From Polycladidibacter hongkongensis (GTDB lineage Bacteria > Pseudomonadota > Alphaproteobacteria > Rhizobiales > Stappiaceae), in contig NZ_LLWC01000026.1 in the NCBI RefSeq assembly GCF_001561995.1, forward strand, positions 124,001 through 188,000: a stretch of 64,000 nt of DNA. Reading direction: 5' to 3'. Shown here piece after piece: positions 1-64,000 of the stretch (position 1 is its first letter; each line of letters begins with the position of its first letter). The position numbers and the translations under genes were made by a program. The notes under the pieces were generated by a model, which was not told the origin of the DNA, did not search any database, and saw only the letters and a list, made by a program, of their open reading frames with translations.

Positions 1-289
1 CTAGCTCCTGAAGATAGGTCCAGCTGTAAATGCCAGTGTTGTGCATATCATCAAAGACAAGGCGGACCGCGTAGTTTCCCTGGGGCAGGACCTCCAGTAT
101 TTTTACATCAGCTTTGCCCGATACAAGTTTTTTTTGATCTGCTGCGTGCCCTTGCACTTCGGCAGATGGGGAGTGCGTACGCAGGTACTCGGCAGAAAGC
201 TTGATACTTGTATTATCATCAAATTCAATCAGTAGATGCTGCCGGTCTTTCTGCAGACGAATTTCAACCGGCCAAATATATGTTTTCAT
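1..289 (-). CDS. DUF971 (gamma-butyrobetaine hydroxylase N-terminal-like) protein, cut by window edge
   Basis: The reverse strand is open from an ATG at 289 to the left edge, giving about 96 residues with no stop. The translation begins MKTYIWPVEIRLQKD and contains SAEYLRTHSPSAEVQGH, then GNYAVRLVFDD and NTGIYSWTYL. This is the usual DUF971 pattern: an acidic FDD after the first strand, AEYLRxxSPSAEVxGH, then GNYAVxLxFDDxHxTGxYSW. The family is a small fold also found as the N-terminal domain of gamma-butyrobetaine hydroxylases, and its stand-alone role is unclear. It is divergent from moaA, a common arrangement in alphaproteobacteria. The C-terminal end lies outside the window. Confidence 0.85.
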   Translation of the reverse strand, partial: MKTYIWPVEIRLQKDRQHLLIEFDDNTSIKLSAEYLRTHSPSAEVQGHAADQKKLVSGKADVKILEVLPQGNYAVRLVFDDMHNTGIYSWTYLQEL

Positions 290-538
290 TAGCACTTCTC
301 GCTTGTTACGCAATGTCATTTGGTGTCGCTCAGAACCGATAGTATGTGTTATAATCGCTGGATTATTTAAATTTATTAATGCTTCCGAGGGGTAAATTGA
401 GTTTTGACAAATTCTGGCCTCAGGTTTTATGCTAATGGTTTGCATCTGCCATCCCGCTTTAAAGTGGTCACGCAACGTTGCATTGCAAATGCAGAAAATG
501 AACTTTTCTGTGACAACGCATTTTTGGAGAGACGAATA

Positions 539-1627
539 GTGACACGGCAAACAGTTTCCTCTCACGAGCCCGCGAATTTTGCAGGCAAAATTCAAGTTGG
601 ACAGGATGCAAAAGCTGCACCAACCGAGGCGCCGCTGATTGACCCGTTTGGCCGCCATGTGAGCTATTTACGTGTGTCTGTGACAGATCGTTGTGACTTG
701 CGCTGTGTGTATTGCATGGCGGAGAATATGAGCTTTTTGCCCAAAAAGGAAGTATTGTCGCTGGAGGAACTGGACCGGCTGTGCTCGGCCTTTGTTCGGC
801 GGGGTGTAAAGCGGCTGCGCCTGACCGGTGGTGAACCTTTGGTACGCAAAAACATAATATCGTTTATCCGCGCTATGGGGCGGCACTTGGACAGCGGCGC
901 TCTACAGGAACTCACGCTAACCACGAATGGCACCCAGCTGCATCGTTTTGCCCATGAGCTTTATGATTGCGGGGTGAGGCGGATCAACGTTTCGCTTGAT
1001 ACGCTAGACGCAGAAAAATTCCATGAAGTGACGCGGTGGGGCAACCTGCAAAAGGTGCTGGATGGCATCAAAGTTGCCAAGGATGCAGGCCTCAAGATCA
1101 AGATCAACTGTGTGGCGCTGAAAGGCTTCAATGACGACGAACTGCTTGATCTGGTGGCGTGGTCACACGGGGATGGGCACGATATCACATTTATCGAGAC
1201 CATGCCGATGGGCGAGATTGATGGGGATCGAAACGAGCAATTTCTTTCGCTTGCGCAGGTGCGTGAGCGCATTGCCTCTCGCTACAGTCTTTCGGCCAGC
1301 AGCCATGTTACCGGAGGGCCGGCGCGCTATGAACGGATTGCCGAGACTGGCGGGCGCGTTGGGTTTATCACGCCGATGTCGCATAATTTCTGTGAAAGTT
1401 GTAACCGCGTGCGGGTGACTTGCACAGGCCAGCTTTATCTATGTCTTGGGCAAGATGACCGGGCTGATTTGCGGGCGGCGCTGCGGGCATCTGAAGCAGA
1501 TGATGTGCTGGAAGCGGCAATTGAAGCGGCTGTGGCGCGCAAGCCCATGGGGCATGATTTTGTCATTGAACGGGGGGTAAACACGCCCGGGTCGGTCAGC
1601 AGGCACATGAGTGTCACGGGCGGGTAA
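539..1627 (+). CDS. moaA: GTP 3',8-cyclase MoaA
   Basis: Radical-SAM enzyme for the first step of molybdenum cofactor synthesis, converting GTP to 3',8-cyclo-7,8-dihydro-GTP. The radical-SAM cluster motif CDLRCVYC lies about 55 residues in. The C-terminal second-cluster cysteines follow the C-x2-C-x13-C pattern ([12 protein letters not shown]...C), and the protein ends in the GG pair conserved in MoaA. I chose the GTG at 539 because GGAGAG sits about 8 bases before it. The open frame extends to a TTG at 404, but that would add 45 residues unlike the family. The chosen start gives 362 residues, near the usual length. mobA and moeA lie about 9 kb downstream, so the Moco genes are only loosely clustered. 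Confidence 0.95.
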
Positions 1628-1694
1628 GGGAATGGCGGCCTCAAAGACATGATCTCCACCAGAGGTTGAAGCTTGTAACACTTCGCTTGGACCA

Positions 1695-2150
1695 CTAGAA
1701 GTGGTTTTGTTGGTCGTTAACAACTAACCTTGAACAAATCGTTGTAGTCACAGGACTTTTCCTTTTCTTCTGATTTTGGATGTATCGCCTAACGACCTGC
1801 TCTTGTTAACCCGTCGTTGATACAACGTATCCCCGTGCCCCAAAATGATATCCTCTATAGCGCCGTTTCCTTGCATACTTGTTAGCAACAGAAAGTGACG
1901 TTTTACCTTTCAAAAATACAACGATATGCTCCACTGAGTACTTAGGTGGGATAGAGACATGCATTTGCACAAGGTCAAGCAAAAGCTCGCCTTCTTCAAT
2001 GCGGCGTCATTTTTCCAGCGCCAATCTGATGAACTGACCCTTCAGCTCTCTACGCAACTCACCGTAAAGCCGCTTTGTGCGATATTTACTGCTAAAAGCA
2101 ATATGATACTTACAGTCGTAACTACTGTGCTTAAGGTGGTCTACATCCAT
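1695..2150 (-). pseudogene. Decayed IS200/IS605-type transposase TnpA
   Basis: The reverse strand reads as one continuous 152-codon TnpA frame broken by two in-frame stops (a TGA after ...IRLALEK and a TAA after VVSTTG). Recognisable IS200 stretches are KYHIAFSSKYRTKRLYGEL, IPPKYSVEHIVVFLKGKTS, YHFGARGYVVSTTG and VVRRYIQNQ. The catalytic HUH motif, normally DHVHM, reads DLVQM, so both metal-binding histidines are lost. A CCACT-AGA-AGTGG hairpin at 1692-1704 overlaps the 3' end, and a CCTCC-ACC-GGAGG hairpin lies at about 2239-2251 beyond the 5' end. Both are in the places where IS200-type elements carry subterminal hairpins. The element is certainly immobile by itself. Exact element ends cannot be fixed by eye. 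Confidence 0.85.
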
Positions 2151-2238
2151 AATAAACCTCCCTGCTTGATTAAGTGGGTCTCTAAACAGCGGACCAAGCA
2201 GAAAGGTCTCTCAACCAAAATGTAAAACTCTTCCAGTC

Positions 2239-2251
2239 CTCCACCGGAGGT
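2239..2251. repeat. Subterminal hairpin of the IS200 remnant (likely left end)
   Basis: A perfect 5-bp stem CCTCC/GGAGG with a 3-base loop lies just upstream of the decayed tnpA start. IS200/IS605 transposases recognise such hairpins near the element ends. It could instead be chance, as it also lies close to the pilin terminator. Confidence 0.4.
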
Positions 2252-2272
2252 AGAGGTTTATTTTGCCTACAA

Positions 2273-2298
2273 AAAAGGAGCGAAGTATCGCTCCTTTT
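2273..2298. terminator. Bidirectional Rho-independent terminator after the pilin gene
   Basis: Seven-bp perfect stem GGAGCGA/TCGCTCC with loop AGTA, flanked by six A on the left and four T on the right. Read on the reverse strand it ends transcription of the Flp pilin gene. Confidence 0.85.
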
Positions 2299-2320
2299 CC
2301 TTTAAGCCCTATTTGGCGCG

Positions 2321-2512
2321 TTAGGTTCCATCGCTTTCGGTAGAAGCCGTATTCGCTGTATCTAGCGCAGCGTTGAGCTTACCAAAAACGCCTTTTAAAT
2401 CACCACCAACTGCCGTAACGGTTGCAATAATCACTACGGAAATCAAACCAGCAATCAGGCCGTATTCAATGGCGGTGGCGCCAGACTCGTCTTTCAAAAA
2501 TTTTGCAAACAT
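2321..2512 (-). CDS. flp: Flp/Fap-type pilin subunit
   Basis: Small (63 residues) class IVb prepilin of the Flp/Tad type. It begins MFAKFLKDESGATAIEYGLI. A short basic leader ends in Gly, followed by ATAIEYGLIAGLISVVIIA: processing is expected after the Gly, the Glu at mature +5 is present, and a hydrophobic helix follows. The ATG at 2512 has GGAG about 8 bases upstream, and an upstream in-frame extension lacks any pilin feature. No tad/cpa assembly genes or prepilin peptidase are in the window, so the assembly machinery must lie elsewhere. The gene has its own terminator and a 340-base upstream region, suggesting monocistronic, possibly high expression. Confidence 0.93.
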   Translation of the reverse strand: MFAKFLKDESGATAIEYGLIAGLISVVIIATVTAVGGDLKGVFGKLNAALDTANTASTESDGT

Positions 2513-2788
2513 GATGTTTCTCCAACTGAACCCAAATAATCCGCGTTTTGCGGAGTTGTGGCCTACTTTTGTAGGTCTCATTGCGAATATGGGCAAAATT
2601 AGGCACTAATTACAAGTTGTTTTTTTAGCTCTTTCCCCTGCCTATAAGGCTCCCATATTCACAAATGCGACATGCATAATATAAAATTTTTGCAAGTCAT
2701 TGAAAAATTTAACTAATTTTGATGATTAACCAAGGCAACTTTGGGTTAGTTTTTATTAACCTCAGTTAAAACAGTGACTTACGGCACA

Positions 2789-2820
2789 GGCCCGCACAAG
2801 CTCCAAAGCTTGCACGGGCC
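2789..2820. terminator. Hairpin, possible terminator of the small reverse-strand gene
   Basis: Imperfect 14-bp stem (GGCCCG + CAAGCT arms with a 2-base internal mismatch) and loop CCAA, about 35 bases beyond the stop of the 44-residue gene at 2855-2989. There is no T-run on the reverse strand, so the terminator call is weak. The rest of 2513-2788 is AT-rich and holds only the expected pilin promoter region. Confidence 0.4.
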
Positions 2821-2854
2821 TTGATAAACGCTATTTGATTCGAAAACTAACAGA

Positions 2855-2989
2855 TTAGCGGCGCTTGAACCTGAGCATGCTACCAAAAAACTCTCTGGCT
2901 GCGCGAGAGCGCTCGCAGCGTGCTCTAAGCAGCAGCCGATCCATTTCTACATCCTTAGATCCATTCAGATGATCATTACCAAAGGTCAT
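2855..2989 (-). CDS. Small arginine-rich protein (44 aa), unknown function
   Basis: A short frame with a near-perfect ribosome site (AGGAGGA, about 5 bases before the ATG at 2989). The product begins MTFGNDHLNGSKDVEMDRLL and continues with a very basic amphipathic stretch, LRARCERSRAAREFF, ending MLRFKRR. Short Arg-rich proteins of this build (RSP_7527- or DUF1127-like) are common in alphaproteobacteria and often act as RNA-related stress or phosphate regulators, but the match here is only by composition. It lies alone between the pilin and the EamA gene. Confidence 0.6.
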   Translation of the reverse strand: MTFGNDHLNGSKDVEMDRLLLRARCERSRAAREFFGSMLRFKRR

Positions 2990-3038
2990 GGTTGTCCTCC
3001 TTTATCGCGCGTTCACTGGGGGAATTTTTTTGGGGGGG

Positions 3039-3983
3039 TTAAGGGCCGACCAGCTCCAGATCGGGCTTGTGTGGCGGATGTTTGCGCCCGTGCGGCGCTG
3101 CCGGAATGTTGTCGCCTTGTTGCTTGCGCTTGTATTCTCGCAGCGCCATGTAAAGCCCTGATGTCACCACAACCACCATGCCAAGTGCGGTAAGTTCATC
3201 AGGCCTTGTGCCCCAGATCACGATGCCAAGGACAGTCGCCCAAATTAGTCCAGTGTAACGCATGGGGGTGACCGCACTCATCTCGCCGCACCTTGTGGCA
3301 ACAATAGCAAAGAAGTAGGCGCCAATCAGAAAGGCCGAGACCGCTGCGATAGGCAACGCATGGGCGCTGTCAAGCGAAACCCATTGTTCCTGCAGTCCTA
3401 GCCCTGCGCCCATAAAGGTGACTGCGACGCAAACAATGAAGCAAACTCCGCTGGAAGGTAGGCCCTGTGGCATAGAGCGGGTGACCAAATCACGGCTGGC
3501 CATGAATGCCACAGCTCCAAGTGCGAGTAGCGCCCATGCGTCAAAGCCTTCCATACCCGGCCGGATGATCAGCATCACCCCAACGAACCCGAGGAGGATG
3601 GCGCTCCAGCGCCGCCAACCGACCTGCTCGCCATAAAAAACGGCCGCGCCTGCGGTTACCATCAGCGGCATGGCCTGCAGCATTGCGGTAGCGTTGGCGA
3701 TGGGCATGTTGGTCAGAGCAGTCAGGTACATAAGCGAGCCGACAACCTCAAGCGCCGTGCGCGCCAGCACAACTGGGTGCAGAAGGCGGGTTCCAAGCTT
3801 GAATACGCCTAGATACCAACAAACCGCCCCCATAATCAGCGTGGTTACGACGCCCCGCAGGAAAATGACCTGGCCCAGTGGCATAGACTGGGCGGTGTAT
3901 TTCAAGGTTGCATCATTGAACATAAAGAAGGCGGTTGACAGCAACATGGCAACGATTGCGCGGCCATTGTCTTTCGCGTGCAT
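3039..3983 (-). CDS. EamA/DMT-family transporter
   Basis: Ten hydrophobic segments in two five-helix EamA repeats mark a drug/metabolite transporter of the inner membrane. The first repeat contains LGQVIFLRG and ATAMLQAMPLMVTAGAAVFYGEQVGWRRW, the usual helix-4/5 signature. The second repeat is similar (AVTPMRYTGLIWATVLGIVIWGTRPDE). The tail after the last helix is basic and hydrophilic. Substrate cannot be told from sequence; amino acids, purines and guanidinium are typical in the superfamily. I prefer the ATG at 3983 over a GTG three codons earlier. The gene stands alone. Confidence 0.88.
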   Translation of the reverse strand: MHAKDNGRAIVAMLLSTAFFMFNDATLKYTAQSMPLGQVIFLRGVVTTLIMGAVCWYLGVFKLGTRLLHPVVLARTALEVVGSLMYLTALTNMPIANATAMLQAMPLMVTAGAAVFYGEQVGWRRWSAILLGFVGVMLIIRPGMEGFDAWALLALGAVAFMASRDLVTRSMPQGLPSSGVCFIVCVAVTFMGAGLGLQEQWVSLDSAHALPIAAVSAFLIGAYFFAIVATRCGEMSAVTPMRYTGLIWATVLGIVIWGTRPDELTALGMVVVVTSGLYMALREYKRKQQGDNIPAAPHGRKHPPHKPDLELVGP

Positions 3984-4208
3984 GGCAATCACTTGTGGGG
4001 TTTTGGCCCCTGCTCCTATATCCAGCGCATATGCGGTGCAGGCTATATTTTGAGCCTTCGGGGGGAGGCACCTACCGACAGCGGCTGGGATAAGGGCAAG
4101 CTACGCGGTGGCCCACCAAAAAGCGAGGTGACAAACTGCCACCCCGCTACTGCAACCCTATGAAATATCACAATAATCTACAGTGGTTTTCTAAGGACTG
4201 AAACCATT

Positions 4209-5405
4209 TCAGCTTTCGATAATAATGCGCGGTGCGGGCCGTGCCAGCTGTGCGCGCGACAGCTTAAGAGAGGGGAGCAATTGCTCCGCAATAGATCTGT
4301 AGGCCTTTGCCGGTGCGCTGTCTGGCTCACTTATCACTTGCGGTGTTCCTGCGTCAGAGGCTTGGCGGAGCGCAAGCGAAAGTGGCACTTCCCCAAGGAA
4401 GGGGACCGCAAGCTTATCAGCCTCGCTGCGCGTGCCACCATTGCCGAATATTTCGTGGCGCTCGCCGCAAGTGTTACAGACAAAATGGCTCATATTCTCA
4501 ATCAGGCCGAGCATGGGGATGCCGGTTTTGTCAAACATCGAGATCGCACGGCGGGCATCGATCAAAGCCAAATCCTGCGGAGTAGACACAACGATTGCGC
4601 CGCTAAGTGGAACTTTTTGTGCCAATGTCAGCTGTACATCCCCAGTGCCGGGGGGAAGGTCCAGTATAAGAACATCCAGCTCGCCCCACTGCACATCCCG
4701 CAGCATCTGGTTCAGCGCCGAAGCAACCATTGGGCCACGCCAGATGAGCGCCGCATCGGCATCCACCATCAACCCCATGGAAATAAACTTGATCCCGTGC
4801 GCGGTTTTGGGCCGCATTTGTTTGTTTGCAGTGGCTTCCGGCTTGCCGCTCTCGCCGAGCAACGTGGGTATAGAGGGGCCATAGATATCAGCATCAAGCA
4901 CGCCCACCTTGAGCCCATTAGAAGCCAAAGCGAGAGCAAGATTGACAGTTGTCGTTGACTTGCCAACACCGCCTTTGCCTGAGGCTACGGCGACAATATG
5001 GCGTACACCGGCAATATCCTGCCCGGCGGGCTTTGCCGATTGTAGCCTTTTCGCTGGGGTTGCACCTGTTGGCGATGGCATCGCAGTAGGAGCTGCCGGT
5101 TTGGCGCCTGCTACACGCTGCGCGGTAAGCGCGACGAGCACCTTGTCGGCGCCGGGCAACACGGAGACGATTTTTTCTGCGCCGGCGCGCATCCCTTCAA
5201 GTTTTGGTGCAAGATCCTCTGGAACCTCAATAGAAAAGACGACCCGCCCGCCAGAGACACTTAGATCCTTTACCAAGCCCAGATCGACGATGTTTCCCGT
5301 TTTCTGCGGGCCTTTGACCTGTCGCAGGACTTCCAGAATTCGGTCTTCATCCAAGATTTCTTCGTTTCTTGATGGGGGTTTCATCCAAGACAATAGCTTT
5401 TTCAC
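4209..5405 (-). CDS. mrp: Iron-sulfur cluster carrier protein Mrp/ApbC
   Basis: ParA/MinD-type P-loop ATPase that carries and delivers Fe-S clusters in the cytosol. The N-terminal 90 residues form the DUF59/MIP18-like domain. An Ala/Pro-rich linker follows, then the deviant Walker A GKGGVGKST, LDADIYGPSIPTLLG, and PPGTGD (Walker B region). The cluster-binding CxxC is CNTC in the HFVCNTCGERHEIFG stretch. Start: the GTG at 5405 has AAGGG 6 bases upstream, while an ATG at 5384 has no ribosome site, so the start is moderately sure. The length (398 residues) is normal for long alphaproteobacterial Mrp. Monocistronic. Confidence 0.93.
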   Translation of the reverse strand: MKKLLSWMKPPSRNEEILDEDRILEVLRQVKGPQKTGNIVDLGLVKDLSVSGGRVVFSIEVPEDLAPKLEGMRAGAEKIVSVLPGADKVLVALTAQRVAGAKPAAPTAMPSPTGATPAKRLQSAKPAGQDIAGVRHIVAVASGKGGVGKSTTTVNLALALASNGLKVGVLDADIYGPSIPTLLGESGKPEATANKQMRPKTAHGIKFISMGLMVDADAALIWRGPMVASALNQMLRDVQWGELDVLILDLPPGTGDVQLTLAQKVPLSGAIVVSTPQDLALIDARRAISMFDKTGIPMLGLIENMSHFVCNTCGERHEIFGNGGTRSEADKLAVPFLGEVPLSLALRQASDAGTPQVISEPDSAPAKAYRSIAEQLLPSLKLSRAQLARPAPRIIIES

Positions 5406-5523
5406 GCCCTGCCCTTTTTTGCTTCGCGAACTGCAATTACCGACCTTTTGCAACTAAGCAATTAGCCGCTTGCTGTTGCTAGCACAAAAAAGTCCGAGAC
5501 ACAGTAGAAAGCGCGCCATAAGG

Positions 5524-5551
5524 AAAAGGGCGACACGAAGGCCGCCCCTGA
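5524..5551 (-). terminator. Terminator of the membrane-protein gene at 5573
   Basis: On the reverse strand the stem GGGCG/CGCCC is followed by TTTTCC, about 25 bases beyond the stop of the 5573-6292 gene. Confidence 0.55.
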
Positions 5552-5572
5552 TTTTCCGTGTATTGCCAAATC

Positions 5573-6292
5573 TTAAGCCTCATTGGCAAGCGGTTCGGAG
5601 CTTTCTTGATGTTCTGAGGCCAGCTGCCAAACAGCTTGCATAGCAGCGTAAGAAGCGGCAGCCCCAATAAGACCCAGTAGAAGAGCAATCACATAGCCGC
5701 CCGAGATCCTAAAGGCATAAAAGCCAAGCAGGCCGTTTATTGAGAAAAACACTAGGGTAAACAAGGCGTACACCCAAAGATGCTTGCGTATTGGGCGTGT
5801 AAAGGCCCAAGCCTGTTTAATTCCGCCCGAACCGCTACGGGCCAAGAAAGCATAGGCTGGCACCATCCGCCCCATACACCACAACACGAGAAACAGGTAG
5901 GTTAGGCCGGCTACCCCTACTATCACAAAGGGCACGGATACAAAGAACTCAACGTTTAGCAAATAGACCGCAACAACAGGCGCAACACACAGCACAAAGA
6001 AGGCAACAATTTTTATAGAGAGCCATGTATAAGACACATAGCGCGCCAACACTTGGCTGCCGGGAGATTGCAAACCGTTCATCTCTTCGAGCCAATAGCC
6101 GATGGTATAGAACATAAGCAAATAATAGGCAATTTGCGCGGGCCAATAACCCCACTTTGGCAATAGATCAGGATTCAACGGATATTGCGCAACCAGTAAA
6201 CTGGCAAGCTGCATCAAAAAGAGCAGCGCCCATGCGGAAGAGCTTCGCCCGCGCAAATTGCTAAATATTAATCCAAGAAATCTACCAAGCAT
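5573..6292 (-). CDS. Uncharacterised polytopic membrane protein (paralogue of the 6429 gene)
   Basis: 239 residues with about five to six hydrophobic helices, a basic N-terminus (MLGRFLGLIFSNLRGRSS) and an acidic tail. Start: ATG at 6292 with AAGGA 7 bases upstream. I do not recognise a named family. The middle part (MVPAYAFLARSGSGGIKQAWAFTR, then a helix) resembles the DUF975/YciC-like pattern, in which a G-x-x-x-A/S-W-x-x-T/S-R element precedes a helix. The same element occurs in the gene upstream, so the two look like tandem paralogues transcribed leftward. Role unknown. Confidence 0.7.
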   Translation of the reverse strand: MLGRFLGLIFSNLRGRSSSAWALLFLMQLASLLVAQYPLNPDLLPKWGYWPAQIAYYLLMFYTIGYWLEEMNGLQSPGSQVLARYVSYTWLSIKIVAFFVLCVAPVVAVYLLNVEFFVSVPFVIVGVAGLTYLFLVLWCMGRMVPAYAFLARSGSGGIKQAWAFTRPIRKHLWVYALFTLVFFSINGLLGFYAFRISGGYVIALLLGLIGAAASYAAMQAVWQLASEHQESSEPLANEA

Positions 6293-6428
6293 GTTTTAAT
6301 CCTTACTAAAATAAAGAACGCGTCAATACAACCATAAAGCGCATTGAAGCAATGTGCAATTTTTTGCATAGTAAACTCATACAATAAAACAAGACCCGTA
6401 CTAATCTTTAGTTGTAGGAGAATTTCTG

Positions 6429-7124
6429 TTAGTCCGCGACTGGAGCAGGCCTAATGCGCGCATCTATTTGTTCGATTGAAATCGTGTATTGCTTGCATTC
6501 ATTCCATGCCGCTTGAACAATACAAAGGAGTGATGAGTGCAAGAAGCTTTCGACCAACAATCTGACAAGAGAGCTCAGGTGCTGGTCGGCGATGGATTCA
6601 TACAGAGGCCTAAACGCGATTCCTAGTAATTCAACCAATAGAAGCGGCAGCCATAAGGCGAAAGCAAGTTTGCGGGTTATCACCCAGCTTTCAATTATAC
6701 TGGCAGACCCTCGCTCAACGAACATCGGCAGGACGACGCATATTCTTATAAAAGACCAAAAAAAGAGGAGCAGAGTTGTATATATAAGGAATTTACTGAT
6801 CGGCTTGTATTCTGGACTGTTTATGTCCAAACCAAATTGCCAACTGGTAATAAAAATGACTGCAAGATAACCAGAGGTTAGTAATATCATCAAGCACACT
6901 GCGCTGAATCCCAGTTTTAAAAGAAACAGCAGTAGCTTTTTTGCTCCTGTGAGAAACTGGGCGTTTGAATACTCTACTGCATTCATTGTTAGCAACCAGT
7001 ACAGCAAAGCGAACACGCAAAATATTATCGAGAAAGCAACTAATGTTAATCCGACAACACTTTGAAGCGTGTTGCTAAATGGGGTACATTTCCAATGCGG
7101 CAACAAGCGGAACGCGAAAAGCAA
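6429..7124 (-). CDS. Uncharacterised membrane protein, likely 5'-frameshifted paralogue of the 5573 gene
   Basis: 231 residues from a TTG at 7124, with five to six hydrophobic helices. Its VVLPMFVERGSASIIESWVITRKLAFALWLP segment lines up with MVPAYAFLARSGSGGIKQAWAFTRPIRKHLWVY of the neighbour, and both end in a W-rich helix. The TTG directly follows a TGA and has no ribosome site. One base out of phase, an ATG at 7204 reads MSALLGFPKEILKSFSLANVV, which matches the neighbour's N-terminus (MLGRFLGLIFSNLRG...) in position and character. So the original gene probably started at 7204, with a frameshift (real or a sequencing error) near 7125-7130. Base composition is more AT-rich than the neighbours. 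Confidence 0.65.
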   Translation of the reverse strand: MLFAFRLLPHWKCTPFSNTLQSVVGLTLVAFSIIFCVFALLYWLLTMNAVEYSNAQFLTGAKKLLLFLLKLGFSAVCLMILLTSGYLAVIFITSWQFGLDINSPEYKPISKFLIYTTLLLFFWSFIRICVVLPMFVERGSASIIESWVITRKLAFALWLPLLLVELLGIAFRPLYESIADQHLSSLVRLLVESFLHSSLLCIVQAAWNECKQYTISIEQIDARIRPAPVAD

Positions 7125-7204
7125 TCAGCAAAAGCCAGAGAAACAACGTTTGCGAGCGAAAAACTTTTTAGAATTTCCTTTGGGAAGCCAAGTAGTGCCG
7201 ACAT

Positions 7205-7481
7205 TATAAATATCCAAAACATCTAATAAATATTTATGGAGTTTAGAGCAATAACGCTCAGAGACTACTGAAAATGGCTAATTAATCACTTAAAAGCACC
7301 CACTGAAATGTGAGCAATCGTTGACCCGTTAAGGTCGCCGCCAATACAACCGCACGCGCGGTATCATACTGCTGCAATATTGACGTGTATTTTTTCACTT
7401 ATTGATGGATTTTTTCGAATCTTCCAGTCATGCTGATATTTCTTCGTCATTTTGACGAGGGCTTAGATTTAGGAGAGACAC
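7205..7481. promoter_or_regulatory. Divergent upstream region with inverted repeat before cpdB
   Basis: AT-rich, no credible gene. Just before the cpdB ribosome site lies a perfect inverted repeat TCGTCA-TTT-TGACGA (7444-7458). It could be an operator half-site pair or a small 5'-UTR hairpin. The spacing of GTCA elements does not fit a PHO box. Confidence 0.4.
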
Positions 7482-9458
7482 ATGTCTTCGCAGTTTTCGC
7501 TCACCCGTCGCGGCGTTTTGGGAGGCCTTGCAGCTGCTGGTGCCTCCAGCCTGTTGCACCCCTACTCCGCCTTTGCATCCGGTAACACTGCCCATCTGCG
7601 TTTGATGGAAACCACCGATTTGCATGTTCATGTCATGCCCTATGATTATTATTCGGATCGGCCGGTGGACACAGCGGGCTTGGCGCGTACTGCGAGCATA
7701 ATCAATCGCATTCGCTCTGCGGCAACCAATACCATGCTGGTTGATAATGGTGACTTCCTGCAGGGTAACCCTATGGGCGATTACATTGCCTACGAGCGCG
7801 GGATGCATGATGGGGATGTGCATCCGGTTATCAAGGGCATGAATGTGCTGGGTTATGACGCTGCCACCCTTGGCAACCACGAGTTCAACTACGGTTTGGA
7901 CTTCATGACCAAGGTGCTGAACGGCGCTAACTTCCCATTTGTCTGCGCCAACCTTGTGAAGGGCCAACTGGGCAGCAATGGACGTAAAGATAGCCTGTTT
8001 TTAAAGCCTTATGTCATCGTTGAGAAGATGATTACAGATGGCAACGGCCAGAGCCATCCGATCAAAGTCGGCTTTATCGGCTTTGTACCACCGCAAATCA
8101 TGAACTGGGACGCCCGCCATCTGGTTGGCAAGGCCAACGCGCGTGACATTGTTGACGCTGCCAAGGCTTGGGTGCCGGTGATGAAAGAGGAAGGCGCTGA
8201 TATTATTGTGGCGCTTTCACACTCTGGTATTACGGGTGGACGTTACATGGAGGGGCAAGAGAACGCCTCGCTGCACCTTGCAGGCGTTGATGGCATTGAT
8301 GCGCTGTTTACCGGTCACCAGCACCTTGTCTTCCCCGGTCCTGCATTTGAAGGCATTGAGGGCGTTGATGTTGCCGCTGGCACCTTGATGGGCAAACCTG
8401 CGGCGATGGGTGGTTTCTGGGGCTCCAACCTTGGTGTTATCGATCTGATGGTTGAGCGCGATGGCAACAATGGCTGGAAGATTGCCAAATTCACCACAGA
8501 AGTACCAAGCATCTACAAGAAAGATGGCCGCAAGCGCATTCCGCTAGTTGAGAGCGATCCGAAAGTGGAAGCAGCTGTGGCTGAAGATCACAAAGCCACT
8601 CTTGCTTACGTGCGCCGAGCCGTTGGCGAGACATCCGCGCCGCTTTACTCCTACTTCGCGCTCGTTGCCGATGATCCGTCGGTACAGATCGTCTCGCAGG
8701 CGCAAACCTGGTACACCAAGCAGATGCTGAAAGATGGCCCATATGCTGCCCTGCCAGTGCTTTCGGCTGCAGCGCCGTTTAAGGCCGGTGGCCGTGGTGG
8801 CCCTGAATATTACACCGATGTCGCAGCCGGTGCGGTGGCGATCAAGAACGTCGCCGATCTGTACCTCTATCCAAATACCACGCGTGCGGTGAAGATTAAA
8901 GGTAGCGACGTTAAAGAGTGGCTGGAACGCTCTGCCGGTATCTTCAATCAAGTCGTGCCGGGCAAGACCGATCAGCCACTGATTAACCCTAGCTTCCCGA
9001 GCTACAATTTCGATGTGATTGATGGGGTGAGCTACCAGATCGATCTATCGCAGCCTTCCAAATACGGACCGAAAGGTGAGCTGGAAAATGCCGATGCAAA
9101 CCGCATCGTCGATCTGATGTTCGAAGGTAAGCCAATTGACCCTGAGCAGGAGTTCATTGTGGCGACCAACAACTACCGCGCCGGTGGCGGGGGTAACTTC
9201 CCGGGCATCAACGATGAAGTTGTTGTGTTTGTTGGACCAGATACCAACCGCGACGTGATTGTGCGCTACATTGTCGATCAAGGCGTTATCAATCCATCTG
9301 CGGATGCTAACTGGGTGTTCAAGCCGCTAGACAACACCAGTGTGCTGTTTGAAACCGGCCCGGCTGGTAAAAAATACATGGGCGATGTGAAGGGTGTACA
9401 GATTGAAGAAGCGGGCGATGGCAAGGACGGTTTTGCCGCCTACCGCATCACACTCTAG
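7482..9458 (+). CDS. cpdB: Periplasmic 2',3'-cyclic-nucleotide 2'-phosphodiesterase/3'-nucleotidase (CpdB-like)
   Basis: 658-residue exported metallophosphoesterase that turns 2',3'-cyclic nucleotides into nucleosides and phosphate for scavenging. A twin-arginine signal (LTRRGVLGGLAAAG) leads the protein, suggesting Tat export with metals inserted in the cytosol. Calcineurin-type metal motifs follow in order: DLHVHV near residue 46, DNGDFLQGNP, GNHEFNYG, SHSG and GHQH. The C-terminal half is the 5'-nucleotidase substrate domain (NNYRAGGGGNFPG). The ribosome site AGGAGAG is good, and a strong terminator follows. A signal of this length and CpdB-specific motifs favour CpdB over UshA. Confidence 0.93.
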   Translation: MSSQFSLTRRGVLGGLAAAGASSLLHPYSAFASGNTAHLRLMETTDLHVHVMPYDYYSDRPVDTAGLARTASIINRIRSAATNTMLVDNGDFLQGNPMGDYIAYERGMHDGDVHPVIKGMNVLGYDAATLGNHEFNYGLDFMTKVLNGANFPFVCANLVKGQLGSNGRKDSLFLKPYVIVEKMITDGNGQSHPIKVGFIGFVPPQIMNWDARHLVGKANARDIVDAAKAWVPVMKEEGADIIVALSHSGITGGRYMEGQENASLHLAGVDGIDALFTGHQHLVFPGPAFEGIEGVDVAAGTLMGKPAAMGGFWGSNLGVIDLMVERDGNNGWKIAKFTTEVPSIYKKDGRKRIPLVESDPKVEAAVAEDHKATLAYVRRAVGETSAPLYSYFALVADDPSVQIVSQAQTWYTKQMLKDGPYAALPVLSAAAPFKAGGRGGPEYYTDVAAGAVAIKNVADLYLYPNTTRAVKIKGSDVKEWLERSAGIFNQVVPGKTDQPLINPSFPSYNFDVIDGVSYQIDLSQPSKYGPKGELENADANRIVDLMFEGKPIDPEQEFIVATNNYRAGGGGNFPGINDEVVVFVGPDTNRDVIVRYIVDQGVINPSADANWVFKPLDNTSVLFETGPAGKKYMGDVKGVQIEEAGDGKDGFAAYRITL

Positions 9459-9480
9459 TAGCATTTTACTATTTGCCAAA

Positions 9481-9509
9481 AAGGGGCAGCCAGCTTGGCT
9501 GCCCCTTTT
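9481..9509 (+). terminator. Rho-independent terminator of cpdB
   Basis: Perfect 10-bp stem GGGGCAGCCA/TGGCTGCCCC with loop GCT, A-run before and TTTT after, 24 bases past the stop. Confidence 0.9.
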
Positions 9510-9719
9510 GCGTTCTGCCTCCTGTGATGATCACGGACCCTCTTTGATTGGTAGGCTTTTATTGCACGTATGTATGCACAGGCAGTTATCCGCAGTTTTA
9601 CCCCGAGTAATTTCGAGTTAATTTGCAATAGGTTAGTGCGTTTCCCTTTACCTTTCACTCATAGTTTTGGCGGCAGGATAGGACAAACAGACCCCTCCAG
9701 TTGTACGGAGCTGCCCTCG

Positions 9720-10178
9720 ATGCAAGACGTTCAGTTGTTTTTTAAAAGTAAGATCCATTGGCCCGCGCTTGGTTATAAGCTTGAGCCACATCTGGAAAGT
9801 ACGCTGACGCGCCTGCGTAGGTTTAATACAAAGCACGAACTGAGCGGTGCACTCATTCTAGGGGAGAACCATTTGTTTTTCACGGTTGAGGGCAACGAGA
9901 AGGCCGTGAACCACTACTTCGCCGCTGCACTAGAGGATCGGCGCCACTCAGGGGTGAAGGCACTTGCCTTTGAACACGCGGGATTTCGGCTGTTTGCAGG
10001 TTGCCCTTTGCAGCTTTGCGATTTACGCGTCGCGAGCCCTAACGATATAGCACCTAGCTTCGACACATTGTTACGCTATCCCGATCACGTGGACGGGGAT
10101 GATTTGAAGGAGGCGTTTACGCTGATTTCGCTGCGACTGGAGCAAAGCCGATTTACCCAGCAGTTTGCCTTGATGTAA
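9720..10178 (+). CDS. BLUF-domain-like protein lacking photochemical residues
   Basis: 152 residues that follow the BLUF fold over the first 100: VQLFFKS, then RRFNTKHELSGALILGENHLFFTVEG, then DRRHSGVKALAFE and FRLFAGCPLQL. Compared with AppA-type BLUF, the flavin-side Asn is kept (RRFNTK), but the photo-switch Tyr is Phe (LFFKS), the Gln is Phe (LFFTVEG), and the C-terminal Trp and Met are Cys and Leu (FAGCPLQL). BLUF light sensing needs the Tyr and Gln, so this copy should be light-insensitive, though it may still bind flavin or act as a protein-interaction module. The ATG at 9720 has GGAG upstream; the open frame extends 50 residues earlier without BLUF features. Monocistronic. Confidence 0.8.
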   Translation: MQDVQLFFKSKIHWPALGYKLEPHLESTLTRLRRFNTKHELSGALILGENHLFFTVEGNEKAVNHYFAAALEDRRHSGVKALAFEHAGFRLFAGCPLQLCDLRVASPNDIAPSFDTLLRYPDHVDGDDLKEAFTLISLRLEQSRFTQQFALM

Positions 10179-10333
10179 GCGAGGCTATCTGCACGTCAGG
10201 GGTGGTGCAGGCTAAAACCTGCGATTAATTATGGCAGGTGATTGCATTTGGTGAAAGTTCGGCTAGCTTGTGAGACATAAGCGCGATGCATTCGTAAGTG
10301 CGGGCGTAGAATGTCTAAACAGGTTTTGCGCTC

Positions 10334-11026
10334 ATGGCCCAGCCCTCCCCTGCTGCCCCCTCTGCACGTCCCGATAAAGCACGGGAGAAAACCCTCGGCT
10401 GCGTGCTCTCTGGCGGGTTATCCCGGCGCATGCTAGGAGCCGATAAGGGGGCACAGTTGCTTGAGGGTAGACCACTGGTGGCGCATGTGGCTACGCGCTT
10501 GAGCGCTCAAGTGGACGCGCTGGTTATCTCCAGCAATGCGCCAACAACAGCGCATGTGGAACTCAATTTGCCAATCCTGCCCGACATCATGCCCGGCCAC
10601 TTGGGACCTCTCAGTGGCATCTTGACCGCACTTGACTATGCAACGCAGAATGGGTTTTCGCAGGTGTTGGTTGGGGCGACGGACACGCCGTTTTTTCCCA
10701 CGCACCTGCTGGAGAAACTGGCAACGCAAGCCGATCAGCAGACGGCCAAAGTCTGCGTCGCGGCGAGTGGTGCGCGCCTTCATCCAACCTTTTCGCTGTG
10801 GGCTACCTGCCTGCGCACTCCGCTATCTAGTTATTTGCAAGCAGGTGAGCGTCGTCTTATGGGCTTTATCAATGCACAGGCACACGCGATATGCCACTTC
10901 CCTTTAATGGAAGCAGAGGGACGGCAGCTGGATCCCTTTTTTAACATTAACAGTCCGGAGGATCTTGCTGGTGCCAGCGAAGACGCGGCGCTCTGGGCGG
11001 CATTAGACGACGAGGCCAACGCATGA
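10334..11026 (+). CDS. mobA: Molybdenum cofactor guanylyltransferase MobA
   Basis: Adds GMP from GTP to molybdopterin to form the MGD cofactor in the cytosol. The nucleotidyltransferase signature LSGGLSRRMLGADKGAQLLEGRPL is at residue 21 onward, with DALVISSNAP, LPILPD and GPLSGILTALDYA following, and GATDTPFFP as the metal-site strand. 230 residues, slightly long because of a Ser/Pro-rich N-terminus. The stop overlaps the moeA start (ATGA), so the two are translationally coupled. Confidence 0.93.
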   Translation: MAQPSPAAPSARPDKAREKTLGCVLSGGLSRRMLGADKGAQLLEGRPLVAHVATRLSAQVDALVISSNAPTTAHVELNLPILPDIMPGHLGPLSGILTALDYATQNGFSQVLVGATDTPFFPTHLLEKLATQADQQTAKVCVAASGARLHPTFSLWATCLRTPLSSYLQAGERRLMGFINAQAHAICHFPLMEAEGRQLDPFFNINSPEDLAGASEDAALWAALDDEANA

Positions 11027-12252
11027 CAGCAACCCACGAAAGCCTGAGTCACAACCAAGCAATTGCCCTGCTGCAAGACATGGCGCAGCCGCTGAACAGG
11101 CGTGAGACACAGCCTTTGGCGGCGTGTTATGGCAGGATCCTTGCTGAAGATCTGGTGGCGCAACGGGATGTGCCCGCCTTTGACAATTCCGCCATGGACG
11201 GCTTTGCCCTTGGGCCGGCTTCCTGCGAAAATCCATTGATCTATCAGGTGGTCGGCACCACCTTTGCAGGAGATAACAGTGGCCCCACATTAATGGCCGG
11301 AGAGGCACGCAGGATATTTACCGGCGCTCCGGTTCCGGGAGGCTGCGTTGGGGTTGTGCCGCAGGAAGACTGTCAGTTTAACGAGGAGAGTGTCACCTTG
11401 AGCGCCGCTGTGCACGCGGGGGCAAATATCCGGCAGCGGGGTGAGGATGTGCGGGCGGGTGCTACGGTGCTTGCACGCGGCACGGTGCTGCGCGCGCCGG
11501 AAGTGGCGCAGTTTGCAGCGGAAGGACGGGTAGAAATTGAAGTCTATGCGCCTGTCAAAGTCGGGGTATTTTCCACTGGCAATGAGCTGGTGCAGCCGGG
11601 GGCGCAAGCTGAAGCGGGGCAGATCTACGATGCCAATCGCTACCTGTTGTTTGGTGCCTTAAACAAACTGCCGGTGGAACTGGTTGATCTTGGTATTCTG
11701 CCCGATGATGGCGCGGCAGTGCGCAGCGCATTGCATGAGGCCGCGTCGAGCTTTGATGTGCTGCTGACCTCTGGCGGGGCCGGACAAGGCAAGGCAGATT
11801 ATGTCAGCGCCGCGATTGCTGAGCTTGGCGAACTCAATCTATGGCATTTAGCCATTAAGCCGGGGCGACCGTTTATGGCCGGTCAGATTGGTGCGTGCTT
11901 ACTGCTTGGCCTGCCGGGAAATCCGGTGGCGGCGCTGGTGAGCTTTCTCACCTATGCACGCCCTGTTTTGCTAGCGCTGGCCGGTGCTGGCTTTATACAG
12001 GCTGAGCCGCTGCTGGTGCCCGCCGGGTTTCAAATTGGCAACCGCAAAACAGGCAGACGCGAGTTCTTACGGGCCCGACTGCTGCGAAATGCCGAGGGGC
12101 AACAAGTGGCCGAGAAATATGCGCGAGATGGCTCGGCGCTGCTTTCGTCCCTAAGCTTTGCCGAGGGCCTGATCATTATAGAAGAAGAAATCGCGGAGGT
12201 TCGCGCTGGCGATCTGCTGCCCTTTGTCAGCTTCGCTGCACTGGGCTTGTAG
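11023..12252 (+). CDS. moeA: Molybdopterin molybdenumtransferase MoeA
   Basis: 409 residues. Inserts molybdate into adenylylated molybdopterin. Family motifs are DVPAFDNSAMDGFAL near residue 50, FTGAPVPGG and VPQEDC, FSTGNEL, YDANRY, TSGGAGQGKADYV (the MoCF-binding loop) and LPGNPVAALVSF. The C-terminal beta-domain (GNRKTGRREFLRARL...GSALLSSLSFAEGLIII) is complete. Overlaps mobA by 4 bp in one operon. Confidence 0.94.
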   Translation: MTATHESLSHNQAIALLQDMAQPLNRRETQPLAACYGRILAEDLVAQRDVPAFDNSAMDGFALGPASCENPLIYQVVGTTFAGDNSGPTLMAGEARRIFTGAPVPGGCVGVVPQEDCQFNEESVTLSAAVHAGANIRQRGEDVRAGATVLARGTVLRAPEVAQFAAEGRVEIEVYAPVKVGVFSTGNELVQPGAQAEAGQIYDANRYLLFGALNKLPVELVDLGILPDDGAAVRSALHEAASSFDVLLTSGGAGQGKADYVSAAIAELGELNLWHLAIKPGRPFMAGQIGACLLLGLPGNPVAALVSFLTYARPVLLALAGAGFIQAEPLLVPAGFQIGNRKTGRREFLRARLLRNAEGQQVAEKYARDGSALLSSLSFAEGLIIIEEEIAEVRAGDLLPFVSFAALGL

Positions 12253-12294
12253 TTTTCCACTGCAATCAACACATGGCCTGCGCGAGAGCAAGCG

Positions 12295-12534
12295 GTGCAG
12301 GCTTGGCGCTATGCAAATCTACTCGGCGAAAGAGAAATTTTACAGTCACTCAAAGAGATCAAGCGCATTACCACCGGGGATTGGCGATCCGCTGGATTAG
12401 ACAGCGCAAGGCAAGCAGATTACCGGCGGCTGGCGCTGGCAGACCTACAAATTGCCTGGGGCAAGTTACAGCCTAAGATTGTCAGCAATAAACCAAACAA
12501 CCCAATAGTGATATTTTACCCAAAAGCCGCTTAA
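12295..12534 (+). CDS. Possible small protein after moeA (79 aa)
   Basis: An open frame in the same phase as moeA continues after its TAG. From a GTG at 12295 it gives a charged, protein-like product containing LLGEREILQSLKEIKRITTGDW and YRRLALADLQIAWGKL. The ribosome site is poor and no family is recognised. It may be a real small gene or a relic. Otherwise the 12253-12723 gap holds only the promoter region of the next gene. Confidence 0.3.
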   Translation: MQAWRYANLLGEREILQSLKEIKRITTGDWRSAGLDSARQADYRRLALADLQIAWGKLQPKIVSNKPNNPIVIFYPKAA

Positions 12535-12723
12535 GGCTAGGATATTTTTTCCGCATTTCACCACTATCAGCTCAAGTGATCTCAAATTGACAGCACTTGA
12601 GAACTCACGGATAAGGCAAAGATCCGCATGTTGCGGTGGCAAAGTTGGCTCGCTTATGGGCAGGCAGAAATGGTTGGCTCCGACTGTCTGCATGGGCTTG
12701 AGCCTTTGAAAATAGGGACTGAC

Positions 12724-13500
12724 ATGAATCTGGTTGGTATCGCTGCGCTTGGCGTGGCTGTGGTTGCTGGTGCCTTTGGTGCACACGCAAAAGAGTGGAC
12801 TTCCATTAAGATTGGAACCGAGGCGTCATACCCTCCTTTTGCCTTTGTAGATGCCTCTGGTGAGCTCGCCGGCTTTGATATTGAAATCGGCAACGCCCTT
12901 TGCGAGCAGATGGAAGTGAAATGCGAGTGGATTTCGCTGGATTGGGATGGGCTCATTCCCGGTTTGATTGCGGGCAAACATGACGCGATCCTCGCCTCAA
13001 TGTCGATCACAGACGAGCGCAAACAAGTCATCGGTTTTTCCAAAAAGTATTACCAGACCCCCTCGGGTATCGCCGTATCTAAGGACAGCCCTTTGACTGA
13101 GGCAACACCGGAGGCGCTGGAAGACATGATTGTCGGGGCGCAGGGCTCGACCACGCACTCTGTCTTTGCCGAAGAAACCTTCGCCAACTCCGACATCAAA
13201 CTGTATGGCACAGCGGAAGAATACAAGTTGGAGCTGGAGAGCGGACGCATTGATGCGGCAATAGACGATATCATGATCCTCAGCGAGTGGGTGAAAAGCG
13301 AAGATGGCGCCTGCTGTAAGGTGCTGCAGGGCTTCAAGAGCGTGCCCGCGATTCACGGCGAAGGCGCTGGTATCGGCGTGCGCAAGGAAGACATGGACTT
13401 GGCCGACAAGTTCTCCAAGGCGGTCGCAGAGCTTCGCGCCAACGGCACGTATAAGGCGATCAACGACAAGTACTTTGATTTTGACGTCTACGGCGACTAA
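12724..13500 (+). CDS. Amino-acid ABC transporter periplasmic binding protein (family 3), copy 1
   Basis: 258 residues with a signal peptide ending at AHA-KEW. Solute-binding family 3 features are IGTEASYPPFAF, GFDIEIGNALCEQMEVKCEW (the two Cys correspond to the HisJ/LAO disulfide), WDGLIPGLIAGKHDAILASMSITDERKQVIGFS, GAQGSTTHS, and LESGRIDAAIDD. The family binds basic or polar amino acids such as Arg, His, Lys/ornithine or opines, and the ligand cannot be fixed here. The start at 12724 gives a proper signal peptide. About 60% of positions look shared with the next gene, so they are tandem paralogues. It has its own strong terminator, so it is a separate unit. Confidence 0.9.
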   Translation: MNLVGIAALGVAVVAGAFGAHAKEWTSIKIGTEASYPPFAFVDASGELAGFDIEIGNALCEQMEVKCEWISLDWDGLIPGLIAGKHDAILASMSITDERKQVIGFSKKYYQTPSGIAVSKDSPLTEATPEALEDMIVGAQGSTTHSVFAEETFANSDIKLYGTAEEYKLELESGRIDAAIDDIMILSEWVKSEDGACCKVLQGFKSVPAIHGEGAGIGVRKEDMDLADKFSKAVAELRANGTYKAINDKYFDFDVYGD

Positions 13501-13526
13501 GTCGCTGCGTAAAAACAAGAAGATCC

Positions 13527-13559
13527 AAAAGCAGCTCTGAGCCATAGAGCTGCTTTTTT
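13527..13559 (+). terminator. Terminator of binding-protein copy 1
   Basis: AAAAGCAGCTCT/AGAGCTGCTTTTTT, a perfect 8-bp GC-containing stem extended by A-T pairs, with a 7-base loop. The remaining 13560-13864 gap holds the promoter region of copy 2 and no gene. Confidence 0.9.
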
Positions 13560-13864
13560 GTTGTTCGCGCCGACTTTGCTTCTATATGCACTATTTATTC
13601 CCAGCAAGAACCAGCAGCGTAAGCAGAAGCTTGCCGAAGGCGTAGTGTTTTCCCCAATTTGGGATAAATTCGTGCCAATCTCAGCGAAATATTGCAGTAT
13701 TTTCCCTAAAAATCGGCAATCTGGCTAGGTTTCACCCGCAAACTGGGTAATTTTGGGGTGCCAAAACCAGATTTTGCCGTTAAATAGGTGGAAGACCGGC
13801 ACTTTTTACGAGGATCGGGAAAAGCTGACACATAAGTCTGCATTTAAATTCCAGGGGATTAAAC

Positions 13865-14647
13865 ATGAAGTTTTTAAAAATTACCGCCGCTGCTGCTGCT
13901 CTTGCTGCCGTTGCCTTTGCTGGCGCTGCTCAGGCAAAAGAGTGGACCAAAGTTCGCATGGGCACTGAAGGCGCCTACCCTCCGTTCAACTACATCGATT
14001 CTGATGGCAATCTGGGCGGTTTTGACGTTGAGATCGGCAATGCACTTTGTGAAGAGCTGAAGATCGAGTGTGTCTGGGTCACCCAAGACTGGGATGGCAT
14101 CATTCCGGGTCTGGTTGCCGGCAAATTTGACACGATCATTGCTTCCATGTCGATCACACCAGAGCGCCAGAAGAAAATCAGCTTCTCCGAGAAGTACTAC
14201 AACACCCCGCCAGCGCTTGCTGTACCTAAAGACAGCGACCTGAAAGGTGTAACCTTGGAAGACCTGAAAGGCCGTATTATCGGCGCCCAGAGCTCGACCA
14301 CGCACTCCACCTATGCCGAACAGACTTTCACTGAGTCTGATGTGCGTCTCTACCCAACCGCTGAAGACTACAAGCTTGATCTGGAAAGCGGCCGTATCGA
14401 CGGCGCTGTAGATGATGTGATGGTGCTGTCCCAGTGGATTGACGAGGAAGGCGGCGATTGCTGTAAGATCCTTGGCACCTTCAAATCCGTGCCTGAAATC
14501 CACGGTGAAGGCGCTGGCATTGGCGTTCGCAAAGGCGACGAAGATCTGGCAGCGATGTTCTCCAAAGCGATCAAAGCTATCCGCGCCAACGGCAAGTACA
14601 AAGAAATCAACGACAAGTACTTCAAGTTCGACGTTTACGGCGAATAA
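13865..14647 (+). CDS. Amino-acid ABC transporter periplasmic binding protein (family 3), copy 2
   Basis: 260 residues with a classic signal (MKFLKITAAAAALAAVAFAG...AQA-KEW). Motifs match copy 1 position by position: MGTEGAYPPFNYID, GFDVEIGNALCEELKIECVW with the paired Cys, WDGIIPGLVAGKFDTIIASMSITPERQKKISFSEKYY, GAQSSTTHS and DLESGRIDGAVDDVM. It leads the permease operon; a GC-rich hairpin lies between it and the first permease. That layout usually lets the binding protein be made in excess over the membrane parts. Confidence 0.92.
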   Translation: MKFLKITAAAAALAAVAFAGAAQAKEWTKVRMGTEGAYPPFNYIDSDGNLGGFDVEIGNALCEELKIECVWVTQDWDGIIPGLVAGKFDTIIASMSITPERQKKISFSEKYYNTPPALAVPKDSDLKGVTLEDLKGRIIGAQSSTTHSTYAEQTFTESDVRLYPTAEDYKLDLESGRIDGAVDDVMVLSQWIDEEGGDCCKILGTFKSVPEIHGEGAGIGVRKGDEDLAAMFSKAIKAIRANGKYKEINDKYFKFDVYGE

Positions 14648-14678
14648 TCGTTTCGGCTATACGAACAAAACTACAACG

Positions 14679-14705
14679 ACGGTGGGGGGCTGCGCTCTCC
14701 ACCGT
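14679..14705 (+). terminator. Intra-operon hairpin between binding protein and permease
   Basis: Twelve-bp stem ACGGTGGGGGGC/GCTCTCCACCGT (two G-U pairs in RNA) with loop TGC and no long T-run. Such leaky terminators or RNA-stabilising stems raise binding-protein expression relative to permeases. Confidence 0.65.
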
Positions 14706-14738
14706 TTGCTATAAAACGCCACAGGGAATACCCCCATT

Positions 14739-15449
14739 ATGGACGAGATATTGGTGATGCTCTCTTACGGCCCATTGGGCTGGGGAGACGAGATCCTAAA
14801 AGGGACAATGATGACCGTTGGGCTGGCACTGGCCAGTTTGCCCATTGGTTTTGCACTGGGGCTGTTGCTTGCCCTTGCCAAGCGATCCAGCGAGCCAAAT
14901 TTGCGCTCTGCCGCCAATATCTACACCACCCTGTTTCGCGGGCTGCCAGAGCTTCTCACCTTGTTCCTTGTCTATTATGGCGGGCAAATGCTGGTGCAGA
15001 GAGTTGTGGGCCTGTTTGGCGTTGAGCACTTTGAGGTGAATGCGTTTTTTGCCGGAATGATTGCATTATCGCTGGTGTTCTCCTCTTATGCCTCCGAAGC
15101 TTTTCTCTCGGCCTTTAAAGGTATTCCGCGCGGCCAATATGAAGGGGCTTATGCGCTGGGGATCAGCCGGGTAAAAACTTTCTTTTTGGTTATCCTGCCG
15201 CAATTGATCCGCTTGGCATTGCCTGCACTGGGCAATCTTTGGCTGATTTTGCTGAAGGAGACTTCGCTGGTGTCGATTATCGGGCTGGCAGATTTGATCC
15301 GTTATTCCAACACTGCTGCACGTGTGACCAAAGAGCCATTCCTGTTTTTCTCAGTCGCCTGTGCGATTTATCTGGTATTGGCTGTCGTCTCCTCCTACGG
15401 ACTGAGCCACGTTGAGGGCTGGGCGAAGCGCGGGGAGCGGTCAAAATGA
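14739..15449 (+). CDS. Polar amino-acid ABC transporter permease (HisQ/OccQ type)
   Basis: 236-residue inner-membrane permease with about five helices. The early segment GTMMTVGLALASLPIGFALGLLLALAK is typical of the HisQ/GlnP family. The EAA loop that docks the ATPase is EGAYALGISRVKTFFLVILPQLIRLALPALGNLWL. It is followed by KETSLVSIIGLADLIRYS. Overlaps the next permease by 4 bp (ATGA). No ATPase gene follows. Confidence 0.92.
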   Translation: MDEILVMLSYGPLGWGDEILKGTMMTVGLALASLPIGFALGLLLALAKRSSEPNLRSAANIYTTLFRGLPELLTLFLVYYGGQMLVQRVVGLFGVEHFEVNAFFAGMIALSLVFSSYASEAFLSAFKGIPRGQYEGAYALGISRVKTFFLVILPQLIRLALPALGNLWLILLKETSLVSIIGLADLIRYSNTAARVTKEPFLFFSVACAIYLVLAVVSSYGLSHVEGWAKRGERSK

Positions 15450-16375
15450 GCGGGGACAACACGATGAATTCGACCAGCGAAAGCGCCTCTGGCCAGCAGG
15501 CCGTCCTGCCACCGATGATGAGCGACAGCCGTGGCTGGACCGCGGAGCGCATTATCGGCACGACCTGGTTGTTCCTGTGGGCACTGGGGGGCCTCGGGAT
15601 CCTTTGGTTCCTTTTGGACAGCAACAATGTGGCTCTCTCGGTGACTTGGGCTGAGCAGTTCCCTTATTTTGCAGATGTTCGGCTGACGGCTGACGCCTCG
15701 TTTCTTGAGAAATTTGGCGGCAAACTGCTTGACGGCTTTATTGTCACATTACAGCTGGTTGCGGCGTCATTGGTGCTTGGCGCTTTGATTTCCATACCGA
15801 CAGCTGCCATGCGCATGACGACAATCAAACTGCTGCGCTGGATTGCCTATGCATATGTGTATTTTTTTCGTGGCACGCCCCTGCTCGCGCAAACCTTCTT
15901 GATCTACTATGGATCCGGCTCATTTCAGGCTGTGCTGAAGGACGTTGGCATGTGGTGGTTCTTCCGCGATGCATGGAACTGCGCGCTGTTGGCGTTCTCG
16001 CTCAACACCGGTGCCTATCAGGCAGAAATTCTGCGCGGCTCGATACAGAATGTGCCTAAAGGCCAGTGGGAGGCAGCAGATGCTCTTGGCCTGTCTCGGT
16101 TGGTGACCTTCTGGAAGATCATTCTGCCACAAGCGCTGATTGTTTCCCTACGCCCCTACGGCAATGAAATCATATTGATGATCAAAGGCTCGGCCATCGC
16201 ATCGATTATCACCATCTTCGATTTGATGGGTGAGACCCGGCGGGCGTTCTCGCGAACCTTTGATTTTCAAGCCTACATTTGGGCTGCACTTGCCTACTTG
16301 ATCATGGTGGAGACTTTACGGCGGTTGTGGGATGTGTTCGAGCGGCGGCTTACCCGGCATATCGGTCATCACTAA
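15446..16375 (+). CDS. Polar amino-acid ABC transporter permease (HisM/OccM type)
   Basis: 309 residues, longer than HisM because of a 60-residue hydrophilic N-terminus and an extra first helix (TWLFLWALGGLGILWFLL). Permease motifs are FIVTLQLVAASLVLG, FFRGTPLLAQTFLIYYG, and the EAA loop EAADALGLSRLVTFWKIILPQALIVSLRPYGNE, followed by IKGSAIASIITIFDLMGETR. With the preceding gene it would form the heterodimeric channel. The partner ATP-binding subunit is not in this locus and must be supplied from elsewhere. Confidence 0.92.
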   Translation: MSGDNTMNSTSESASGQQAVLPPMMSDSRGWTAERIIGTTWLFLWALGGLGILWFLLDSNNVALSVTWAEQFPYFADVRLTADASFLEKFGGKLLDGFIVTLQLVAASLVLGALISIPTAAMRMTTIKLLRWIAYAYVYFFRGTPLLAQTFLIYYGSGSFQAVLKDVGMWWFFRDAWNCALLAFSLNTGAYQAEILRGSIQNVPKGQWEAADALGLSRLVTFWKIILPQALIVSLRPYGNEIILMIKGSAIASIITIFDLMGETRRAFSRTFDFQAYIWAALAYLIMVETLRRLWDVFERRLTRHIGHH

Positions 16376-16424
16376 ACGCGCAAGTAACCAAACTTACATA
16401 TCTGATGGTTGCAATCACTTTAAA

Positions 16425-16452
16425 AGCCGGGGCCGACGCTCCGGCTCTTTTT
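16425..16452 (+). terminator. Terminator of the amino-acid ABC operon
   Basis: Stem AGCCGG/CCGGCT with a 10-base GC-rich loop, followed by CTTTTTGTTTT, about 50 bases after the stop. Confidence 0.75.
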
Positions 16453-16527
16453 GTTTTCATCGACGGCTGTTGCTGCGTAAGATCCATGCGAGTAATGGGA
16501 TTCGCAGGAAACGGAGAGTGAGACACT

Positions 16528-17409
16528 ATGGCAAAAGTTGCGTTTATTGGCCTTGGCGTGATGGGCTATCCGATGGCAAAACACCTGTCGCAGCGAGGTG
16601 ATCATGAAGTGTGCGTATACAATCGCACCTACCGAAAGGCCGAGGACTGGGCAAGTGAAACCGGCGGGCGCCTTGCCGCCACTCCGGCGAAAGCAGCAGA
16701 TGGAGCCGATTTTGTTTTCACATGCGTTGGCAATGATGATGATCTGCGCGGCGTAACTCTTGGTGAAGATGGCGCCTTGGCGCGGATGCAGGCAGGAGCC
16801 ACCTTGATTGATTGCACCACAACATCTGTCGAGGTTGCGCGCGAACTCTATGGCTATGCCCGCGAAAAGCAGGTGGGTTTTCTTGATGCCCCGGTATCCG
16901 GCGGGCAAGCCGGTGCAGAAAACGGCGTTCTTACGGTGATGGTCGGTGGGGATGAGCCGGTTTATGCGGCAGCGGAGCCAGTGATCGCCTGCTTCGCGAA
17001 GTTTGTTGGCCTGATGGGCGGCAATGGCGCCGGGCAGCAGGCAAAGATGGTCAATCAGATTTGCATTGCCGGGCTGGTACAGGGCCTATCCGAAGGCATG
17101 CACTTTGCGCAGAAGGCCGGGCTTGATATTGAAAAAGTGATTGCCGCAATTTCCGGCGGTGCTGCACAATCTTGGCAAATGGAAAACCGCTGGAAGACTA
17201 TGGCGGATGGTGCATATTCCCATGGCTTTGCTGTGGATTGGATGCGCAAGGACTTGGCGTTTTGCCTAAAGGCGGCGGAAGAAGTGGGCGCCTGCTTGCC
17301 CGTTACCGCGCTGGTGGATCAGTTTTACAAGGATGTTCAGGCGATCGGCGGTGGGCGCTGGGATACTTCTGCGCTATTGGCGCGGCTTAATCACATGAGC
17401 GGGGATTGA
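16528..17409 (+). CDS. 3-hydroxyisobutyrate dehydrogenase-family NAD(P)-dependent oxidoreductase
   Basis: 293-residue beta-hydroxyacid dehydrogenase. The N-terminal Rossmann motif is FIGLGVMGYPMAKHL (residues 6-20). The substrate loop is DAPVSGGQAGAENG (120-133), and the catalytic Lys lies in GAGQQAKMVNQ (about K173) with the following Asn. The family oxidises 3-hydroxyisobutyrate, tartronate semialdehyde, L-serine or short 3-hydroxyacids, and the precise substrate is not decidable. Start ATG with GGAGAG upstream. A convergent Lrp-type gene lies just downstream. Confidence 0.88.
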   Translation: MAKVAFIGLGVMGYPMAKHLSQRGDHEVCVYNRTYRKAEDWASETGGRLAATPAKAADGADFVFTCVGNDDDLRGVTLGEDGALARMQAGATLIDCTTTSVEVARELYGYAREKQVGFLDAPVSGGQAGAENGVLTVMVGGDEPVYAAAEPVIACFAKFVGLMGGNGAGQQAKMVNQICIAGLVQGLSEGMHFAQKAGLDIEKVIAAISGGAAQSWQMENRWKTMADGAYSHGFAVDWMRKDLAFCLKAAEEVGACLPVTALVDQFYKDVQAIGGGRWDTSALLARLNHMSGD

Positions 17410-17468
17410 CGTTCCTCGCCTTAAAAAAACAGGCGTAGGCGCGCAAGCGCCTATCGCAAGGGACACAG

Positions 17469-17507
17469 AAAAACCCCGCAAGGGCTGAAAAGCCATTGCA
17501 GGGTTTT
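17469..17507. terminator. Bidirectional terminator between dehydrogenase and Lrp genes
   Basis: Long near-perfect palindrome: AAAACCC...GCAA...GGCT, loop GAAA, AGCC...TTGC...GGGTTTT. A and T runs on both sides let it serve both convergent genes. Confidence 0.9.
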
Positions 17508-17544
17508 GCCGCTTAACCTGCTAAGCTGTCGTACCAGCGCAGTT

Positions 17545-18033
17545 TTATGCGTTCGCTTTTGGTTTTTCCGCAGGCACATAGGATAGGGGCAGCTCGGTGG
17601 TGTACTTGATCTGCTCCATCGCGAAAGTTGTCGAAACATCGCCAATGTCTATCTTGGCGATCAAACGCTTGTAGAACGCATCATAGGCATCAATATCCGG
17701 GACAGAGACACGCAGCAAATAATCCACCTGCCCTGCCATGCGATAGAACTCGACAACCTCCGGAAACTCACTAATGACATCGGCAAATTTTCGCAGCCAA
17801 TCATCCGTGTGTTGGCTGGTGGTTACCGCGACAAAGGCGGTCACTTTGGTGTTCACCTTTTTAGGATCGAGCAACGCGACCCGTCTGGTGATTACACCAT
17901 CTTCCTCCAGCTTTTGAATGCGGCGCCAGCAAGGGGTGGTTGAAAGACCGACACGGCGACCGATTTCGGCCACAGGCACGGTGCAATCCTCTTGCAGTAT
18001 TGCCAGAATGCGGCGGTCAATACGATCTATCAT
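17545..18033 (-). CDS. Lrp/AsnC-family transcriptional regulator
   Basis: 162 residues. N-terminal winged helix-turn-helix (IDRRILAILQEDCTVPVAEIGRRVGLSTTPCWRRIQKLEEDGVI) and C-terminal RAM/AsnC ligand domain (VVEFYRMAGQVDYLLRVSVPDIDAYDAFYKRLI). It resembles the group of alphaproteobacterial Lrp proteins that sense amino acids and often control nearby catabolic or transport genes. Start ATG with GGAG upstream. Likely targets are the flanking dehydrogenase or amino-acid transporter, but this is inference. Confidence 0.92.
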   Translation of the reverse strand: MIDRIDRRILAILQEDCTVPVAEIGRRVGLSTTPCWRRIQKLEEDGVITRRVALLDPKKVNTKVTAFVAVTTSQHTDDWLRKFADVISEFPEVVEFYRMAGQVDYLLRVSVPDIDAYDAFYKRLIAKIDIGDVSTTFAMEQIKYTTELPLSYVPAEKPKANA

Positions 18034-18238
18034 GGCGGTCTCCGGACTTATTGAATCAGCTTGTTATTTAGTGACAAGCCTAACGCTCGCGCATTGGTTG
18101 CGCAGCAAATAGGGTCCCTCTATACCGCAAAAACCTAGAATAGTTTTCTAAATCACAAATAGGTTGGAAAATTTTGGACGCATATAGGCCATTTATGCCA
18201 TTCCTCTGGCATATTTTTTTAAGGTAATCTTGTAGTTC

Positions 18239-18907
18239 TCACGCTGTTTGTGCCTGCTGCAATGCTGCCTCGTCCTCCCATTGCAACAATTTCAGCTTTT
18301 CGCTAAATGAACGGCGTTGTTGTACCCTCTGCCAATAGGCATGGAGATTTTCATAGTTTGCCGGGATTTCCACGCGGGCCAGCTTAGAAAACTCGAGCGC
18401 GCATCCCAGTGTAATATCGCAGATCGTCAAGCGGTCACCGGCCAGAAACGTGTTTTCCTGCAATTGCCTGTCGAAAATAGGGAGAGCTTGGCTAAGTTTT
18501 TGCCGGCACGCTTCCGCCCAATGGGGCACCTGGGGCACTTCAAGCTGTTCCATTGCCGGGTGCAGATGGCGGAATACCTGCGCGACCATATTAAAAACAT
18601 GCAGCTCCGCGCGCCTTTGCCACATCTCCACATGCGCTCGCTCGCGCGCAGTTTGGCCAAAGAGCGGCTTGATCGGATGCATTTCTTCAAAATACCTGCA
18701 AATGGCAACACTTTCCGTGATGACACTGCCATCGTCAAAAAGCAGAACCGGAACTTGATGAAATGGATTCATGTTATCAAAGTTTTTTGTCAGCGCTGCG
18801 CCTTGCATTATATCAACATGGTAAGCATCAAGCGCAATTCCCTTTTCGAGAAGGTAAATACTCACCCGTCTTGCATTAGGCGCTATGCTGTGTCCAAGTA
18901 ATTTCAT
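18239..18907 (-). CDS. Glutathione S-transferase family protein
   Basis: About 222 residues from the ATG at 18907. The thioredoxin-like N-terminal domain is MKLLGHSIAPNARRVSIYLLEKGI, with the cis-Pro glutathione site NPFHQVPVLLFDDGSVITESVAICRYFEE. The all-alpha C-terminal domain has LAGDRLTICDITLGCALEF, the conserved N-capping box/hydrophobic staple. Ser or Asn near position 7-11 would be the catalytic residue. Similar bacterial GSTs detoxify electrophiles, but the substrate is unknown. A GTG five codons earlier is possible. Stands alone. Confidence 0.9.
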   Translation of the reverse strand: MKLLGHSIAPNARRVSIYLLEKGIALDAYHVDIMQGAALTKNFDNMNPFHQVPVLLFDDGSVITESVAICRYFEEMHPIKPLFGQTARERAHVEMWQRRAELHVFNMVAQVFRHLHPAMEQLEVPQVPHWAEACRQKLSQALPIFDRQLQENTFLAGDRLTICDITLGCALEFSKLARVEIPANYENLHAYWQRVQQRRSFSEKLKLLQWEDEAALQQAQTA

Positions 18908-19110
18908 CTGTAAGACCCACACTTTCTAATAGATGAAAATAACAGCACACCCCCATTATTGCCAGAGTGGCACACTTCTTAATAAATGAAAATTTGGCAT
19001 TAATACCTTAGTAACCATAGTCTTGAGAGCAATCTTAATTTTCTGTGTTCATTCTAGCCAAAACACTTTGCTTTCTATCAAGGTAACCCTTGGTGAGATT
19101 GGACAGGTTA

Positions 19111-20667
19111 ATGCGTTTAGACAGGGTCGATATTCCACTTGATACAGCGGCGCAGGGGGTAAATCCGCGCGCGCAAATCGACGGCAAGCGGGCGCTCCGC
19201 CGCCGAAAACTCCTCAAGAAACTGTGGCTCTGGCGGCAGGGGCAGGCGCGGCGCCAGTTTGGCACTCAGGAACACCAAGCCCAACTGCTTGGTATTTTTG
19301 CCCGCAACAGGCAAGCAACACGGTTTGCGATTCCTTTGCTTGCGTTTGTGGCCGGTGGGCTTTCGCTGCTTTGGTTGCCTATGATGTGGGTCGGAATGTG
19401 GGGTTGCGTCGCTTCCTTAGGCTTCGTTTTCGTAGCTCTCAGCACACGCAGAGTGCTTCTAGACTTGAAAAAGAAACGCCGCGTTTTTAGCAAGCAACGC
19501 AGACTGTTGTTCTCTGGCAGTGCGGCATTGGCACTGGTTTGGTCCAGCTTCTTTCTGCTCGGTTATGTGGGCGAGGGAGCTGCCGGGCTTGGCAGCTTGC
19601 AATTCGCCACCTTGCTTGTCTATCTGGCCGTGACAACTATGCTTGCCACGCCCCTTCCTGCTGCCCAGCTGATTGCCACTGTCCCGGCGACAGTTGCGCT
19701 CGTACTTAGTCTTGCCAATACAGATCAGCCGGTTAGTTTGGTGCTTTGCGCTCTGGCGCTGGCGGCACAGGCGTTCTTTCATATGCTTACGCGCCAGCTG
19801 CACAAGAATGCTGTTGCGATGCTGGCGCATCGCAATGAAAAGGATGCGCTCCTGCGCGAGATGAAGCAAGTACACGCCATATCCCTTGATAGTTTGCGCC
19901 GCGCCGAGGAGGCCAATCTGGCGAAATCGCGTTTTTTGGCGACCATGAGCCATGAACTACGCACCCCTTTGAACGCTATCCTTGGATTTTCAGAGGTTAT
20001 GAAGGATGAAGTGCTGGGCAAGATGGAGAACCCAACCTATCTGGATTATGCGCAGGACATTCACAGTTCTGGCGAACACCTTCTCAATCTGATCAACGAG
20101 ATTCTGGATTTGTCGCGGGTGGAGGCCGGGCGTTACGAACTTCACGAAGAAGCGCTGGATCTGGCAGCGGTTGTTAGCGCTTGCCGCCATCTGGTGCAGA
20201 TGCGTGCCAGTGGTAAAGCGATCCGCATTCACGAGCATTACGAGGAGACCCTGCCTCTGCTTTGGGCGGACGAGCGCTCCATACGGCAGATGGTGCTCAA
20301 TTTATTGTCAAACGCAGTGAAGTTTACGCAGGAGGGCGGCGAGATTTGCCTGCGCGTTGGCAAGCGCAGTACGGGCGAGCAATATGTCTGCATCCGTGAC
20401 AATGGCCCGGGCATCCCGGAGGACGAATTGCCCGTGGTGATGGAGGCATTTGGACAGGGGCAACAGGCGATTGAGAGCGCTGAACAGGGAACCGGGCTAG
20501 GTTTATCGATTGTGCAAGTCTTTGCCGAACTGCACGGTGGTTCATTCTCCCTACGTTCCAAGACAAATGTTGGCACAGAAGCGGAGATCGTCTTTCCGGC
20601 ATCGCGAGCGGCCAGTGCACTAAGCCCACATCAAACGATTGGTGCAGGATTGAAAAATCAGGCATAA
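19111..20667 (+). CDS. Membrane sensor histidine kinase (PleC/DivJ-like core)
   Basis: About 518 residues. A basic N-terminus is followed by six hydrophobic helices in three pairs (roughly residues 72-112, 132-152 and 164-220), with no obvious periplasmic or PAS sensor domain. Next come a coiled linker and the HisKA domain: ATMSHELRTPLNAILGFSEVM with phospho-accepting His near residue 281. The HATPase domain has LLSNAVKFT (N box), RDNGPGIP (G1), and GTGLGLSIV (G2). The HisKA type is that of the PleC/DivJ cell-cycle kinases. No receiver domain and no response regulator lies nearby, so it is an orphan kinase. The start is uncertain; GTG and TTG codons lie up to seven codons earlier. Confidence 0.9.
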   Translation: MRLDRVDIPLDTAAQGVNPRAQIDGKRALRRRKLLKKLWLWRQGQARRQFGTQEHQAQLLGIFARNRQATRFAIPLLAFVAGGLSLLWLPMMWVGMWGCVASLGFVFVALSTRRVLLDLKKKRRVFSKQRRLLFSGSAALALVWSSFFLLGYVGEGAAGLGSLQFATLLVYLAVTTMLATPLPAAQLIATVPATVALVLSLANTDQPVSLVLCALALAAQAFFHMLTRQLHKNAVAMLAHRNEKDALLREMKQVHAISLDSLRRAEEANLAKSRFLATMSHELRTPLNAILGFSEVMKDEVLGKMENPTYLDYAQDIHSSGEHLLNLINEILDLSRVEAGRYELHEEALDLAAVVSACRHLVQMRASGKAIRIHEHYEETLPLLWADERSIRQMVLNLLSNAVKFTQEGGEICLRVGKRSTGEQYVCIRDNGPGIPEDELPVVMEAFGQGQQAIESAEQGTGLGLSIVQVFAELHGGSFSLRSKTNVGTEAEIVFPASRAASALSPHQTIGAGLKNQA

Positions 20668-20735
20668 TTGCTGGTTTACGCAGCAACCTGTTGTCGAAGC
20701 CCAGCCGCAGGCGGCGCCGGCAACAGCTAAAAAGC

Positions 20736-20756
20736 AAGGGCGCCTTAGCGCCCTTT
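20736..20756. terminator. Bidirectional terminator between histidine kinase and cobT
   Basis: AAGGGCGC-CTTA-GCGCCCTT, 8-bp perfect stem with short A and T flanks, between the convergent gene ends. Confidence 0.75.
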
Positions 20757-20795
20757 CCGCTTGTCTTATACAAATTGGCCCTTGCGCTGCGCGCC

Positions 20796-21830
20796 TCAAG
20801 ACGCGGCGCTTGGGGCCACCGCAGCTTGCTCAAAAGTGGCCATGCCAGCGTGGGTCTGTGCTGCCGCCTTGATTATACCGGCGGCTACGGCGGCGCCAGA
20901 GCCTTCGCCAAGGCGCATGCCCAGATCCAGCAGAGCTGTCTTATTCATCGCCTGCAAAACGCGCTGGTGGGAAGGCTCGGCAGAGGCGTGGGAGAATAAA
21001 CAGTGATCGATCGCGGTCGGGTCCATGGCATAAAGCACGGCAGCGGCGGCTGTGGTCACATAGCCATCGACCACGACGGGCACTTGCTGCATACGCGCTG
21101 CGATAATAACGCCAACCATGGCCGCAATTTCGCGTCCCCCAAGGCGGCGCAGAATCTCAAGTGGTTCATGGCTTTTCGGTCCGCCGATGCGGGTCACGGC
21201 CTGTTCTACCACGTTGATCTTGTTCTGCAGCGCCTCGCCGCTGACACCGGTACCGGGGCCGACCCAATCCGCCGCGGAGCCGCCAAACAGCGCGTAGTAA
21301 AGCGCTGCGGCGACCGTGGTGTTCGCAATGCCCATTTCGCCAAGGCAGATTAGGTCCGTGCCGCCAGCCAGCGCTTCCATGCCAAAGGCCATGGTGGCTG
21401 CGCAATCGTTCTCGGCAAATGCGTCGTCTTCGGAAATATCTGCTGTGGGGTATTCCAGTGCCAGCTCAAAGACCTTCAAACCAAGATCATAGGCGATACA
21501 CAGCTGGTTGACTGCTGCACCACCAGCGGCAAAATTTGCCACCATCTGCTGAGTGACCTCGGGTGGAAACGCGGAAACCCCCTTTTGTGCCACTCCGTGG
21601 TTGGCAGCAAAGACTGCCACAAGCGGGCGTGTTACTTTGGGCTTTGGCTGGCCTTGCCAAGCAGCAAGCCACTCGACAATTTCTTCCAGCTTGCCAAGCG
21701 AACCTGCTGGCTTGGTCAGTTGTGCATCGCGGGCACGTACGGCCGCTACGGCTTCTGTGTCCGCCTCGGGCATGGCATTGATCAGGTTTTTAAAATCATC
21801 AAATGGCAGGGCAGAACTGGCCGTCGACAT
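20796..21830 (-). CDS. cobT: Nicotinate-nucleotide--dimethylbenzimidazole phosphoribosyltransferase CobT
   Basis: 344 residues. Makes alpha-ribazole phosphate, the activated lower ligand of cobalamin. Motifs: LTKPAGSLGKLEEIVEW, VFAANHGVAQKGVSAFPPEVTQQMV, GMEALAGGTDLICLGEMGIANTT, GPGTGVSGEALQNK, and the catalytic-Glu/C-terminal region GEGSGAAVAAGIIKAA. The ATG at 21830 has GGAGAAG upstream. It is divergent from cobS, the next enzymes' usual partner, and the short shared region of about 160 bases shows no cobalamin riboswitch that I can see. Confidence 0.95.
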   Translation of the reverse strand: MSTASSALPFDDFKNLINAMPEADTEAVAAVRARDAQLTKPAGSLGKLEEIVEWLAAWQGQPKPKVTRPLVAVFAANHGVAQKGVSAFPPEVTQQMVANFAAGGAAVNQLCIAYDLGLKVFELALEYPTADISEDDAFAENDCAATMAFGMEALAGGTDLICLGEMGIANTTVAAALYYALFGGSAADWVGPGTGVSGEALQNKINVVEQAVTRIGGPKSHEPLEILRRLGGREIAAMVGVIIAARMQQVPVVVDGYVTTAAAAVLYAMDPTAIDHCLFSHASAEPSHQRVLQAMNKTALLDLGMRLGEGSGAAVAAGIIKAAAQTHAGMATFEQAAVAPSAAS

Positions 21831-21988
21831 GCTGGCTTCTCCGGTAAAAACAGCGCAATGAAGAGATTCACAATGGTGTTCTATAAGGGGCTGTGGCAAA
21901 ACACAAATGCCCGGGCGGCGGAGAGCCGTTTTTTTATTGCGCCTGCCAATTTATTGCAGCTTTGCAGAGAGATAGAGGAGTTCTCGCG

Positions 21989-22867
21989 GTGGAAGACTCA
22001 GAACACAAAGAGACGAATGATGCAGGTGCGCGCCAAGGCGAAACGCAAATTAGCACGGCGGCACAATGGCTTGGCGATGTAGCACAGATGCTGCGTTTTT
22101 TCTCGCGGCTGCCTTTGCCAAAACTGGGGCATTTTGACAGGGTGGATGTGCCTGTTGACTTTGCCCGCAGTGGCTGGGCAATCCCGTTAGCCGGTAGTGT
22201 TATTGCTTTGCCAGCGGCATTTGTGTTGCTGATCGGGGGGGCAAGTCCCCTGCCCTATCTTGCTGTTGCGACGCTTTGCGTTGCGGTTTCGGCTGCTGTG
22301 ACTGGCGCTTTGCATGAAGATGGCTTTGGCGATGTTTGCGATGGCTTTTTTGGCGGACATAACAAAGAGCGGCGACTGGAGATTATGAAGGACAGCCGCG
22401 TGGGGGCGTTTGCCGCGGTTGGGCTTACCCTTGCTATTTTGTTGCGGGTGGTGCTGATTGGCGCAAGTCTGGAACGTGGCGGGCCGGTGTTTGCGGCGGC
22501 CGTATTTTTGGCGGCAGAAGCTGTTTCGCGCTCCGGCTTATTATGGGCGTGGTTTTACCTGCCAAGTGCCTATTCAGGTGGCTTGAGCGACAAGTTTGGC
22601 CGCCCCAAACAGGATAGTTGCCTCTATGGTAGTGCCAGCGCGGGGCTCCTGTTGGTGTTGATGATTGGCGCCAGCGTAACCGCTGGTATCGCCGCCCACA
22701 CGCTGGGTATCGCGCTACTGCTGGCGGTGGTTGCAAGCGGCGGGGCGGTATACGGGCTGGCACGGGTGGCGCAAGCCAAAATCGGCGGCATCACCGGTGA
22801 TGTACTGGGTGCTATGCAGCAAGTGGGGCTGATCGGATTTTATCTTGGCCTATTGCTTGTGATTTAG
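21989..22867 (+). CDS. cobS: Adenosylcobinamide-GDP ribazoletransferase (cobalamin synthase) CobS
   Basis: Inner-membrane enzyme joining adenosylcobinamide-GDP and alpha-ribazole in the last steps of B12 synthesis. Hydrophobic with six to seven helices. The signature [36 protein letters not shown] contains the metal-binding acidic residues, and [13 protein letters not shown] is near the C-terminus. I chose the GTG at 21989 (292 residues) because GAGGAG lies 8 bases before it. The open frame extends 32 residues further upstream, without a ribosome site and into the cobT promoter region. Confidence 0.93.
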
Positions 22868-22879
22868 GAGGGTTTTCAT

Positions 22880-23077
22880 TTGAAGCAACTTAGTCACAAG
22901 GCGAAAGCCGAGAGCCCCTGCACTGGCGATTGTGAGATAGACAAGGCGCGCGGGATGTGTCGCGGCTGTTTGCGTACACTTACAGAGATTGGCGCATGGC
23001 GCGATATGTCTCAGGCTGCGCAGCTTGCCCTTTTGCAAAAACTGGCCACGCGGCGGCGCGCATTAGCACAAGAGTAA
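22880..23077 (+). CDS. DUF1289 cysteine-rich small protein
   Basis: 65 residues with the DUF1289 pattern: SPCTGDCEIDKARGMCRGCLRTLTE, four Cys in C-x3-C-x8-C-x2-C spacing, then W. It is probably a metal- or cluster-binding domain of unknown role. Starts at a TTG with AGGAGGG about 8 bases upstream. It follows cobS by 12 bases and is presumably co-transcribed. DUF1289 genes often sit near cob genes in alphaproteobacteria. Confidence 0.88.
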   Translation: MKQLSHKAKAESPCTGDCEIDKARGMCRGCLRTLTEIGAWRDMSQAAQLALLQKLATRRRALAQE

Positions 23078-23194
23078 TCTGATTTTGCCCACCCCTAATT
23101 TTTCAGTAGCCCCTTAAAATTTCTGCATATGTACTTTAACCGACTGGGCCAAGGCCCCATTTGTTTATCACTATAGTTTATTGGAAAAGCGATC

Positions 23195-23905
23195 ATGCGT
23201 GTCATCGGTTACTTCATTATTGCTTTGGGTCTGAGTGGCTTGGCGTACTTTGTGCTAACCAGCGGCACCTACCAGATTGACGATGTACTGCGCGATCGCG
23301 GCCCACGGCTGGTTGCCTTGGTGGCTATCCTGCTGGTGCTGCTTGGCGGGTTTATTGCCAAGCCGCCGAAATTGCGCGAGGCTCTTCCTGCTGCGCTGAC
23401 ATGGGGCGGATTGTTTGTGCTGCTTATCGGCGTTTACGCATTTCGCTTTGAACTGCTGCATGTGAAAGACCGCATGCTGGGGGCGTTGTTGCCCGGACAG
23501 AGCTATGAAACCGCTGGGTTAGATGGCCGAGGCTCGGCACTTGTCATGACCCGCGGGCCGGGTGGACACTTTGAAACGCGCGCCCGTGTCAATGGGGCGC
23601 AGCTGGCGTTTCTGGTGGATACGGGCGCCAGCACCGTGACGCTACGTGCTGAAGATGCGCAGCGTGCGGGCATTGATGTGGATGCTTTGGCATTTAACCA
23701 GATGGTTTCCACCGCCAACGGCACAGCATTTGTGGCGCGAGTGCTGTTGCAGGATTTTCAGCTCGGGCCACTGCATTTTGACAATCTGCCTGCCAATGTG
23801 ACCAAGCCGGGTATGCTGGGGCAGTCTTTGCTGGGTATGAATGCGCTTAACCAGCTGCACTCGTGGCAGGTGGAGGGCAACCGGTTGATCATTCCGCTGC
23901 CCTGA
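23195..23905 (+). CDS. TIGR02281-family retropepsin-like aspartic protease
   Basis: 236 residues. Three N-terminal hydrophobic helices (about 3-21, 36-50 and 68-86) anchor it in the membrane, followed by an aspartyl protease fold of the single-domain retroviral type. The active-site motif is FLVDTGASTVTLRAEDAQRAGID, with the later strand LGMNALNQLHSWQVEGNRLIIPL. Members are expected to act as dimers. Their targets are not established. This one ends 13 bases before a convergent TauE/SafE gene. Confidence 0.9.
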   Translation: MRVIGYFIIALGLSGLAYFVLTSGTYQIDDVLRDRGPRLVALVAILLVLLGGFIAKPPKLREALPAALTWGGLFVLLIGVYAFRFELLHVKDRMLGALLPGQSYETAGLDGRGSALVMTRGPGGHFETRARVNGAQLAFLVDTGASTVTLRAEDAQRAGIDVDALAFNQMVSTANGTAFVARVLLQDFQLGPLHFDNLPANVTKPGMLGQSLLGMNALNQLHSWQVEGNRLIIPLP

Positions 23906-23917
23906 AGCGTGGCCAGT

Positions 23918-24742
23918 TTAGCCCAAGAGGCTAAACGCGAAGCGCAAGCACACCAACAGCAAGAAGACGCCAAAGCCAATTTCCATTTTGCGTTTGGGCA
24001 AGGCGTGCGCAAGGCGGGCACCAATGGGCGCAAGCCAGAGCGACATGGGAATGATGATTGCAACAGCAAGCAGGTTCACATAGCCAAGCGAGAACGGTGG
24101 GAGATCCGGTGTACCCCAGCCCGCCCAGACCATGCCAAGGGCGCCGGGAATAGAAATCAGCACTCCAACACCAGAAGAGGTTGCCACCGCTTGGTGGATA
24201 GGGCGGGCGTAGAGGGTCATGAAGGTGTTGTTCATAACACCGCCGCCAATGCCCATGAGCGTGGAGAAGAAACCAATCAGCACCCCGATGCCAGCGCGCA
24301 GTGGGCCAGCGGGAATATCAGCGCCCAGTGTGCGGGTGCTTTTGCCAAGGATCATACGTAGGGCCACGCAGAAGGCGATGGCAATAAAGATGCCCTTGAG
24401 CCCATCACCGGAAATTTGCGCGGCAACGAGCGAAGCCAGCAGCACCCCTGCCGGGATCGGCAGGATCCAGCTTTTCAGCAAGGCGAGATCCACCGCCCCC
24501 TTTGCTTTGTGGGCCGAGAACGAGCGCAAAGAAGTGGGCACGATGACACCCAGAGACGTGGCCACGGAAACATGCATCAGGTGCTCGGGCGCGACACCGG
24601 CAAAGCCAAGCACGCCAATGAGAACCGGGACAAGGACAGCGCCGCCGCCGATGCCGAAGAGACCGGCTAGAAATCCGGCAAGGGCCCCTGCCACAAGCAG
24701 CGCCAAGACGAGGCTTGCAACCTCAATAGAGAAAATGTCCAT
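23918..24742 (-). CDS. TauE/SafE-family (TSUP) membrane permease
   Basis: 274 residues with about eight helices in two repeats, each beginning with a Gly-rich loop: GALAGFLAGLFGIGGGAVLVPVL and GVLIGFFSTLMGIGGGVMNNTFM. These GIGGG loops define TSUP permeases, which export sulfite, sulfoacetate or related organic anions. The substrate is not determined. Start ATG at 24742 with GGGAAG upstream; a longer form from 24781 has a polar N-terminus without support. Confidence 0.9.
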   Translation of the reverse strand: MDIFSIEVASLVLALLVAGALAGFLAGLFGIGGGAVLVPVLIGVLGFAGVAPEHLMHVSVATSLGVIVPTSLRSFSAHKAKGAVDLALLKSWILPIPAGVLLASLVAAQISGDGLKGIFIAIAFCVALRMILGKSTRTLGADIPAGPLRAGIGVLIGFFSTLMGIGGGVMNNTFMTLYARPIHQAVATSSGVGVLISIPGALGMVWAGWGTPDLPPFSLGYVNLLAVAIIIPMSLWLAPIGARLAHALPKRKMEIGFGVFLLLVCLRFAFSLLG

Positions 24743-24880
24743 TATGCTTCCCAGCTGTGATGTTGCTCGCGGGCGCGCCAATGGTCTTAGCCTACGCGCC
24801 AGCGTTGTTTTCTTCGTTTTATGCGGAATACGAAAATTTGCCTAGCCCTGCTTGGGGCTAAGGTTGTAGCAGTGCTCGCT

Positions 24881-25333
24881 TTATGGAAACGGCGTGGCCT
24901 CTATGAGCGCCTTGAGCAAGTGGCGCAGTTCATCTGTTTGCTTTTCCCCCAAAGCGGCGTGCACATGTTTTTCGATGGATGCGGCAATGCCAAGGCCCTG
25001 CGCCCGCGCGTTTTGGCCCTTTTGCGTAATCCTTGCGATTTTGTCACGTTTTGAGCCTTCGACGTACTCAAAACTCACCAGCTCCATTTCTATAAGCCGC
25101 TGCAGAGATTTGTGCGCCGCTTGACGGGTGATACCAAGAACCTGCGCAAGTTCGCTTAGGGAGCGCGGCCGGCGTGAGATCATCATAAAGGTTTTGGCGT
25201 CAGAGGGTCTGGAGCCTGCAAAATCGGTTTGTTCGCGCAGCACATTTGCCCGCGCATCAAGGCGTTCTGAGAGGTCTTGCACTAGACCGCGAATGCTATC
25301 AGGGCCGATGGGAGTTTTTTTTTCGCTATTCAT
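24881..25333 (-). CDS. MarR-family transcriptional regulator
   Basis: 150 residues with a MarR-type winged helix: PRSLSELAQVLGITRQAAHKSLQRLIEMELVSFEYVEGSKRDKIARITQKGQ, flanked by dimerisation helices. Divergent from a secreted hydrolase. The shared region holds a perfect palindrome and inverted TTGACA/TGTCAA elements that overlap its own likely -35 box, so autorepression and control of the divergent gene are likely. The ATG at 25333 lies almost at the predicted transcription start, which would give a nearly leaderless mRNA. Confidence 0.88.
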   Translation of the reverse strand: MNSEKKTPIGPDSIRGLVQDLSERLDARANVLREQTDFAGSRPSDAKTFMMISRRPRSLSELAQVLGITRQAAHKSLQRLIEMELVSFEYVEGSKRDKIARITQKGQNARAQGLGIAASIEKHVHAALGEKQTDELRHLLKALIEATPFP

Positions 25334-25334
25334 G

Positions 25335-25389
25335 ATTGACAAGTTACGGGGTCTTACCCATATGTCAATTATCAACCATGGTTGACAAT
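25335..25389. promoter_or_regulatory. MarR operator/promoter region with nested palindromes
   Basis: A perfect 14-bp palindrome TCAACCATGGTTGA lies at 25372-25385. A second pair, ATTGACA (25335-25341) and TGTCAAT (25363-25369), is inverted around a 21-base centre. Reverse-strand promoter: TTGACA at 25368-25363, 16-bp spacer, weak TAACTT at 25346-25341. MarR proteins bind such palindromes. Confidence 0.6.
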
Positions 25390-25554
25390 TATCTGTTTGT
25401 TGGATTGCCCTCTATTGCACCCCAACCCTTCGAGAGCGGAGGCCGTCCGTGTGCAGCAGAAATTGCCCGCTTTTGGAAGATGAATGACCGGTTTGCCACG
25501 ATGTGCGGCGCCCGCAGCGTGGTGAACCGGCCACTTAATAAATTAGGAGCCGAA

Positions 25555-26781
25555 ATGCGAAATACATTATTTGCGGCCACTGCCGCTTTGACCCTGTTGG
25601 CGCCACAGATTGCCCCGGCGCAGACGATGAAAGATGACAGTTTCCGTAGTGAAGACGAGGGCGAGTGGTATCACTCAGTCGAGTTTGATATGTGGGAAGG
25701 CGTCGGCGGTAACCGGCAGGTTCTTGAAACCATTATTGAAAAAATTGAGAGCACAGAAGGCGCTCGTCGTTATGCCGATGCTCCTGACACGTTGATTGCC
25801 TATGGCCCGGGGAACTGGACCTATGAGTTTTCCAAGGCCGGGGACGCTGCCATTGCAGCCGCGCAAACGACAGACGATCTGACAATAAAGCAAGAGGCCT
25901 ACAACGAGGCCATCGTTTATTATCACCTTGCCTCATCACCCCACACCCCTGCTCCGGAGCATGTGGCTGCACTGACCAAGGCGCATGACGCCTATGCTGC
26001 CAGCGCACAGATGTTACCGGGGCGTTTCTCCCGCCCACAAATCCCGTTTGAGGGCAAATCCTTTGGCGCGTTCCTGCATATCCCAGAGGGGAATGGCCCC
26101 TTCCCTGTGGTTGTGGTTTCGCAAGGCTCTGACGTTTCCAAGGTTGTCGCGCTGCCCTATTACCGCGAGCATCTGGCCGCGCGCGGCATAGCTATGCTGT
26201 CTATCGACGTGCCGGGTATGGGCGAATCCAGTGCCTACACTGTGCGGGACGGGCGCACTGACAAATTACACGCTGCGGCTGTGGACTGGGTGCGCGCGCA
26301 GGATTTCACCGATGACAAAAATGTCTTTGTTCAGGGCGTTAGCTTTGGCGGCACCTCTGCGGCGCGAATTTTCCTTGCCCGCCCAGAGCTTGACCTTGCC
26401 GGTGTCATCTTTATGTGCGGACCGATCAATGCACCATTCTTGGCAGGCCCGGACGCCTTGCAACACCTGCCACCTTTAACACTGGACGGCGTGAAGTCTC
26501 GCATGGGTATGCCGCTGGACACGGAACTGGCCGAGTTTGCCAAGGCAATCGAAGTACTCGCACTTGGCAAGCAAGGGTTGTTTGAGGGGGAAAAGATCTC
26601 CACACCGCTGCTGGCGATCAATACAACAGCCGACCCGGTGTCGCCGCTGTTTGATATGGAGAAAATGCTTGCACGGGCGGAAAACGGCGACAAAGTGCTG
26701 ATTGATATTCTGGGGCACTGCCCACCGCGGAGCCAGCGCCAACCCATTATTGCCAACTGGATCGACGGGAAGCTGCGCTAA
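25555..26781 (+). CDS. Secreted alpha/beta hydrolase (FrsA/DUF1100-like)
   Basis: 408 residues with a signal peptide (MRNTLFAATAALTLLAPQIAPAQT). An all-alpha N-terminal region of about 140 residues precedes the alpha/beta-hydrolase core: VVVVSQGSD (oxyanion strand), YYREHLAARGIAMLSIDVPGMGESS, nucleophile elbow GVSFGGTS, and the late NTTADPVSP (Asp) and DILGHCPP (His). The layout matches FrsA/DUF1100-type esterases, here exported. Start ATG at 25555 with TAGGAG. Divergent from marR, which probably represses it. Substrate unknown. Confidence 0.85.
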   Translation: MRNTLFAATAALTLLAPQIAPAQTMKDDSFRSEDEGEWYHSVEFDMWEGVGGNRQVLETIIEKIESTEGARRYADAPDTLIAYGPGNWTYEFSKAGDAAIAAAQTTDDLTIKQEAYNEAIVYYHLASSPHTPAPEHVAALTKAHDAYAASAQMLPGRFSRPQIPFEGKSFGAFLHIPEGNGPFPVVVVSQGSDVSKVVALPYYREHLAARGIAMLSIDVPGMGESSAYTVRDGRTDKLHAAAVDWVRAQDFTDDKNVFVQGVSFGGTSAARIFLARPELDLAGVIFMCGPINAPFLAGPDALQHLPPLTLDGVKSRMGMPLDTELAEFAKAIEVLALGKQGLFEGEKISTPLLAINTTADPVSPLFDMEKMLARAENGDKVLIDILGHCPPRSQRQPIIANWIDGKLR

Positions 26782-26805
26782 AGTTCAATCGATCCCAGCA
26801 ACTTG

Positions 26806-26836
26806 CGGAGAGCGGCGGCAGCCTCTCTCCGTCTTT
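26806..26836 (+). terminator. Terminator of the secreted hydrolase gene
   Basis: CGGAGAG/CTCTCCG stem with a 12-base loop followed by TCTTTTTG. Confidence 0.8.
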
Positions 26837-26907
26837 TTGTTTAGACCTGTGGAGTGAAAAGAAGGGGCACAAGCTTCACTCGCTAACAATCTTCGCAAGA
26901 TCTGAGG

Positions 26908-27954
26908 CTATTCGCCAGCAGATGAGCCAAAGTCCTCGCCCGCCAACTCGGCTTGCCTTTGGGCATGTGGGTTGGCAATAGCTGCAAGCGCCGCCTCAAT
27001 CACCTCAATGCCAGCGCCTTGTTTGATCGCCTCGGTGGTTAGAATGCGGCGGAAATTGCGTGCGCCCGGCACACCTTGAAACGTTCCCAGCATATGCCGG
27101 GTGATGGAGGCAAGGCGCGTCCCCCCTTCCAGCTCGTTTGCAATATAGGGGAGGTAAGCGCGAATGGCCGCCTCGGCCGCGATGGGCACTTTATCCTCGC
27201 CATAAATTTCGTTATCGGCGCTGGCCAGCAGCATCGGATTTTGATAGGCGGCGCGGCCAATCATGACGCCGTTGACATGCACCAGATGTACCTTAGCCGC
27301 TTCCAGCGTTGCAATACCTCCATTAATGCCGATGAACACGTCTGGCAGGCTTTGCTTGAGCTGGTAGACCAGCGGATAGTTCAATGGCGGCACATCGCGG
27401 TTTTCCTTCGGGCTGAGGCCTTGCAGCCACGCTTTGCGCGCATGGACCCAGATCGCGTCAGTACCAGCCTTTACGACTGCTTCCGCCAACGCAAACAACG
27501 CCCGTTCCTCATCCTGATCATCAACACCGATGCGGCATTTGGTTGTCACAGGGATAGACACCGCCGCTTTCATAGCGGCGATGCATTCTGCCACCAGCTG
27601 CGGTTCCTGCATCAGGCAAGCGCCAAAACGGCCTGACTGCACCCTGTCTGAGGGGCAACCAACGTTGAGGTTTACCTCATCGTAGCCCCATTCTTCGACG
27701 AGTTTGGCGCACTGTGCCAATGTTTCTGGATCCGAGCCGCCGAGCTGCAGCGCAACGGGTTGCTCTGCTTTGGAAAAGCGCAGGTGTCGCTCTGCATCCC
27801 CATGAATGAGCGCGCCAGTTGTCACCATCTCCGTATAAAGTAAAGTGTTTTTGCTTAGGATGCGGTGATAATTGCGGCAAAAACGATCCGTCCAGTCGAG
27901 CATCGGTGCGACTGCGAGGACAGGTTTGCTCAGATCATATAGGTTTTGCGTCAT
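26908..27954 (-). CDS. dusA: tRNA-dihydrouridine(20/20a) synthase DusA
   Basis: 348-residue flavoenzyme reducing uridine at positions 20/20a of the tRNA D-loop. TIM-barrel motifs are VAPMLDWTDRFCRNYHRIL, EMVTTGALIHGD, VALQLGGSDP, NLNVGCPSDRVQSGRFGACLM with the catalytic Cys in the last segment, TTKCRIGVDD and the DusA-specific HARKAWLQGLSPKENRDVPPLNY. The FMN phosphate loop is INGGI...GVMIGRAAYQNP. The C-terminal helical tRNA domain is present. The 230-base gap upstream shows nothing. Confidence 0.95.
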   Translation of the reverse strand: MTQNLYDLSKPVLAVAPMLDWTDRFCRNYHRILSKNTLLYTEMVTTGALIHGDAERHLRFSKAEQPVALQLGGSDPETLAQCAKLVEEWGYDEVNLNVGCPSDRVQSGRFGACLMQEPQLVAECIAAMKAAVSIPVTTKCRIGVDDQDEERALFALAEAVVKAGTDAIWVHARKAWLQGLSPKENRDVPPLNYPLVYQLKQSLPDVFIGINGGIATLEAAKVHLVHVNGVMIGRAAYQNPMLLASADNEIYGEDKVPIAAEAAIRAYLPYIANELEGGTRLASITRHMLGTFQGVPGARNFRRILTTEAIKQGAGIEVIEAALAAIANPHAQRQAELAGEDFGSSAGE

Positions 27955-28182
27955 TTCCAGATCGATTGCTTGTTGCGATTTGCCTATCGGCCTGCTCGTC
28001 AGCAGGGCTTATGTTGTCACCCTGCAAGCGTTTATGCCATGGAACCATCAACGGCCTAGGCAATGCGGACAAGGTGATTTCATGGCGACTTTTATAGGCA
28101 ATGCGAGGCAATCACAAGCCATAGGCGGCGTGGGTTTATGCGCCGGAAGAAATCAAGGGAGTATGTCGCAGGCGCTTAACGC

Positions 28183-28215
28183 AAAAGCACCCGTCACCGC
28201 ATGAGCGACGGGTGC
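28183..28215 (-). terminator. Terminator of znuA
   Basis: On the reverse strand, GCACCCGTC/GACGGGTGC, a 9-bp stem followed by TTTT, about 65 bases after the znuA stop. Confidence 0.85.
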
Positions 28216-28278
28216 CTTGAAGCGCAGAGGCTGTGTTAAAGGAACTGCGCCTTGTTCTTTAGCTGCTGTGCGCCAAGC

Positions 28279-29541
28279 TTACTTCTTGGCACAATCCACG
28301 ACAGAACGGGCAAGCGCGCGCATGAATTGCGGATAGAACTCGCGCGATGCGGCAATATCGGCACCAAGCGGATCAATCTGCACCAATGGCACCCCCACTT
28401 CCCCCGCCATCAGTTTAGGCAGCTTATGATTGAACTGAGGTTCGGAGAAGATGCAGCTCACTTGATTGGTTTTCACCAGCTCCGCTGTAGCCTTGATGGA
28501 ACGGGCACCAGGCTTGACTTCCGGGTTGATTGTCAGGGCATCGACAGCCTTAATCCCGTAGTCTTTTTCAAAGTACTGCAAGCTATCATGATAGACGAGT
28601 GCGCGTAGGCCCTTATAAGGCTCTAGGGTTGTTGCGAGTTCTTCTTCTAACTCGTGCAACTCATGCAGCGCGGCTTTCTCGTTGCTTTCGATTTTCGCGG
28701 CGTGCTCTGGCCATTTTTCTTTCGCCTCATGAGCTATGACCTGCACAATTGCCTCGGCATTATGGACCGAGAGCCAGATGTGTGAATCAACTGCACCATG
28801 ATCGTCATGGTCATGGCCTTCATGAGCGACCTCATCCTGCGCGTGCTTGTCATGATCGTGATCATCATGCGCAAGCTTGTCATGGTCGTGTTCATCATGG
28901 CCGTGTTCGTCATGCGCGGACTTGTCATGATCATGTTCATCATGGCCATGTTCGTCATGCGCGGACTTGTCATGATCGTGTTCATCGTGGCCATGTTCGT
29001 CATGCGCGGACTTGTCATGATCGTGTTCATCGTGGCCATGTTCGTCTTGCGCGGACTTGTCATGATCGTGTTCATCGTGGCCATGTTCGTCTTGCGCGGA
29101 CTTGTCATGATCGTGTTCATCATGGCCGTGTTCGTCTTGCGCCTGCTCATCTTCATCACCATGGAAATGATGGTGCTCCCGCGCGGGCAAAATGTTTAGA
29201 GGCTTTTCATCTATCAGCGTTACAATTTTCGCGTTTTTCCCAAGCGACTTTAATGGCTTTTGCAAAAATGTTTCCAAATGCGGCCCAACCCATACAATCA
29301 TGTCGGCAGCTTGCAAAGACTGCGCTTGTGACGGGCTAAGAGCCGCCCCGTGCGGTGATTTTTTACCCTTAACCAAGACTTGCGGCTCGGCAATCCCTTT
29401 CAGCACCATAGCGGTCAATGAATGAAGCGGCTTGATAGAGGTAACCACCTCAGCTTCATGGGCATGTGTGAACGTGGGCAAAGTCAAAGCAGTTGCGGCG
29501 CTCAGGGCGAATGCAGATAGGCGGTGTTTCATCGCAATCAT
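28279..29541 (-). CDS. znuA: Zinc ABC transporter periplasmic binding protein ZnuA with expanded His/Asp repeat
   Basis: About 420 residues; a signal peptide precedes HEAEVVTSIKPLHSLTAMVL. Cluster A-I metal-binding fold with the three zinc-site His in KPLHSL, SHIWLS and LVYHDSL, and the C-terminal acidic ligand in DPLGAD. Between the first and second ligand lies the metal loop, here greatly enlarged: HHHFHGDEDEQ, then six copies of a 15-residue unit DEHGHDEHDHDKSAQ/H, then DDHDHDKHAQ. Ordinary ZnuA has a loop of 20-30 residues. The start is one of three ATGs (29556, 29541, 29532), and none has a clear ribosome site. No znuB/znuC gene is adjacent. A Zur-like box lies upstream. Confidence 0.93.
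   Translation of the reverse strand: MIAMKHRLSAFALSAATALTLPTFTHAHEAEVVTSIKPLHSLTAMVLKGIAEPQVLVKGKKSPHGAALSPSQAQSLQAADMIVWVGPHLETFLQKPLKSLGKNAKIVTLIDEKPLNILPAREHHHFHGDEDEQAQDEHGHDEHDHDKSAQDEHGHDEHDHDKSAQDEHGHDEHDHDKSAHDEHGHDEHDHDKSAHDEHGHDEHDHDKSAHDEHGHDEHDHDKLAHDDHDHDKHAQDEVAHEGHDHDDHGAVDSHIWLSVHNAEAIVQVIAHEAKEKWPEHAAKIESNEKAALHELHELEEELATTLEPYKGLRALVYHDSLQYFEKDYGIKAVDALTINPEVKPGARSIKATAELVKTNQVSCIFSEPQFNHKLPKLMAGEVGVPLVQIDPLGADIAASREFYPQFMRALARSVVDCAKK
28876..29145 (-). repeat. Six in-frame 45-bp tandem repeats in znuA
   Basis: Units start at 28876, 28921, 28966, 29011, 29056 and 29101. They differ by only a few bases and all encode the 15-residue His/Asp unit. The near identity points to recent expansion by slippage or recombination, so copy number may vary between strains. 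Confidence 0.95.
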
Positions 29542-29586
29542 GGAGGGCACTTTCATAGATTTACGCGGTCAGCATAATGATTTTGT

Positions 29587-29600
29587 GATGTTGTAACATC
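29587..29600. promoter_or_regulatory. Zur-box-like palindrome upstream of znuA
   Basis: GATGTTGTAACATC: 6-bp inverted arms GATGTT/AACATC around GT. This resembles the Zur core ATGTTATAACAT with one change. It lies about 45-60 bases before the znuA start, so zinc-dependent repression is likely. It also sits upstream of the divergent Lrp-type gene. Confidence 0.65.
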
Positions 29601-29753
29601 TCGAGATCATTTGGCAAGTGTCTGCGTCCTCTTTGCCCTACGCACTGTCAGGTTTTGCACATTCGCAAGTACACAGCCTCGCTGTGTGCAGTCTGGCAAA
29701 AACACCTGACAATAAGGGGACGTGCTGCTAAAACGCTGGAAACAGGAGCCAAA

Positions 29754-30218
29754 ATGCCGGAATTTAAAGACGATTTAGATCGAAAACTGGTCGCCATCCT
29801 ACAAAGCAACGCACGCGAGCCAATTTCGTCGATTGCGCGCAAGCTGGATGTCGCTCGCTCGACCGTACAAGAACGCATCGCGAGGCTGGAGCGCACCGGC
29901 ATAATTTCCGGCTATACTGCCATTATGGGTGAGACTGATAGCGGCAGGAAAGTACAAGCACTGGTGATGCTTTCAGTGGCGCAGCAACAATCCCGAGAAC
30001 TGGTAAAGCAATTAGAATCGTTCCCAGAAATTCGCAGTTGCCTCACAATTTCCGGTGAGTTTGATGTGTTTCTGGTGGTAGAGCCTGACCGCCTGGAAGA
30101 TTTGGATGACCTCCTAGACGATATCGCCGAAATTCCCGGGGTATTACGTTCCCGTTCTTCCATCGTGCTGTCGAAACGTTTCGAGCGTCAGCAGCCATTT
30201 TTACCTCGGCGCAGTTAG
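29754..30218 (+). CDS. Lrp/AsnC-family transcriptional regulator
   Basis: 154 residues; helix-turn-helix DLDRKLVAILQSNAREPISSIARKLDVARSTVQERIARLERTGIISGYT and RAM domain SFPEIRSCLTISGEFDVFLVVEPDRLEDLDDLLDDIAEIPGV. Start ATG at 29754 with CAGGAG. It precedes a saccharopine-dehydrogenase-like gene in the same direction by about 190 bases and probably regulates it in response to lysine or a related amino acid. The pairing is a familiar one in alphaproteobacteria. Confidence 0.92.
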   Translation: MPEFKDDLDRKLVAILQSNAREPISSIARKLDVARSTVQERIARLERTGIISGYTAIMGETDSGRKVQALVMLSVAQQQSRELVKQLESFPEIRSCLTISGEFDVFLVVEPDRLEDLDDLLDDIAEIPGVLRSRSSIVLSKRFERQQPFLPRRS

Positions 30219-30411
30219 AAACGCACAGACCAGACCTTATATTTAACGAATGCCCTCGGCGCATTGCCACTTTAACTAGTCATTTTCACGTATTTTTCGT
30301 GAATTTGACGGCTATTTGCTTCGTTTTTTCAAGTTTGGCGGCTTCCCTCCGGCAGAACTGGGCCTCAAGCTTGGCTTTATTCCAGTTCCAATTGCTTTAG
30401 GAGGGATTGCT

Positions 30412-31524
30412 ATGTGGAACGTTGCAGTTATCGGGGCGGGTAAAATCGGCGGTGCGATTTGCAAACTGCTGCTTGGCAGTGGTAATTACCACGTGACAGT
30501 ATTTGATCAGCAAAAGTCAGCGCTTGATCGCTTGGAACTCGCAGCGCTTGGAAAGCGCGTTATTGATGTGGGAGATGAAAACGCACTTAAAGGCGCTTTG
30601 AACGGCGTCGATGCGGTGATCTCGGCTGCCCCATTTTACTTGACTGAAACGATTGCCAGTGCGGCCAAAGCGGCTGGAGCGCATTACTTCGATTTGACAG
30701 AGGATGTGGCCTCGACACGAGCGGTCAGCGCCTTGGCTGAATACGCAGACAGCGCCTTTGCGCCGCAATGCGGACTGGCACCTGGGTTTGTTTCCATCGC
30801 CGGATATGCGCTTGCCAAACAGTTTGACGCGTTGGACACCCTCTCGCTGCGGGTTGGAGCGCTGCCACGCTATCCAACCAATCGGTTAAAATACAACCTG
30901 ACATGGTCGACCGACGGGCTGATTAATGAGTATTGCAATCCATGTATTGCCGTGGACCAAGGGCGAACGCACGAGGTCGCACCACTTGAAGGCTACGAGA
31001 CCTTTTCGCTGGAGGGCGCAGACTACGAGGCGTTTAACACCTCTGGTGGATTGGGCTCCTTAGCACAGACACTTGAAGGCAAGGTGCAGTCGCTGCGCTA
31101 TGCGTCCATCCGCTATCCCGGTCACCGCGAGATCATGCGTTTGCTGCTGGGTGATCTGGGCCTGCGCAACCGCCGAGATCTGTTGAAAGAAGTGATGGAG
31201 GAGGCCATACCCGCCACTCGGCAGGACAGAGTTCTGGTGTTTATTACGGCCACGGGTGAGATCGACGGGCAGTTTGAAGAGCGCTCCTATTTGAAGAATA
31301 TCAACGCACGAGAGATCGATGGGGAGCTCTGGAGCGCCATCCAGATTACCACAGCGGCAGGTATCTGCGCGGTGGTTGATCTGGTGAAGGAGGGACGATT
31401 GCCATCACGTGGACTAATCCGCCAAGAGGATATCGATCTGGATCACTTTCTCGCCAATCGATTTGGCGCGCTTTATCTAGGCGGACCATTGCAATTTGGG
31501 GAAGCCCGCGCAGCTGCGGCGTAG
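30412..31524 (+). CDS. Saccharopine dehydrogenase-family protein (L-lysine 6-dehydrogenase-like)
   Basis: 370 residues. Rossmann motif [18 protein letters not shown] at the N-terminus, then [68 protein letters not shown] and [45 protein letters not shown]. This pattern fits the Sacchrp_dh_NADP/C families and in particular LysDH-like enzymes that oxidise lysine toward alpha-aminoadipate semialdehyde. The ATG at 30412 has AGGAGGG. The exact reaction is not proved. Confidence 0.85.
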
Positions 31525-31616
31525 GCTAGACAGCGGCAATCAAAACACTGATGCCCCGGCAAGCAAAGCTTGCAGGGCTTACAGGCGGGCGGCAGCGCCC
31601 CCGCCGAGCAACAAAG

Positions 31617-31642
31617 AAAAGGCAGGCGTCGCGCCTGCCTTT
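31617..31642. terminator. Bidirectional terminator between the dehydrogenase and cydC
   Basis: AAAGGCAGGCG-TCG-CGCCTGCCTTT, perfect stem, between convergent genes. Confidence 0.9.
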
Positions 31643-31674
31643 GCCGTTTGCCTATTGGTCAGCTTCTGCAAGCC

Positions 31675-33411
31675 TTAGTCGGGCCGCAGGCGCGCTAAAT
31701 GCGCAGCGCCAAGCGGTAGTGGCAACTCGTCAAGCGAACCGTTTTTCAGCTCCAGAACTTTGCTAACACGCGCCACCTCAAGGGCGCGGTGCGAAATCAG
31801 CAAGGCCCCGGCATCGGCACTCATGGTCAAAAAGCTCTGCAGCACCTGCTTTGCCGTTGTTGCATCCAAGCCCTCGGTTAACTCGTCGGCAATCCAGAGG
31901 CGGGGTTTACGCAAATAGGCGCGCGCCAGCGCCAAGCGCCGCCCTTCTCCACCAGACAGGCCAAGCCCAGATTCACCCAATACTGTTTCCAGCCCCATTG
32001 CCTCTCTACGAATGCGGTCATCCAGCCCGGCAAGGGCGAGTGCCTGCCACAATTCATCCTCACTGGCTTCAGGCTTTGCCAGTCTCAAGTTTGCGGCAAC
32101 CGTGTCATGGAAAATCTGAGTTCGCTGGCCGACAACCACAAGATTCTGACGCAAATCCTCTTCACACAGCATGGCAAGATCCGCACCGGCAAGTTTGATG
32201 GTACCCGAACCAGGAGTAAGCAAGCGCGCCAGCAAAGCTGTGAGGGTCGATTTACCGGCGCCACTGGGGCCGACAATGGCGATCTGCTCGCCTTGGTTGA
32301 GTGAAAAACTCACACCGGCAAGCGGGGCATGGCCTGTGCTTGGGTAGGCGTAGGTGAGGTCATTAACCTGCAGCACAGGCTCTGCATTCTGCCTCCCTAC
32401 TATTTTCAGGGTTTGCTGCGCTGCAACCGCATCGCGTTCCTCGCCCGCTTTGAGCAGGGCTGTCACCCGCTGCGCCGCGCCAGCCATGCGCGCCCAGCTG
32501 CCAGCGCCATTGGCGGCAGAGACCAGCAGTTCTGGCAATGCCAGCGCGACAAAGGCAAACAGCGCCATATGGCGCAGCTCCAGCTGCCCCTGTTGCATCG
32601 CCCAAGCGGTGAGCGCGAATGTGATCGCCAGCAGGCTCTGAGACAGCGCACTGATAAACGTTGTGGACTGGGTGTCTTCTTGCTCAGCACGGCAGGTTTC
32701 CACCTCCAGACGGCTGGCAGCGCGCATAATTTTAGCTTGCTGGCGGTCCAAGCCGCCATAAACGCTGAGGTCGCGGCGGCCCCGCACCATATCTGCGGTT
32801 CTCACACGTAGAGAATCCTTGGCGCTGTTGTATTTTTGCGCGTGCTCGCGTGCCTCCTGCCCTGCTGTTTTGGCGAGTATAGAGATCCCGAGGATTTGCA
32901 CGGCAGCAATGGCCAGTGCTGCCGGCGGGGCGTATTGAAACAGGATTATCACTGACATGCCAGTAATCACTATTGTGACGAACAGCGGCAGGGCCAAGCG
33001 CAGATAAAGGCCATCCAGCTGATCCACATCAGAGACCACACGCGACAACAGCGAGGCCGTGCGAGAGCCCTCCGCGTCCTTGCGCGTTTGCGCCACCACA
33101 CCGCGAAACACATCACGGCGTAAGTTACTTAAAAAACGGAAGGTGGCGTCATGGGTGACAAGGCGCTCGGCATAGCGGCCGAAAATGCGCAGGGCAGCAT
33201 AGAAGCGCACACGAAATGACAGAGTGCTTACTGTCACGAGCGCAGTTCCCCCCAAAGCGGCACTCATGGCAGCAGAGGTGATTAACCAGCCTGAAACCGC
33301 CAGCAATGCAATGCCGGCAGCAGCGGGCAGCAGCGCCAGCAGCGCGCCAGACCAAAAGGCGATAGGGTGCTGCTGCTGCAAGCGCAGGAGAATAGCAAGG
33401 GCAGCTCTCAT
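31675..33411 (-). CDS. cydC: Heterodimeric ABC exporter subunit CydC
   Basis: 578 residues: an exporter-type membrane domain (six helices, residues 1-300) and an ATPase domain. Walker A IVGPSGAGKSTLTALLARLL, Q-loop VVGQRTQIFHDTVAANL, signature LGLSGGEGRRLALARAYLRKPRLWIADELTEGLD, and H-loop LISHR. CydDC exports cysteine/glutathione to the periplasm and is needed for cytochrome bd and c maturation. Overlaps cydD by 4 bp, with cydD first in the operon, as in enteric bacteria. No cydAB gene is in this window. Confidence 0.93.
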   Translation of the reverse strand: MRAALAILLRLQQQHPIAFWSGALLALLPAAAGIALLAVSGWLITSAAMSAALGGTALVTVSTLSFRVRFYAALRIFGRYAERLVTHDATFRFLSNLRRDVFRGVVAQTRKDAEGSRTASLLSRVVSDVDQLDGLYLRLALPLFVTIVITGMSVIILFQYAPPAALAIAAVQILGISILAKTAGQEAREHAQKYNSAKDSLRVRTADMVRGRRDLSVYGGLDRQQAKIMRAASRLEVETCRAEQEDTQSTTFISALSQSLLAITFALTAWAMQQGQLELRHMALFAFVALALPELLVSAANGAGSWARMAGAAQRVTALLKAGEERDAVAAQQTLKIVGRQNAEPVLQVNDLTYAYPSTGHAPLAGVSFSLNQGEQIAIVGPSGAGKSTLTALLARLLTPGSGTIKLAGADLAMLCEEDLRQNLVVVGQRTQIFHDTVAANLRLAKPEASEDELWQALALAGLDDRIRREAMGLETVLGESGLGLSGGEGRRLALARAYLRKPRLWIADELTEGLDATTAKQVLQSFLTMSADAGALLISHRALEVARVSKVLELKNGSLDELPLPLGAAHLARLRPD

Positions 33412-35264
33412 GATGGCTCTCCTTTAGCTTGCGCTGGTGTGTTTTCTAGCCCCTGAGGCGCGGGTGGGCGCGCTTGCAACCTGCCATCTAACAGATCCAG
33501 TATCATATCGGCAGCGCTTTGCACTGCTGTGTCATGGGTGGCGGCGACCACCAAGTGGTGCTGAGAGAGTTGTTTTAATGCAGCGGTGACTTTTGCTGCG
33601 GTCACGCCATCAAGGTCAGCGGTTGGTTCATCCGCCAGAACGAGCGGCGCGTCTTTGCGCAGCGCAGCGCGGGCAATGGCAAAGCGGCGCATTTCACCCA
33701 TGGAAAGCCCGGCCCCTTCCTCGCCAATTGGACCAGCAAGCCCCCCTGGCAGTTTCGCAAGGATTTCATCTGCACCAGAGAGTTTTAGCGCGGCAAGCAG
33801 CTCTTCATCGCTGGCAGAAGGAGCGGCTCTGTGGAGGTTGCTACGTACGGTACCATGGAAGAGCTGGGGCTGTTGGCTAATACTGGCGATGCTTTGTTGC
33901 CAGTCCTTTACGTTTTCCGCACTTAACGGTTTGCCATCCACGGTGATCGCACCACTATCAGGCAGCAGAAAGCCCACTAACGAATCCAGCAGAGTTGTTT
34001 TGCCCATGCCAGAGGCGCCGGAAAGCACGACGAGGCCGCTGCGTGGGAAGGTGAAAGACTGCTCCTGCAATACAGTTTTGCCACCACGGGAGATACTGAC
34101 ATTTTCCAGTGCCAGTGTTCCGCTAAATAATTGCACAGTTGCCGAGGGTACGCTGTTAACCGGGTGCGCTGGTTTTGCCTGTTGCAGCTCCTCTTCGGCT
34201 TTGCAAAGCAACTCGGCAGCTGAAGCAGCAGACACCTTGTCATGATAAGCAAGCGCAAACAGGCGCAGCGGGCCAAAGAATTCGGGCACGAGCACAAGGA
34301 TGAACAGGCCTGACCCCAGAGTGATGGGATCGCCGTAGCTGCCGAAGTTCCAATGTCCCAATAAGGAAAAGCCTACATAAATTGCTGTTATGGCAATGCC
34401 GGCAGCGGCAAAAAGCTCGAGCGATGTGGAGGATAAGAATGCAATGCGCAACACGCGCATGGTGGCACGGCGAAAGGCATTGCCGTGTTCATCCAGCGTT
34501 GTTTCCGTGGCTTTCAGCGCACCAAACAGGCGTAGGGTTTCCAACCCGCGCAGCCGGTCTAGCAGCAGTGCGCTCATGTCTGCCAGCAAGCCGTGCTGGT
34601 CATCGCTTGCCTTCTTGGCGCGAATGCCCACAAGGGCCATAAACAGCGGCACCAGTGGCCCAATGAGCAGCAGCATAAGAGCTGCGAACCAGCTGACACA
34701 GGCTATGGCCGCTAAAATACCCAATGGCACAATGGCCAGACGCGGCTGTAATGGCAGATAGCGCGAAATATAAGGCCCCACAGCGTGCACATGATCCACG
34801 ATCAGCGCGGCCATCTTACCGCTGGCAGGAACCGGCAGGGCGGGGGATGCGGTCACCAGCGCCTTGGCCAAACGGGCATGCAGACGGGTGCGCACATTCG
34901 AGGCGCTTTCTTGCGCCAGCTTATTAGCGCTGTGACGCAGAGCAGCGCGCAGACCAGTGAGGGCGAGCAAGCAAGCCGCATAAATCAGCGCTTCACGGTA
35001 GGCCCAGCTCGCAGAGGAGACCAGCGTAAACCCCATGGCTAGAATGGCGGCCTGCGCAATCCACAACAACTCGCTAAGGCCGTGCAAACGCGCTGCCCAT
35101 GCAAGGCGCGTCTTTTCCGGTGCGATTTGGGCCGCCAGCCATATTTGTGCTGGGGTGCGCTGGCGTTTTCTGCGGCCTTGCTTTGCTTGTGGCTGGTTAA
35201 CACCTGCCCTTGTGTTATCAACTGCGGTGTCCTGCGGATTATCTGGTTCTGCCTTACGCTGCAT
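33408..35264 (-). CDS. cydD: Heterodimeric ABC exporter subunit CydD
   Basis: About 618 residues from the ATG at 35264. A hydrophilic N-terminal tail is followed by six helices and an ATPase domain: Walker A LSGASGMGKTTLLDSLVGFLL, Q-loop IASISQQPQLFHGTVRSNLHRA, signature GAGLSMGEMRRFAIARAALRKDAPLVLADEPTADLD, and H-loop VAATHD. CydD-type membrane helices carry IVDHVHAVGPYISRYLPLQPRLAIVPL. The frame is open 30 codons further upstream, but that part looks non-coding. Partner of cydC. Confidence 0.92.
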   Translation of the reverse strand: MQRKAEPDNPQDTAVDNTRAGVNQPQAKQGRRKRQRTPAQIWLAAQIAPEKTRLAWAARLHGLSELLWIAQAAILAMGFTLVSSASWAYREALIYAACLLALTGLRAALRHSANKLAQESASNVRTRLHARLAKALVTASPALPVPASGKMAALIVDHVHAVGPYISRYLPLQPRLAIVPLGILAAIACVSWFAALMLLLIGPLVPLFMALVGIRAKKASDDQHGLLADMSALLLDRLRGLETLRLFGALKATETTLDEHGNAFRRATMRVLRIAFLSSTSLELFAAAGIAITAIYVGFSLLGHWNFGSYGDPITLGSGLFILVLVPEFFGPLRLFALAYHDKVSAASAAELLCKAEEELQQAKPAHPVNSVPSATVQLFSGTLALENVSISRGGKTVLQEQSFTFPRSGLVVLSGASGMGKTTLLDSLVGFLLPDSGAITVDGKPLSAENVKDWQQSIASISQQPQLFHGTVRSNLHRAAPSASDEELLAALKLSGADEILAKLPGGLAGPIGEEGAGLSMGEMRRFAIARAALRKDAPLVLADEPTADLDGVTAAKVTAALKQLSQHHLVVAATHDTAVQSAADMILDLLDGRLQARPPAPQGLENTPAQAKGEPS

Positions 35265-35536
35265 ACTCTGCTTTATCCGATTGTTCTTACTTGCAAAACA
35301 GCTCCAGAACGACGCATGAGACAACCGAGCCTCCTCCCCGGTTCCGCCTTGCATCCTTTCTTGCGACTTTGCAATCTCCGTCCTGTCAGTTTAGCCCTAG
35401 AATAATGAAAGGACTCCTGACCCCCAATGCACTTAGGGGTATTTGCAGCAGTATCGCAAGTTTTGGGCGTAACTTACCTCGGTTTTTTTGTGGGACAAAT
35501 CAACGCAGATCACATCAGCTATTACTGATATTCGAG

Positions 35537-35577
35537 ATAAAAAACCGCGCTTTGAGCCCATGTCAAAGCGCGTTTTT
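35537..35577. terminator. Terminator of mmsA (bidirectional form)
   Basis: CGCGCTTTGA/TCAAAGCGCG 10-bp perfect stem with a 7-base loop (GCCCATG), A-run and T-run on either side. Confidence 0.92.
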
Positions 35578-35600
35578 TGTATTGTGAGGCAAGCTTCCGT

Positions 35601-37097
35601 TTAGTCCATGGTCGGAATCGACATTTCCGGCCCTTCTTTGATGCCAGATGGCCAGCGGGCGGTGACAGTTTTAGTCCGCGTGTAGAATTTAAAGCCGTCG
35701 GGGCCGTGTTGGTTGAGATCGCCAAAGCCGGAACGTTTCCAGCCACCGAAGGTGTGATAGGCGAGCGGCACAGGAATCGGCACATTCACCCCAACCATGC
35801 CGATGTTGATACGAGAGACGAAATCTCGCGCTGTATCACCGTCACGGGTGAAGATGGCTGTGCCGTTGCCATATTCGTGGCTCATGGGCAGATCGATGGC
35901 CTCTTCATAGGTTTTGGCGCGCACAACCGACAGAACAGGGCCGAAGATTTCTTCCTTGTAGATCTGCATATCCTTGGTGACATTGTCGAACAGACAGCCG
36001 CCCATGAAGTTGCCATTTTCATAGCCTTGCAGAACGAAATCGCGGCCATCAACAACCAGATTGGCGCCCTCTTCCACACCGCTGGTTACAAGCCCTTTGA
36101 TGCGCGCCAGTGCCTCCTTGGTGATAACCGGGCCAAAATCGACATCATCGCCTGCGGTGTAAGGCGCTACTTTGAGAGCCTCAACACGCGGTGCCAGTTT
36201 TTCAATGAGGCGATTGGCGGTGTCCTCACCAACGGGAACAGCAACGGACACCGCCATGCAGCGCTCACCTGCGGCGCCGTAGCCCGCACCGACGAGCGCA
36301 TTTACAGCCTGATCCAAATCCGCATCCGGCATGATGATCATGTGGTTCTTGGCGCCGCCAAAGCATTGAACACGCTTGCCGCTTGCACTGCCGCGGCTAT
36401 AGACATATTGCGCGATTGGCGTTGAGCCGACAAAGCCGACGGCCTGAATGGTTTCATCATCCAGAATTGTATCGACAGCAAGTTTATCGCCGTTGATTAC
36501 GTTCAAGACCCCTTTTGGCAGGCCTGCCTCTATCATCAACTCAGCAAGCATGATCGGCACACTTGGGTTGCGCTCGGACGGCTTAAGGACAAAGCTGTTG
36601 CCTGCGGCGATGGCGGTGCAGAATTTCCACATGGGGATCATGGCCGGGAAATTGAACGGGGTGATACCTGCGACGACGCCAAGCGGCTGGCGCAGTGAGT
36701 ACATATCAATGCCCGGGCCTGCCCCTTCCGTATACTCCCCCTTGAGCAAGTGTGGTGCGCCGATGCAAAACTCGGCGACTTCCAACCCGCGGATTACGTC
36801 GCCCTTGGCGTCGGGAATAGTTTTGCCATGCTCGCGGGAGAGCGCTTCGGCCAACTTGTCCATATCGCGGTTCAGCAAGTCCACGAAGCGCATCATCACC
36901 CGGGCACGACGCTGCGGATTGGTGGCGCCCCAAGCAGGCTGCGCGGCGGCTGCGCTGGCGATGGCGGCTTTAACCTCAGTTTCACTGGCGAGCGCAACCG
37001 TGCCGATTACTTCCCCGGTTGCCGGGTTGTAAACATCGCCAAGCTTACCAGATGAGCCAGCGACCCGCTTACCATCGATGAAATGTCCCAGTTGCAT
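35601..37097 (-). CDS. mmsA: Methylmalonate-semialdehyde dehydrogenase (CoA-acylating)
   Basis: 498-residue aldehyde dehydrogenase that converts (methyl)malonate semialdehyde and CoA to propionyl-/acetyl-CoA in valine, thymine and inositol breakdown. MmsA-specific stretches: GHFIDGKRVAGSSG, ITPFNFPAMIPMWKFCTAIAAGN, LKPSERNPSVP, GFVGSTPIAQYVY, FGGAKNHMIIMPDADLDQ, and the catalytic Cys in GAGYGAAGERCMAVSVAVPVG. FGGWKRSGFGDLNQHGPDGFKFYT ends the catalytic domain. Divergent from a LysR-type gene across a 135-base region that carries a palindrome. Confidence 0.95.
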   Translation of the reverse strand: MQLGHFIDGKRVAGSSGKLGDVYNPATGEVIGTVALASETEVKAAIASAAAAQPAWGATNPQRRARVMMRFVDLLNRDMDKLAEALSREHGKTIPDAKGDVIRGLEVAEFCIGAPHLLKGEYTEGAGPGIDMYSLRQPLGVVAGITPFNFPAMIPMWKFCTAIAAGNSFVLKPSERNPSVPIMLAELMIEAGLPKGVLNVINGDKLAVDTILDDETIQAVGFVGSTPIAQYVYSRGSASGKRVQCFGGAKNHMIIMPDADLDQAVNALVGAGYGAAGERCMAVSVAVPVGEDTANRLIEKLAPRVEALKVAPYTAGDDVDFGPVITKEALARIKGLVTSGVEEGANLVVDGRDFVLQGYENGNFMGGCLFDNVTKDMQIYKEEIFGPVLSVVRAKTYEEAIDLPMSHEYGNGTAIFTRDGDTARDFVSRINIGMVGVNVPIPVPLAYHTFGGWKRSGFGDLNQHGPDGFKFYTRTKTVTARWPSGIKEGPEMSIPTMD

Positions 37098-37169
37098 TAG
37101 TGGTCTCCCCTTATCATCACCTTAAAAATTGTTATTGGCAATCAAACACATAAATTTGTAGCATTCAAC

Positions 37170-37183
37170 GCGAGTTATCTCGC
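37170..37183. promoter_or_regulatory. Palindrome in the mmsA/LysR divergent promoter region
   Basis: GCGAG-TTAT-CTCGC, 5-bp perfect arms, about 50 bases before the LysR start and 75 before mmsA. Placement fits a LysR-type operator controlling the divergent pair. Confidence 0.5.
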
Positions 37184-37232
37184 ATCCATTGTGCAAATAT
37201 TATAGTCTCTCTTTGACCTGAAGGAGAGTGGG

Positions 37233-38111
37233 ATGAACTGGGATGACACGCGCATCTTCTTGGCTGTGGCACGCAGCGGGCAAATCTTGGCGGCTGCGGG
37301 GCGTTTGCAGCTTAATCATGCGACTGTGGCGCGGCGTGTTTCTGCGCTGGAGGACGCTTTAGGGGTGAAGCTGCTGGTGCGTCAACCAAGTGGCAGCCAG
37401 CTTACTGATGCGGGTCAACGGTTTTTCGAGGCGGCGGAGCGCATGGAGGCTGAGATGGCTGCGGCTCAGGCAAGTATCGGCACCAGCGATATGGAGCTCG
37501 CAGGGACTGTGCGTATTGGGGCGCCAGACGGGTTTGCCGTCGCTTTTCTTGCCAAGCATTTAGGGGCGCTGCGCGCAGAACATAGTGCCCTGAACCTGCA
37601 ACTCGTGCCGATGCACCGCAGTTTTTCACTCTCCAAACGCGAGGCGGACATTGCGGTGATGGTTGGCCCGCCAGAGCAAGGCAGGCTGATTTCGCGGCGG
37701 TTGGTGGATTATCGCCTCGGGCTTTACGCAGCGCAATGCTATCTCAGCGGGCGGCCCAAACCAGAGACCGCGCAGGATCTGAGCCTACATAATCTGGTGG
37801 GTTATGTTGAAGATCTGGTCTACTCCCCTGCCCTAGATTACGCCGGAGAGTTTTGGCGCGGTTGGCGTTCATCGCTGGAGTTTGCAAGTGCGCTAGCGCA
37901 ATATGAAGCGGTTGCCGCCGGAGCCGGTATCGGCATCCTGCACAGGTTTATTGCCATAAATGATAGGAGCCTAGTTCCAGTTCTGCCGCAAATTCAGGTT
38001 AATCGCAGTTATCACCTTGTCTATCATGAGAGCAATCGCAACCAGCGGCGCATTCGCCTTGTCTGTGACTTCATTGAGGATGCTGTGCAACAACACAAGC
38101 AAATCTTTTAG
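37233..38111 (+). CDS. LysR-family transcriptional regulator
   Basis: 292 residues. N-terminal helix-turn-helix (MNWDDTRIFLAVARSGQILAAAGRLQLNHATVARRVSALEDALGVKLLVR) and a C-terminal periplasmic-binding-like effector domain. Good ribosome site (GGAGAG). Divergent from mmsA, so it probably controls it, with a valine- or methylmalonate-semialdehyde-related signal; that is inferred from position only. Confidence 0.9.
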   Translation: MNWDDTRIFLAVARSGQILAAAGRLQLNHATVARRVSALEDALGVKLLVRQPSGSQLTDAGQRFFEAAERMEAEMAAAQASIGTSDMELAGTVRIGAPDGFAVAFLAKHLGALRAEHSALNLQLVPMHRSFSLSKREADIAVMVGPPEQGRLISRRLVDYRLGLYAAQCYLSGRPKPETAQDLSLHNLVGYVEDLVYSPALDYAGEFWRGWRSSLEFASALAQYEAVAAGAGIGILHRFIAINDRSLVPVLPQIQVNRSYHLVYHESNRNQRRIRLVCDFIEDAVQQHKQIF

Positions 38112-38132
38112 ATATGCCTTGCGGAACTGATA

Positions 38133-38711
38133 CTAGCCCTTGTGCATGGTTTCGGGATACTTCAAAAACAAAGCCTGAGCCAACATGAGTAGGCGCGGGC
38201 ATCTCATTTTCCCTTGTTGCAGCTCCTGATATAGCTGAGTGAACGACAGCGGCAACACTTCGATGTTTTCAACTTCATCCTGCTGCTGCACTGTGGCCGC
38301 CATGCCTAGCGCTGTAAACGGCGCAAGAAACAGATGTGCCCGCTCGCACAAACGTGCGGGATTGATGTAGACTTCGCCAACTTTCTCAAGTGCGGCCAGA
38401 GTGCACCCCAGCTCTTCTCTTGCTTCACGCCGCACCGCTGTCTCGATGGATGTGTCTGTCGGCTCGATCGCACCGGCGCAAGCTTCCCGAATGCTTTCAC
38501 CGGCTCGGATGAAAGGCGCGGCCCTGATCTGGCGAAGCGTTAAAACGCATCTCCTTTGTGCGCCATAGGGCAACACGGCTACCGAGTCGCCGTAGGACCA
38601 AATGATATCGGTTGTTATCAGCTGTGTACCATCTGCCCGTTCGCTTGCAATGCTTACGCTTTCCAGCTCCCCCTTGGCCTTGGCTAAAATTTTTCGCTCG
38701 GTAATCTTCAT
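38133..38711 (-). CDS. NUDIX hydrolase (ADP-sugar pyrophosphatase-like)
   Basis: 192 residues. The nudix box runs GAIEPTDTSIETAVRREAREELGC: the core REAREELG is intact, but the first Gly and Glu are one residue out of the usual spacing, with Asp at the Glu place. N-terminal strands and the size match the TIGR00052/AdpP-like group acting on nucleoside diphosphate sugars. It lies upstream of manB and downstream of a LysR gene, but the intervals argue for separate transcription. Start at the internal ATG at 38711; a further ATG lies three codons upstream. Confidence 0.82.
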   Translation of the reverse strand: MKITERKILAKAKGELESVSIASERADGTQLITTDIIWSYGDSVAVLPYGAQRRCVLTLRQIRAAPFIRAGESIREACAGAIEPTDTSIETAVRREAREELGCTLAALEKVGEVYINPARLCERAHLFLAPFTALGMAATVQQQDEVENIEVLPLSFTQLYQELQQGKMRCPRLLMLAQALFLKYPETMHKG

Positions 38712-38806
38712 GTGCTGCACCGCTTTGGTGCCAAGCGCGTCTCTTTATCCGAGCCGCAGCCTGATAATTTCCTATTATTAAAACGCGCTAAGACGAGGAT
38801 CTTTGA

Positions 38807-39004
38807 TTGCTTCTAATGCCGTGCTTATCAGTAGAACGGTCAAATCAATCCCCTATCACCACATGGGCCCCGCTGACTGAGGTTACGCGTTGGTGCTGCA
38901 ACCAGAAAGCCAATGTACCGCCGCAGGAGTACTCTGCGGCAGCTGACTGGATGGTTGCTATTGCCAAAAACGATCCGAAATACAATGTACCGGAGCTGCA
39001 ATAA
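38807..39004 (+). CDS. Possible small protein or gene fragment (65 aa)
   Basis: Open frame ending EYSAAADWMVAIAKNDPKYNVPELQ, which looks like natural protein sequence. There is no ribosome site at the TTG start and no family that I recognise. It could be the 3' relic of a lost gene. The rest of 38721-39022 shows nothing. Confidence 0.2.
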   Translation: MLLMPCLSVERSNQSPITTWAPLTEVTRWCCNQKANVPPQEYSAAADWMVAIAKNDPKYNVPELQ

Positions 39005-39022
39005 GTGAAGCGTTTTTCGACA

Positions 39023-40540
39023 CTATGCCAATTCTTTTAGGGTCTGATTGTAATCGCCAACTTCAGGGTTTTCGCGCAAAACCGCATCAACCGCTCTAAA
39101 CATGTCGTGCAGCCTTTGTTCTGATACCGGGCTTTCAACCACCACAACAAGCTCAGGTTTGTTCGAGGATGCCCGAACAAGGCCCCATGTGCCGTCTTGC
39201 GCGACAACACGCACCCCATTTACAGTAATTAGTTCGTGAATTTCCTGCCCGGCGATTTTTTCACCATCACGTTGCATTTGTTGAAAGCGGGCCACCACCT
39301 TTTCAACGACACCATATTTTTCTTCATCGGCGCAATGAGGCGCCATGGTAGGCGAGCCCCATGTGACTGGCAGGGCGCGGCGCAGTTCCGCCATTGTTTT
39401 TTGAGGGTTACGCTCCAGCATGTCCAATACGGCAATTGCGGATATTAGGCCGTCATCATACCCCCGCCCTAGCGGCGTGTTGAAGAAATAATGCCCCGAT
39501 TTTTCAAAGCCTGCCAACGCATTTAGCTCGGTTACACGGCGTTTGATATAGGAGTGCCCAGTTTTAAAGTAGTCCGTCTTGGCAGAATTTGCCTGCAACA
39601 CCGGGTCGCTGTGATAAAGCCCGGTGGACTTTACATCGACAACGAACTGAGCATTTTCATGAATTGCAGAAAGGTCGCGGGCGAGCATTACCCCAACTTT
39701 ATCGGCAAAAATTTCTTCACCCTCATTGTCAACGATGCCGCACCGATCCCCATCCCCGTCGAAACCAAGTCCAACATCTGCGCCTGTCTCCCGCACTTTT
39801 TGGGTCATAGCGTGAAGCATTTTCATGTCTTCTGGGTTGGGATTATAGTTGGGGAACGTGTGATCCAACTCGCAATCAAGCTCCACCACATCTACCCCCA
39901 AATCACGAAGAATTTGTGGTGCAAATGCGCCAGCGGTGCCATTTCCGCAAGCGACAACCGCCTTGATCGGACGAGAATATGCCGGTCGATCTGTTAAGTC
40001 CCTATGGTAGCTCATTGCGATTTCGCCATGATACTCGTAGGCGCCACCGCCACGTAGCTCATATTTTGCCCCTAGCACCAGCTCTTTTAGGCGGCTCATC
40101 TCGTCTGGGCCAAATGTCAATGGGCGATTGGCACCCATTTTGACACCGGTCCACCCGTTGTCATTGTGCGAGGCAGTTACCATGGCAACACAGGGAACAT
40201 CCAGCGCAAACTGGGCGTAATAAGCCATGGGCGACATGGCAAGTCCAATATCGTGGACCTTGACACCGCTTGCCATCAAACCATTGACCAGCGCCATTTT
40301 GATCGATGCAGAGTACTCGCGAAAATCGTGGCCAGTTATCAATGCAGGCGTAACACCGAGTTCGTGAATGAGCGTCCCCAACCCCATGCCCAGCGCCTGT
40401 ATCCCTTGTAGATTTATTTCCTTGCCAAAGAGCCAGCGCGCATCATATTCACGAAAGCCCGTTGGCTTCACCAGCGGAGTTGTTTCAAATGCGAGGGTAT
40501 TGGGCTGTAATGAAGCGACCGGCTTGCTGAAAACACTCAT
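39023..40540 (-). CDS. manB: Phosphomannomutase/phosphoglucomutase (ManB/AlgC-like)
   Basis: 505 residues; interconverts mannose-6-P and mannose-1-P. Alpha-D-phosphohexomutase motifs: FREYDARWLFG near residue 28, phospho-Ser loop MVTASHNDNGWTGVKMG, metal loop GLGFDGDGDRCGIVDNEGEEI, sugar loop FEKSGHYFF, and phosphate loop RASSNKPELVVVVE. The phospho-Ser loop has Asp where most relatives have Pro (TASHNP). Ribosome site GAGGAA. Downstream of manC by 132 bases, in the same direction, forming the GDP-mannose supply for exopolysaccharide or LPS. Confidence 0.93.
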   Translation of the reverse strand: MSVFSKPVASLQPNTLAFETTPLVKPTGFREYDARWLFGKEINLQGIQALGMGLGTLIHELGVTPALITGHDFREYSASIKMALVNGLMASGVKVHDIGLAMSPMAYYAQFALDVPCVAMVTASHNDNGWTGVKMGANRPLTFGPDEMSRLKELVLGAKYELRGGGAYEYHGEIAMSYHRDLTDRPAYSRPIKAVVACGNGTAGAFAPQILRDLGVDVVELDCELDHTFPNYNPNPEDMKMLHAMTQKVRETGADVGLGFDGDGDRCGIVDNEGEEIFADKVGVMLARDLSAIHENAQFVVDVKSTGLYHSDPVLQANSAKTDYFKTGHSYIKRRVTELNALAGFEKSGHYFFNTPLGRGYDDGLISAIAVLDMLERNPQKTMAELRRALPVTWGSPTMAPHCADEEKYGVVEKVVARFQQMQRDGEKIAGQEIHELITVNGVRVVAQDGTWGLVRASSNKPELVVVVESPVSEQRLHDMFRAVDAVLRENPEVGDYNQTLKELA

Positions 40541-40672
40541 TCTTACTTATTCCTCGTAGGCACCACTGACAGGATCTTGCTAGCAGCAAGAGGTGACGAT
40601 TTTTCGACAGGACGCAACTGTGCTTTTCCTATGGTTTGTGCGAAGTGGTGGAAAACTTCCCTATCGTTACAA

Positions 40673-42124
40673 CTACCCAGCGCCGGTTACTTTGCTACGC
40701 ATGTTTTCCAAGACATCCGTCCGCAGGATGTCATCCTCGCTGATATGGCTTCCGGATTGTATTTCTATCATTTGTACAGGAATTTGTCCCGGGTTTTTTA
40801 GTTTATGATTTGCTCCTAACGGAACATATACGGATTGATTTTCACTGACCAAGGCTGTCCGATCATCTATTGTGATTTCTAAGGTGCCCCCAACCACTAC
40901 CCAATGCTCGGCCCGGTGCATATGCCTTTGCAAAGATTGATGTTCTCCAGGTTTGATCATCATTGATTGGACGCGAAATCGATCACCGCTTGCGATTTCT
41001 TCTGTCCACCCCCAAGGCCGATAGGCTCGCACATGGTGGACTGTTTCCTTGCGCCTTTCCGCGTCTAGCCTGCTTACAATTTTTTTTACGTCCTGCGCTT
41101 TATCGCGAGACGTAACTAAAACGGCATCTTTTGTATTCACCACCAGCACATCAGAAAGTCCAACAACGGAAACAAGACCCTCTTGCGAATATACAAGACA
41201 GTTTTCTGCTGCTTCATATAGAGCCTCACCAAGAGACGAGTTCCCGTTTTCATCCTTTGCCATACTTTCCCACAAGGCGGACCAAGACCCTAAATCACTC
41301 CATCTTGGGTCCATTGGCACACATGCAATGTTTTGTGCATGTTCCATGATCGCATAGTCGAATGAAATCGCCTCAGTTTTGGAAAACTCTGCCGGATCCA
41401 AGCGCAAGAAATCCAGATCCGCCCTCGCTGAAGACAGAGAGGCAGCAACTGTTTGCCAGATCTGCGCTGCATGTTGTGCGAATGCTTCTTGCATCGCTCT
41501 GGCCGAAAACAAGAAGATTCCCGCATTCCAAAGGTAGCCTCCCTCTTTTAAGAACCCCCTTGCGGTGTCAAGGTCTGGCTTTTCAACAAATCGTGCAACT
41601 TTGCTTGCCCGTGGTCCACGCTCTCCGTTTTGCAGCTGTATGTACCCATAGCCAGTGTGTGGCTCTGAGGGTTTGATACCAAAAGTCACGATGGTACCGC
41701 TTTTTGCGGCAGGTATTGCCGCTTGCAAGGCTGCGTCAAAAGCGGCTTCGTCAGCTATCAGATGATCTGACGGGGCGAGCAAAATCAGAGTGTCTGGCGA
41801 AGTCCTCATTGCGATTTGCGCAGCTAACGCTGCCGGCGCCGCAGTGTTTTTCCCTTCCGGTTCAAGGACAATCGCTTGAGGCGTCACGCCTATTTCCGAC
41901 AGTTGCTCGCCAATCAAAAAACGGTGGTCCTGATTGGAAATTACAAGCGGAGGCAAATAGTGTGGGCCGATCGTGCGCTTGCATGTTTTTTGAAAAAGAC
42001 TTTCGCCTTCAAAAATCGGAAGAAACTGCTTGGGTCGCTGACGACGGGAAAGCGGCCAAAGACGAGAACCAAAGCCGCCGGATAAAATGGCAGGTAGGAT
42101 TGTTGTGTTGTTCTTATCTCGCTC
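40673..42124 (-). CDS. manC: Mannose-1-phosphate guanylyltransferase/mannose-6-phosphate isomerase
   Basis: 483 residues in two domains. The nucleotidyltransferase has PAILSGGFGSRLWPLSRRQRPKQFLPI at the N-terminus, VEKPDLDTARGFLKEGGYLWNAGIFLF and FDYAIME. The C-terminal cupin isomerase has RPWGWTEEIASGDRFRVQSMMIKPGEHQSLQRHMHRAEHWVVVGGT, with the metal-binding His and Glu. Bifunctional ManC/AlgA type. The ATG at 42124 has GGAGAG 3-8 bases upstream; an upstream extension of 22 residues is unsupported. Confidence 0.94.
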   Translation of the reverse strand, partial: ERDKNNTTILPAILSGGFGSRLWPLSRRQRPKQFLPIFEGESLFQKTCKRTIGPHYLPPLVISNQDHRFLIGEQLSEIGVTPQAIVLEPEGKNTAAPAALAAQIAMRTSPDTLILLAPSDHLIADEAAFDAALQAAIPAAKSGTIVTFGIKPSEPHTGYGYIQLQNGERGPRASKVARFVEKPDLDTARGFLKEGGYLWNAGIFLFSARAMQEAFAQHAAQIWQTVAASLSSARADLDFLRLDPAEFSKTEAISFDYAIMEHAQNIACVPMDPRWSDLGSWSALWESMAKDENGNSSLGEALYEAAENCLVYSQEGLVSVVGLSDVLVVNTKDAVLVTSRDKAQDVKKIVSRLDAERRKETVHHVRAYRPWGWTEEIASGDRFRVQSMMIKPGEHQSLQRHMHRAEHWVVVGGTLEITIDDRTALVSENQSVYVPLGANHKLKNPGQIPVQMIEIQSGSHISEDDILRTDVLENMRSKVTGAG

Positions 42125-42456
42125 CATACTCTCCGCCCATTTTGATATTTGCCACCCTACAACGACGACTTGAACGCTGAACAAAGCCATTCGTTCTTTG
42201 TTTGTTTGACAAAAAAAACTACCGCTGACAATAAGCGAGTTTTCGCCTACCCTTTTTAAGGGAGAATACTGCGTTGATTTGAAGAGAAAACGCAGATGCG
42301 AGCGCCCAGCAATAGAATTGCACGGTCTTATCTAAAGACTCAGTACATTGAAAAAACTGTTGATGTTGCTGCCACGATACTTCAAAAAAGCGCCAAGTAC
42401 TATCAAAGGGCATCTTGCAGACTACACAGTTTAAGTGCCCTCATTTGGAGCTGTTA

Positions 42457-43962
42457 ATGCGATTGAATTCTCTTACCAAACTCCTCAAGCGCGTTGCTTT
42501 ACCCTGCCTGCTCAGTGTTGCGTGTCTTGCCGGTAATTCCCATGCTTCAGATCATGCATCACTAAATATCGGCATGCAGCTAGAGCCGCCGCATTTGGAC
42601 CCTACAGCAGGGGCTGCCGGGGCGATAGATGCGGTAACCTATGCCAATATATTTGAAGGTTTGACCCGAATTGGTGCCCATGGTGAAGTGCTGCCTGCGC
42701 TGGCCAGAAGCTGGAAGGTATCACCGGATGGACTAAGCTACACATTCTATTTGGCAAAGGGTGTGCAGTTTCACGATGGCAGCCCGTTTAGCGCAGATGA
42801 CGTAAAGTTTTCGTTAGATCGTGCGAGAGGCGATGGGTCAACAAATGCACAAAAACCTCTGTTTTCCGCAATCAAGGAGGTTGTTGCAGTTGCTCCAAAT
42901 GAAGTGCGTGTTGATCTCCTTCGGCAAGAAGGGAGCTTGCTGTTTAACTTAGGATGGGGTGACGCCGTAATTGTTTCTCGACAAAGTGCAAAAGGGAATC
43001 GTAAGCATCCGATAGGAACAGGGCCGTTTCAGTTTTCCCGCTGGGTGAAAGGGCAAGAAATACAGCTGCAGCGGTTTGATCATTATTGGGGTAGCCCCGC
43101 GAAGCTCGATACAGTTCGCTTTAAGGTGATTGCAGATCCGAATGCGGCCATAGCTGCGGTGATGGCAGGGGACGTTGACGCTTATCCCGGCTTTCCAGCT
43201 CCGGAAGCGCTGGGGCATCTCGAAGCTGATCCACGATTTAAAGTTTTTGCAGGATCAAGTGAAGGCGAAACCATTTTGGCCATGAACAATAAGGCTGGGC
43301 CACTTGCGGATGTTCGTGTTCGCCGAGCAGTTTCGATGGCGATTGACAAACAAGCGCTTGTTGAAGGTGCAATGTATGGATACGGCACGCCAATCACTTC
43401 TCACTTTGCTCCGCACCATCCTGCGGCACTCGACTTAGCGGCAGAAACCCCGTTCGATGTTAGGGAAGCGAAACACCTATTGAAACAAGCGGGCTATGAA
43501 GATGGCTTTACGGCAACACTCAAACTGCCACCGCCAAGCTATGCAAGGCGGGGGGGGGAATTGATCGCCTCAGATCTTTCCAAAATTGGCATAAAGCTGA
43601 AGATTGTTCCTGTTGAATGGGCGCAATGGCTTGCCGATGTTTTCAAGGGTAAAAACTACGAGTTTACAATCGTTTCTCACACTGAGCCGATGGATATCGG
43701 CATCTATGCGCGCAAGGACTACTACTTTAACTACGATAGCGCTGAATTTGATGGTGTCGTGAAGCAGTTGAATGCGGCGAGCGACACCCAGGCGCGCTAC
43801 AGTCTTCTTGGCGAAGCACAACGCATAATTGCACGTGATGCTGTGAATGCGTACCTTTTCCAGCTTGCCAATGTGAGCGTGTGGAATGCAAAACTTGAAG
43901 GCATGTGGAAAGACGCCCCTATACAGGCGATTGATGTGACACATGTGCATTGGCAGGATTAA
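42457..43962 (+). CDS. Dipeptide/oligopeptide ABC transporter binding protein (SBP_bac_5)
   Basis: 501 residues with a signal peptide (basic MRLNSLTKLLKR, hydrophobic core, cleavage near SHA-SDH). Family 5 features: LNIGMQLEPPHLDPT, YANIFEGLTRIGAHGEVLPALARSWKVSPDGLSYTFYLAKGVQFHDGSPFSADDVKFSLDR, GTGPFQFSRWVKGQEI, and VRRAVSMAIDKQALVEG. The family binds peptides, nickel, opines or sugars, and the ligand is unknown. The ATG at 42457 has GGAG. First gene of a complete importer, followed by a terminator-like hairpin. Confidence 0.93.
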   Translation: MRLNSLTKLLKRVALPCLLSVACLAGNSHASDHASLNIGMQLEPPHLDPTAGAAGAIDAVTYANIFEGLTRIGAHGEVLPALARSWKVSPDGLSYTFYLAKGVQFHDGSPFSADDVKFSLDRARGDGSTNAQKPLFSAIKEVVAVAPNEVRVDLLRQEGSLLFNLGWGDAVIVSRQSAKGNRKHPIGTGPFQFSRWVKGQEIQLQRFDHYWGSPAKLDTVRFKVIADPNAAIAAVMAGDVDAYPGFPAPEALGHLEADPRFKVFAGSSEGETILAMNNKAGPLADVRVRRAVSMAIDKQALVEGAMYGYGTPITSHFAPHHPAALDLAAETPFDVREAKHLLKQAGYEDGFTATLKLPPPSYARRGGELIASDLSKIGIKLKIVPVEWAQWLADVFKGKNYEFTIVSHTEPMDIGIYARKDYYFNYDSAEFDGVVKQLNAASDTQARYSLLGEAQRIIARDAVNAYLFQLANVSVWNAKLEGMWKDAPIQAIDVTHVHWQD

Positions 43963-44006
43963 TTTTTCATCTGCTTTAAGAACGTGTGCAAGCATGAAAA
44001 CTTGGG

Positions 44007-44035
44007 AAGGCTCTGTTGGCAGCAGAGCCTTTTTC
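44007..44035 (+). terminator. Terminator after the peptide-binding protein gene
   Basis: AAGGCTCTG/CAGAGCCTT 9-bp perfect stem, 7-base loop, then TTTT. It probably lowers expression of the downstream permeases relative to the binding protein. The following 200 bases show only the next gene's leader. Confidence 0.88.
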
Positions 44036-44242
44036 CTACCCGATTGTTTAATGACAATATGCCCTCCTGCCTTTCTGCGTTAAACACTCATTCGATCGCA
44101 TCTGTGCAAGGATCCGCGCTACGGTTGCCAAGCTGGAGCGGAGCGAGTACAGCAAGAACCAGCCAATATGAACTGGCGGAACTAACGCTTGCTATGGGAT
44201 GGAAGACCTAAGGATACCTTGGGTAGCACGAGGCGAACGGAG

Positions 44243-45193
44243 ATGTTGCAATTTGCACTTTGGCGCATTGCCGGCCTTTGGTGGACATTGTTCGCCGCAA
44301 GCCTTGTTATTTTCATTGTGATTGAGGTTTTGCCGGGCGACCCGGCGCAGGTCATGTTGGGCATGTCAGGCGATGCACAAAGCCTTGGCGCACTGCGTGA
44401 GCAACTAGGTCTCAATGCACCGGTTGCGCAGCGATATCTGACTTGGGCCACCGGCATGCTCCACGGGGATTTTGGGGTTAGCTATACTTACTCTGTACCG
44501 GTGGCAGACTTGCTGCGCGAGCGGCTAACGGTTTCTCTACCGTTGGCGGCGATTGCGCTAGCGCTTGCTACAGTCCTTGGTTTGCCTCTGGGGGTGCTTG
44601 CAGCGCGCTTTCGTGGCAGGTTAAGTGAAGCCGGTCTGATGGCCGGATTACAAGTTGGAGTTGCTCTCCCTAACTTCTGGCTTGCTCTGCTGCTCATCTA
44701 TGTTTTTTCCATTTCCTTGCGTTGGTTGCCTGCGGGCGGGTTTGCTGGCTGGGAAAAGGGCCTTTGGGCTGGGCTTTCGTCATTGCTATTGCCAGCTGTG
44801 GCATTAGCATTGCCACAAGCGGCCATACTCGCAAGAATCATGCGTTCTGCATTACTTGACGTGATGCATGAAGACTATATCCGCACGGCACGGGCAAAAG
44901 GCCTGTCGCGTCAAGCCACGCTGTGGCGCCATGGGGTGCGCAATGCGATGATCCCGGTGTTGACTGTGCTTGGGCTCCAGTTTTCCTTTCTCATTGCTGG
45001 AGCAGTTATCATTGAGAGCGTCTTCTATTTGCCCGGACTTGGGCGGCTCGTGTTCCAAGCAATTAGCCAGCGCGATTTGATCACAGTAAAAAGCACCGTG
45101 ATGTTGCTGGTAACGGCAACTGTACTTGTTGCATTTTTCGTTGATTTAGCCTACGCGGCAATAGACCCGCGCCTGAGAAAGGCGCCGAGATGA
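44243..45193 (+). CDS. Dipeptide ABC transporter permease (DppB type)
   Basis: 316 residues with six helices. N-terminal LWRIAGLWWTLFAASLVIFIVIEVLPGDPAQVMLG, then LREQLGLNAPVAQRYLTWATGMLHGDFGVSYTY. The ATPase-docking loop is YIRTARAKGLSRQATLWRHGVRNAMIPVLTVLGLQ, followed by VIIESVFYLPGLGRLVFQAI. Start ATG at 44243 with GGAG. Overlaps the next permease by 4 bp. Confidence 0.93.
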   Translation: MLQFALWRIAGLWWTLFAASLVIFIVIEVLPGDPAQVMLGMSGDAQSLGALREQLGLNAPVAQRYLTWATGMLHGDFGVSYTYSVPVADLLRERLTVSLPLAAIALALATVLGLPLGVLAARFRGRLSEAGLMAGLQVGVALPNFWLALLLIYVFSISLRWLPAGGFAGWEKGLWAGLSSLLLPAVALALPQAAILARIMRSALLDVMHEDYIRTARAKGLSRQATLWRHGVRNAMIPVLTVLGLQFSFLIAGAVIIESVFYLPGLGRLVFQAISQRDLITVKSTVMLLVTATVLVAFFVDLAYAAIDPRLRKAPR

Positions 45194-46050
45194 TGAAAAA
45201 CGTTCCATCTGAAAAAGCTAGCTTTTTTAATAGTCGGTACAGTGCCTCCCTTTTGCTTGGTACGGTGATAACTATTGTTGTAGTTGGCACTGGTGTGCTT
45301 TCTTTTTTTTGGCTGCCCTTTAATGTCAGCTCGCTCAATGTTGCACAACGCTTGCAACCTGCCAGCGCGCAGCATTGGCTTGGAACAGACCAATATGGAC
45401 GTGACCTGCTGTCCATGTTGATGATAGGGGCTCAAACTTCGTTAGGAGTGGGGCTGTTCGCCGTTGGCTTTGGCATGTTGCTTGGTGTGCCGCTCGGGCT
45501 GCTTGCGGCGGCACGGCGAGGCTTTGTTGATCAGCTGTTGATGCGCTTTAACGATCTGGTGTTTGCGTTTCCAGCGGTTTTAAGCGCAATCCTGATCACC
45601 GCCAGCCTTGGGCCCGGCGCTCTGAACTCCATTATCGCTATTGGTATTTTTAACGTACCCGTTTTTGCCAGGGTGGCGCGCGGGGGTGCCCTATCTTTGG
45701 CGGGGCGCGAGTTTTTGCTGGCAGCGCGCTTAGCCGGCAAAGGCGCTTTGCGGATTACCTTTGAACATGTGCTGCCCAATATCGCGAGCCTACTTATCGT
45801 CCAAGCGACTATTCAATTATCTATGGGTATTTTGGCTGAGGCTGGGCTTTCCTACCTCGGGCTTGGTCCGCAACCGCCGCTGGTCAGCTGGGGGCGTATG
45901 CTGAATGAAGCGCAGACGCTCGTGAGTTTTGCGCCGCAACTGGCGCTTATCCCCGGCGCAACTATTGTGGTTGCGGTGCTCGGGTTTAACCTGCTTGGGG
46001 ATGGACTGCGGGACTTGCTCGACCCGAAACTGCGGGGAGGCCCGCGCTGA
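45190..46050 (+). CDS. Dipeptide ABC transporter permease (DppC type)
   Basis: 286 residues, six helices. HWLGTDQYGRDLLSMLMIGAQTSLGVG after the first helix, FNDLVFAFPAVLSAILI, the docking loop EFLLAARLAGKGALRITFEHVLPNIASLLIVQAT, then EAGLSYLGLGPQPPLVSWGRML: the classic DppC order. Coupled to both neighbours by overlapping stop and start codons. Confidence 0.93.
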   Translation: MMKNVPSEKASFFNSRYSASLLLGTVITIVVVGTGVLSFFWLPFNVSSLNVAQRLQPASAQHWLGTDQYGRDLLSMLMIGAQTSLGVGLFAVGFGMLLGVPLGLLAAARRGFVDQLLMRFNDLVFAFPAVLSAILITASLGPGALNSIIAIGIFNVPVFARVARGGALSLAGREFLLAARLAGKGALRITFEHVLPNIASLLIVQATIQLSMGILAEAGLSYLGLGPQPPLVSWGRMLNEAQTLVSFAPQLALIPGATIVVAVLGFNLLGDGLRDLLDPKLRGGPR

Positions 46051-47672
46051 TGGCGATTTTGCGCTTTGAAAACCTCAGTATTTTTAATGGGACTACAGCG
46101 CTGGTTCGCGATCTTTCGCTTTCGCTTGTGCGCGGCGAAACTCTTGGCCTTGTTGGTGAAAGTGGCTCTGGTAAATCGTTGAGCGCGCTTGCAGCCCTGC
46201 AACTTCTGCCAGAGGGGTTTGCGCAGAGTGGCAGCTTACGCTACCGCGGTCAGGAGCTGTCGCAGGCTGACGATAGGATCATGAACCGCTTGCGCGGGCG
46301 GCACATCTCCATGATTTTTCAAGAACCGATGAGCGCGCTAAACCCCATTAAGAGCATTGGCGACCAGATCCTTGAGACGCTGCATTGGCATTTTAAACTC
46401 ACGAAGAAAGAAGGGCGTGCGCGTGCCTTAAAACTGTTGGCGCGCGTTGGCTTAACACCCACCGCAGAGTATATGGGCCGTTTTGCGCATCAGCTTTCAG
46501 GGGGGCAACGGCAACGTGTGGTGATCGCGCTGGCGATTGCCTGCAAACCGCGGGTGCTCATTGCTGATGAGCCGACAACCGCGCTTGATGTCACGGTGCA
46601 GGCGCAAATTCTTGCGCTACTAAAGGAAATCGTGAAGCGCGAGCGCATGGCCCTGTTGTTTATCAGCCACGATCTTGCGGTGATCGCGCAGATGGCGGAC
46701 CGCGTCGCTGTGATGAAAGACGGTGAAATCGTAGAGCAAGGTCCAACGCTGCAACTTTTTGACACGATGCAACACGCTTATTCCAAGCAGTTGCTAGCAG
46801 CCTCCAAACACATGCCACCCAAGCGGACCAAGCCCTTGGTTATCGGCGATACCCCCCTGTTGCAATTGCATAAATTGCAACGCAGCTACGCACTACCCAA
46901 GCAGAAATTCTGGCAGCAAGCGCCGCAAAAAATTGCCGTCAATCAGGTGAGCCTGCGCATTGCCGCACAGCAATCCGTTGGCCTCGTGGGTGAAAGCGGC
47001 TGCGGCAAGTCTACGCTGGCACGTACAGTGCTCGGCTTAGAAACACCGCAAGCGGGGCGGATCAGCTTTTTGCAGCAGGACCCATTTTCGCTGCGCGGGC
47101 AGCGACGGCGGCAACTGCAACGAGGCATACAGGCGGTGTTTCAAGACCCTTACGGAAGCTTCAACCCCCGCCATACCGTGGGCCGCACTGTGGCGGAGCC
47201 GCTTTACCTGCTCGCAGGGCAGATCAATGGCGCGGAGCGGCGGCGACGTGTGCTGGAAGCTTTGACCTCGGTTGGCTTGCCAGAAACGGCAGCACAGCAC
47301 TACCCCCACGAATTTTCTGGCGGGCAGCGGCAACGGATCGCAATTGCGCGGGCGCTGGTGACACAACCGCAGCTCATCGTCGCGGATGAACCGGTTTCGG
47401 CGCTTGATGTATCCGTCCGCGCGCAAATCCTTGACCTGCTTGCGGATCTAAGAGATCGTCTTGGCGTTGCCTTCCTGTTTATCAGCCACGATTTGTCTGT
47501 GGTGCGCGCCATTACCGATTATGTTTGTGTGATGAATGCCGGACGGATTGTTGAAGAAGGACCGACACAGGATGTCTTTAGCGCTCCACGCCATCCCTAT
47601 ACGCGGCTGCTGCTCTCTGCTGTTCCTGACTTGGAGGAGACCCTTGCAGCACGGCGCAAGGTTGGGCATTGA
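46050..47672 (+). CDS. Dipeptide ABC transporter ATPase, fused DppD-DppF
   Basis: 540 residues containing two complete ABC domains that are separate genes in many bacteria. Domain 1 (about 1-250): Walker [20 protein letters not shown]-loop [18 protein letters not shown], signature [33 protein letters not shown]. Domain 2 (about 265-530): [67 protein letters not shown]. All catalytic residues are intact, so both halves should hydrolyse ATP. Start overlaps the DppC stop by one base. Confidence 0.94.
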
Positions 47673-47896
47673 GACCTTATAGTCGTTTATGCAAACCAAA
47701 ACCCACTTTTTGAAATCCAAAATGTGCATTTTTGCGAAATGTGTATACCAATTTGCCGCAGATACATGACAAAGCGGTTGCCCTACCCCTAAGAATGGCT
47801 AGGATGGGCGCGCTGAAATCAAAGAAGACAGCAGTATAGGTGTTTTTTGCAGCTTGGATTTTTACTATGTTCCAAGTGGCTTAATGGAGGAAGACA

Positions 47897-48793
47897 ATGC
47901 GGCTTGGCATTGACTGGGGCGGAACCAAAATGGAAATCATCGCGCTGAGCGATGAGGGCAGCGAACTTTTCCGCCACCGGGTCCCGACCCCGCGTGATGA
48001 TTATGCGGGTTGTATTCAGGCGGTGGTTGATCTGGTAAACGCAGCCGAGGCGGCAACCGGAAAAACCGGCACCCTAGGCATTGGTATTCCCGGCTCGATC
48101 TCCCCCTCTTCCGGGCTTGTAAAGAATGCTAATTCCACATGGATGAACGGCATGCCGCTGGACAAGGACATCGAGGCAGCGCTTGGGCGCGCGGTGCGCA
48201 TTCAGAACGACGCCAACTGTCTTGCGGTTTCCGAGGCAACAGACGGCGCCGGGGCAGGCTATGACTTTGTACATGCCATTATTCTTGGCACCGGCTGCGG
48301 CTCGGGCATTGCGATCCATGGCAAGCCGCTGCGGGGCCGCAATGGCATTGGCGGCGAATGGGGCAGCACGACACTGCCATGGATGAGTGATGATGAGTTT
48401 CCCGGGCCATTAAACTGGACAGGCCACCGCGGCACCATTGATCTTTTATGCTCCGGCACCGGTTTTCAATGGGATTATGAGCATACGACGGGCCAGAAGC
48501 TGAGTGGCAAGGAAATTGTTGAGCGCAAGCGCGCAGGCGAAGTGGCAGCAAACGCGACCTACACACGATATGTGTCGCGCGTGGCGCGGGCCTTGGCCAT
48601 GTCTGCCAATCTGCTGGACCCGGATTGCTTTGTGCTGGGCGGCGGCATGTCCAATCTGGACGAGCTTTACACCGATTTGCCAGAGGCGATGCGCCCCTAC
48701 ATCTTCTCCGATGGCTATGATGTGCCGCTTGTGAAGGCCAAACACGGCGACAGCTCTGGCGTGCGCGGGGCGGCTTGGCTTTGGAATGATTGA
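47897..48793 (+). CDS. ROK-family sugar kinase lacking the zinc site
   Basis: 298 residues. N-terminal ATP phosphate loop GIDWGGTKMEIIAL, substrate/catalytic region IQNDANCLAVSEATDGAGAG and ILGTGCGSGIAI. The GEWG region continues STTLPWMSDD..., where typical ROK kinases have GH...C-x-C-x2-x2-C. Here the equivalent of CGCGQHGCIE reads NWTGHRGTID, and the His after GE-G is Ser, so the zinc ligands are gone. The C-terminal VLGGGMSNLDELY is intact. Fructokinase or N-acetylglucosamine kinase are candidates. Start ATG with GGAGGA. Confidence 0.85.
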   Translation: MRLGIDWGGTKMEIIALSDEGSELFRHRVPTPRDDYAGCIQAVVDLVNAAEAATGKTGTLGIGIPGSISPSSGLVKNANSTWMNGMPLDKDIEAALGRAVRIQNDANCLAVSEATDGAGAGYDFVHAIILGTGCGSGIAIHGKPLRGRNGIGGEWGSTTLPWMSDDEFPGPLNWTGHRGTIDLLCSGTGFQWDYEHTTGQKLSGKEIVERKRAGEVAANATYTRYVSRVARALAMSANLLDPDCFVLGGGMSNLDELYTDLPEAMRPYIFSDGYDVPLVKAKHGDSSGVRGAAWLWND

Positions 48794-48838
48794 TATTTGA
48801 TCAGTTATGCAAATGAGAGCTCTGTGCTAAAGACATAG

Positions 48839-48878
48839 GCGCGCCAGCGGCCAACCCCGTGCAGCTGGTGCGCTTTTT
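48839..48878 (+). terminator. Terminator of the ROK kinase gene
   Basis: GCGCGCCAGC/GCTGGTGCGC, 10-bp stem with one G-U, a 15-base loop, then TTTTT; it separates the ROK gene from argE. Confidence 0.75.
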
Positions 48879-48898
48879 ATGAGTAATGGAGCGATTTG

Positions 48899-50059
48899 AT
48901 GCAGGGCGATGTAACCGAAATCCTTGAAAATCTGGTGAGCTTTAACACGGTCTCGCACCGCTCCAACCTGCCACTACTCGATTATGTTGAGGAATTTCTG
49001 CTGGATCATGGTTTCACTTGTGAGCGCGTATATGACGCCACGGGCGAAAAAGCCAATATGCTCGCGCGGATCGGGCCGGAGGGGCCAAATGGCTTCATCT
49101 TATCCGGTCATACGGATGTTGTACCGGTTGAGGGGCAAGAGTGGAGCCGAGATCCGTTTCAACTTTGCGAAGAAGACGGCAAGCTTTATGGCCGTGGTTC
49201 CTGCGACATGAAGGGGTTTTTAGCCTGCTGCCTTGCCAAGGCCGGTGCTATGGCGCAAGCGCCGCTGATCCGCCCGCTCTATCTGGCGTTTTCCTATGAT
49301 GAAGAGATCGGCTGTGTCGGCGTGCGCGGCCTGCTGGATGATTTGGCGGCGAAGAATTTCGCTGCGGAGGCTTGCTTCGTCGGGGAACCCACCAATATGC
49401 AAGTGGTGTTGGCGCATAAATCCAAGGCATCTTACCGGGTGCATTTCACCGGATTTTCCTGTCACTCCTCCCTTGCCCCGCAAGGGGTAAATGCGGTGAG
49501 TTATGCTGCAAAACTGGTGGCAAAACTGGATGAAATGGCGGCCGCCTTGGCCAATGGCCCAAGCGATGCTCTGTTTGATCTGCCCTATTCCACCGCGCAT
49601 GTGGGTGTATTTCAAGGGGGCACTGCGCTTAACATTGTCCCGGATTCTGCCGAGGTTATCTTTGAGTTCCGGGTGCTGCCAACTGAAGATCTGGAGGCTT
49701 GTATTGCCGAGGTGAAAGACTTCGCCTTTCAGGACCTCTTACCGCAAATGCAATCGGTGTACCCGCAAGCGGACATCACCTTTGAAACCTACTCGGAAAT
49801 TGATGGGCTGAATACCAGCGCGGAGGCGCCAGTTAGCGCACTGGCCAAGCGCTTGGCGGGGCGGAATGACCACGCCAAGGTGGCGTATGGGACAGAAGCC
49901 GGGCTCTTCCAGAATGTTCTGGCAGTACCAACGGTTGTGGTTGGCCCCGGCTCCATTGAGCAAGCGCATAAGCCCGATGAATTCATCGAGCGCGCAGAGC
50001 TGGACAAGTGCCTTAGCTTTTTAGACCGATTGATCTCGCAGGCGTGTCAGCCAGTTTAG
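48899..50059 (+). CDS. argE: Acetylornithine deacetylase (ArgE-type M20 family)
   Basis: 386-residue dinuclear zinc hydrolase. Family M20/ArgE motifs: LVSFNTVSHRSNLPLLDYVEEFL, SGHTDVVPVEGQEWSRDPF (metal His and Asp), YGRGSCDMKGFLACCLA (bridging Asp), YDEEIGCVGVRGLL (catalytic/metal Glu pair), VGEPTNMQVVLAHKSK and the C-terminal GPGSIEQAHKPDEF with the last His. Acts in arginine synthesis, removing acetate from N-acetylornithine. The ATG at 48899 has GGAG 7 bases upstream; a TTG overlaps it. Confidence 0.92.
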   Translation: MQGDVTEILENLVSFNTVSHRSNLPLLDYVEEFLLDHGFTCERVYDATGEKANMLARIGPEGPNGFILSGHTDVVPVEGQEWSRDPFQLCEEDGKLYGRGSCDMKGFLACCLAKAGAMAQAPLIRPLYLAFSYDEEIGCVGVRGLLDDLAAKNFAAEACFVGEPTNMQVVLAHKSKASYRVHFTGFSCHSSLAPQGVNAVSYAAKLVAKLDEMAAALANGPSDALFDLPYSTAHVGVFQGGTALNIVPDSAEVIFEFRVLPTEDLEACIAEVKDFAFQDLLPQMQSVYPQADITFETYSEIDGLNTSAEAPVSALAKRLAGRNDHAKVAYGTEAGLFQNVLAVPTVVVGPGSIEQAHKPDEFIERAELDKCLSFLDRLISQACQPV

Positions 50060-50159
50060 TATGTGTTTGGGCGTTGGAAACGCATAAATTGCGATTTGCT
50101 CAATCTAAGGGACAAAAAGGGCGTTGCCAGCGGCGCAGGCTTGCGCTATCGATAGAGCC

Positions 50160-50207
50160 ATGAAGATCCTTGGTACAAACAACATGCTCTGGTGGTGGCC
50201 AGCCTAA
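50160..50207 (+). CDS. trp leader peptide (15 aa, Trp-Trp-Trp)
   Basis: ATG at 50160 to TAA at 50205-50207 encodes a short peptide, MKILGTNNMLWWWPA. Three consecutive Trp codons before a stop and a terminator hairpin is the hallmark of a tryptophan attenuator, known in Rhizobiales upstream of trpE(G). Stalling on these codons would favour the antiterminator. The ribosome site is weak. Confidence 0.85.
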   Translation: MKILGTNNMLWWWPA

Positions 50208-50287
50208 CGGCGGCGCGACTACGCATGTCTTTTTTGCATGAGGACACGGGTTGAAACGAGCCGCCGCGATCACCGCAGGCGGCTTTG
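50208..50287 (+). promoter_or_regulatory. trpE(G) transcription attenuator
   Basis: Terminator: AGCCGCC (50259-50265) with GGCGGCT (50278-50284), 7-bp stem, followed by TTGTTG. The alternative pairing uses GGCGGC at 50209-50214, right after the leader stop, with GCCGCC at 50260-50265, and would form the antiterminator. A TTTTTT run lies between the two arms. Read together with the WWW leader this is ribosome-mediated attenuation. Confidence 0.8.
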
Positions 50288-50381
50288 TTGTATGTGCGTT
50301 TGTGGTGGGGCAGCCTAAAGCCTTGAAAGCCAGCTGTGTTTTGTTGGGCTGCTGCGGCGCAAATGAACTGGAGGAACACAT

Positions 50382-52535
50382 ATGCCGATTACGGCTGATC
50401 GCACCTATCAGACCAAAGGTGGCCTGACCATAACCCGCCAAGCGGTGGAAACAGACTATGAGACCGGCACCAGCGATTATATGGCGCGGCTGGATTATGA
50501 GCGCGGTGCCGTGCTTTCCTCCTCCTATGAGTACCCCGGGCGTTACACCCGCTGGGATATGGCGCTGGCCAATCCGCCGTTGATGCTGGAGGCAAATGAC
50601 CGCGCGCTAACCATTGAAGCGCTGAACGAACGCGGCGATATCCTGTTACCTGCTGTTGAGGCTGCGCTTAAGGGCCATAGCGATATTGCGGATATGCAGC
50701 GCAGCGGCCGGAAACTGGCGATTACCATTGCCAAACCCTCCCGCCCGTTTAGCGAGGAAGAGCGCTCGCGCCAGCCATCCTCCTTCTCTGTGGTGCGGGC
50801 TTTGGTGGCGCTGTTTGCCTGTGAGGATGACCAGCTGGGGCTTTACGGTGCGTTTGGTTATGATCTTGCGTTCCAGTTTGAACCAATCGAGCAAAAGATG
50901 CAGCGGCCGGATGATCAACGCGATTTGGTGTTGTATCTGCCTGACGAAATTCTGATTGTCGATCACTACGGGCGCAAGGCGCATTTTCTGCGTTACGAGT
51001 TCATTGTTGAGGGTGTGAGCACACAAGGACTGGCGCGCAGTGGTGCGCGAGCGGGATATGTGGCGGGTGAGGCGCCCAACAGCCGCGGAGATCATGACAA
51101 GGGGGAATATGCACAGCTGGTACGTAAAGCCAGCGATTACTTCAAGCGCGGCGATCTTTTCGAGGTGGTGCCTGGTCAGGTCTTCCATGAGCCATGTGCC
51201 AATCCACCTTCAGCGGTTTCGCGCCGCTTGCAGCAGATCAACCCCTCACCTTACTCCTTCTTTATCAATCTGGGTAATCAGGAGTATCTGGTTGGGGCCT
51301 CCCCTGAAATGTATGTGCGGGTGACGGGCGGCAAGCGTGTAGAGACTTGCCCTATTTCCGGTACCATTCAGCGCGGACGCAATGCGATCGAGGATGAGGC
51401 ACAGATCCGCAAATTGCTTAACTCTGCCAAGGACGAATCCGAACTGACCATGTGCTCCGATGTGGACCGCAACGATAAAAGCCGTGTGTGCGAGCCGGGC
51501 TCTGTGCGGGTCATTGGCAGGCGGCAAGTGGAGATGTATTCCCGCTTGATCCACACCGTTGACCATATCGAAGGAACGCTGCTGGACGGCAAGGATGCGC
51601 TTGATGCTTTCCTCTCCCACACATGGGCGGTGACTGTAACCGGTGCGCCAAAGCGTTGGGCCATGGAGTTTATCGAGGAAAACGAGAAGAGCCCGAGGGC
51701 CTGGTATGGTGGTGCGATTGGCGCTGTGCTGTTTAACGGCGATATGAACACCGGCCTTACCTTGCGTACAGTGCGGATCAAGGATGGGGTGGCGCAAATT
51801 CGCGCTGGGGCGACGCTGCTTTATGATAGTGATCCGGATGCAGAAGAAGCCGAGACCGAGCTGAAAGCCTCAGCGATGATTGCTGCGGTGCGCGATGCGG
51901 GCCGGGCGCTTGAAGATAATTCCCAGGCAGCGAAGGAGCGGCCGGCTGCTGGCAAAACAGTGCTGCTGGTGGATCATGAAGACAGTTTTGTGCACACTTT
52001 GGCAAACTATTTCCGCCAGACAGGGGCCAAAGTGGTCACCTACCGGACGCCGGTGCTGGATGCGGTGTTTGATGAAGTCAAACCGGATCTGGTGGTGTTA
52101 TCACCCGGCCCGGGCTCTCCGCAGGATTTTGACTGCGCGGCGACGATTGGGCGGGCGCGGGCGCGCGGTCTACCGCTGTTTGGTGTTTGCCTTGGTTTGC
52201 AAGCAATTGGCGAAAGTTTTGGTGGCAAACTGAATCAGCTGGATGTACCCGTGCACGGCAAGCCCTCGGCAATTGATTGCGAAGAAGGGTCGCTCGTTTT
52301 TGCCGAGCTTTCCTCGCCAGTCACGGTGGGGCGCTATCACTCCTTGCACATTGCCGCGAGCAGCTTACCGGCCGAGTTTCGCGTCACCGCCCGGACCGAG
52401 GATGGCATCGTGATGGGCATTGAGCATAAGAGCGAGCCGATCGCGGCGGTGCAGTTCCACCCAGAATCAATTATGTCACTTGATCAGGATGCTGGCCACA
52501 AAATGATCCTTAACGTGATGACACGACTGCTTTGA
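50382..52535 (+). CDS. trpE(G): Anthranilate synthase, fused TrpE-TrpG
   Basis: 717 residues; makes anthranilate from chorismate and glutamine, the first step of tryptophan synthesis. The N-terminal chorismate-binding component covers about 1-500 ([93 protein letters not shown]). The C-terminal class I glutaminase covers about 520-717 ([43 protein letters not shown] with catalytic Cys603, AVQFHPES with the catalytic His and Glu). Preceded by a trp leader peptide and attenuator. Ribosome site GGAGGA. The fused form is a known rhizobial trait. Confidence 0.96.
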
Positions 52536-52570
52536 GCGGTAAAACTTAACCCAATGTAGCGGTTTAATAG

Positions 52571-52598
52571 AACGGGCGCTTAGGCGCCCGTTTCTTTT
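52571..52598 (+). terminator. Terminator of trpE(G)
   Basis: AACGGGCGC/GCGCCCGTT 9-bp perfect stem, loop TTAG, followed by TCTTTTTG. The rest of the gap to 52789 contains only the leader region of the next small gene. Confidence 0.92.
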
Positions 52599-52789
52599 TG
52601 GGGATCGCAAGCGCTTACATATGACAGGATCAATAAAATTTTATTGAGCTTTCCTTACTATTTGCTAGGCTTAGTTTGTCTATAGCGAAGTGCAGAGCGC
52701 TGATAAAATACGCAAATCGCCAAAGTTGACTCTGAAATGGGTAATTTTTCTTCATCAATAGTGTGGCGCAAATCTAAAAGGTAAATGGA

Positions 52790-52933
52790 ATGACCGGTCT
52801 GCTTGTGGGGGCATCTGTTGGGTTTTTGACAGGCAATATTGTCTTTGCCCTAGATCCTGCAACAACTTTGTTTTGCTGCGCAGCTATGGCTCTGCTCGGT
52901 GACTTGGTTTCTCCCAAAAAACACAGTGGTTAG
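52790..52933 (+). CDS. Small hydrophobic protein (47 aa), unknown
   Basis: ATG at 52790 with AAAAGG about 8 bases upstream, and a 48-codon frame. The product begins MTGLLVGASVGFLTGNIVFA, followed by LDPATTLFCCAAMALLGDL and a basic tail. Two short hydrophobic stretches suggest a small membrane protein or hairpin. It ends 4 bases inside the convergent 52930 gene. No family recognised. Confidence 0.5.
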   Translation: MTGLLVGASVGFLTGNIVFALDPATTLFCCAAMALLGDLVSPKKHSG

Positions 52934-53664
52934 GCGTCCTCCGCGATTTGGAAGGTTAAGTACTGCATATTAATGGTTGTTATGTCGCTGTATTTTATTA
53001 TGAGGCGATCACCTTTGATTTCATAGAACCGTGCAGAGTTGCTGCCCACACCCGCATCAGCCCTTTCGGCTGGATCTGCTGAAAGCAGCCTGCGCACTGC
53101 TTGCAAGAGTACAATTCGATCAAGATCTCCCTTGGGGCAGAGATAGAAGTCTCCTAAAAAACCGGAGTAGATATAAGTTTCGCCGGCAGATTGAACTGTG
53201 CAAGATACCTTAATAATATCAGCATTTTGAAGGTTGGAGAGCTGGCCACGCAATTCATAATACCATGGCAGGGAATAGGCAAACCGGCTTTCTTTATAGG
53301 GGTTGGTTTTAAAGCGAATGGCTTGGGCAGCTTTACCAAGGACAAAGCCAAGTCCAGCTATGGAAGCGTGGTATGTAGCCTGACCTTTAATATTTACAGA
53401 AAGCACCTGCAGATCAGTAGAGTCCAGCTTGTTTCCGGTTAGCACTTTTAAAAAACCATCAAAATCCGGTAGTTCACCAACAATACTTAGCAAAGACATC
53501 GCGGTTAAGTGCAGTAATGCGGCGATAATAAGCGCCTGCGCCGAGAATACATCAAATGGCTTACTAGAAAGATTAGTTTGTTCTTTACGTTCAAATGCAG
53601 AAAGAAACAGGTAACCGGGCGCTATGAGAATAATCAAAAGGAATGCAGGAAGAGCAATATTCAT
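52930..53664 (-). CDS. Uncharacterised membrane protein (DUF6338-like)
   Basis: 244 residues, two N-terminal hydrophobic helices (about 5-20 and 42-60), a third near residue 100, then a soluble beta-rich C-terminus. The motif NADIIKVSCTVQSAGETYIYSGFLGDFYLC, and the position of a W-Y-Y segment before it, resembles DUF6338, a family of unknown function. Ribosome site AAGGAAG. Transcribed in line with a small gene just upstream, so the pair may be an operon. Confidence 0.65.
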   Translation of the reverse strand: MNIALPAFLLIILIAPGYLFLSAFERKEQTNLSSKPFDVFSAQALIIAALLHLTAMSLLSIVGELPDFDGFLKVLTGNKLDSTDLQVLSVNIKGQATYHASIAGLGFVLGKAAQAIRFKTNPYKESRFAYSLPWYYELRGQLSNLQNADIIKVSCTVQSAGETYIYSGFLGDFYLCPKGDLDRIVLLQAVRRLLSADPAERADAGVGSNSARFYEIKGDRLIIKYSDITTINMQYLTFQIAEDA

Positions 53665-53701
53665 TCAACTTCCTTGTACAGCTCAATTAATACTCTTCAA
53701 G

Positions 53702-53902
53702 CTATTTATCGGCACCAAGCTTTTGCGCAATTCCATCCTCGCCCACTGCGATTGCCCTGCTGGGCGCCACTTGTAACCTTTGGCCATCTGACAAAGTTAT
53801 CACCGCGCTATCACTATTGCTCACCATAAACTTGCGCAACTGCTTACGACCAAACGGGTCGTTCAAGACACGCTCTGCGGTGTTTGATCTCAATGCACGC
53901 AT
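53702..53902 (-). CDS. Small soluble protein (66 aa), unknown
   Basis: Compact, plausible protein: MRALRSNTAERVLNDPFGRKQ, then VSNSDSAVITLSDGQRLQVAPS and DGIAQKLGADK. Good ribosome site (AAAGGCG). Only 37 bases separate it from the downstream DUF6338-like gene, so they are probably co-transcribed. It has no recognised family. Confidence 0.55.
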   Translation of the reverse strand: MRALRSNTAERVLNDPFGRKQLRKFMVSNSDSAVITLSDGQRLQVAPSRAIAVGEDGIAQKLGADK

Positions 53903-54044
53903 GCTGTTTCGCCTTTCAGGTTTTCATCGCCGGTTTCATGCCAGACGCTACGTAATATAAGGTAGTTTATCAAAACCGCTATTACAAGTCTGACTGGATT
54001 AGTCAGGCTGACTTGTTTTTGAACTCTACAATAGAGAACATAAT

Positions 54045-54076
54045 AAAAACGCGGAGTGAAGTCACCCCGCGTTTTT
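54045..54076. terminator. Terminator of ilvD (bidirectional)
   Basis: AAAAACGCGG...CCGCGTTTTT with an inner GTGA/TCAC pair, almost fully self-complementary, 65 bases beyond the ilvD stop. Confidence 0.92.
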
Positions 54077-54140
54077 CCTAGGAAAATTAGTATCTTGAAA
54101 ACCCAACCAGAAAAACCCGAGGATTTTCAATCTTATCTGG

Positions 54141-55988
54141 TTAGTCTAGCTTTCTTACCGCACCCATTGAGGCACTGGTTGTAAGCTTTGCATAGGCCTT
54201 GAGCGCGGTGGAGACTTTGCGTTTTCTAATTTCCTGCGGCTGCCAAGCCTCTGCGCCTTTGGCGTCCATTGCTTTGCGCCGCTGTGCTAACTCTTCATCA
54301 CTAACCGCAATGTCAATTTTGCGGTTGGGAATATCGATGTTGATGATGTCACCTTCCTCGACGAGGCCGATGTTCCCTCCTTCGGCTGCCTCGGGTGAAA
54401 CGTGCCCAATCGAGAGACCGGAGGAGCCTCCCGAGAAACGGCCATCAGTAATCAAAGCGCAGGCCTTGCCGAGGCCTTTGGATTTTAAGTAACTGGTTGG
54501 ATAGAGCATTTCCTGCATACCAGGTCCGCCACGAGGACCTTCGTAGCGGATAAGGACGATGTCACCCTCTTTGATCTTGCCTGTTAGAATGCCATTCACG
54601 GCGCTATCTTGAGATTCAAAGATACGCGCAGGGCCTGAGAACTTGAGAATGCTGTCGTCAACACCAGCAGTTTTTACAATACAGCCGTCTTGCGCCAGAT
54701 TACCGAACAGTACCGCAAGGCCACCGTCCTGTGAGAAAGCGTGCTCCTTGCTTCGGATTACGCCGCCTTCGCGATCGGTGTCCACTCCCTCCGCATAGCG
54801 GGAGGATTGTGAGAACGCTGTCTGGGTTGGAACCCCTCCGGGGGCAGCAGAAAAGAAGGTATGTACCGCTTCATCTTGCGTGCGGACAACATCCCACTGC
54901 TCAAGCGCTTCAGCCATTGTTGGGGCATGAACGGTGCAAGTGGACGTGTTGACAAGACCAGCGCGATCAAGTTCACCAAGAATTCCCATGATGCCCCCGG
55001 CCCGGTGCACATCTTCCATATGAACGGTGGAAAGGCTCGGTGCGACTTTACAAAGCACAGGTACATTACGCGAAAGGCGGTCAATATCGGCAATGGTGAA
55101 GTCGATATGGCCTTCCTGTGCGGCCGCCAAAAGATGGAGGACTGTGTTTGTTGATCCACCCATTGCGATGTCCATTGTCATCGCGTTGCAGAAAGCATCC
55201 CGATTGGCGATGGAGCGTGGCAGAACGCTTGTGTCTTCTTGCTCATAGTAGCGGCGGCACAGATCGACAACGCGGCGCCCCGCTTCAAGGAACAGCTTTT
55301 CGCGGTCGGAATGCGTGGCGAGCGTTGAACCGTTGCCCGGCAGAGACAGGCCGAGTGCTTCGGTCAAGCAGTTCATTGAATTGGCGGTGAACATGCCTGA
55401 ACAAGAGCCACATGTAGGACAGGCGCTGCGCTCGATGGTCTGCACATCTTCATCAGAGACGCTATCGTCTGCCGCCGCGACCATGGCATCGACAAGGTCG
55501 AGCTTACGCGCCTGACCGTTTGCGAGCACTGCCTTGCCCGCTTCCATTGGTCCGCCGGAGACAAAAACAGCAGGAATATTAAGCCGCAATGCCGCCATTA
55601 ACATGCCCGGCGTGATCTTATCGCAGTTAGATATGCAAACCAAGGCATCGGCACAATGCGCGTTTGCCATATACTCGACGCTATCGGCAATCAGCTCGCG
55701 GGAGGGCAGCGAGTACAGCATGCCATCATGCCCCATCGCGATGCCATCATCCACGGCTATGGTATTGAATTCCTTCGCGATGCCGCCCGCTTTCTCAATC
55801 TCGCGAGCAACCAACTGGCCAAGATCCTTGAGGTGAACGTGCCCCGGCACAAATTGGGTAAACGAGTTTACAACCGCAATAATCGGCTTGCCAAAGTCAT
55901 CATCTTTCACACCAGTAGCGCGCCAGAGGCCGCGTGCACCGGCCATATTGCGGCCATGGGTGGAAGTACGCGAACGGTAATTAGGCAT
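54141..55988 (-). CDS. ilvD: Dihydroxy-acid dehydratase IlvD
   Basis: 615 residues; Fe-S enzyme of branched-chain amino acid and pantothenate synthesis. Motifs: [49 protein letters not shown] (first cluster Cys), [33 protein letters not shown] (the remaining Cys), and [23 protein letters not shown]. Length and motif order match the long E. coli-type IlvD. Start ATG with GAGGAC. A 6-bp inverted repeat CGTACC/GGTACG lies about 57 bases upstream at 56045-56060. Confidence 0.96.
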
Positions 55989-56234
55989 TGTCGTCCTCTA
56001 AATCTTGGCGATATTCGATTTGTTTGCCTTCCTGTCACTAAAAGCGTACCGACGGGTACGGCAAAACAGTGCAAAAAGGCATTTGCAAGATTATTACCCG
56101 ATCGCGGCTTCCTACGCAACGAAATACGCATGGCAATTCACCGTTTGCCATGCGCGCAATCCTATTGGACCGTTCTTTACTGCTATCAGAACACTTTTGC
56201 GAACGAACGCGTTGGCTGCTCCCGGTTTGCAAGC

Positions 56235-56282
56235 AACTCCCATAGGATGGCGTGATCCTACACAGCTTATCCTATGGGAGTT
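56235..56282. repeat. Perfect 14-bp inverted repeat with 20-base loop
   Basis: AACTCCCATAGGAT (56235-56248) and ATCCTATGGGAGTT (56269-56282), downstream of the SDR gene at 56290 and about 250 bases before ilvD. No T-run follows on either strand, so it may be a transcript-end structure, an RNA-stability element or a protein site. Confidence 0.75.
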
Positions 56283-56289
56283 ACAGACT

Positions 56290-57030
56290 TTACGGCTGCT
56301 GCATTGTCGGTGCGATAACAACTTCACGGATGCAGACATTTTCCGGCTGGGCGAACACAAAATGTGCTGTGTTCGCTATGTCCTCGGCCCGAATAGCGCC
56401 GCCGATCTCGTCCTTCCAGCTCTCGTACCCCTCTATAATTTCACGCGAGGTGGTGTGTGAAATGAGTTCACTTTCTGTTGCTCCGGGGCAAATACTAATC
56501 ACGCGCACATTATGCGGGGCCATTTCCTCACGCAAATTCTCGCTCATGGCGGATACAGCGAATTTGGTGCCGCAGTATGCGCCGTGATTTGGCAAGGCCT
56601 TGCGACCTGCTACCGAGCTGATGTTGATAATGGTGCCGCTGCGGTGCTGTTTCATACCGCCAACCACGGCTTGTGTGCAGCCAAGCAGGGCGAGCACGTT
56701 GGTATTGAACATTTGCTGCCATTCTTGTGGGTCTTGTGTCTGGATGGAACCGAGCAACATCAGCCCCGCGTTGTTTATCAAGCATTGAACAGGACCATAC
56801 GCAGCCTCAGCTTCACCGAGCGCTGCGATAAACGCCTTGGTGTCGTTCACATCCAGTTTTTTGCAAAGGCAATTTGGCAAGCCAAGCGCTTGCAGTTTTT
56901 CAACACGTCTTGCCAACAGGAGCAGCGCATGCCCTTCCGCACTGAACTTTCGCGCAAGAGCTGCACCAATGCCGGAACTGGCACCGGTAATCACAATAAG
57001 GGATTTGGGAAAGGACCTAGAGACTGTCAC
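56290..57030 (-). CDS. Short-chain dehydrogenase/reductase (SDR)
   Basis: 246 residues. Cofactor loop VITGASSGIGAALARKF near residue 14, LINNAG, INISSVAGRKALPNHGAYCGTKFAV with the catalytic Ser, Tyr and Lys (YCGTK), and ICPGATESEL. The sequence after the Gly loop (LLLLARR) suggests NADP preference. Start GTG at 57030, with CGGAG 7 bases before. Substrate unknown; it resembles YdfG/serine-3-dehydrogenase-type SDRs. Confidence 0.9.
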   Translation of the reverse strand: MTVSRSFPKSLIVITGASSGIGAALARKFSAEGHALLLLARRVEKLQALGLPNCLCKKLDVNDTKAFIAALGEAEAAYGPVQCLINNAGLMLLGSIQTQDPQEWQQMFNTNVLALLGCTQAVVGGMKQHRSGTIINISSVAGRKALPNHGAYCGTKFAVSAMSENLREEMAPHNVRVISICPGATESELISHTTSREIIEGYESWKDEIGGAIRAEDIANTAHFVFAQPENVCIREVVIAPTMQQP

Positions 57031-57241
57031 AAGCGAACTCCGTATTACGAACAATTACAACTATTAGCAAATGAGGCTTATGAACTATAGTTAGGTTATG
57101 GCGTGGCCAGCGGCTATTGCGGGTAAAGACCATCAGGCAAACTCGGTAGATCCCCAAGCTAATTGGATTGCCAAGGCAAGTCGCGGCGCGCGCAAGCGCC
57201 GCCACTGCTTTTTCGTCGCCCAGAGACCCTTGCCTCCTGTT

Positions 57242-58009
57242 TTAACGCGGGGACATGCGAATAGCGCCATCCAACCGGATAACATCGCCGTTGAGCATTT
57301 CGTTTTCGCATATTGCGGCGACCAGCTGGGCGTAATCGCTGCCGCGACCAAGGCGAGAGGGGAACGGCACTTGCGCGGCAAGGCTGTCTTGCACCTCCTG
57401 CGGCATGCCGCCAAGCATGGGAGTTTCAAAAATGCCCGGAGCGATGGTCATAACGCGAATGCCGCTGCGGGCGAGATCGCGCGCGATGGGCAGTGTCATC
57501 CCAACAATGCCCCCTTTGGAGGCAGCGTAGGCCGCCTGCCCCACCTGCCCCTCGAATGCTGCCACCGAGGCGGTGTTGATGATCACACCGCGCTCCCCTT
57601 CTGCGGTGATGGGCTCTAGCGCGCTCATTTGCGTGGCGAGTAGGGCGATGCTGCGAAATGTGCCGATGAGATTGACATCAATAACCTTGGCAAATTGCCC
57701 AAGAGGATGAGGCTCGCCGCGGCTGGTGGTTTTGGCAGCGGGCGCAATGCCTGCACAATTGACAAGAATGCGGGCGGGCCCATTAGCCGCTGTTGCGGTC
57801 TCTATGCTGCGTTTTATGGAGTTTTCATCCGTGACATCGACCTTGGCGAAAGTTGCGCCCAGTTCGGCGGCGAGCGCTTCGCCTGCCTCGGCATTTTGAT
57901 CAAGCAATGTGGTTTTTACGCCCTTGGCGACAAGGTGGCGAGCGGTGGCGGCCCCAAGGCCGGAAGCCCCGCCGGTGACGATGGCCGCCACTTGCGAATT
58001 CAATTGCAT
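57242..58009 (-). CDS. SDR, 3-hydroxyacyl-CoA dehydrogenase type-2-like
   Basis: 255 residues. [16 protein letters not shown] (NAD loop), [78 protein letters not shown] (catalytic Ser, Tyr, Lys), and [34 protein letters not shown]. This last stretch is typical of the HSD17B10 group acting on 3-hydroxyacyl-CoA in fatty acid or isoleucine breakdown. Ribosome site AGGAA. The cyclase gene ends just upstream, at a 61-base distance, but a separate promoter is likely. Confidence 0.92.
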
Positions 58010-58070
58010 ATTTACATTCCTATCTGGCTGCCGCCCGAACCAGCCGATCGGACGGTAAATTAATCAGCCG

Positions 58071-59522
58071 CTAGGAACGCGAGGGCCCCGGCGGCATTGG
58101 AATTGCCACAGGGTCTACATTGCCTTCGATTCCTGCAATATGACGAAGGTTTGAGTTTTGCAGTTTTGCCCCTAGCCCTTGGGAGCAGGCGCGCGCGTAT
58201 GTGGCCTTGTCGGTGAGCGCGTGGGTGTTTGCCTGCTTGGTGGCGGCCTCCAGTTTTGCGGCGCGGTTCACGGCATCGCCGATAACGGTGAATTCGCGGC
58301 GGGTGTCAACGCCTATCACGCCAAGGTTCACGCGCCCGCAGGCGACACCAATGCCGATCTGGAACGCCCCCTCCCAGCCAATGCAGGTGAAGTGCGGTTG
58401 CATATCGCCGATCTTGCTCAGCAGCGCTTGGGCGGCGCGGATGGCGTCGGCGCTGTCTGTAGAGCTGTGGGTGAGTGCGCCGAAGGTGACCATGATGCCG
58501 TCACCAAGGAACTTGTCGATCTCGCCATTGTGCTGCTTTATTGCGCGGATGGCCAGCTGTTGATAGCAGGAGAGCACGCGCATGGTCTTGGCGGCGCCGA
58601 TGCGTTCCGAGGCCTTGGTGAAGCCGCGAATATCTATAAACATGATGGTGGCTTGCCGGCAGGTGGCGTCAAATGTCTTCAACTCATCGCCTGCCTCTAC
58701 AATAGAGCTGGCAACGCCCTGCGGGAAATAGCGGGAGAGATCTTCCACCGCCACCTGCTCCTTTATGGCGCTGAGTAACACACGGCGGGAGCGCTGTAGG
58801 GCTAGGGCGAGAATAAGCGTCACGGCCGTGATAATGATGAACTTGTCCATCTCCGCGCCGACCAACATGGTGTTGGCGGTGAGGTACTCCACATAATTGC
58901 GAGTAATGCGGGCCATGCCGTCATCCTGCAACAGGGCATAGAACACCAGCAGCAACCAGCCGCTGGCAGCAACGGCGCCGGTGAGCAGCACCAAGCGGGG
59001 ATCAAAACGCAAGGCACGCAACGCGATAAACACAAACACATAGGCAAGCGTTGGGGATTTCAGATAGAAAGTTGCGTGTTGATCGTATTGCAGGTGAAAA
59101 GAAAACAGCAGCCCCATCACCAGCGCCACGTCGACAAAAATGGAAAGCACCACCAACCACAATGGCGGCTTGCCACGCAGGCAGACTGCAAGGCGAAACA
59201 CGGTAAAACCCGCATAGGCGGCAAGGGCATAGGGAACATAGTTAAAGCCGCCTGAGCCTTCAGCGCGCGGCGCGATTATGTAAAGCGCTGCAAAAAAACT
59301 GATCACCGCCAGCTGCACCAGCGAAATCAGTCGCTCGGCAGTTTCCTCTTCTTTACGTAGCTGCGCGGCGAGGCGTGCAGGCAGAGGTGTTCTCTTAAAT
59401 GCCTTTTCAAGCCATAGCTGCCAGCGGGCTTGTTTGGCAGATTCGCCGTCCTTATCAGGCGCGGTAGCTGCCAACAACGAGGTGGATGCACTGCGAGCAT
59501 GGGGGATATCTGATTTTGCCAC
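58071..59522 (-). CDS. Membrane-bound class III adenylate/guanylate cyclase
   Basis: 483 residues. A hydrophilic N-terminus is followed by six hydrophobic helices (about 65-84, 97-114, 121-140, 158-170, 177-198, 225-243), a linker and the cyclase homology domain (about 288-445). Metal-binding Asp residues lie in FIDIRGFT (D297) and KFLGDGIMVTFG (D341). Lys337 before LGD suggests ATP as substrate. The VIGDAVNRAAKLE loop keeps the Asn but has Lys where the transition-state Arg usually sits, a change seen in other bacterial cyclases. Start is a GTG with a weak ribosome site. Last of four co-directional genes. Confidence 0.9.
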   Translation of the reverse strand: MAKSDIPHARSASTSLLAATAPDKDGESAKQARWQLWLEKAFKRTPLPARLAAQLRKEEETAERLISLVQLAVISFFAALYIIAPRAEGSGGFNYVPYALAAYAGFTVFRLAVCLRGKPPLWLVVLSIFVDVALVMGLLFSFHLQYDQHATFYLKSPTLAYVFVFIALRALRFDPRLVLLTGAVAASGWLLLVFYALLQDDGMARITRNYVEYLTANTMLVGAEMDKFIIITAVTLILALALQRSRRVLLSAIKEQVAVEDLSRYFPQGVASSIVEAGDELKTFDATCRQATIMFIDIRGFTKASERIGAAKTMRVLSCYQQLAIRAIKQHNGEIDKFLGDGIMVTFGALTHSSTDSADAIRAAQALLSKIGDMQPHFTCIGWEGAFQIGIGVACGRVNLGVIGVDTRREFTVIGDAVNRAAKLEAATKQANTHALTDKATYARACSQGLGAKLQNSNLRHIAGIEGNVDPVAIPMPPGPSRS

Positions 59523-59690
59523 GTGTTGCCCCGGTTGTTTTTATTGTTTGCGGGCGGCTGCATGTCGCAGCTAGGGCAAGTGTAACCAGACAGGCTTAAC
59601 AGCTGGTTGGAACAAGGCAGAACGTGTGATGCAATCGCTTCACTTTTGAGTGACGAGCTGTGTCCAGCTCTGGGTGCTTTGCACCGGGCT

Positions 59691-60512
59691 TCAGGCAGAA
59701 AGGTACATACCATCCCGTGCAACCAACGCCGTTTTTAGTTGCTGCTGGGCCTCGACCTCGATCTGACGGAGCTCAGCGTCGGTGCGATCTGGCTCATGGT
59801 GAAAAATCACAGGGGTTTTTACGTTGGCACGCTTGGCGAGGGCGATAACATATTGCCATGTGGAGTGGCCATAGCCGCGAAAATGCGTGTACTCAGCATC
59901 GGTGTACATCGCATCATGGATGAGAATATCGCAGCCGTTTATGGTTTTTTCGATCTGCGCATCAATGCTGGCATTGCCGCTTTCATGATCTGTGATGATG
60001 GCGATAGACTTGCCGCCAACATCGAAGCGATAGCCACAAGCGCCGCCGGGGTGGTTTAGCGCAATGGGGGTAACTTTCAACCCCTCCCCCACCTGCCATG
60101 CAAGATCCATGGGCCGCACAACAAAGCTGGACGTGTGCAGGGAATTGATATTCACCGGAAAGACAGGAGGAGACATGATACGGCAAATCGCCTCTCGCAG
60201 TTTAACCTCGCTTTTGAGATGACAGGCGGTCAGCGTGAGGTGAAAATCACTCCGATAAGCAGGGGCGAAGAACGGCAGCCCGTTGATATGATCCAGATGA
60301 ACGTGTGTGAAGAGAATATCGAATTTACGCTGCTCTCCGGCAAGCAGCAGCTTGCCAAGCGGGCGCGCGCCTGAGCCGCAATCAACGATGAGCGAATGGG
60401 TGCCCGCGCAAATTTGCAGGCACGTGGTTTCGCCGCCAAAGTGCAGGGCTTGGGGCCCACTTACCGGGGTGGAGCCGCGAGACCCCCAGATTTTCACGCC
60501 CAATTCTGGCAC
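59691..60512 (-). CDS. Metallo-beta-lactamase-fold hydrolase (PhnP/cyclic-phosphodiesterase-like)
   Basis: 273 residues. Begins VKIWGSRGSTPVSGPQALHFGGETTCLQI, the start typical of MBL-fold phosphodiesterases, with SLIVDCGSGARPLGK. The metal site is THVHLDHINGLPFF (His70, His72, Asp74, His75), then ALNHPGG (His154), ITDHES (Asp175) and FHHEPD near 238. The HxHLDH stretch matches the core of class II cyclic-nucleotide phosphodiesterases only in part. The enzyme might hydrolyse a cyclic nucleotide, which would fit the gene context, but a cyclic phosphate of another kind is possible. Starts at a GTG. Confidence 0.85.
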   Translation of the reverse strand: MPELGVKIWGSRGSTPVSGPQALHFGGETTCLQICAGTHSLIVDCGSGARPLGKLLLAGEQRKFDILFTHVHLDHINGLPFFAPAYRSDFHLTLTACHLKSEVKLREAICRIMSPPVFPVNINSLHTSSFVVRPMDLAWQVGEGLKVTPIALNHPGGACGYRFDVGGKSIAIITDHESGNASIDAQIEKTINGCDILIHDAMYTDAEYTHFRGYGHSTWQYVIALAKRANVKTPVIFHHEPDRTDAELRQIEVEAQQQLKTALVARDGMYLSA

Positions 60513-60573
60513 TGCCTCTTTGTCCTTTGCTTTAGCTTCAGCTTGGGCTTTGGTTCCCGATACCAGCGGCCTG

Positions 60574-61032
60574 TCATTCCGGTTGCCCTTCGTTTTGAAG
60601 GGATTTGCGCGCTTGTGCCAACTCTCGTGATGTGGCCTCCAGCCGTGCGGCGAGTTCTTTTGTCATGGCCACAGCGATCTGCGGGAATTCCTCAAGCAGC
60701 TCAAGCAGGTTGTCTTTGCTAATGCGCAGCACCTCGGCATCGTCACTGGCCAGCAGAGTGGCCGTGCGGGGAACATCGCATAAAACCGCAATTTCCCCCA
60801 GTACCGAACCGGGCCCCATATGCGCAACGGTAACGTGGTTTACCTCCACAGCAATTTCGCCGGACAGGACAATGTATGCTTCACTGCCATCTTCGCCCTG
60901 TTCGCACAGGGGCTCACCGGCGAGATAAAGCGAGCGCTCGGAGATAAACGCCAGTAAGCGGAGCTTGCGATCATCCAGCACCGAGAACAACGGCACTTGG
61001 CGTAGTGCTTCCAGTTCAGCATCTATGCTCAT
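60574..61032 (-). CDS. Stand-alone cyclic-nucleotide-binding domain protein
   Basis: 152 residues, almost all one CAP-family nucleotide-binding domain: LFSVLDDRKLRLLAFISERSLYLAGEPLCEQGEDGSEAYIVLSGEIAVEV, then the phosphate-binding cassette GEIAVLCDVPRTATLLASDD (about 79-98) with the ligand-binding Glu and Arg. A C-terminal helix (LEATSRELAQARKS) follows; there is no DNA-binding domain, so it is not a transcription factor. Start ATG overlaps the stop of the upstream ABC gene by 4 bp, so the two proteins are probably made in equal amounts and may interact. Confidence 0.92.
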   Translation of the reverse strand: MSIDAELEALRQVPLFSVLDDRKLRLLAFISERSLYLAGEPLCEQGEDGSEAYIVLSGEIAVEVNHVTVAHMGPGSVLGEIAVLCDVPRTATLLASDDAEVLRISKDNLLELLEEFPQIAVAMTKELAARLEATSRELAQARKSLQNEGQPE

Positions 61033-63668
61033 GTGGGGGCCTCCTCTTGGCTGTTGCCACTGCCGGTGGCCAGCTGGTGAATGGTGTTAGCCTCCAGTTG
61101 CCAGCTCTCATCAAACTCGGCGGCGATTTCCGGGTTGGTGGTGCCAACCACCAAGATGCTCTGCTTGACATACGCGCGCAGTTGCTGGCGGCGTTCTTTG
61201 GCGGCTGTGTCTGTTCCGCTCAAGATATCATCAATGACAATCATAGTGTTTTGGCGCAGCAATGCTGTGACCAAGGCCACCAATTGTTTTTGTCGTAAGT
61301 TCAATTGCGCGCCGGAGCTGCCCACATGGAAATCAAGACCGGCGGTTTCCAAAGCGCGGGTCATATCCAGCTCCATGATGATATCGCGCAGGCGGGTTTC
61401 TATGCGTTCCTCTGCATCCTTCCTATCCAGCCGAGCCTTGCCGAAAACGATGTTATCCTGCACGCTCATATTGTCCATGTAGCGCGTTTGATCGAAAAAT
61501 TCGAAACGCTCGGAACCCACGCCTTCACGCTCTAAAAACGCGACGCGCATTTCCAGCAGTTTCTCCTTGATCTGCGGGGTAACAATGCCAAGGCGATGCT
61601 TGGTGGGGATGATGCGCAGAGCGATTTCCATCAGGCGGGCTTTTTCCTCATCATTGGGGCTGCGGTTTTTCATATTGCTGCCACACAGGCGCACCAAGCG
61701 TTGGAAATAGGGCAAATCCTCCTGCGAAATGAAAGAATAGGTGGCAAACAGGGGGCTGCCGGTGGAAACATCGCCAAACAAATCGAGCATCATTTCGACG
61801 GTCTGGTAACCCATCGAAATCAGCTGGTCATAAAAATCGTAGGCCTTCAGAAAAGCTGCGACACGGCGGGAGCGCACCAATTGGGATAGGTTGAGCTCGC
61901 CGCGCCTCGGGTTGGCGAAGAACAAGTTTTCGATCACGGTGGCGGAGGAGTTGTAGCTATCCATTTGCCACAGTTCCAAGCGGTTGGAGAGCTTTGGATC
62001 CTCGCGCACACGCTGCGCGAAAATACGGCGGGCCTCCAAGACTTTCTCCCGAACGTGGTGATGCTCGCCTGCACTGAGTGTGGAGCGCAAGCCCATGCGG
62101 TAAAGATCGTTGCCAAGGCCGGTCAGGTGGCACAGATCAACCGCTTTGTCTTCCAATTGCTGCGCCGTGTTGACCCCGGCTGCCTGCAACTCGTCCCACC
62201 CTGCATAGATAGAGTAATTTGGATTGGCCGTCATGGCCGCTTCGTGGGTGCGGCGGCGCAGGTGATCGGGGGTGATGCGCTCGCCATTGTCTGTCTCCAT
62301 CCCTTCTTTGGGGTCGGTTTGCGGGCGGTGGCGCAAGGAATAATAGATATTGTCGCGCATGGTGCCCGTCCAGATGTGCGGGGAGCGGCCCACATAAGCG
62401 ATTTGCCTACCCAATGTGGCTTCATTTTGCATGCCAAGGTCATTGTCTCCCAGCGCTACATGGCCAGAGACCGGGGGCAGCAGGCCCGCTATGGTTTGCA
62501 TGAGTTCGCCGCGGCCGTTGCCATCTGACCCGTTGATTGCAAGTGAACTACCGGTTTGCTGCGTGAGTGTTAGCGCGGGGCTGCTGCGATTGCTGGAGTA
62601 GTTCTGCGCAGTTACCCCCTCCAGCTTCAGGGGGCCATGCAGCTTGGTGACCTCGTCGCTCACCAGATGGGTGGTGGGGTAGATCTCTTTATGATCGAAG
62701 TTTTCGATCACAGTTTGGTATTTAACGGTGACATCTGCGGTGCGCTGATAGAAGGCGAGCAACTCTTTCCACGGGCCTGCCAGATCTTTATAGGCGGCGA
62801 TCACAGCCAGCAGCGCGCCGATGGAAAGATCTCCCTCGATCACCAGATATCCGCCGATCAGATAAAAGAAAAACGGCGTAAGCTGGTTCATGAAGTTGTT
62901 TAGAAACTTGATGAGAAACTTGCGATTGTAGATATCAAAGCGAATTTTGAAGTTTCGATAGAGGCGCTCGGACAGGTCGGCGCTGTGATAGGCGCTGGTG
63001 TCATTGGCGTGAATCTCGTTGATACCCGCGACCGTTTCACCCAGCTTCTCTGCGATAACACGCACGTTTTTCACCCGCTCGCGGGAAAGGCGGATCACCT
63101 TTTTTTGCAGTTTGGGAATGATGTAGCCCTGCACCGGATAAAGGCTGATGGCTGCGAGGCCGAGATAAACGTTTTGCATAAAAATAAAGCCGATTTGCAC
63201 CAGCAACATACCGCCCTGATAGGCAGGCAGGGCAATGCTTTCACCGATGTAGCCGCCCACGTCCTCCACTTCTGCGGTGATCATGGGAATAAGCTGGGCG
63301 GAAGAGACTTTGCGAAAATGTGGCAGCTTAAAGCGCAAGATACGCTGATAAAGCTCAAAGCGCAGACGGCGTAACATGCGCTCGCCCAAGCGCCCCTTGT
63401 AGACATTCAAGAAAAGTTTGAAGCCGTTGGACACAACGACCAGAAACAAAAAACTTAAGGATAGAAACAGCAGGTACTGTAGCTGGCTAAATTCAAAGCC
63501 CAAGAATTGCACCGGAAAGCCGGAACCTTGAATGGCACCGTTTGTAATGTGCTTTGGTAGATCAAGCAGAATGTAACTCACCGGATAGGAGGCAATGGTG
63601 ACGAGCAGAATTACAAACTGATAGCGTGAGGAATACTGCCAAATAAACTTGAAAAGCGACTTCTGCAT
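61029..63668 (-). CDS. Large ABC-transporter-like protein with degenerate ATPase domain
   Basis: 879 residues from the ATG at 63668 (GGGAG upstream). The exporter-type membrane domain is about 1-320, with helices near 18-37, 64-82, 151-186 and 264-294. In the ATPase part, Walker A reads GSDGNGRG (379-386: Lys to Arg, Ser to Gly). The Q-loop region is YVGRSPHIWTGTMRDN. A 280-residue insert follows, then FFDQTRYMDNMSVQDNIVFG, the C-loop position QLNLRQKQ (instead of LSGGQRQ), Walker B MIVIDD (Glu to Asp) and an H-loop reading VVGTTN without His. Every catalytic motif is altered, so ATP hydrolysis is doubtful. First gene of the cluster. Confidence 0.88.
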   Translation of the reverse strand: MQKSLFKFIWQYSSRYQFVILLVTIASYPVSYILLDLPKHITNGAIQGSGFPVQFLGFEFSQLQYLLFLSLSFLFLVVVSNGFKLFLNVYKGRLGERMLRRLRFELYQRILRFKLPHFRKVSSAQLIPMITAEVEDVGGYIGESIALPAYQGGMLLVQIGFIFMQNVYLGLAAISLYPVQGYIIPKLQKKVIRLSRERVKNVRVIAEKLGETVAGINEIHANDTSAYHSADLSERLYRNFKIRFDIYNRKFLIKFLNNFMNQLTPFFFYLIGGYLVIEGDLSIGALLAVIAAYKDLAGPWKELLAFYQRTADVTVKYQTVIENFDHKEIYPTTHLVSDEVTKLHGPLKLEGVTAQNYSSNRSSPALTLTQQTGSSLAINGSDGNGRGELMQTIAGLLPPVSGHVALGDNDLGMQNEATLGRQIAYVGRSPHIWTGTMRDNIYYSLRHRPQTDPKEGMETDNGERITPDHLRRRTHEAAMTANPNYSIYAGWDELQAAGVNTAQQLEDKAVDLCHLTGLGNDLYRMGLRSTLSAGEHHHVREKVLEARRIFAQRVREDPKLSNRLELWQMDSYNSSATVIENLFFANPRRGELNLSQLVRSRRVAAFLKAYDFYDQLISMGYQTVEMMLDLFGDVSTGSPLFATYSFISQEDLPYFQRLVRLCGSNMKNRSPNDEEKARLMEIALRIIPTKHRLGIVTPQIKEKLLEMRVAFLEREGVGSERFEFFDQTRYMDNMSVQDNIVFGKARLDRKDAEERIETRLRDIIMELDMTRALETAGLDFHVGSSGAQLNLRQKQLVALVTALLRQNTMIVIDDILSGTDTAAKERRQQLRAYVKQSILVVGTTNPEIAAEFDESWQLEANTIHQLATGSGNSQEEAPT

Positions 63669-63871
63669 GTCAACTCCCGACAATTTACCAGAGGCAATTA
63701 TCTTTATGGAAACTAAGGGGAACCTCCGAATATTGCGTGGGGACACGGTAAGGCGTCAGGTATTAAAAAGTTGGCGGTAGGACAAGTTGCCGCGCGCAAA
63801 GCGGTACAACTTTAGCTGTGATGGTTGGCAAGTGGTAAATGCATGCTCGCCCGCAGCCGCTAGGAGGTGTG
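63669..63871. promoter_or_regulatory. Divergent intergenic region between the ABC-like gene and the glycosyltransferase
   Basis: About 200 bases between two divergent starts. I see no clear operator. The AGGAGG at 63862-63867 is the ribosome site of the rightward gene. Confidence 0.4.
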
Positions 63872-64000
63872 GTGGCGATAGCCGCAAGACAGAATAAGGC
63901 ACGCCCGGCACGGGTGCTGATCTACAGCCACGATACGTTTGGGCTGGGACACTTGCGCCGCTGCCGGGCCATCGCCCACGCGCTGGTTGATTGTTTTGAT
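63872..64000 (+). CDS. Glycosyltransferase-like protein (N-terminal fragment)
   Basis: Open from the GTG at 63872 (AGGAGG 4 bases upstream) to the window edge, 43 codons. It reads MAIAARQNKARPARVLIYSH, then DTFGLGHLRRCRAIAHALVD. The YSHDTFGLGHLRRCRAIA stretch is the N-terminal donor-site loop of a GT28/MurG-like family found in alphaproteobacterial polysaccharide loci. The remainder lies outside. An in-frame GTG just before is possible. Confidence 0.8.
   Translation, partial: MAIAARQNKARPARVLIYSHDTFGLGHLRRCRAIAHALVDCFD

Follow-up and report, generated by a model that had tools for sequence, protein, structure and literature searches.

What could a cyclic nucleotide do beside an ABC-type membrane protein that has lost the canonical motifs for ATP hydrolysis? 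The question arises from a locus at one end of the window, by which we mean the whole 64,000-nucleotide stretch of Polycladidibacter hongkongensis DNA analysed here. The sequence-only reading had described four genes of the same direction, for an ABC-like membrane protein, a separate protein consisting of a cNMP-binding domain (CNB), an MBL-fold hydrolase and a membrane-bound cyclase of class III, and the minus-strand ORFs and their Pfam matches bear this description out. We propose, with a probability of roughly 0.5, that a cyclic nucleotide acts via the CNB on an ATPase-dead ABC-fold protein in the assembly or export of an envelope glycan.

Organization of the locus

The ABC gene occupies 61029..63746 (-) and is called as a protein of 905 aa, with a TMD at about residues 27-350 and an NBD with degenerate motifs at about residues 370-872. 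Its ABC_membrane match (59.2 bits, cut-off 28) and its ABC_tran match (44.7 bits) both exceed the curated Pfam cut-offs. The true start is probably the ATG at 63668, which would give about 879 aa, because the alignments of the closest homologues start at residue 20-27 and the family's conserved block opens at Met27. The CNB gene (60574..61032 (-), 152 aa; cNMP_binding, 66.3 bits) does overlap the ABC gene by 4 bp, as had been noted, at 61029-61032, and a ribosome-binding-site-like sequence, AAGAGGAGG, precedes its start within the ABC gene. The MBL gene follows at 59691..60512 (-) (273 aa; Lactamase_B_2, 68.2 bits) and the cyclase gene at 58071..59522 (-) (483 aa; Guanylate_cyc, 56 bits); these three matches also exceed the curated cut-offs.

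The glycosyltransferase-like gene that had been placed divergently does start at 63839 on the plus strand (Glyco_tran_28_C, 33.4 bits, cut-off 22) and exits the window (63839..64000 (+)). It opens a divergent cluster that continues on the same contig to about 69590 and consists of a GT28-like gene, two GT4 genes and a second GT28-like gene, all named from Pfam, followed by a deacetylase-like gene, which has no Pfam match and is named after an S. meliloti ORF with a polysaccharide deacetylase annotation, which it matches at 33%. Beyond this cluster, at 69627-77930 in window numbering and thus past the window end, lie four minus-strand genes of the peptide-transporter type, which we take to be Yej-type, and a second cyclase, whose Cache match is below the cut-off.

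Promoter-like sites (4 vs 3.2 in shuffles) and terminator-like sites (10 vs 6.7 in shuffles, sd 2.4) are not clearly above chance, the GC content per kb (46-59%) has no clear break at the four-gene region and a PHROGs comparison gives general matches only. Elsewhere in the window, two neighbouring stretches (32557-33186 and 34320-35078) hold further ABC_membrane domain matches.

The CNB gene as a companion of the ABC gene

How widespread is the ABC gene, and what accompanies it? A protein search (E <= 1e-40) finds it in 93/297 genomes of the order, and it is present in 129/385 sampled genomes of the class, which we read as Alphaproteobacteria, to which the named homologues encountered belong. 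In a sample of the phylum, 28/398 genomes carry it, and the only one outside the class (G772) matches through the TMD alone. Neighbourhoods were compared in 100 regions from 90 genomes and in three named loci, with five partial ABC matches (G078:C250, G046:C65, G067:C19, G189:C41 and G052:C24) left out of the regions. Full-length loci number 101 including the window, and the family of the window contributes 12 of these, once the TMD-only paralogues L140 and L141 are excluded.

The CNB gene lies directly downstream of the ABC gene on the same strand in 90/101 full-length loci, with an offset of -3 to +207 bases from the ABC stop (the window's offset of -3 is common to 17 loci); in another 10/101, ABC and CNB form an in-frame fusion with the CNB at the C-terminal end. 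A profile search, with CNB, MBL and cyclase profiles built from matches in these same loci, likewise places an adjacent or fused CNB downstream on the ABC strand in 100/101 and detects none on the other side or strand of the ABC gene within the 101 locus stretches. The full-length locus L116 lacks a CNB in the 1.3 kb between the ABC gene and the contig end. Pfam finds the ABC and CNB domains within one protein in L143, L088, L131 and L187. On a tree of 92 rows, which includes one wrong ORF (L101) and leaves out nine homologues, the fusion label must have been gained or lost two times or more along well-supported branches. CNB, MBL and cyclase are all absent from the 1.5-kb flanks of 30 canonical-exporter loci of the same order, flanks that are long enough for a CNB or MBL at its usual distance and mostly too short for a cyclase. 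Distances among the ABC parts, CNB and MBL correlate at 0.81-0.93 (54 loci), values that shared descent predicts and that are not evidence of interaction.

The strongest inference from this linkage and fusion is that the CNB and the ABC protein act as one unit, usually serving envelope-glycan production. The window ABC protein resembles type IV ABC exporters (MsbA/BmrA/ABCB class) in its PF00664 TMD and PF00005-like first NBD half, and matches PDB entries over about residues 90-480. However, its family differs from them in having a CNB partner or fusion in 100/101 loci, a repeated second NBD half and, across 101 rows, no canonical ATPase set. CNB-type proteins annotated as tied to export are already represented by TIGR03896 (cyc_nuc_ocin, bacteriocin-type transport-associated protein), whose exporters are presumably ABC transporters, but the window CNB, at 32 bits, falls short of the cut-off of 161 and its context is glycan rather than peptide.

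Glycan context and the S. meliloti PPP locus

With the window's glycosyltransferases as tblastn queries (E <= 1e-8), a match occurs in 70/87 loci of at least 12 kb, GT4 matches at this threshold not necessarily being orthologues; at the same threshold, 17/87 of these loci lack a match, which counts against the glycan reading. The deacetylase-like gene is matched in 50/87 long loci and YejA-, YejB- or YejE-type genes in 21-27, YejF counts being excluded because the YejF query also matches all 30 control exporters.

S. meliloti has its ABC and CNB homologues on pSymB, in a cluster with a cyclase, a polysaccharide lyase, Yej-type genes, glycosyltransferases and methyltransferases, and MBL, deacetylase, sugar-nucleotide dehydrogenase and sulfotransferase genes lie further out. 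Identity to the window's genes is 34% for ABC, 45% for CNB, 41% for MBL, 48% for GT4, 26-35% for GT28-like and 33% for the deacetylase, and three of the four Yej-type genes match at 47-56%, the fourth being unmatched in the ORF set used. The pSymB cluster differs in its gene order, its additional polysaccharide lyase and methyltransferases, and its adjoining cyclase, which is just 23% identical to that of the window over 175 residues. In its gene set, the window's cluster resembles a PPP-type polysaccharide locus.

The pSymB cluster most likely corresponds to a locus already known from genetics, the PPP (phazolicin-protecting polysaccharide) locus, smb21252-smb21271, the smb numbers being deduced from gene order. 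According to PMC10128002, nine genes in smb21252-smb21271 are required for a putative, uncharacterised surface polysaccharide, provisionally called PPP, and mutants of the glycosyltransferase genes smb21252 and smb21265 show reduced phazolicin tolerance. Seven of the nine PPP genes are up-regulated under Myxococcus attack, as reported in PMC10315480. Locus tags on pSymB rise by five, and the interval running from HB773_24220 (GT4) to HB773_24125 (FkbM) comprises 20 slots, two of them without a listed gene. We equate the two loci because 20 slots is the count of smb21252-smb21271 and because the 14th slot is GT28-like, which fits smb21265. SMb21247 is a deacetylase and SMb21249 a sulfotransferase according to PMC5498481; on pSymB, a deacetylase gene and then a sulfotransferase gene directly precede the GT4 gene, and a strict count puts them two numbers higher. 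Therefore, two numbers must be missing between the sulfotransferase and GT4 genes. The same slot count would assign smb21269 to the ABC gene and smb21270 to the CNB gene of S. meliloti. A further literature lead, redB of R. etli, led nowhere.

The polysaccharide connection that had been surmised from gene order is thus strengthened by the glycosyltransferase matches and by the S. meliloti PPP locus as PMC10128002 describes it. ABC exporters, CNB domains, bacteriocin-linked CNB proteins (TIGR03896) and the PPP locus are known. The sequence-only reading knew of no described pathway of this composition; this no longer holds for the locus, which is partly known from S. meliloti genetics, but it stands for the ABC-CNB arrangement, of which no description in glycan loci, as a pair or a fusion, was found among the top matches of the literature searched.

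Making, sensing and removing a cyclic nucleotide

The window CNB holds a phosphate-binding cassette of the form Gly-Glu ... Arg-(Thr/Ser)-Ala, GEIAVLCDVPRTA. Across 97 rows (3/100 matches below 60 bits being omitted), the pocket is conserved, with Gly in 97/97, Glu in 93/97, Arg in 94/97, Thr after the Arg in 81/97 and Ala in 89/97. In the PDB, the window CNB matches eukaryotic cGMP- and cAMP-dependent kinases best. Threonine after the cassette arginine is typical of cGMP-preferring eukaryotic domains; we do not call the ligand from this residue because bacterial cAMP binders also have Ser/Thr.

Class III cyclases use two metal-binding aspartates, a lysine and a threonine that contact the purine, a transition-state asparagine and a catalytic arginine four residues after it. 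In the 33 closest cyclases (score >= 200 bits), D297 is retained in 33/33, D341 in 32/33, K337 in 31/33, T412 in 32/33 and N419 in 31/33. By motif, the window protein (58071-59522) would be an adenylate cyclase, possibly a slow one. Its activity is not certain because a lysine replaces the usual catalytic arginine, as it does in 30/33 rows (1 Arg, 2 gaps).

The MBL protein retains its conserved His/Asp metal motifs in a 54-row alignment and shares these and the MBL fold with NF041851, the cNMP-degrading MBL phosphodiesterases, and with Apyc1 (PF23023). This likeness is distant, and the protein falls far below the curated cut-offs (40.5 bits vs 400 for NF041851; 15 vs 50 for Apyc1); it is also similar to RNase Z. 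In Rhizobium binae, a calcineurin-type phosphoesterase gene (L145:15400-16029) adjoins the CNB gene, and the best family matches of its product are not cNMP phosphodiesterases.

Had the four-gene order been peculiar to one strain, the circuit suggested from it would have lost its ground. The order ABC-CNB-MBL-cyclase recurs in 28/100 regions of the order, which fall into 7/33 families; 17 of the 28 come from families other than that of the window. ABC-CNB-MBL recurs in 51/100. In profile searches, MBL is present in 54/101 loci, always downstream on the ABC strand (54/54), and a class III cyclase lies near the ABC gene in 57/101. It is downstream on the ABC strand in 51 of these, downstream on the opposite strand in three and divergently upstream in three. 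The genome of the window contains four class III cyclases in 3.74 Mb; therefore, a cyclase within a few kb of the ABC gene is not expected by chance. Counting against the circuit, the same search of one stretch per locus detects no cyclase in 44/101 loci and no MBL in 47/101.

The nearby cyclases have more than one architecture according to Pfam. If the nucleotide matters, one would expect cyclase types to be exchanged in this way while the CNB stays constant. Two cyclases downstream of the CNB (L096:4587-6308 and L103:10022-11689) carry a Fer2 (2Fe-2S) domain, hinting at a redox input; in the same Fer2 group, L127 and an ORF of L122 have a Fer2 match and no Guanylate_cyc match at 0.001. In L136, a cyclase-AAA-TPR protein is encoded divergently, upstream of a fused ABC-CNB gene.

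Are the MBL and the cyclase parts of the device at all? They might be passengers, with the ABC-CNB pair as the sole functional unit, its ligand supplied by other cyclases and the MBL working on another substrate. No cyclase is detected in 18/54 MBL-bearing loci, the window's genome has three class III cyclases besides the one in the window, and the score of the MBL against the cNMP phosphodiesterase model, given above, points the same way. In contrast, the consistent downstream placement of both genes on the ABC strand and the occupation of the same place by Fer2-type cyclases in some families argue for membership, and we hold the passenger explanation to be improbable.

A degenerate and enlarged NBD

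The NBD is long because its second half (residues 443-872; 61131..62420 (-)) appears to be repeated. The segment with the Q-loop, helical and signature parts appears to be tandemly triplicated as R1 (443-592), R2 (593-742) and R3 (743-872). In two runs of profile comparison, R2/R3 gave 97.2% (118 columns) and 97.6% (55 columns), R1/R3 gave 88.5% (96 columns) and 94.0% (81 columns), and R1/R2 gave 88.2% (93 columns) and 87.3% (24 columns), so that R2/R3 is best supported and R1 weakest. The repeats against TMD or Walker A segments gave at most 0.4% in the first run (6 pairs) and 0.1-9.8% in the second (10 pairs), where the 9.8% pair shares eight residues owing to the chosen limits. Residues 480-742 compared with PDB sequences yield one match (E 0.97), to a designed helical repeat. 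The TMD shows strong conservation and contains Arg, Pro and Gly residues that are invariant. Its mean identity to the window is 54% vs 27-30% for the four NBD parts (101 rows), the reverse of the canonical control exporter (TMD 53%, NBD 61%; best-scoring 30 copies).

Such a protein need not transport anything. The ABC-CNB pair may instead be a membrane receptor or scaffold in which cNMP binding alters the state of a glycosyltransferase complex. This role, the main rival to transport, would suit the degenerate NBD, its enlarged and repeated helical part and the glycosyltransferase genes that adjoin most long loci; however, the conservation of the TMD, including its invariant residues, could fit a substrate path, and we regard the receptor or scaffold role as unlikely.

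If the protein does transport, could it still be driven by ATP? The window protein has the ABC_membrane TMD of an ATP-driven exporter and lacks the Walker A Lys, the Walker B Asp-Glu and LSGGQ, having Arg, Asp-Asp and LNLRQ in their places. The degeneracy remarked on from this one sequence proves to be family-wide. At the Walker A lysine position, the 101 rows have Lys in 4, Arg in 56 and Ala in 30; Glu is retained at its Walker B position in 6/101; and the full set of Lys, Ser/Thr, Asp and Glu occurs in 0/101. In the control exporter, each of Lys, Glu and LSGGQ is present in 30/30. Motif loss is therefore a trait of the whole ABC family and not a defect of the P. hongkongensis strain. The family appears to have lost its ATPase while the TMD remained under strong selection. 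One ABC-CNB fusion (L088:6487-9597) is the only row with both the Walker A Lys and the Walker B Glu, and its Walker B Asp is replaced by Asn.

An ATP-driven glycan exporter with an unusual nucleotide site, to which the CNB would be an accessory or assembly factor while the cyclase and MBL regulate elsewhere, would explain why the TMD and the first NBD half match exporters and why the Walker A Gly positions (89/101 and 92/101) and the signature-helix Gln (90/101) are retained. The missing catalytic residues, the inverted pattern of identity and the existence of TMD-only paralogues speak against it and make it distinctly unlikely. A Pycsar-like antiphage system, with a cyclase, a CNB-controlled membrane effector and the MBL as off-switch, would fit the domain-level PADLOC matches of the cyclase to PycC models (best 82 bits) and of the CNB to TIR-type Pycsar effectors (66 bits) and the weak Apyc1 match of the MBL, but is highly improbable given an occurrence in 93/297 genomes of the order and 129/385 of the class, mostly near glycan genes and unlike a patchy defence island, the purine-type cyclase residues (Lys 31/33, Thr 32/33), where a Pycsar cyclase would be pyrimidine-specific, and the polysaccharide-type phenotype of the S. 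meliloti locus in PMC10128002.

Proposed mechanism

The four genes would lie at one end of an envelope-glycan locus that is conserved in alphaproteobacteria. In the proposed control of an ATPase-dead ABC-fold protein by a cyclic nucleotide, a cyclase, here of the membrane class III type, would make the nucleotide (cAMP by motif), and the small CNB would bind it and act on the co-encoded ABC-type membrane protein. The ABC protein, having lost a working ATPase, would be controlled by ligand binding to the CNB instead of or atop an ATP cycle, and would handle the glycan of the flanking glycosyltransferases by gating it, by flipping it or by keeping the synthesis complex assembled. Removal of the signal would most likely fall to the MBL hydrolase. 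The near-constant pairing or fusion of the CNB and the usual position of the ABC gene among sugar-polymer genes suggest direct second-messenger control of an ABC-like membrane protein without ATPase motifs. Nucleotide gating would follow from the fusion and the conserved CNB pocket. Gene content, linkage, fusions, motif loss, pocket conservation and glycan context are observed, and ligand identity, physical gating, transported substrate and MBL activity are inferred.

The boldest form of this proposal is transport without ATP. The ABC protein would be a cyclic-nucleotide-gated ABC-fold glycan channel or flippase, in which cAMP or cGMP on the CNB, relayed via the triplicated helical part of the NBD, opens or drives the membrane path; we offer this only tentatively, as a rather unlikely version.

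If this version is right, second-messenger control of envelope-glycan export would operate non-transcriptionally in about a third of the class genomes sampled. To our knowledge, Alphaproteobacteria, and rhizobia above all, have many class III cyclases and few known receptors besides Crp-like regulators. The cassette offers a dedicated, co-encoded and non-transcriptional candidate receptor, which is covalently joined to the membrane protein in 10/101 loci. It would also offer a testable mechanism for the undefined surface polysaccharide that is reported in PMC10128002 to protect S. meliloti from a peptide antibiotic.

An ABC family with apparent ATPase loss is a direct test case for what an ABC fold might still do without ATP. 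TMD-only paralogues without an NBD exist in L141 (ABC-side 6725-8068), L185 (7773-9077) and L186 (7773-9077), and therefore this type of TMD can persist without an NBD. These paralogues adjoin copper oxidase and plastocyanin-like genes, those of L185 and L186 lie between a plastocyanin-like gene and a cytochrome c gene, and some TMD-only paralogues are located in copper-resistance operons.
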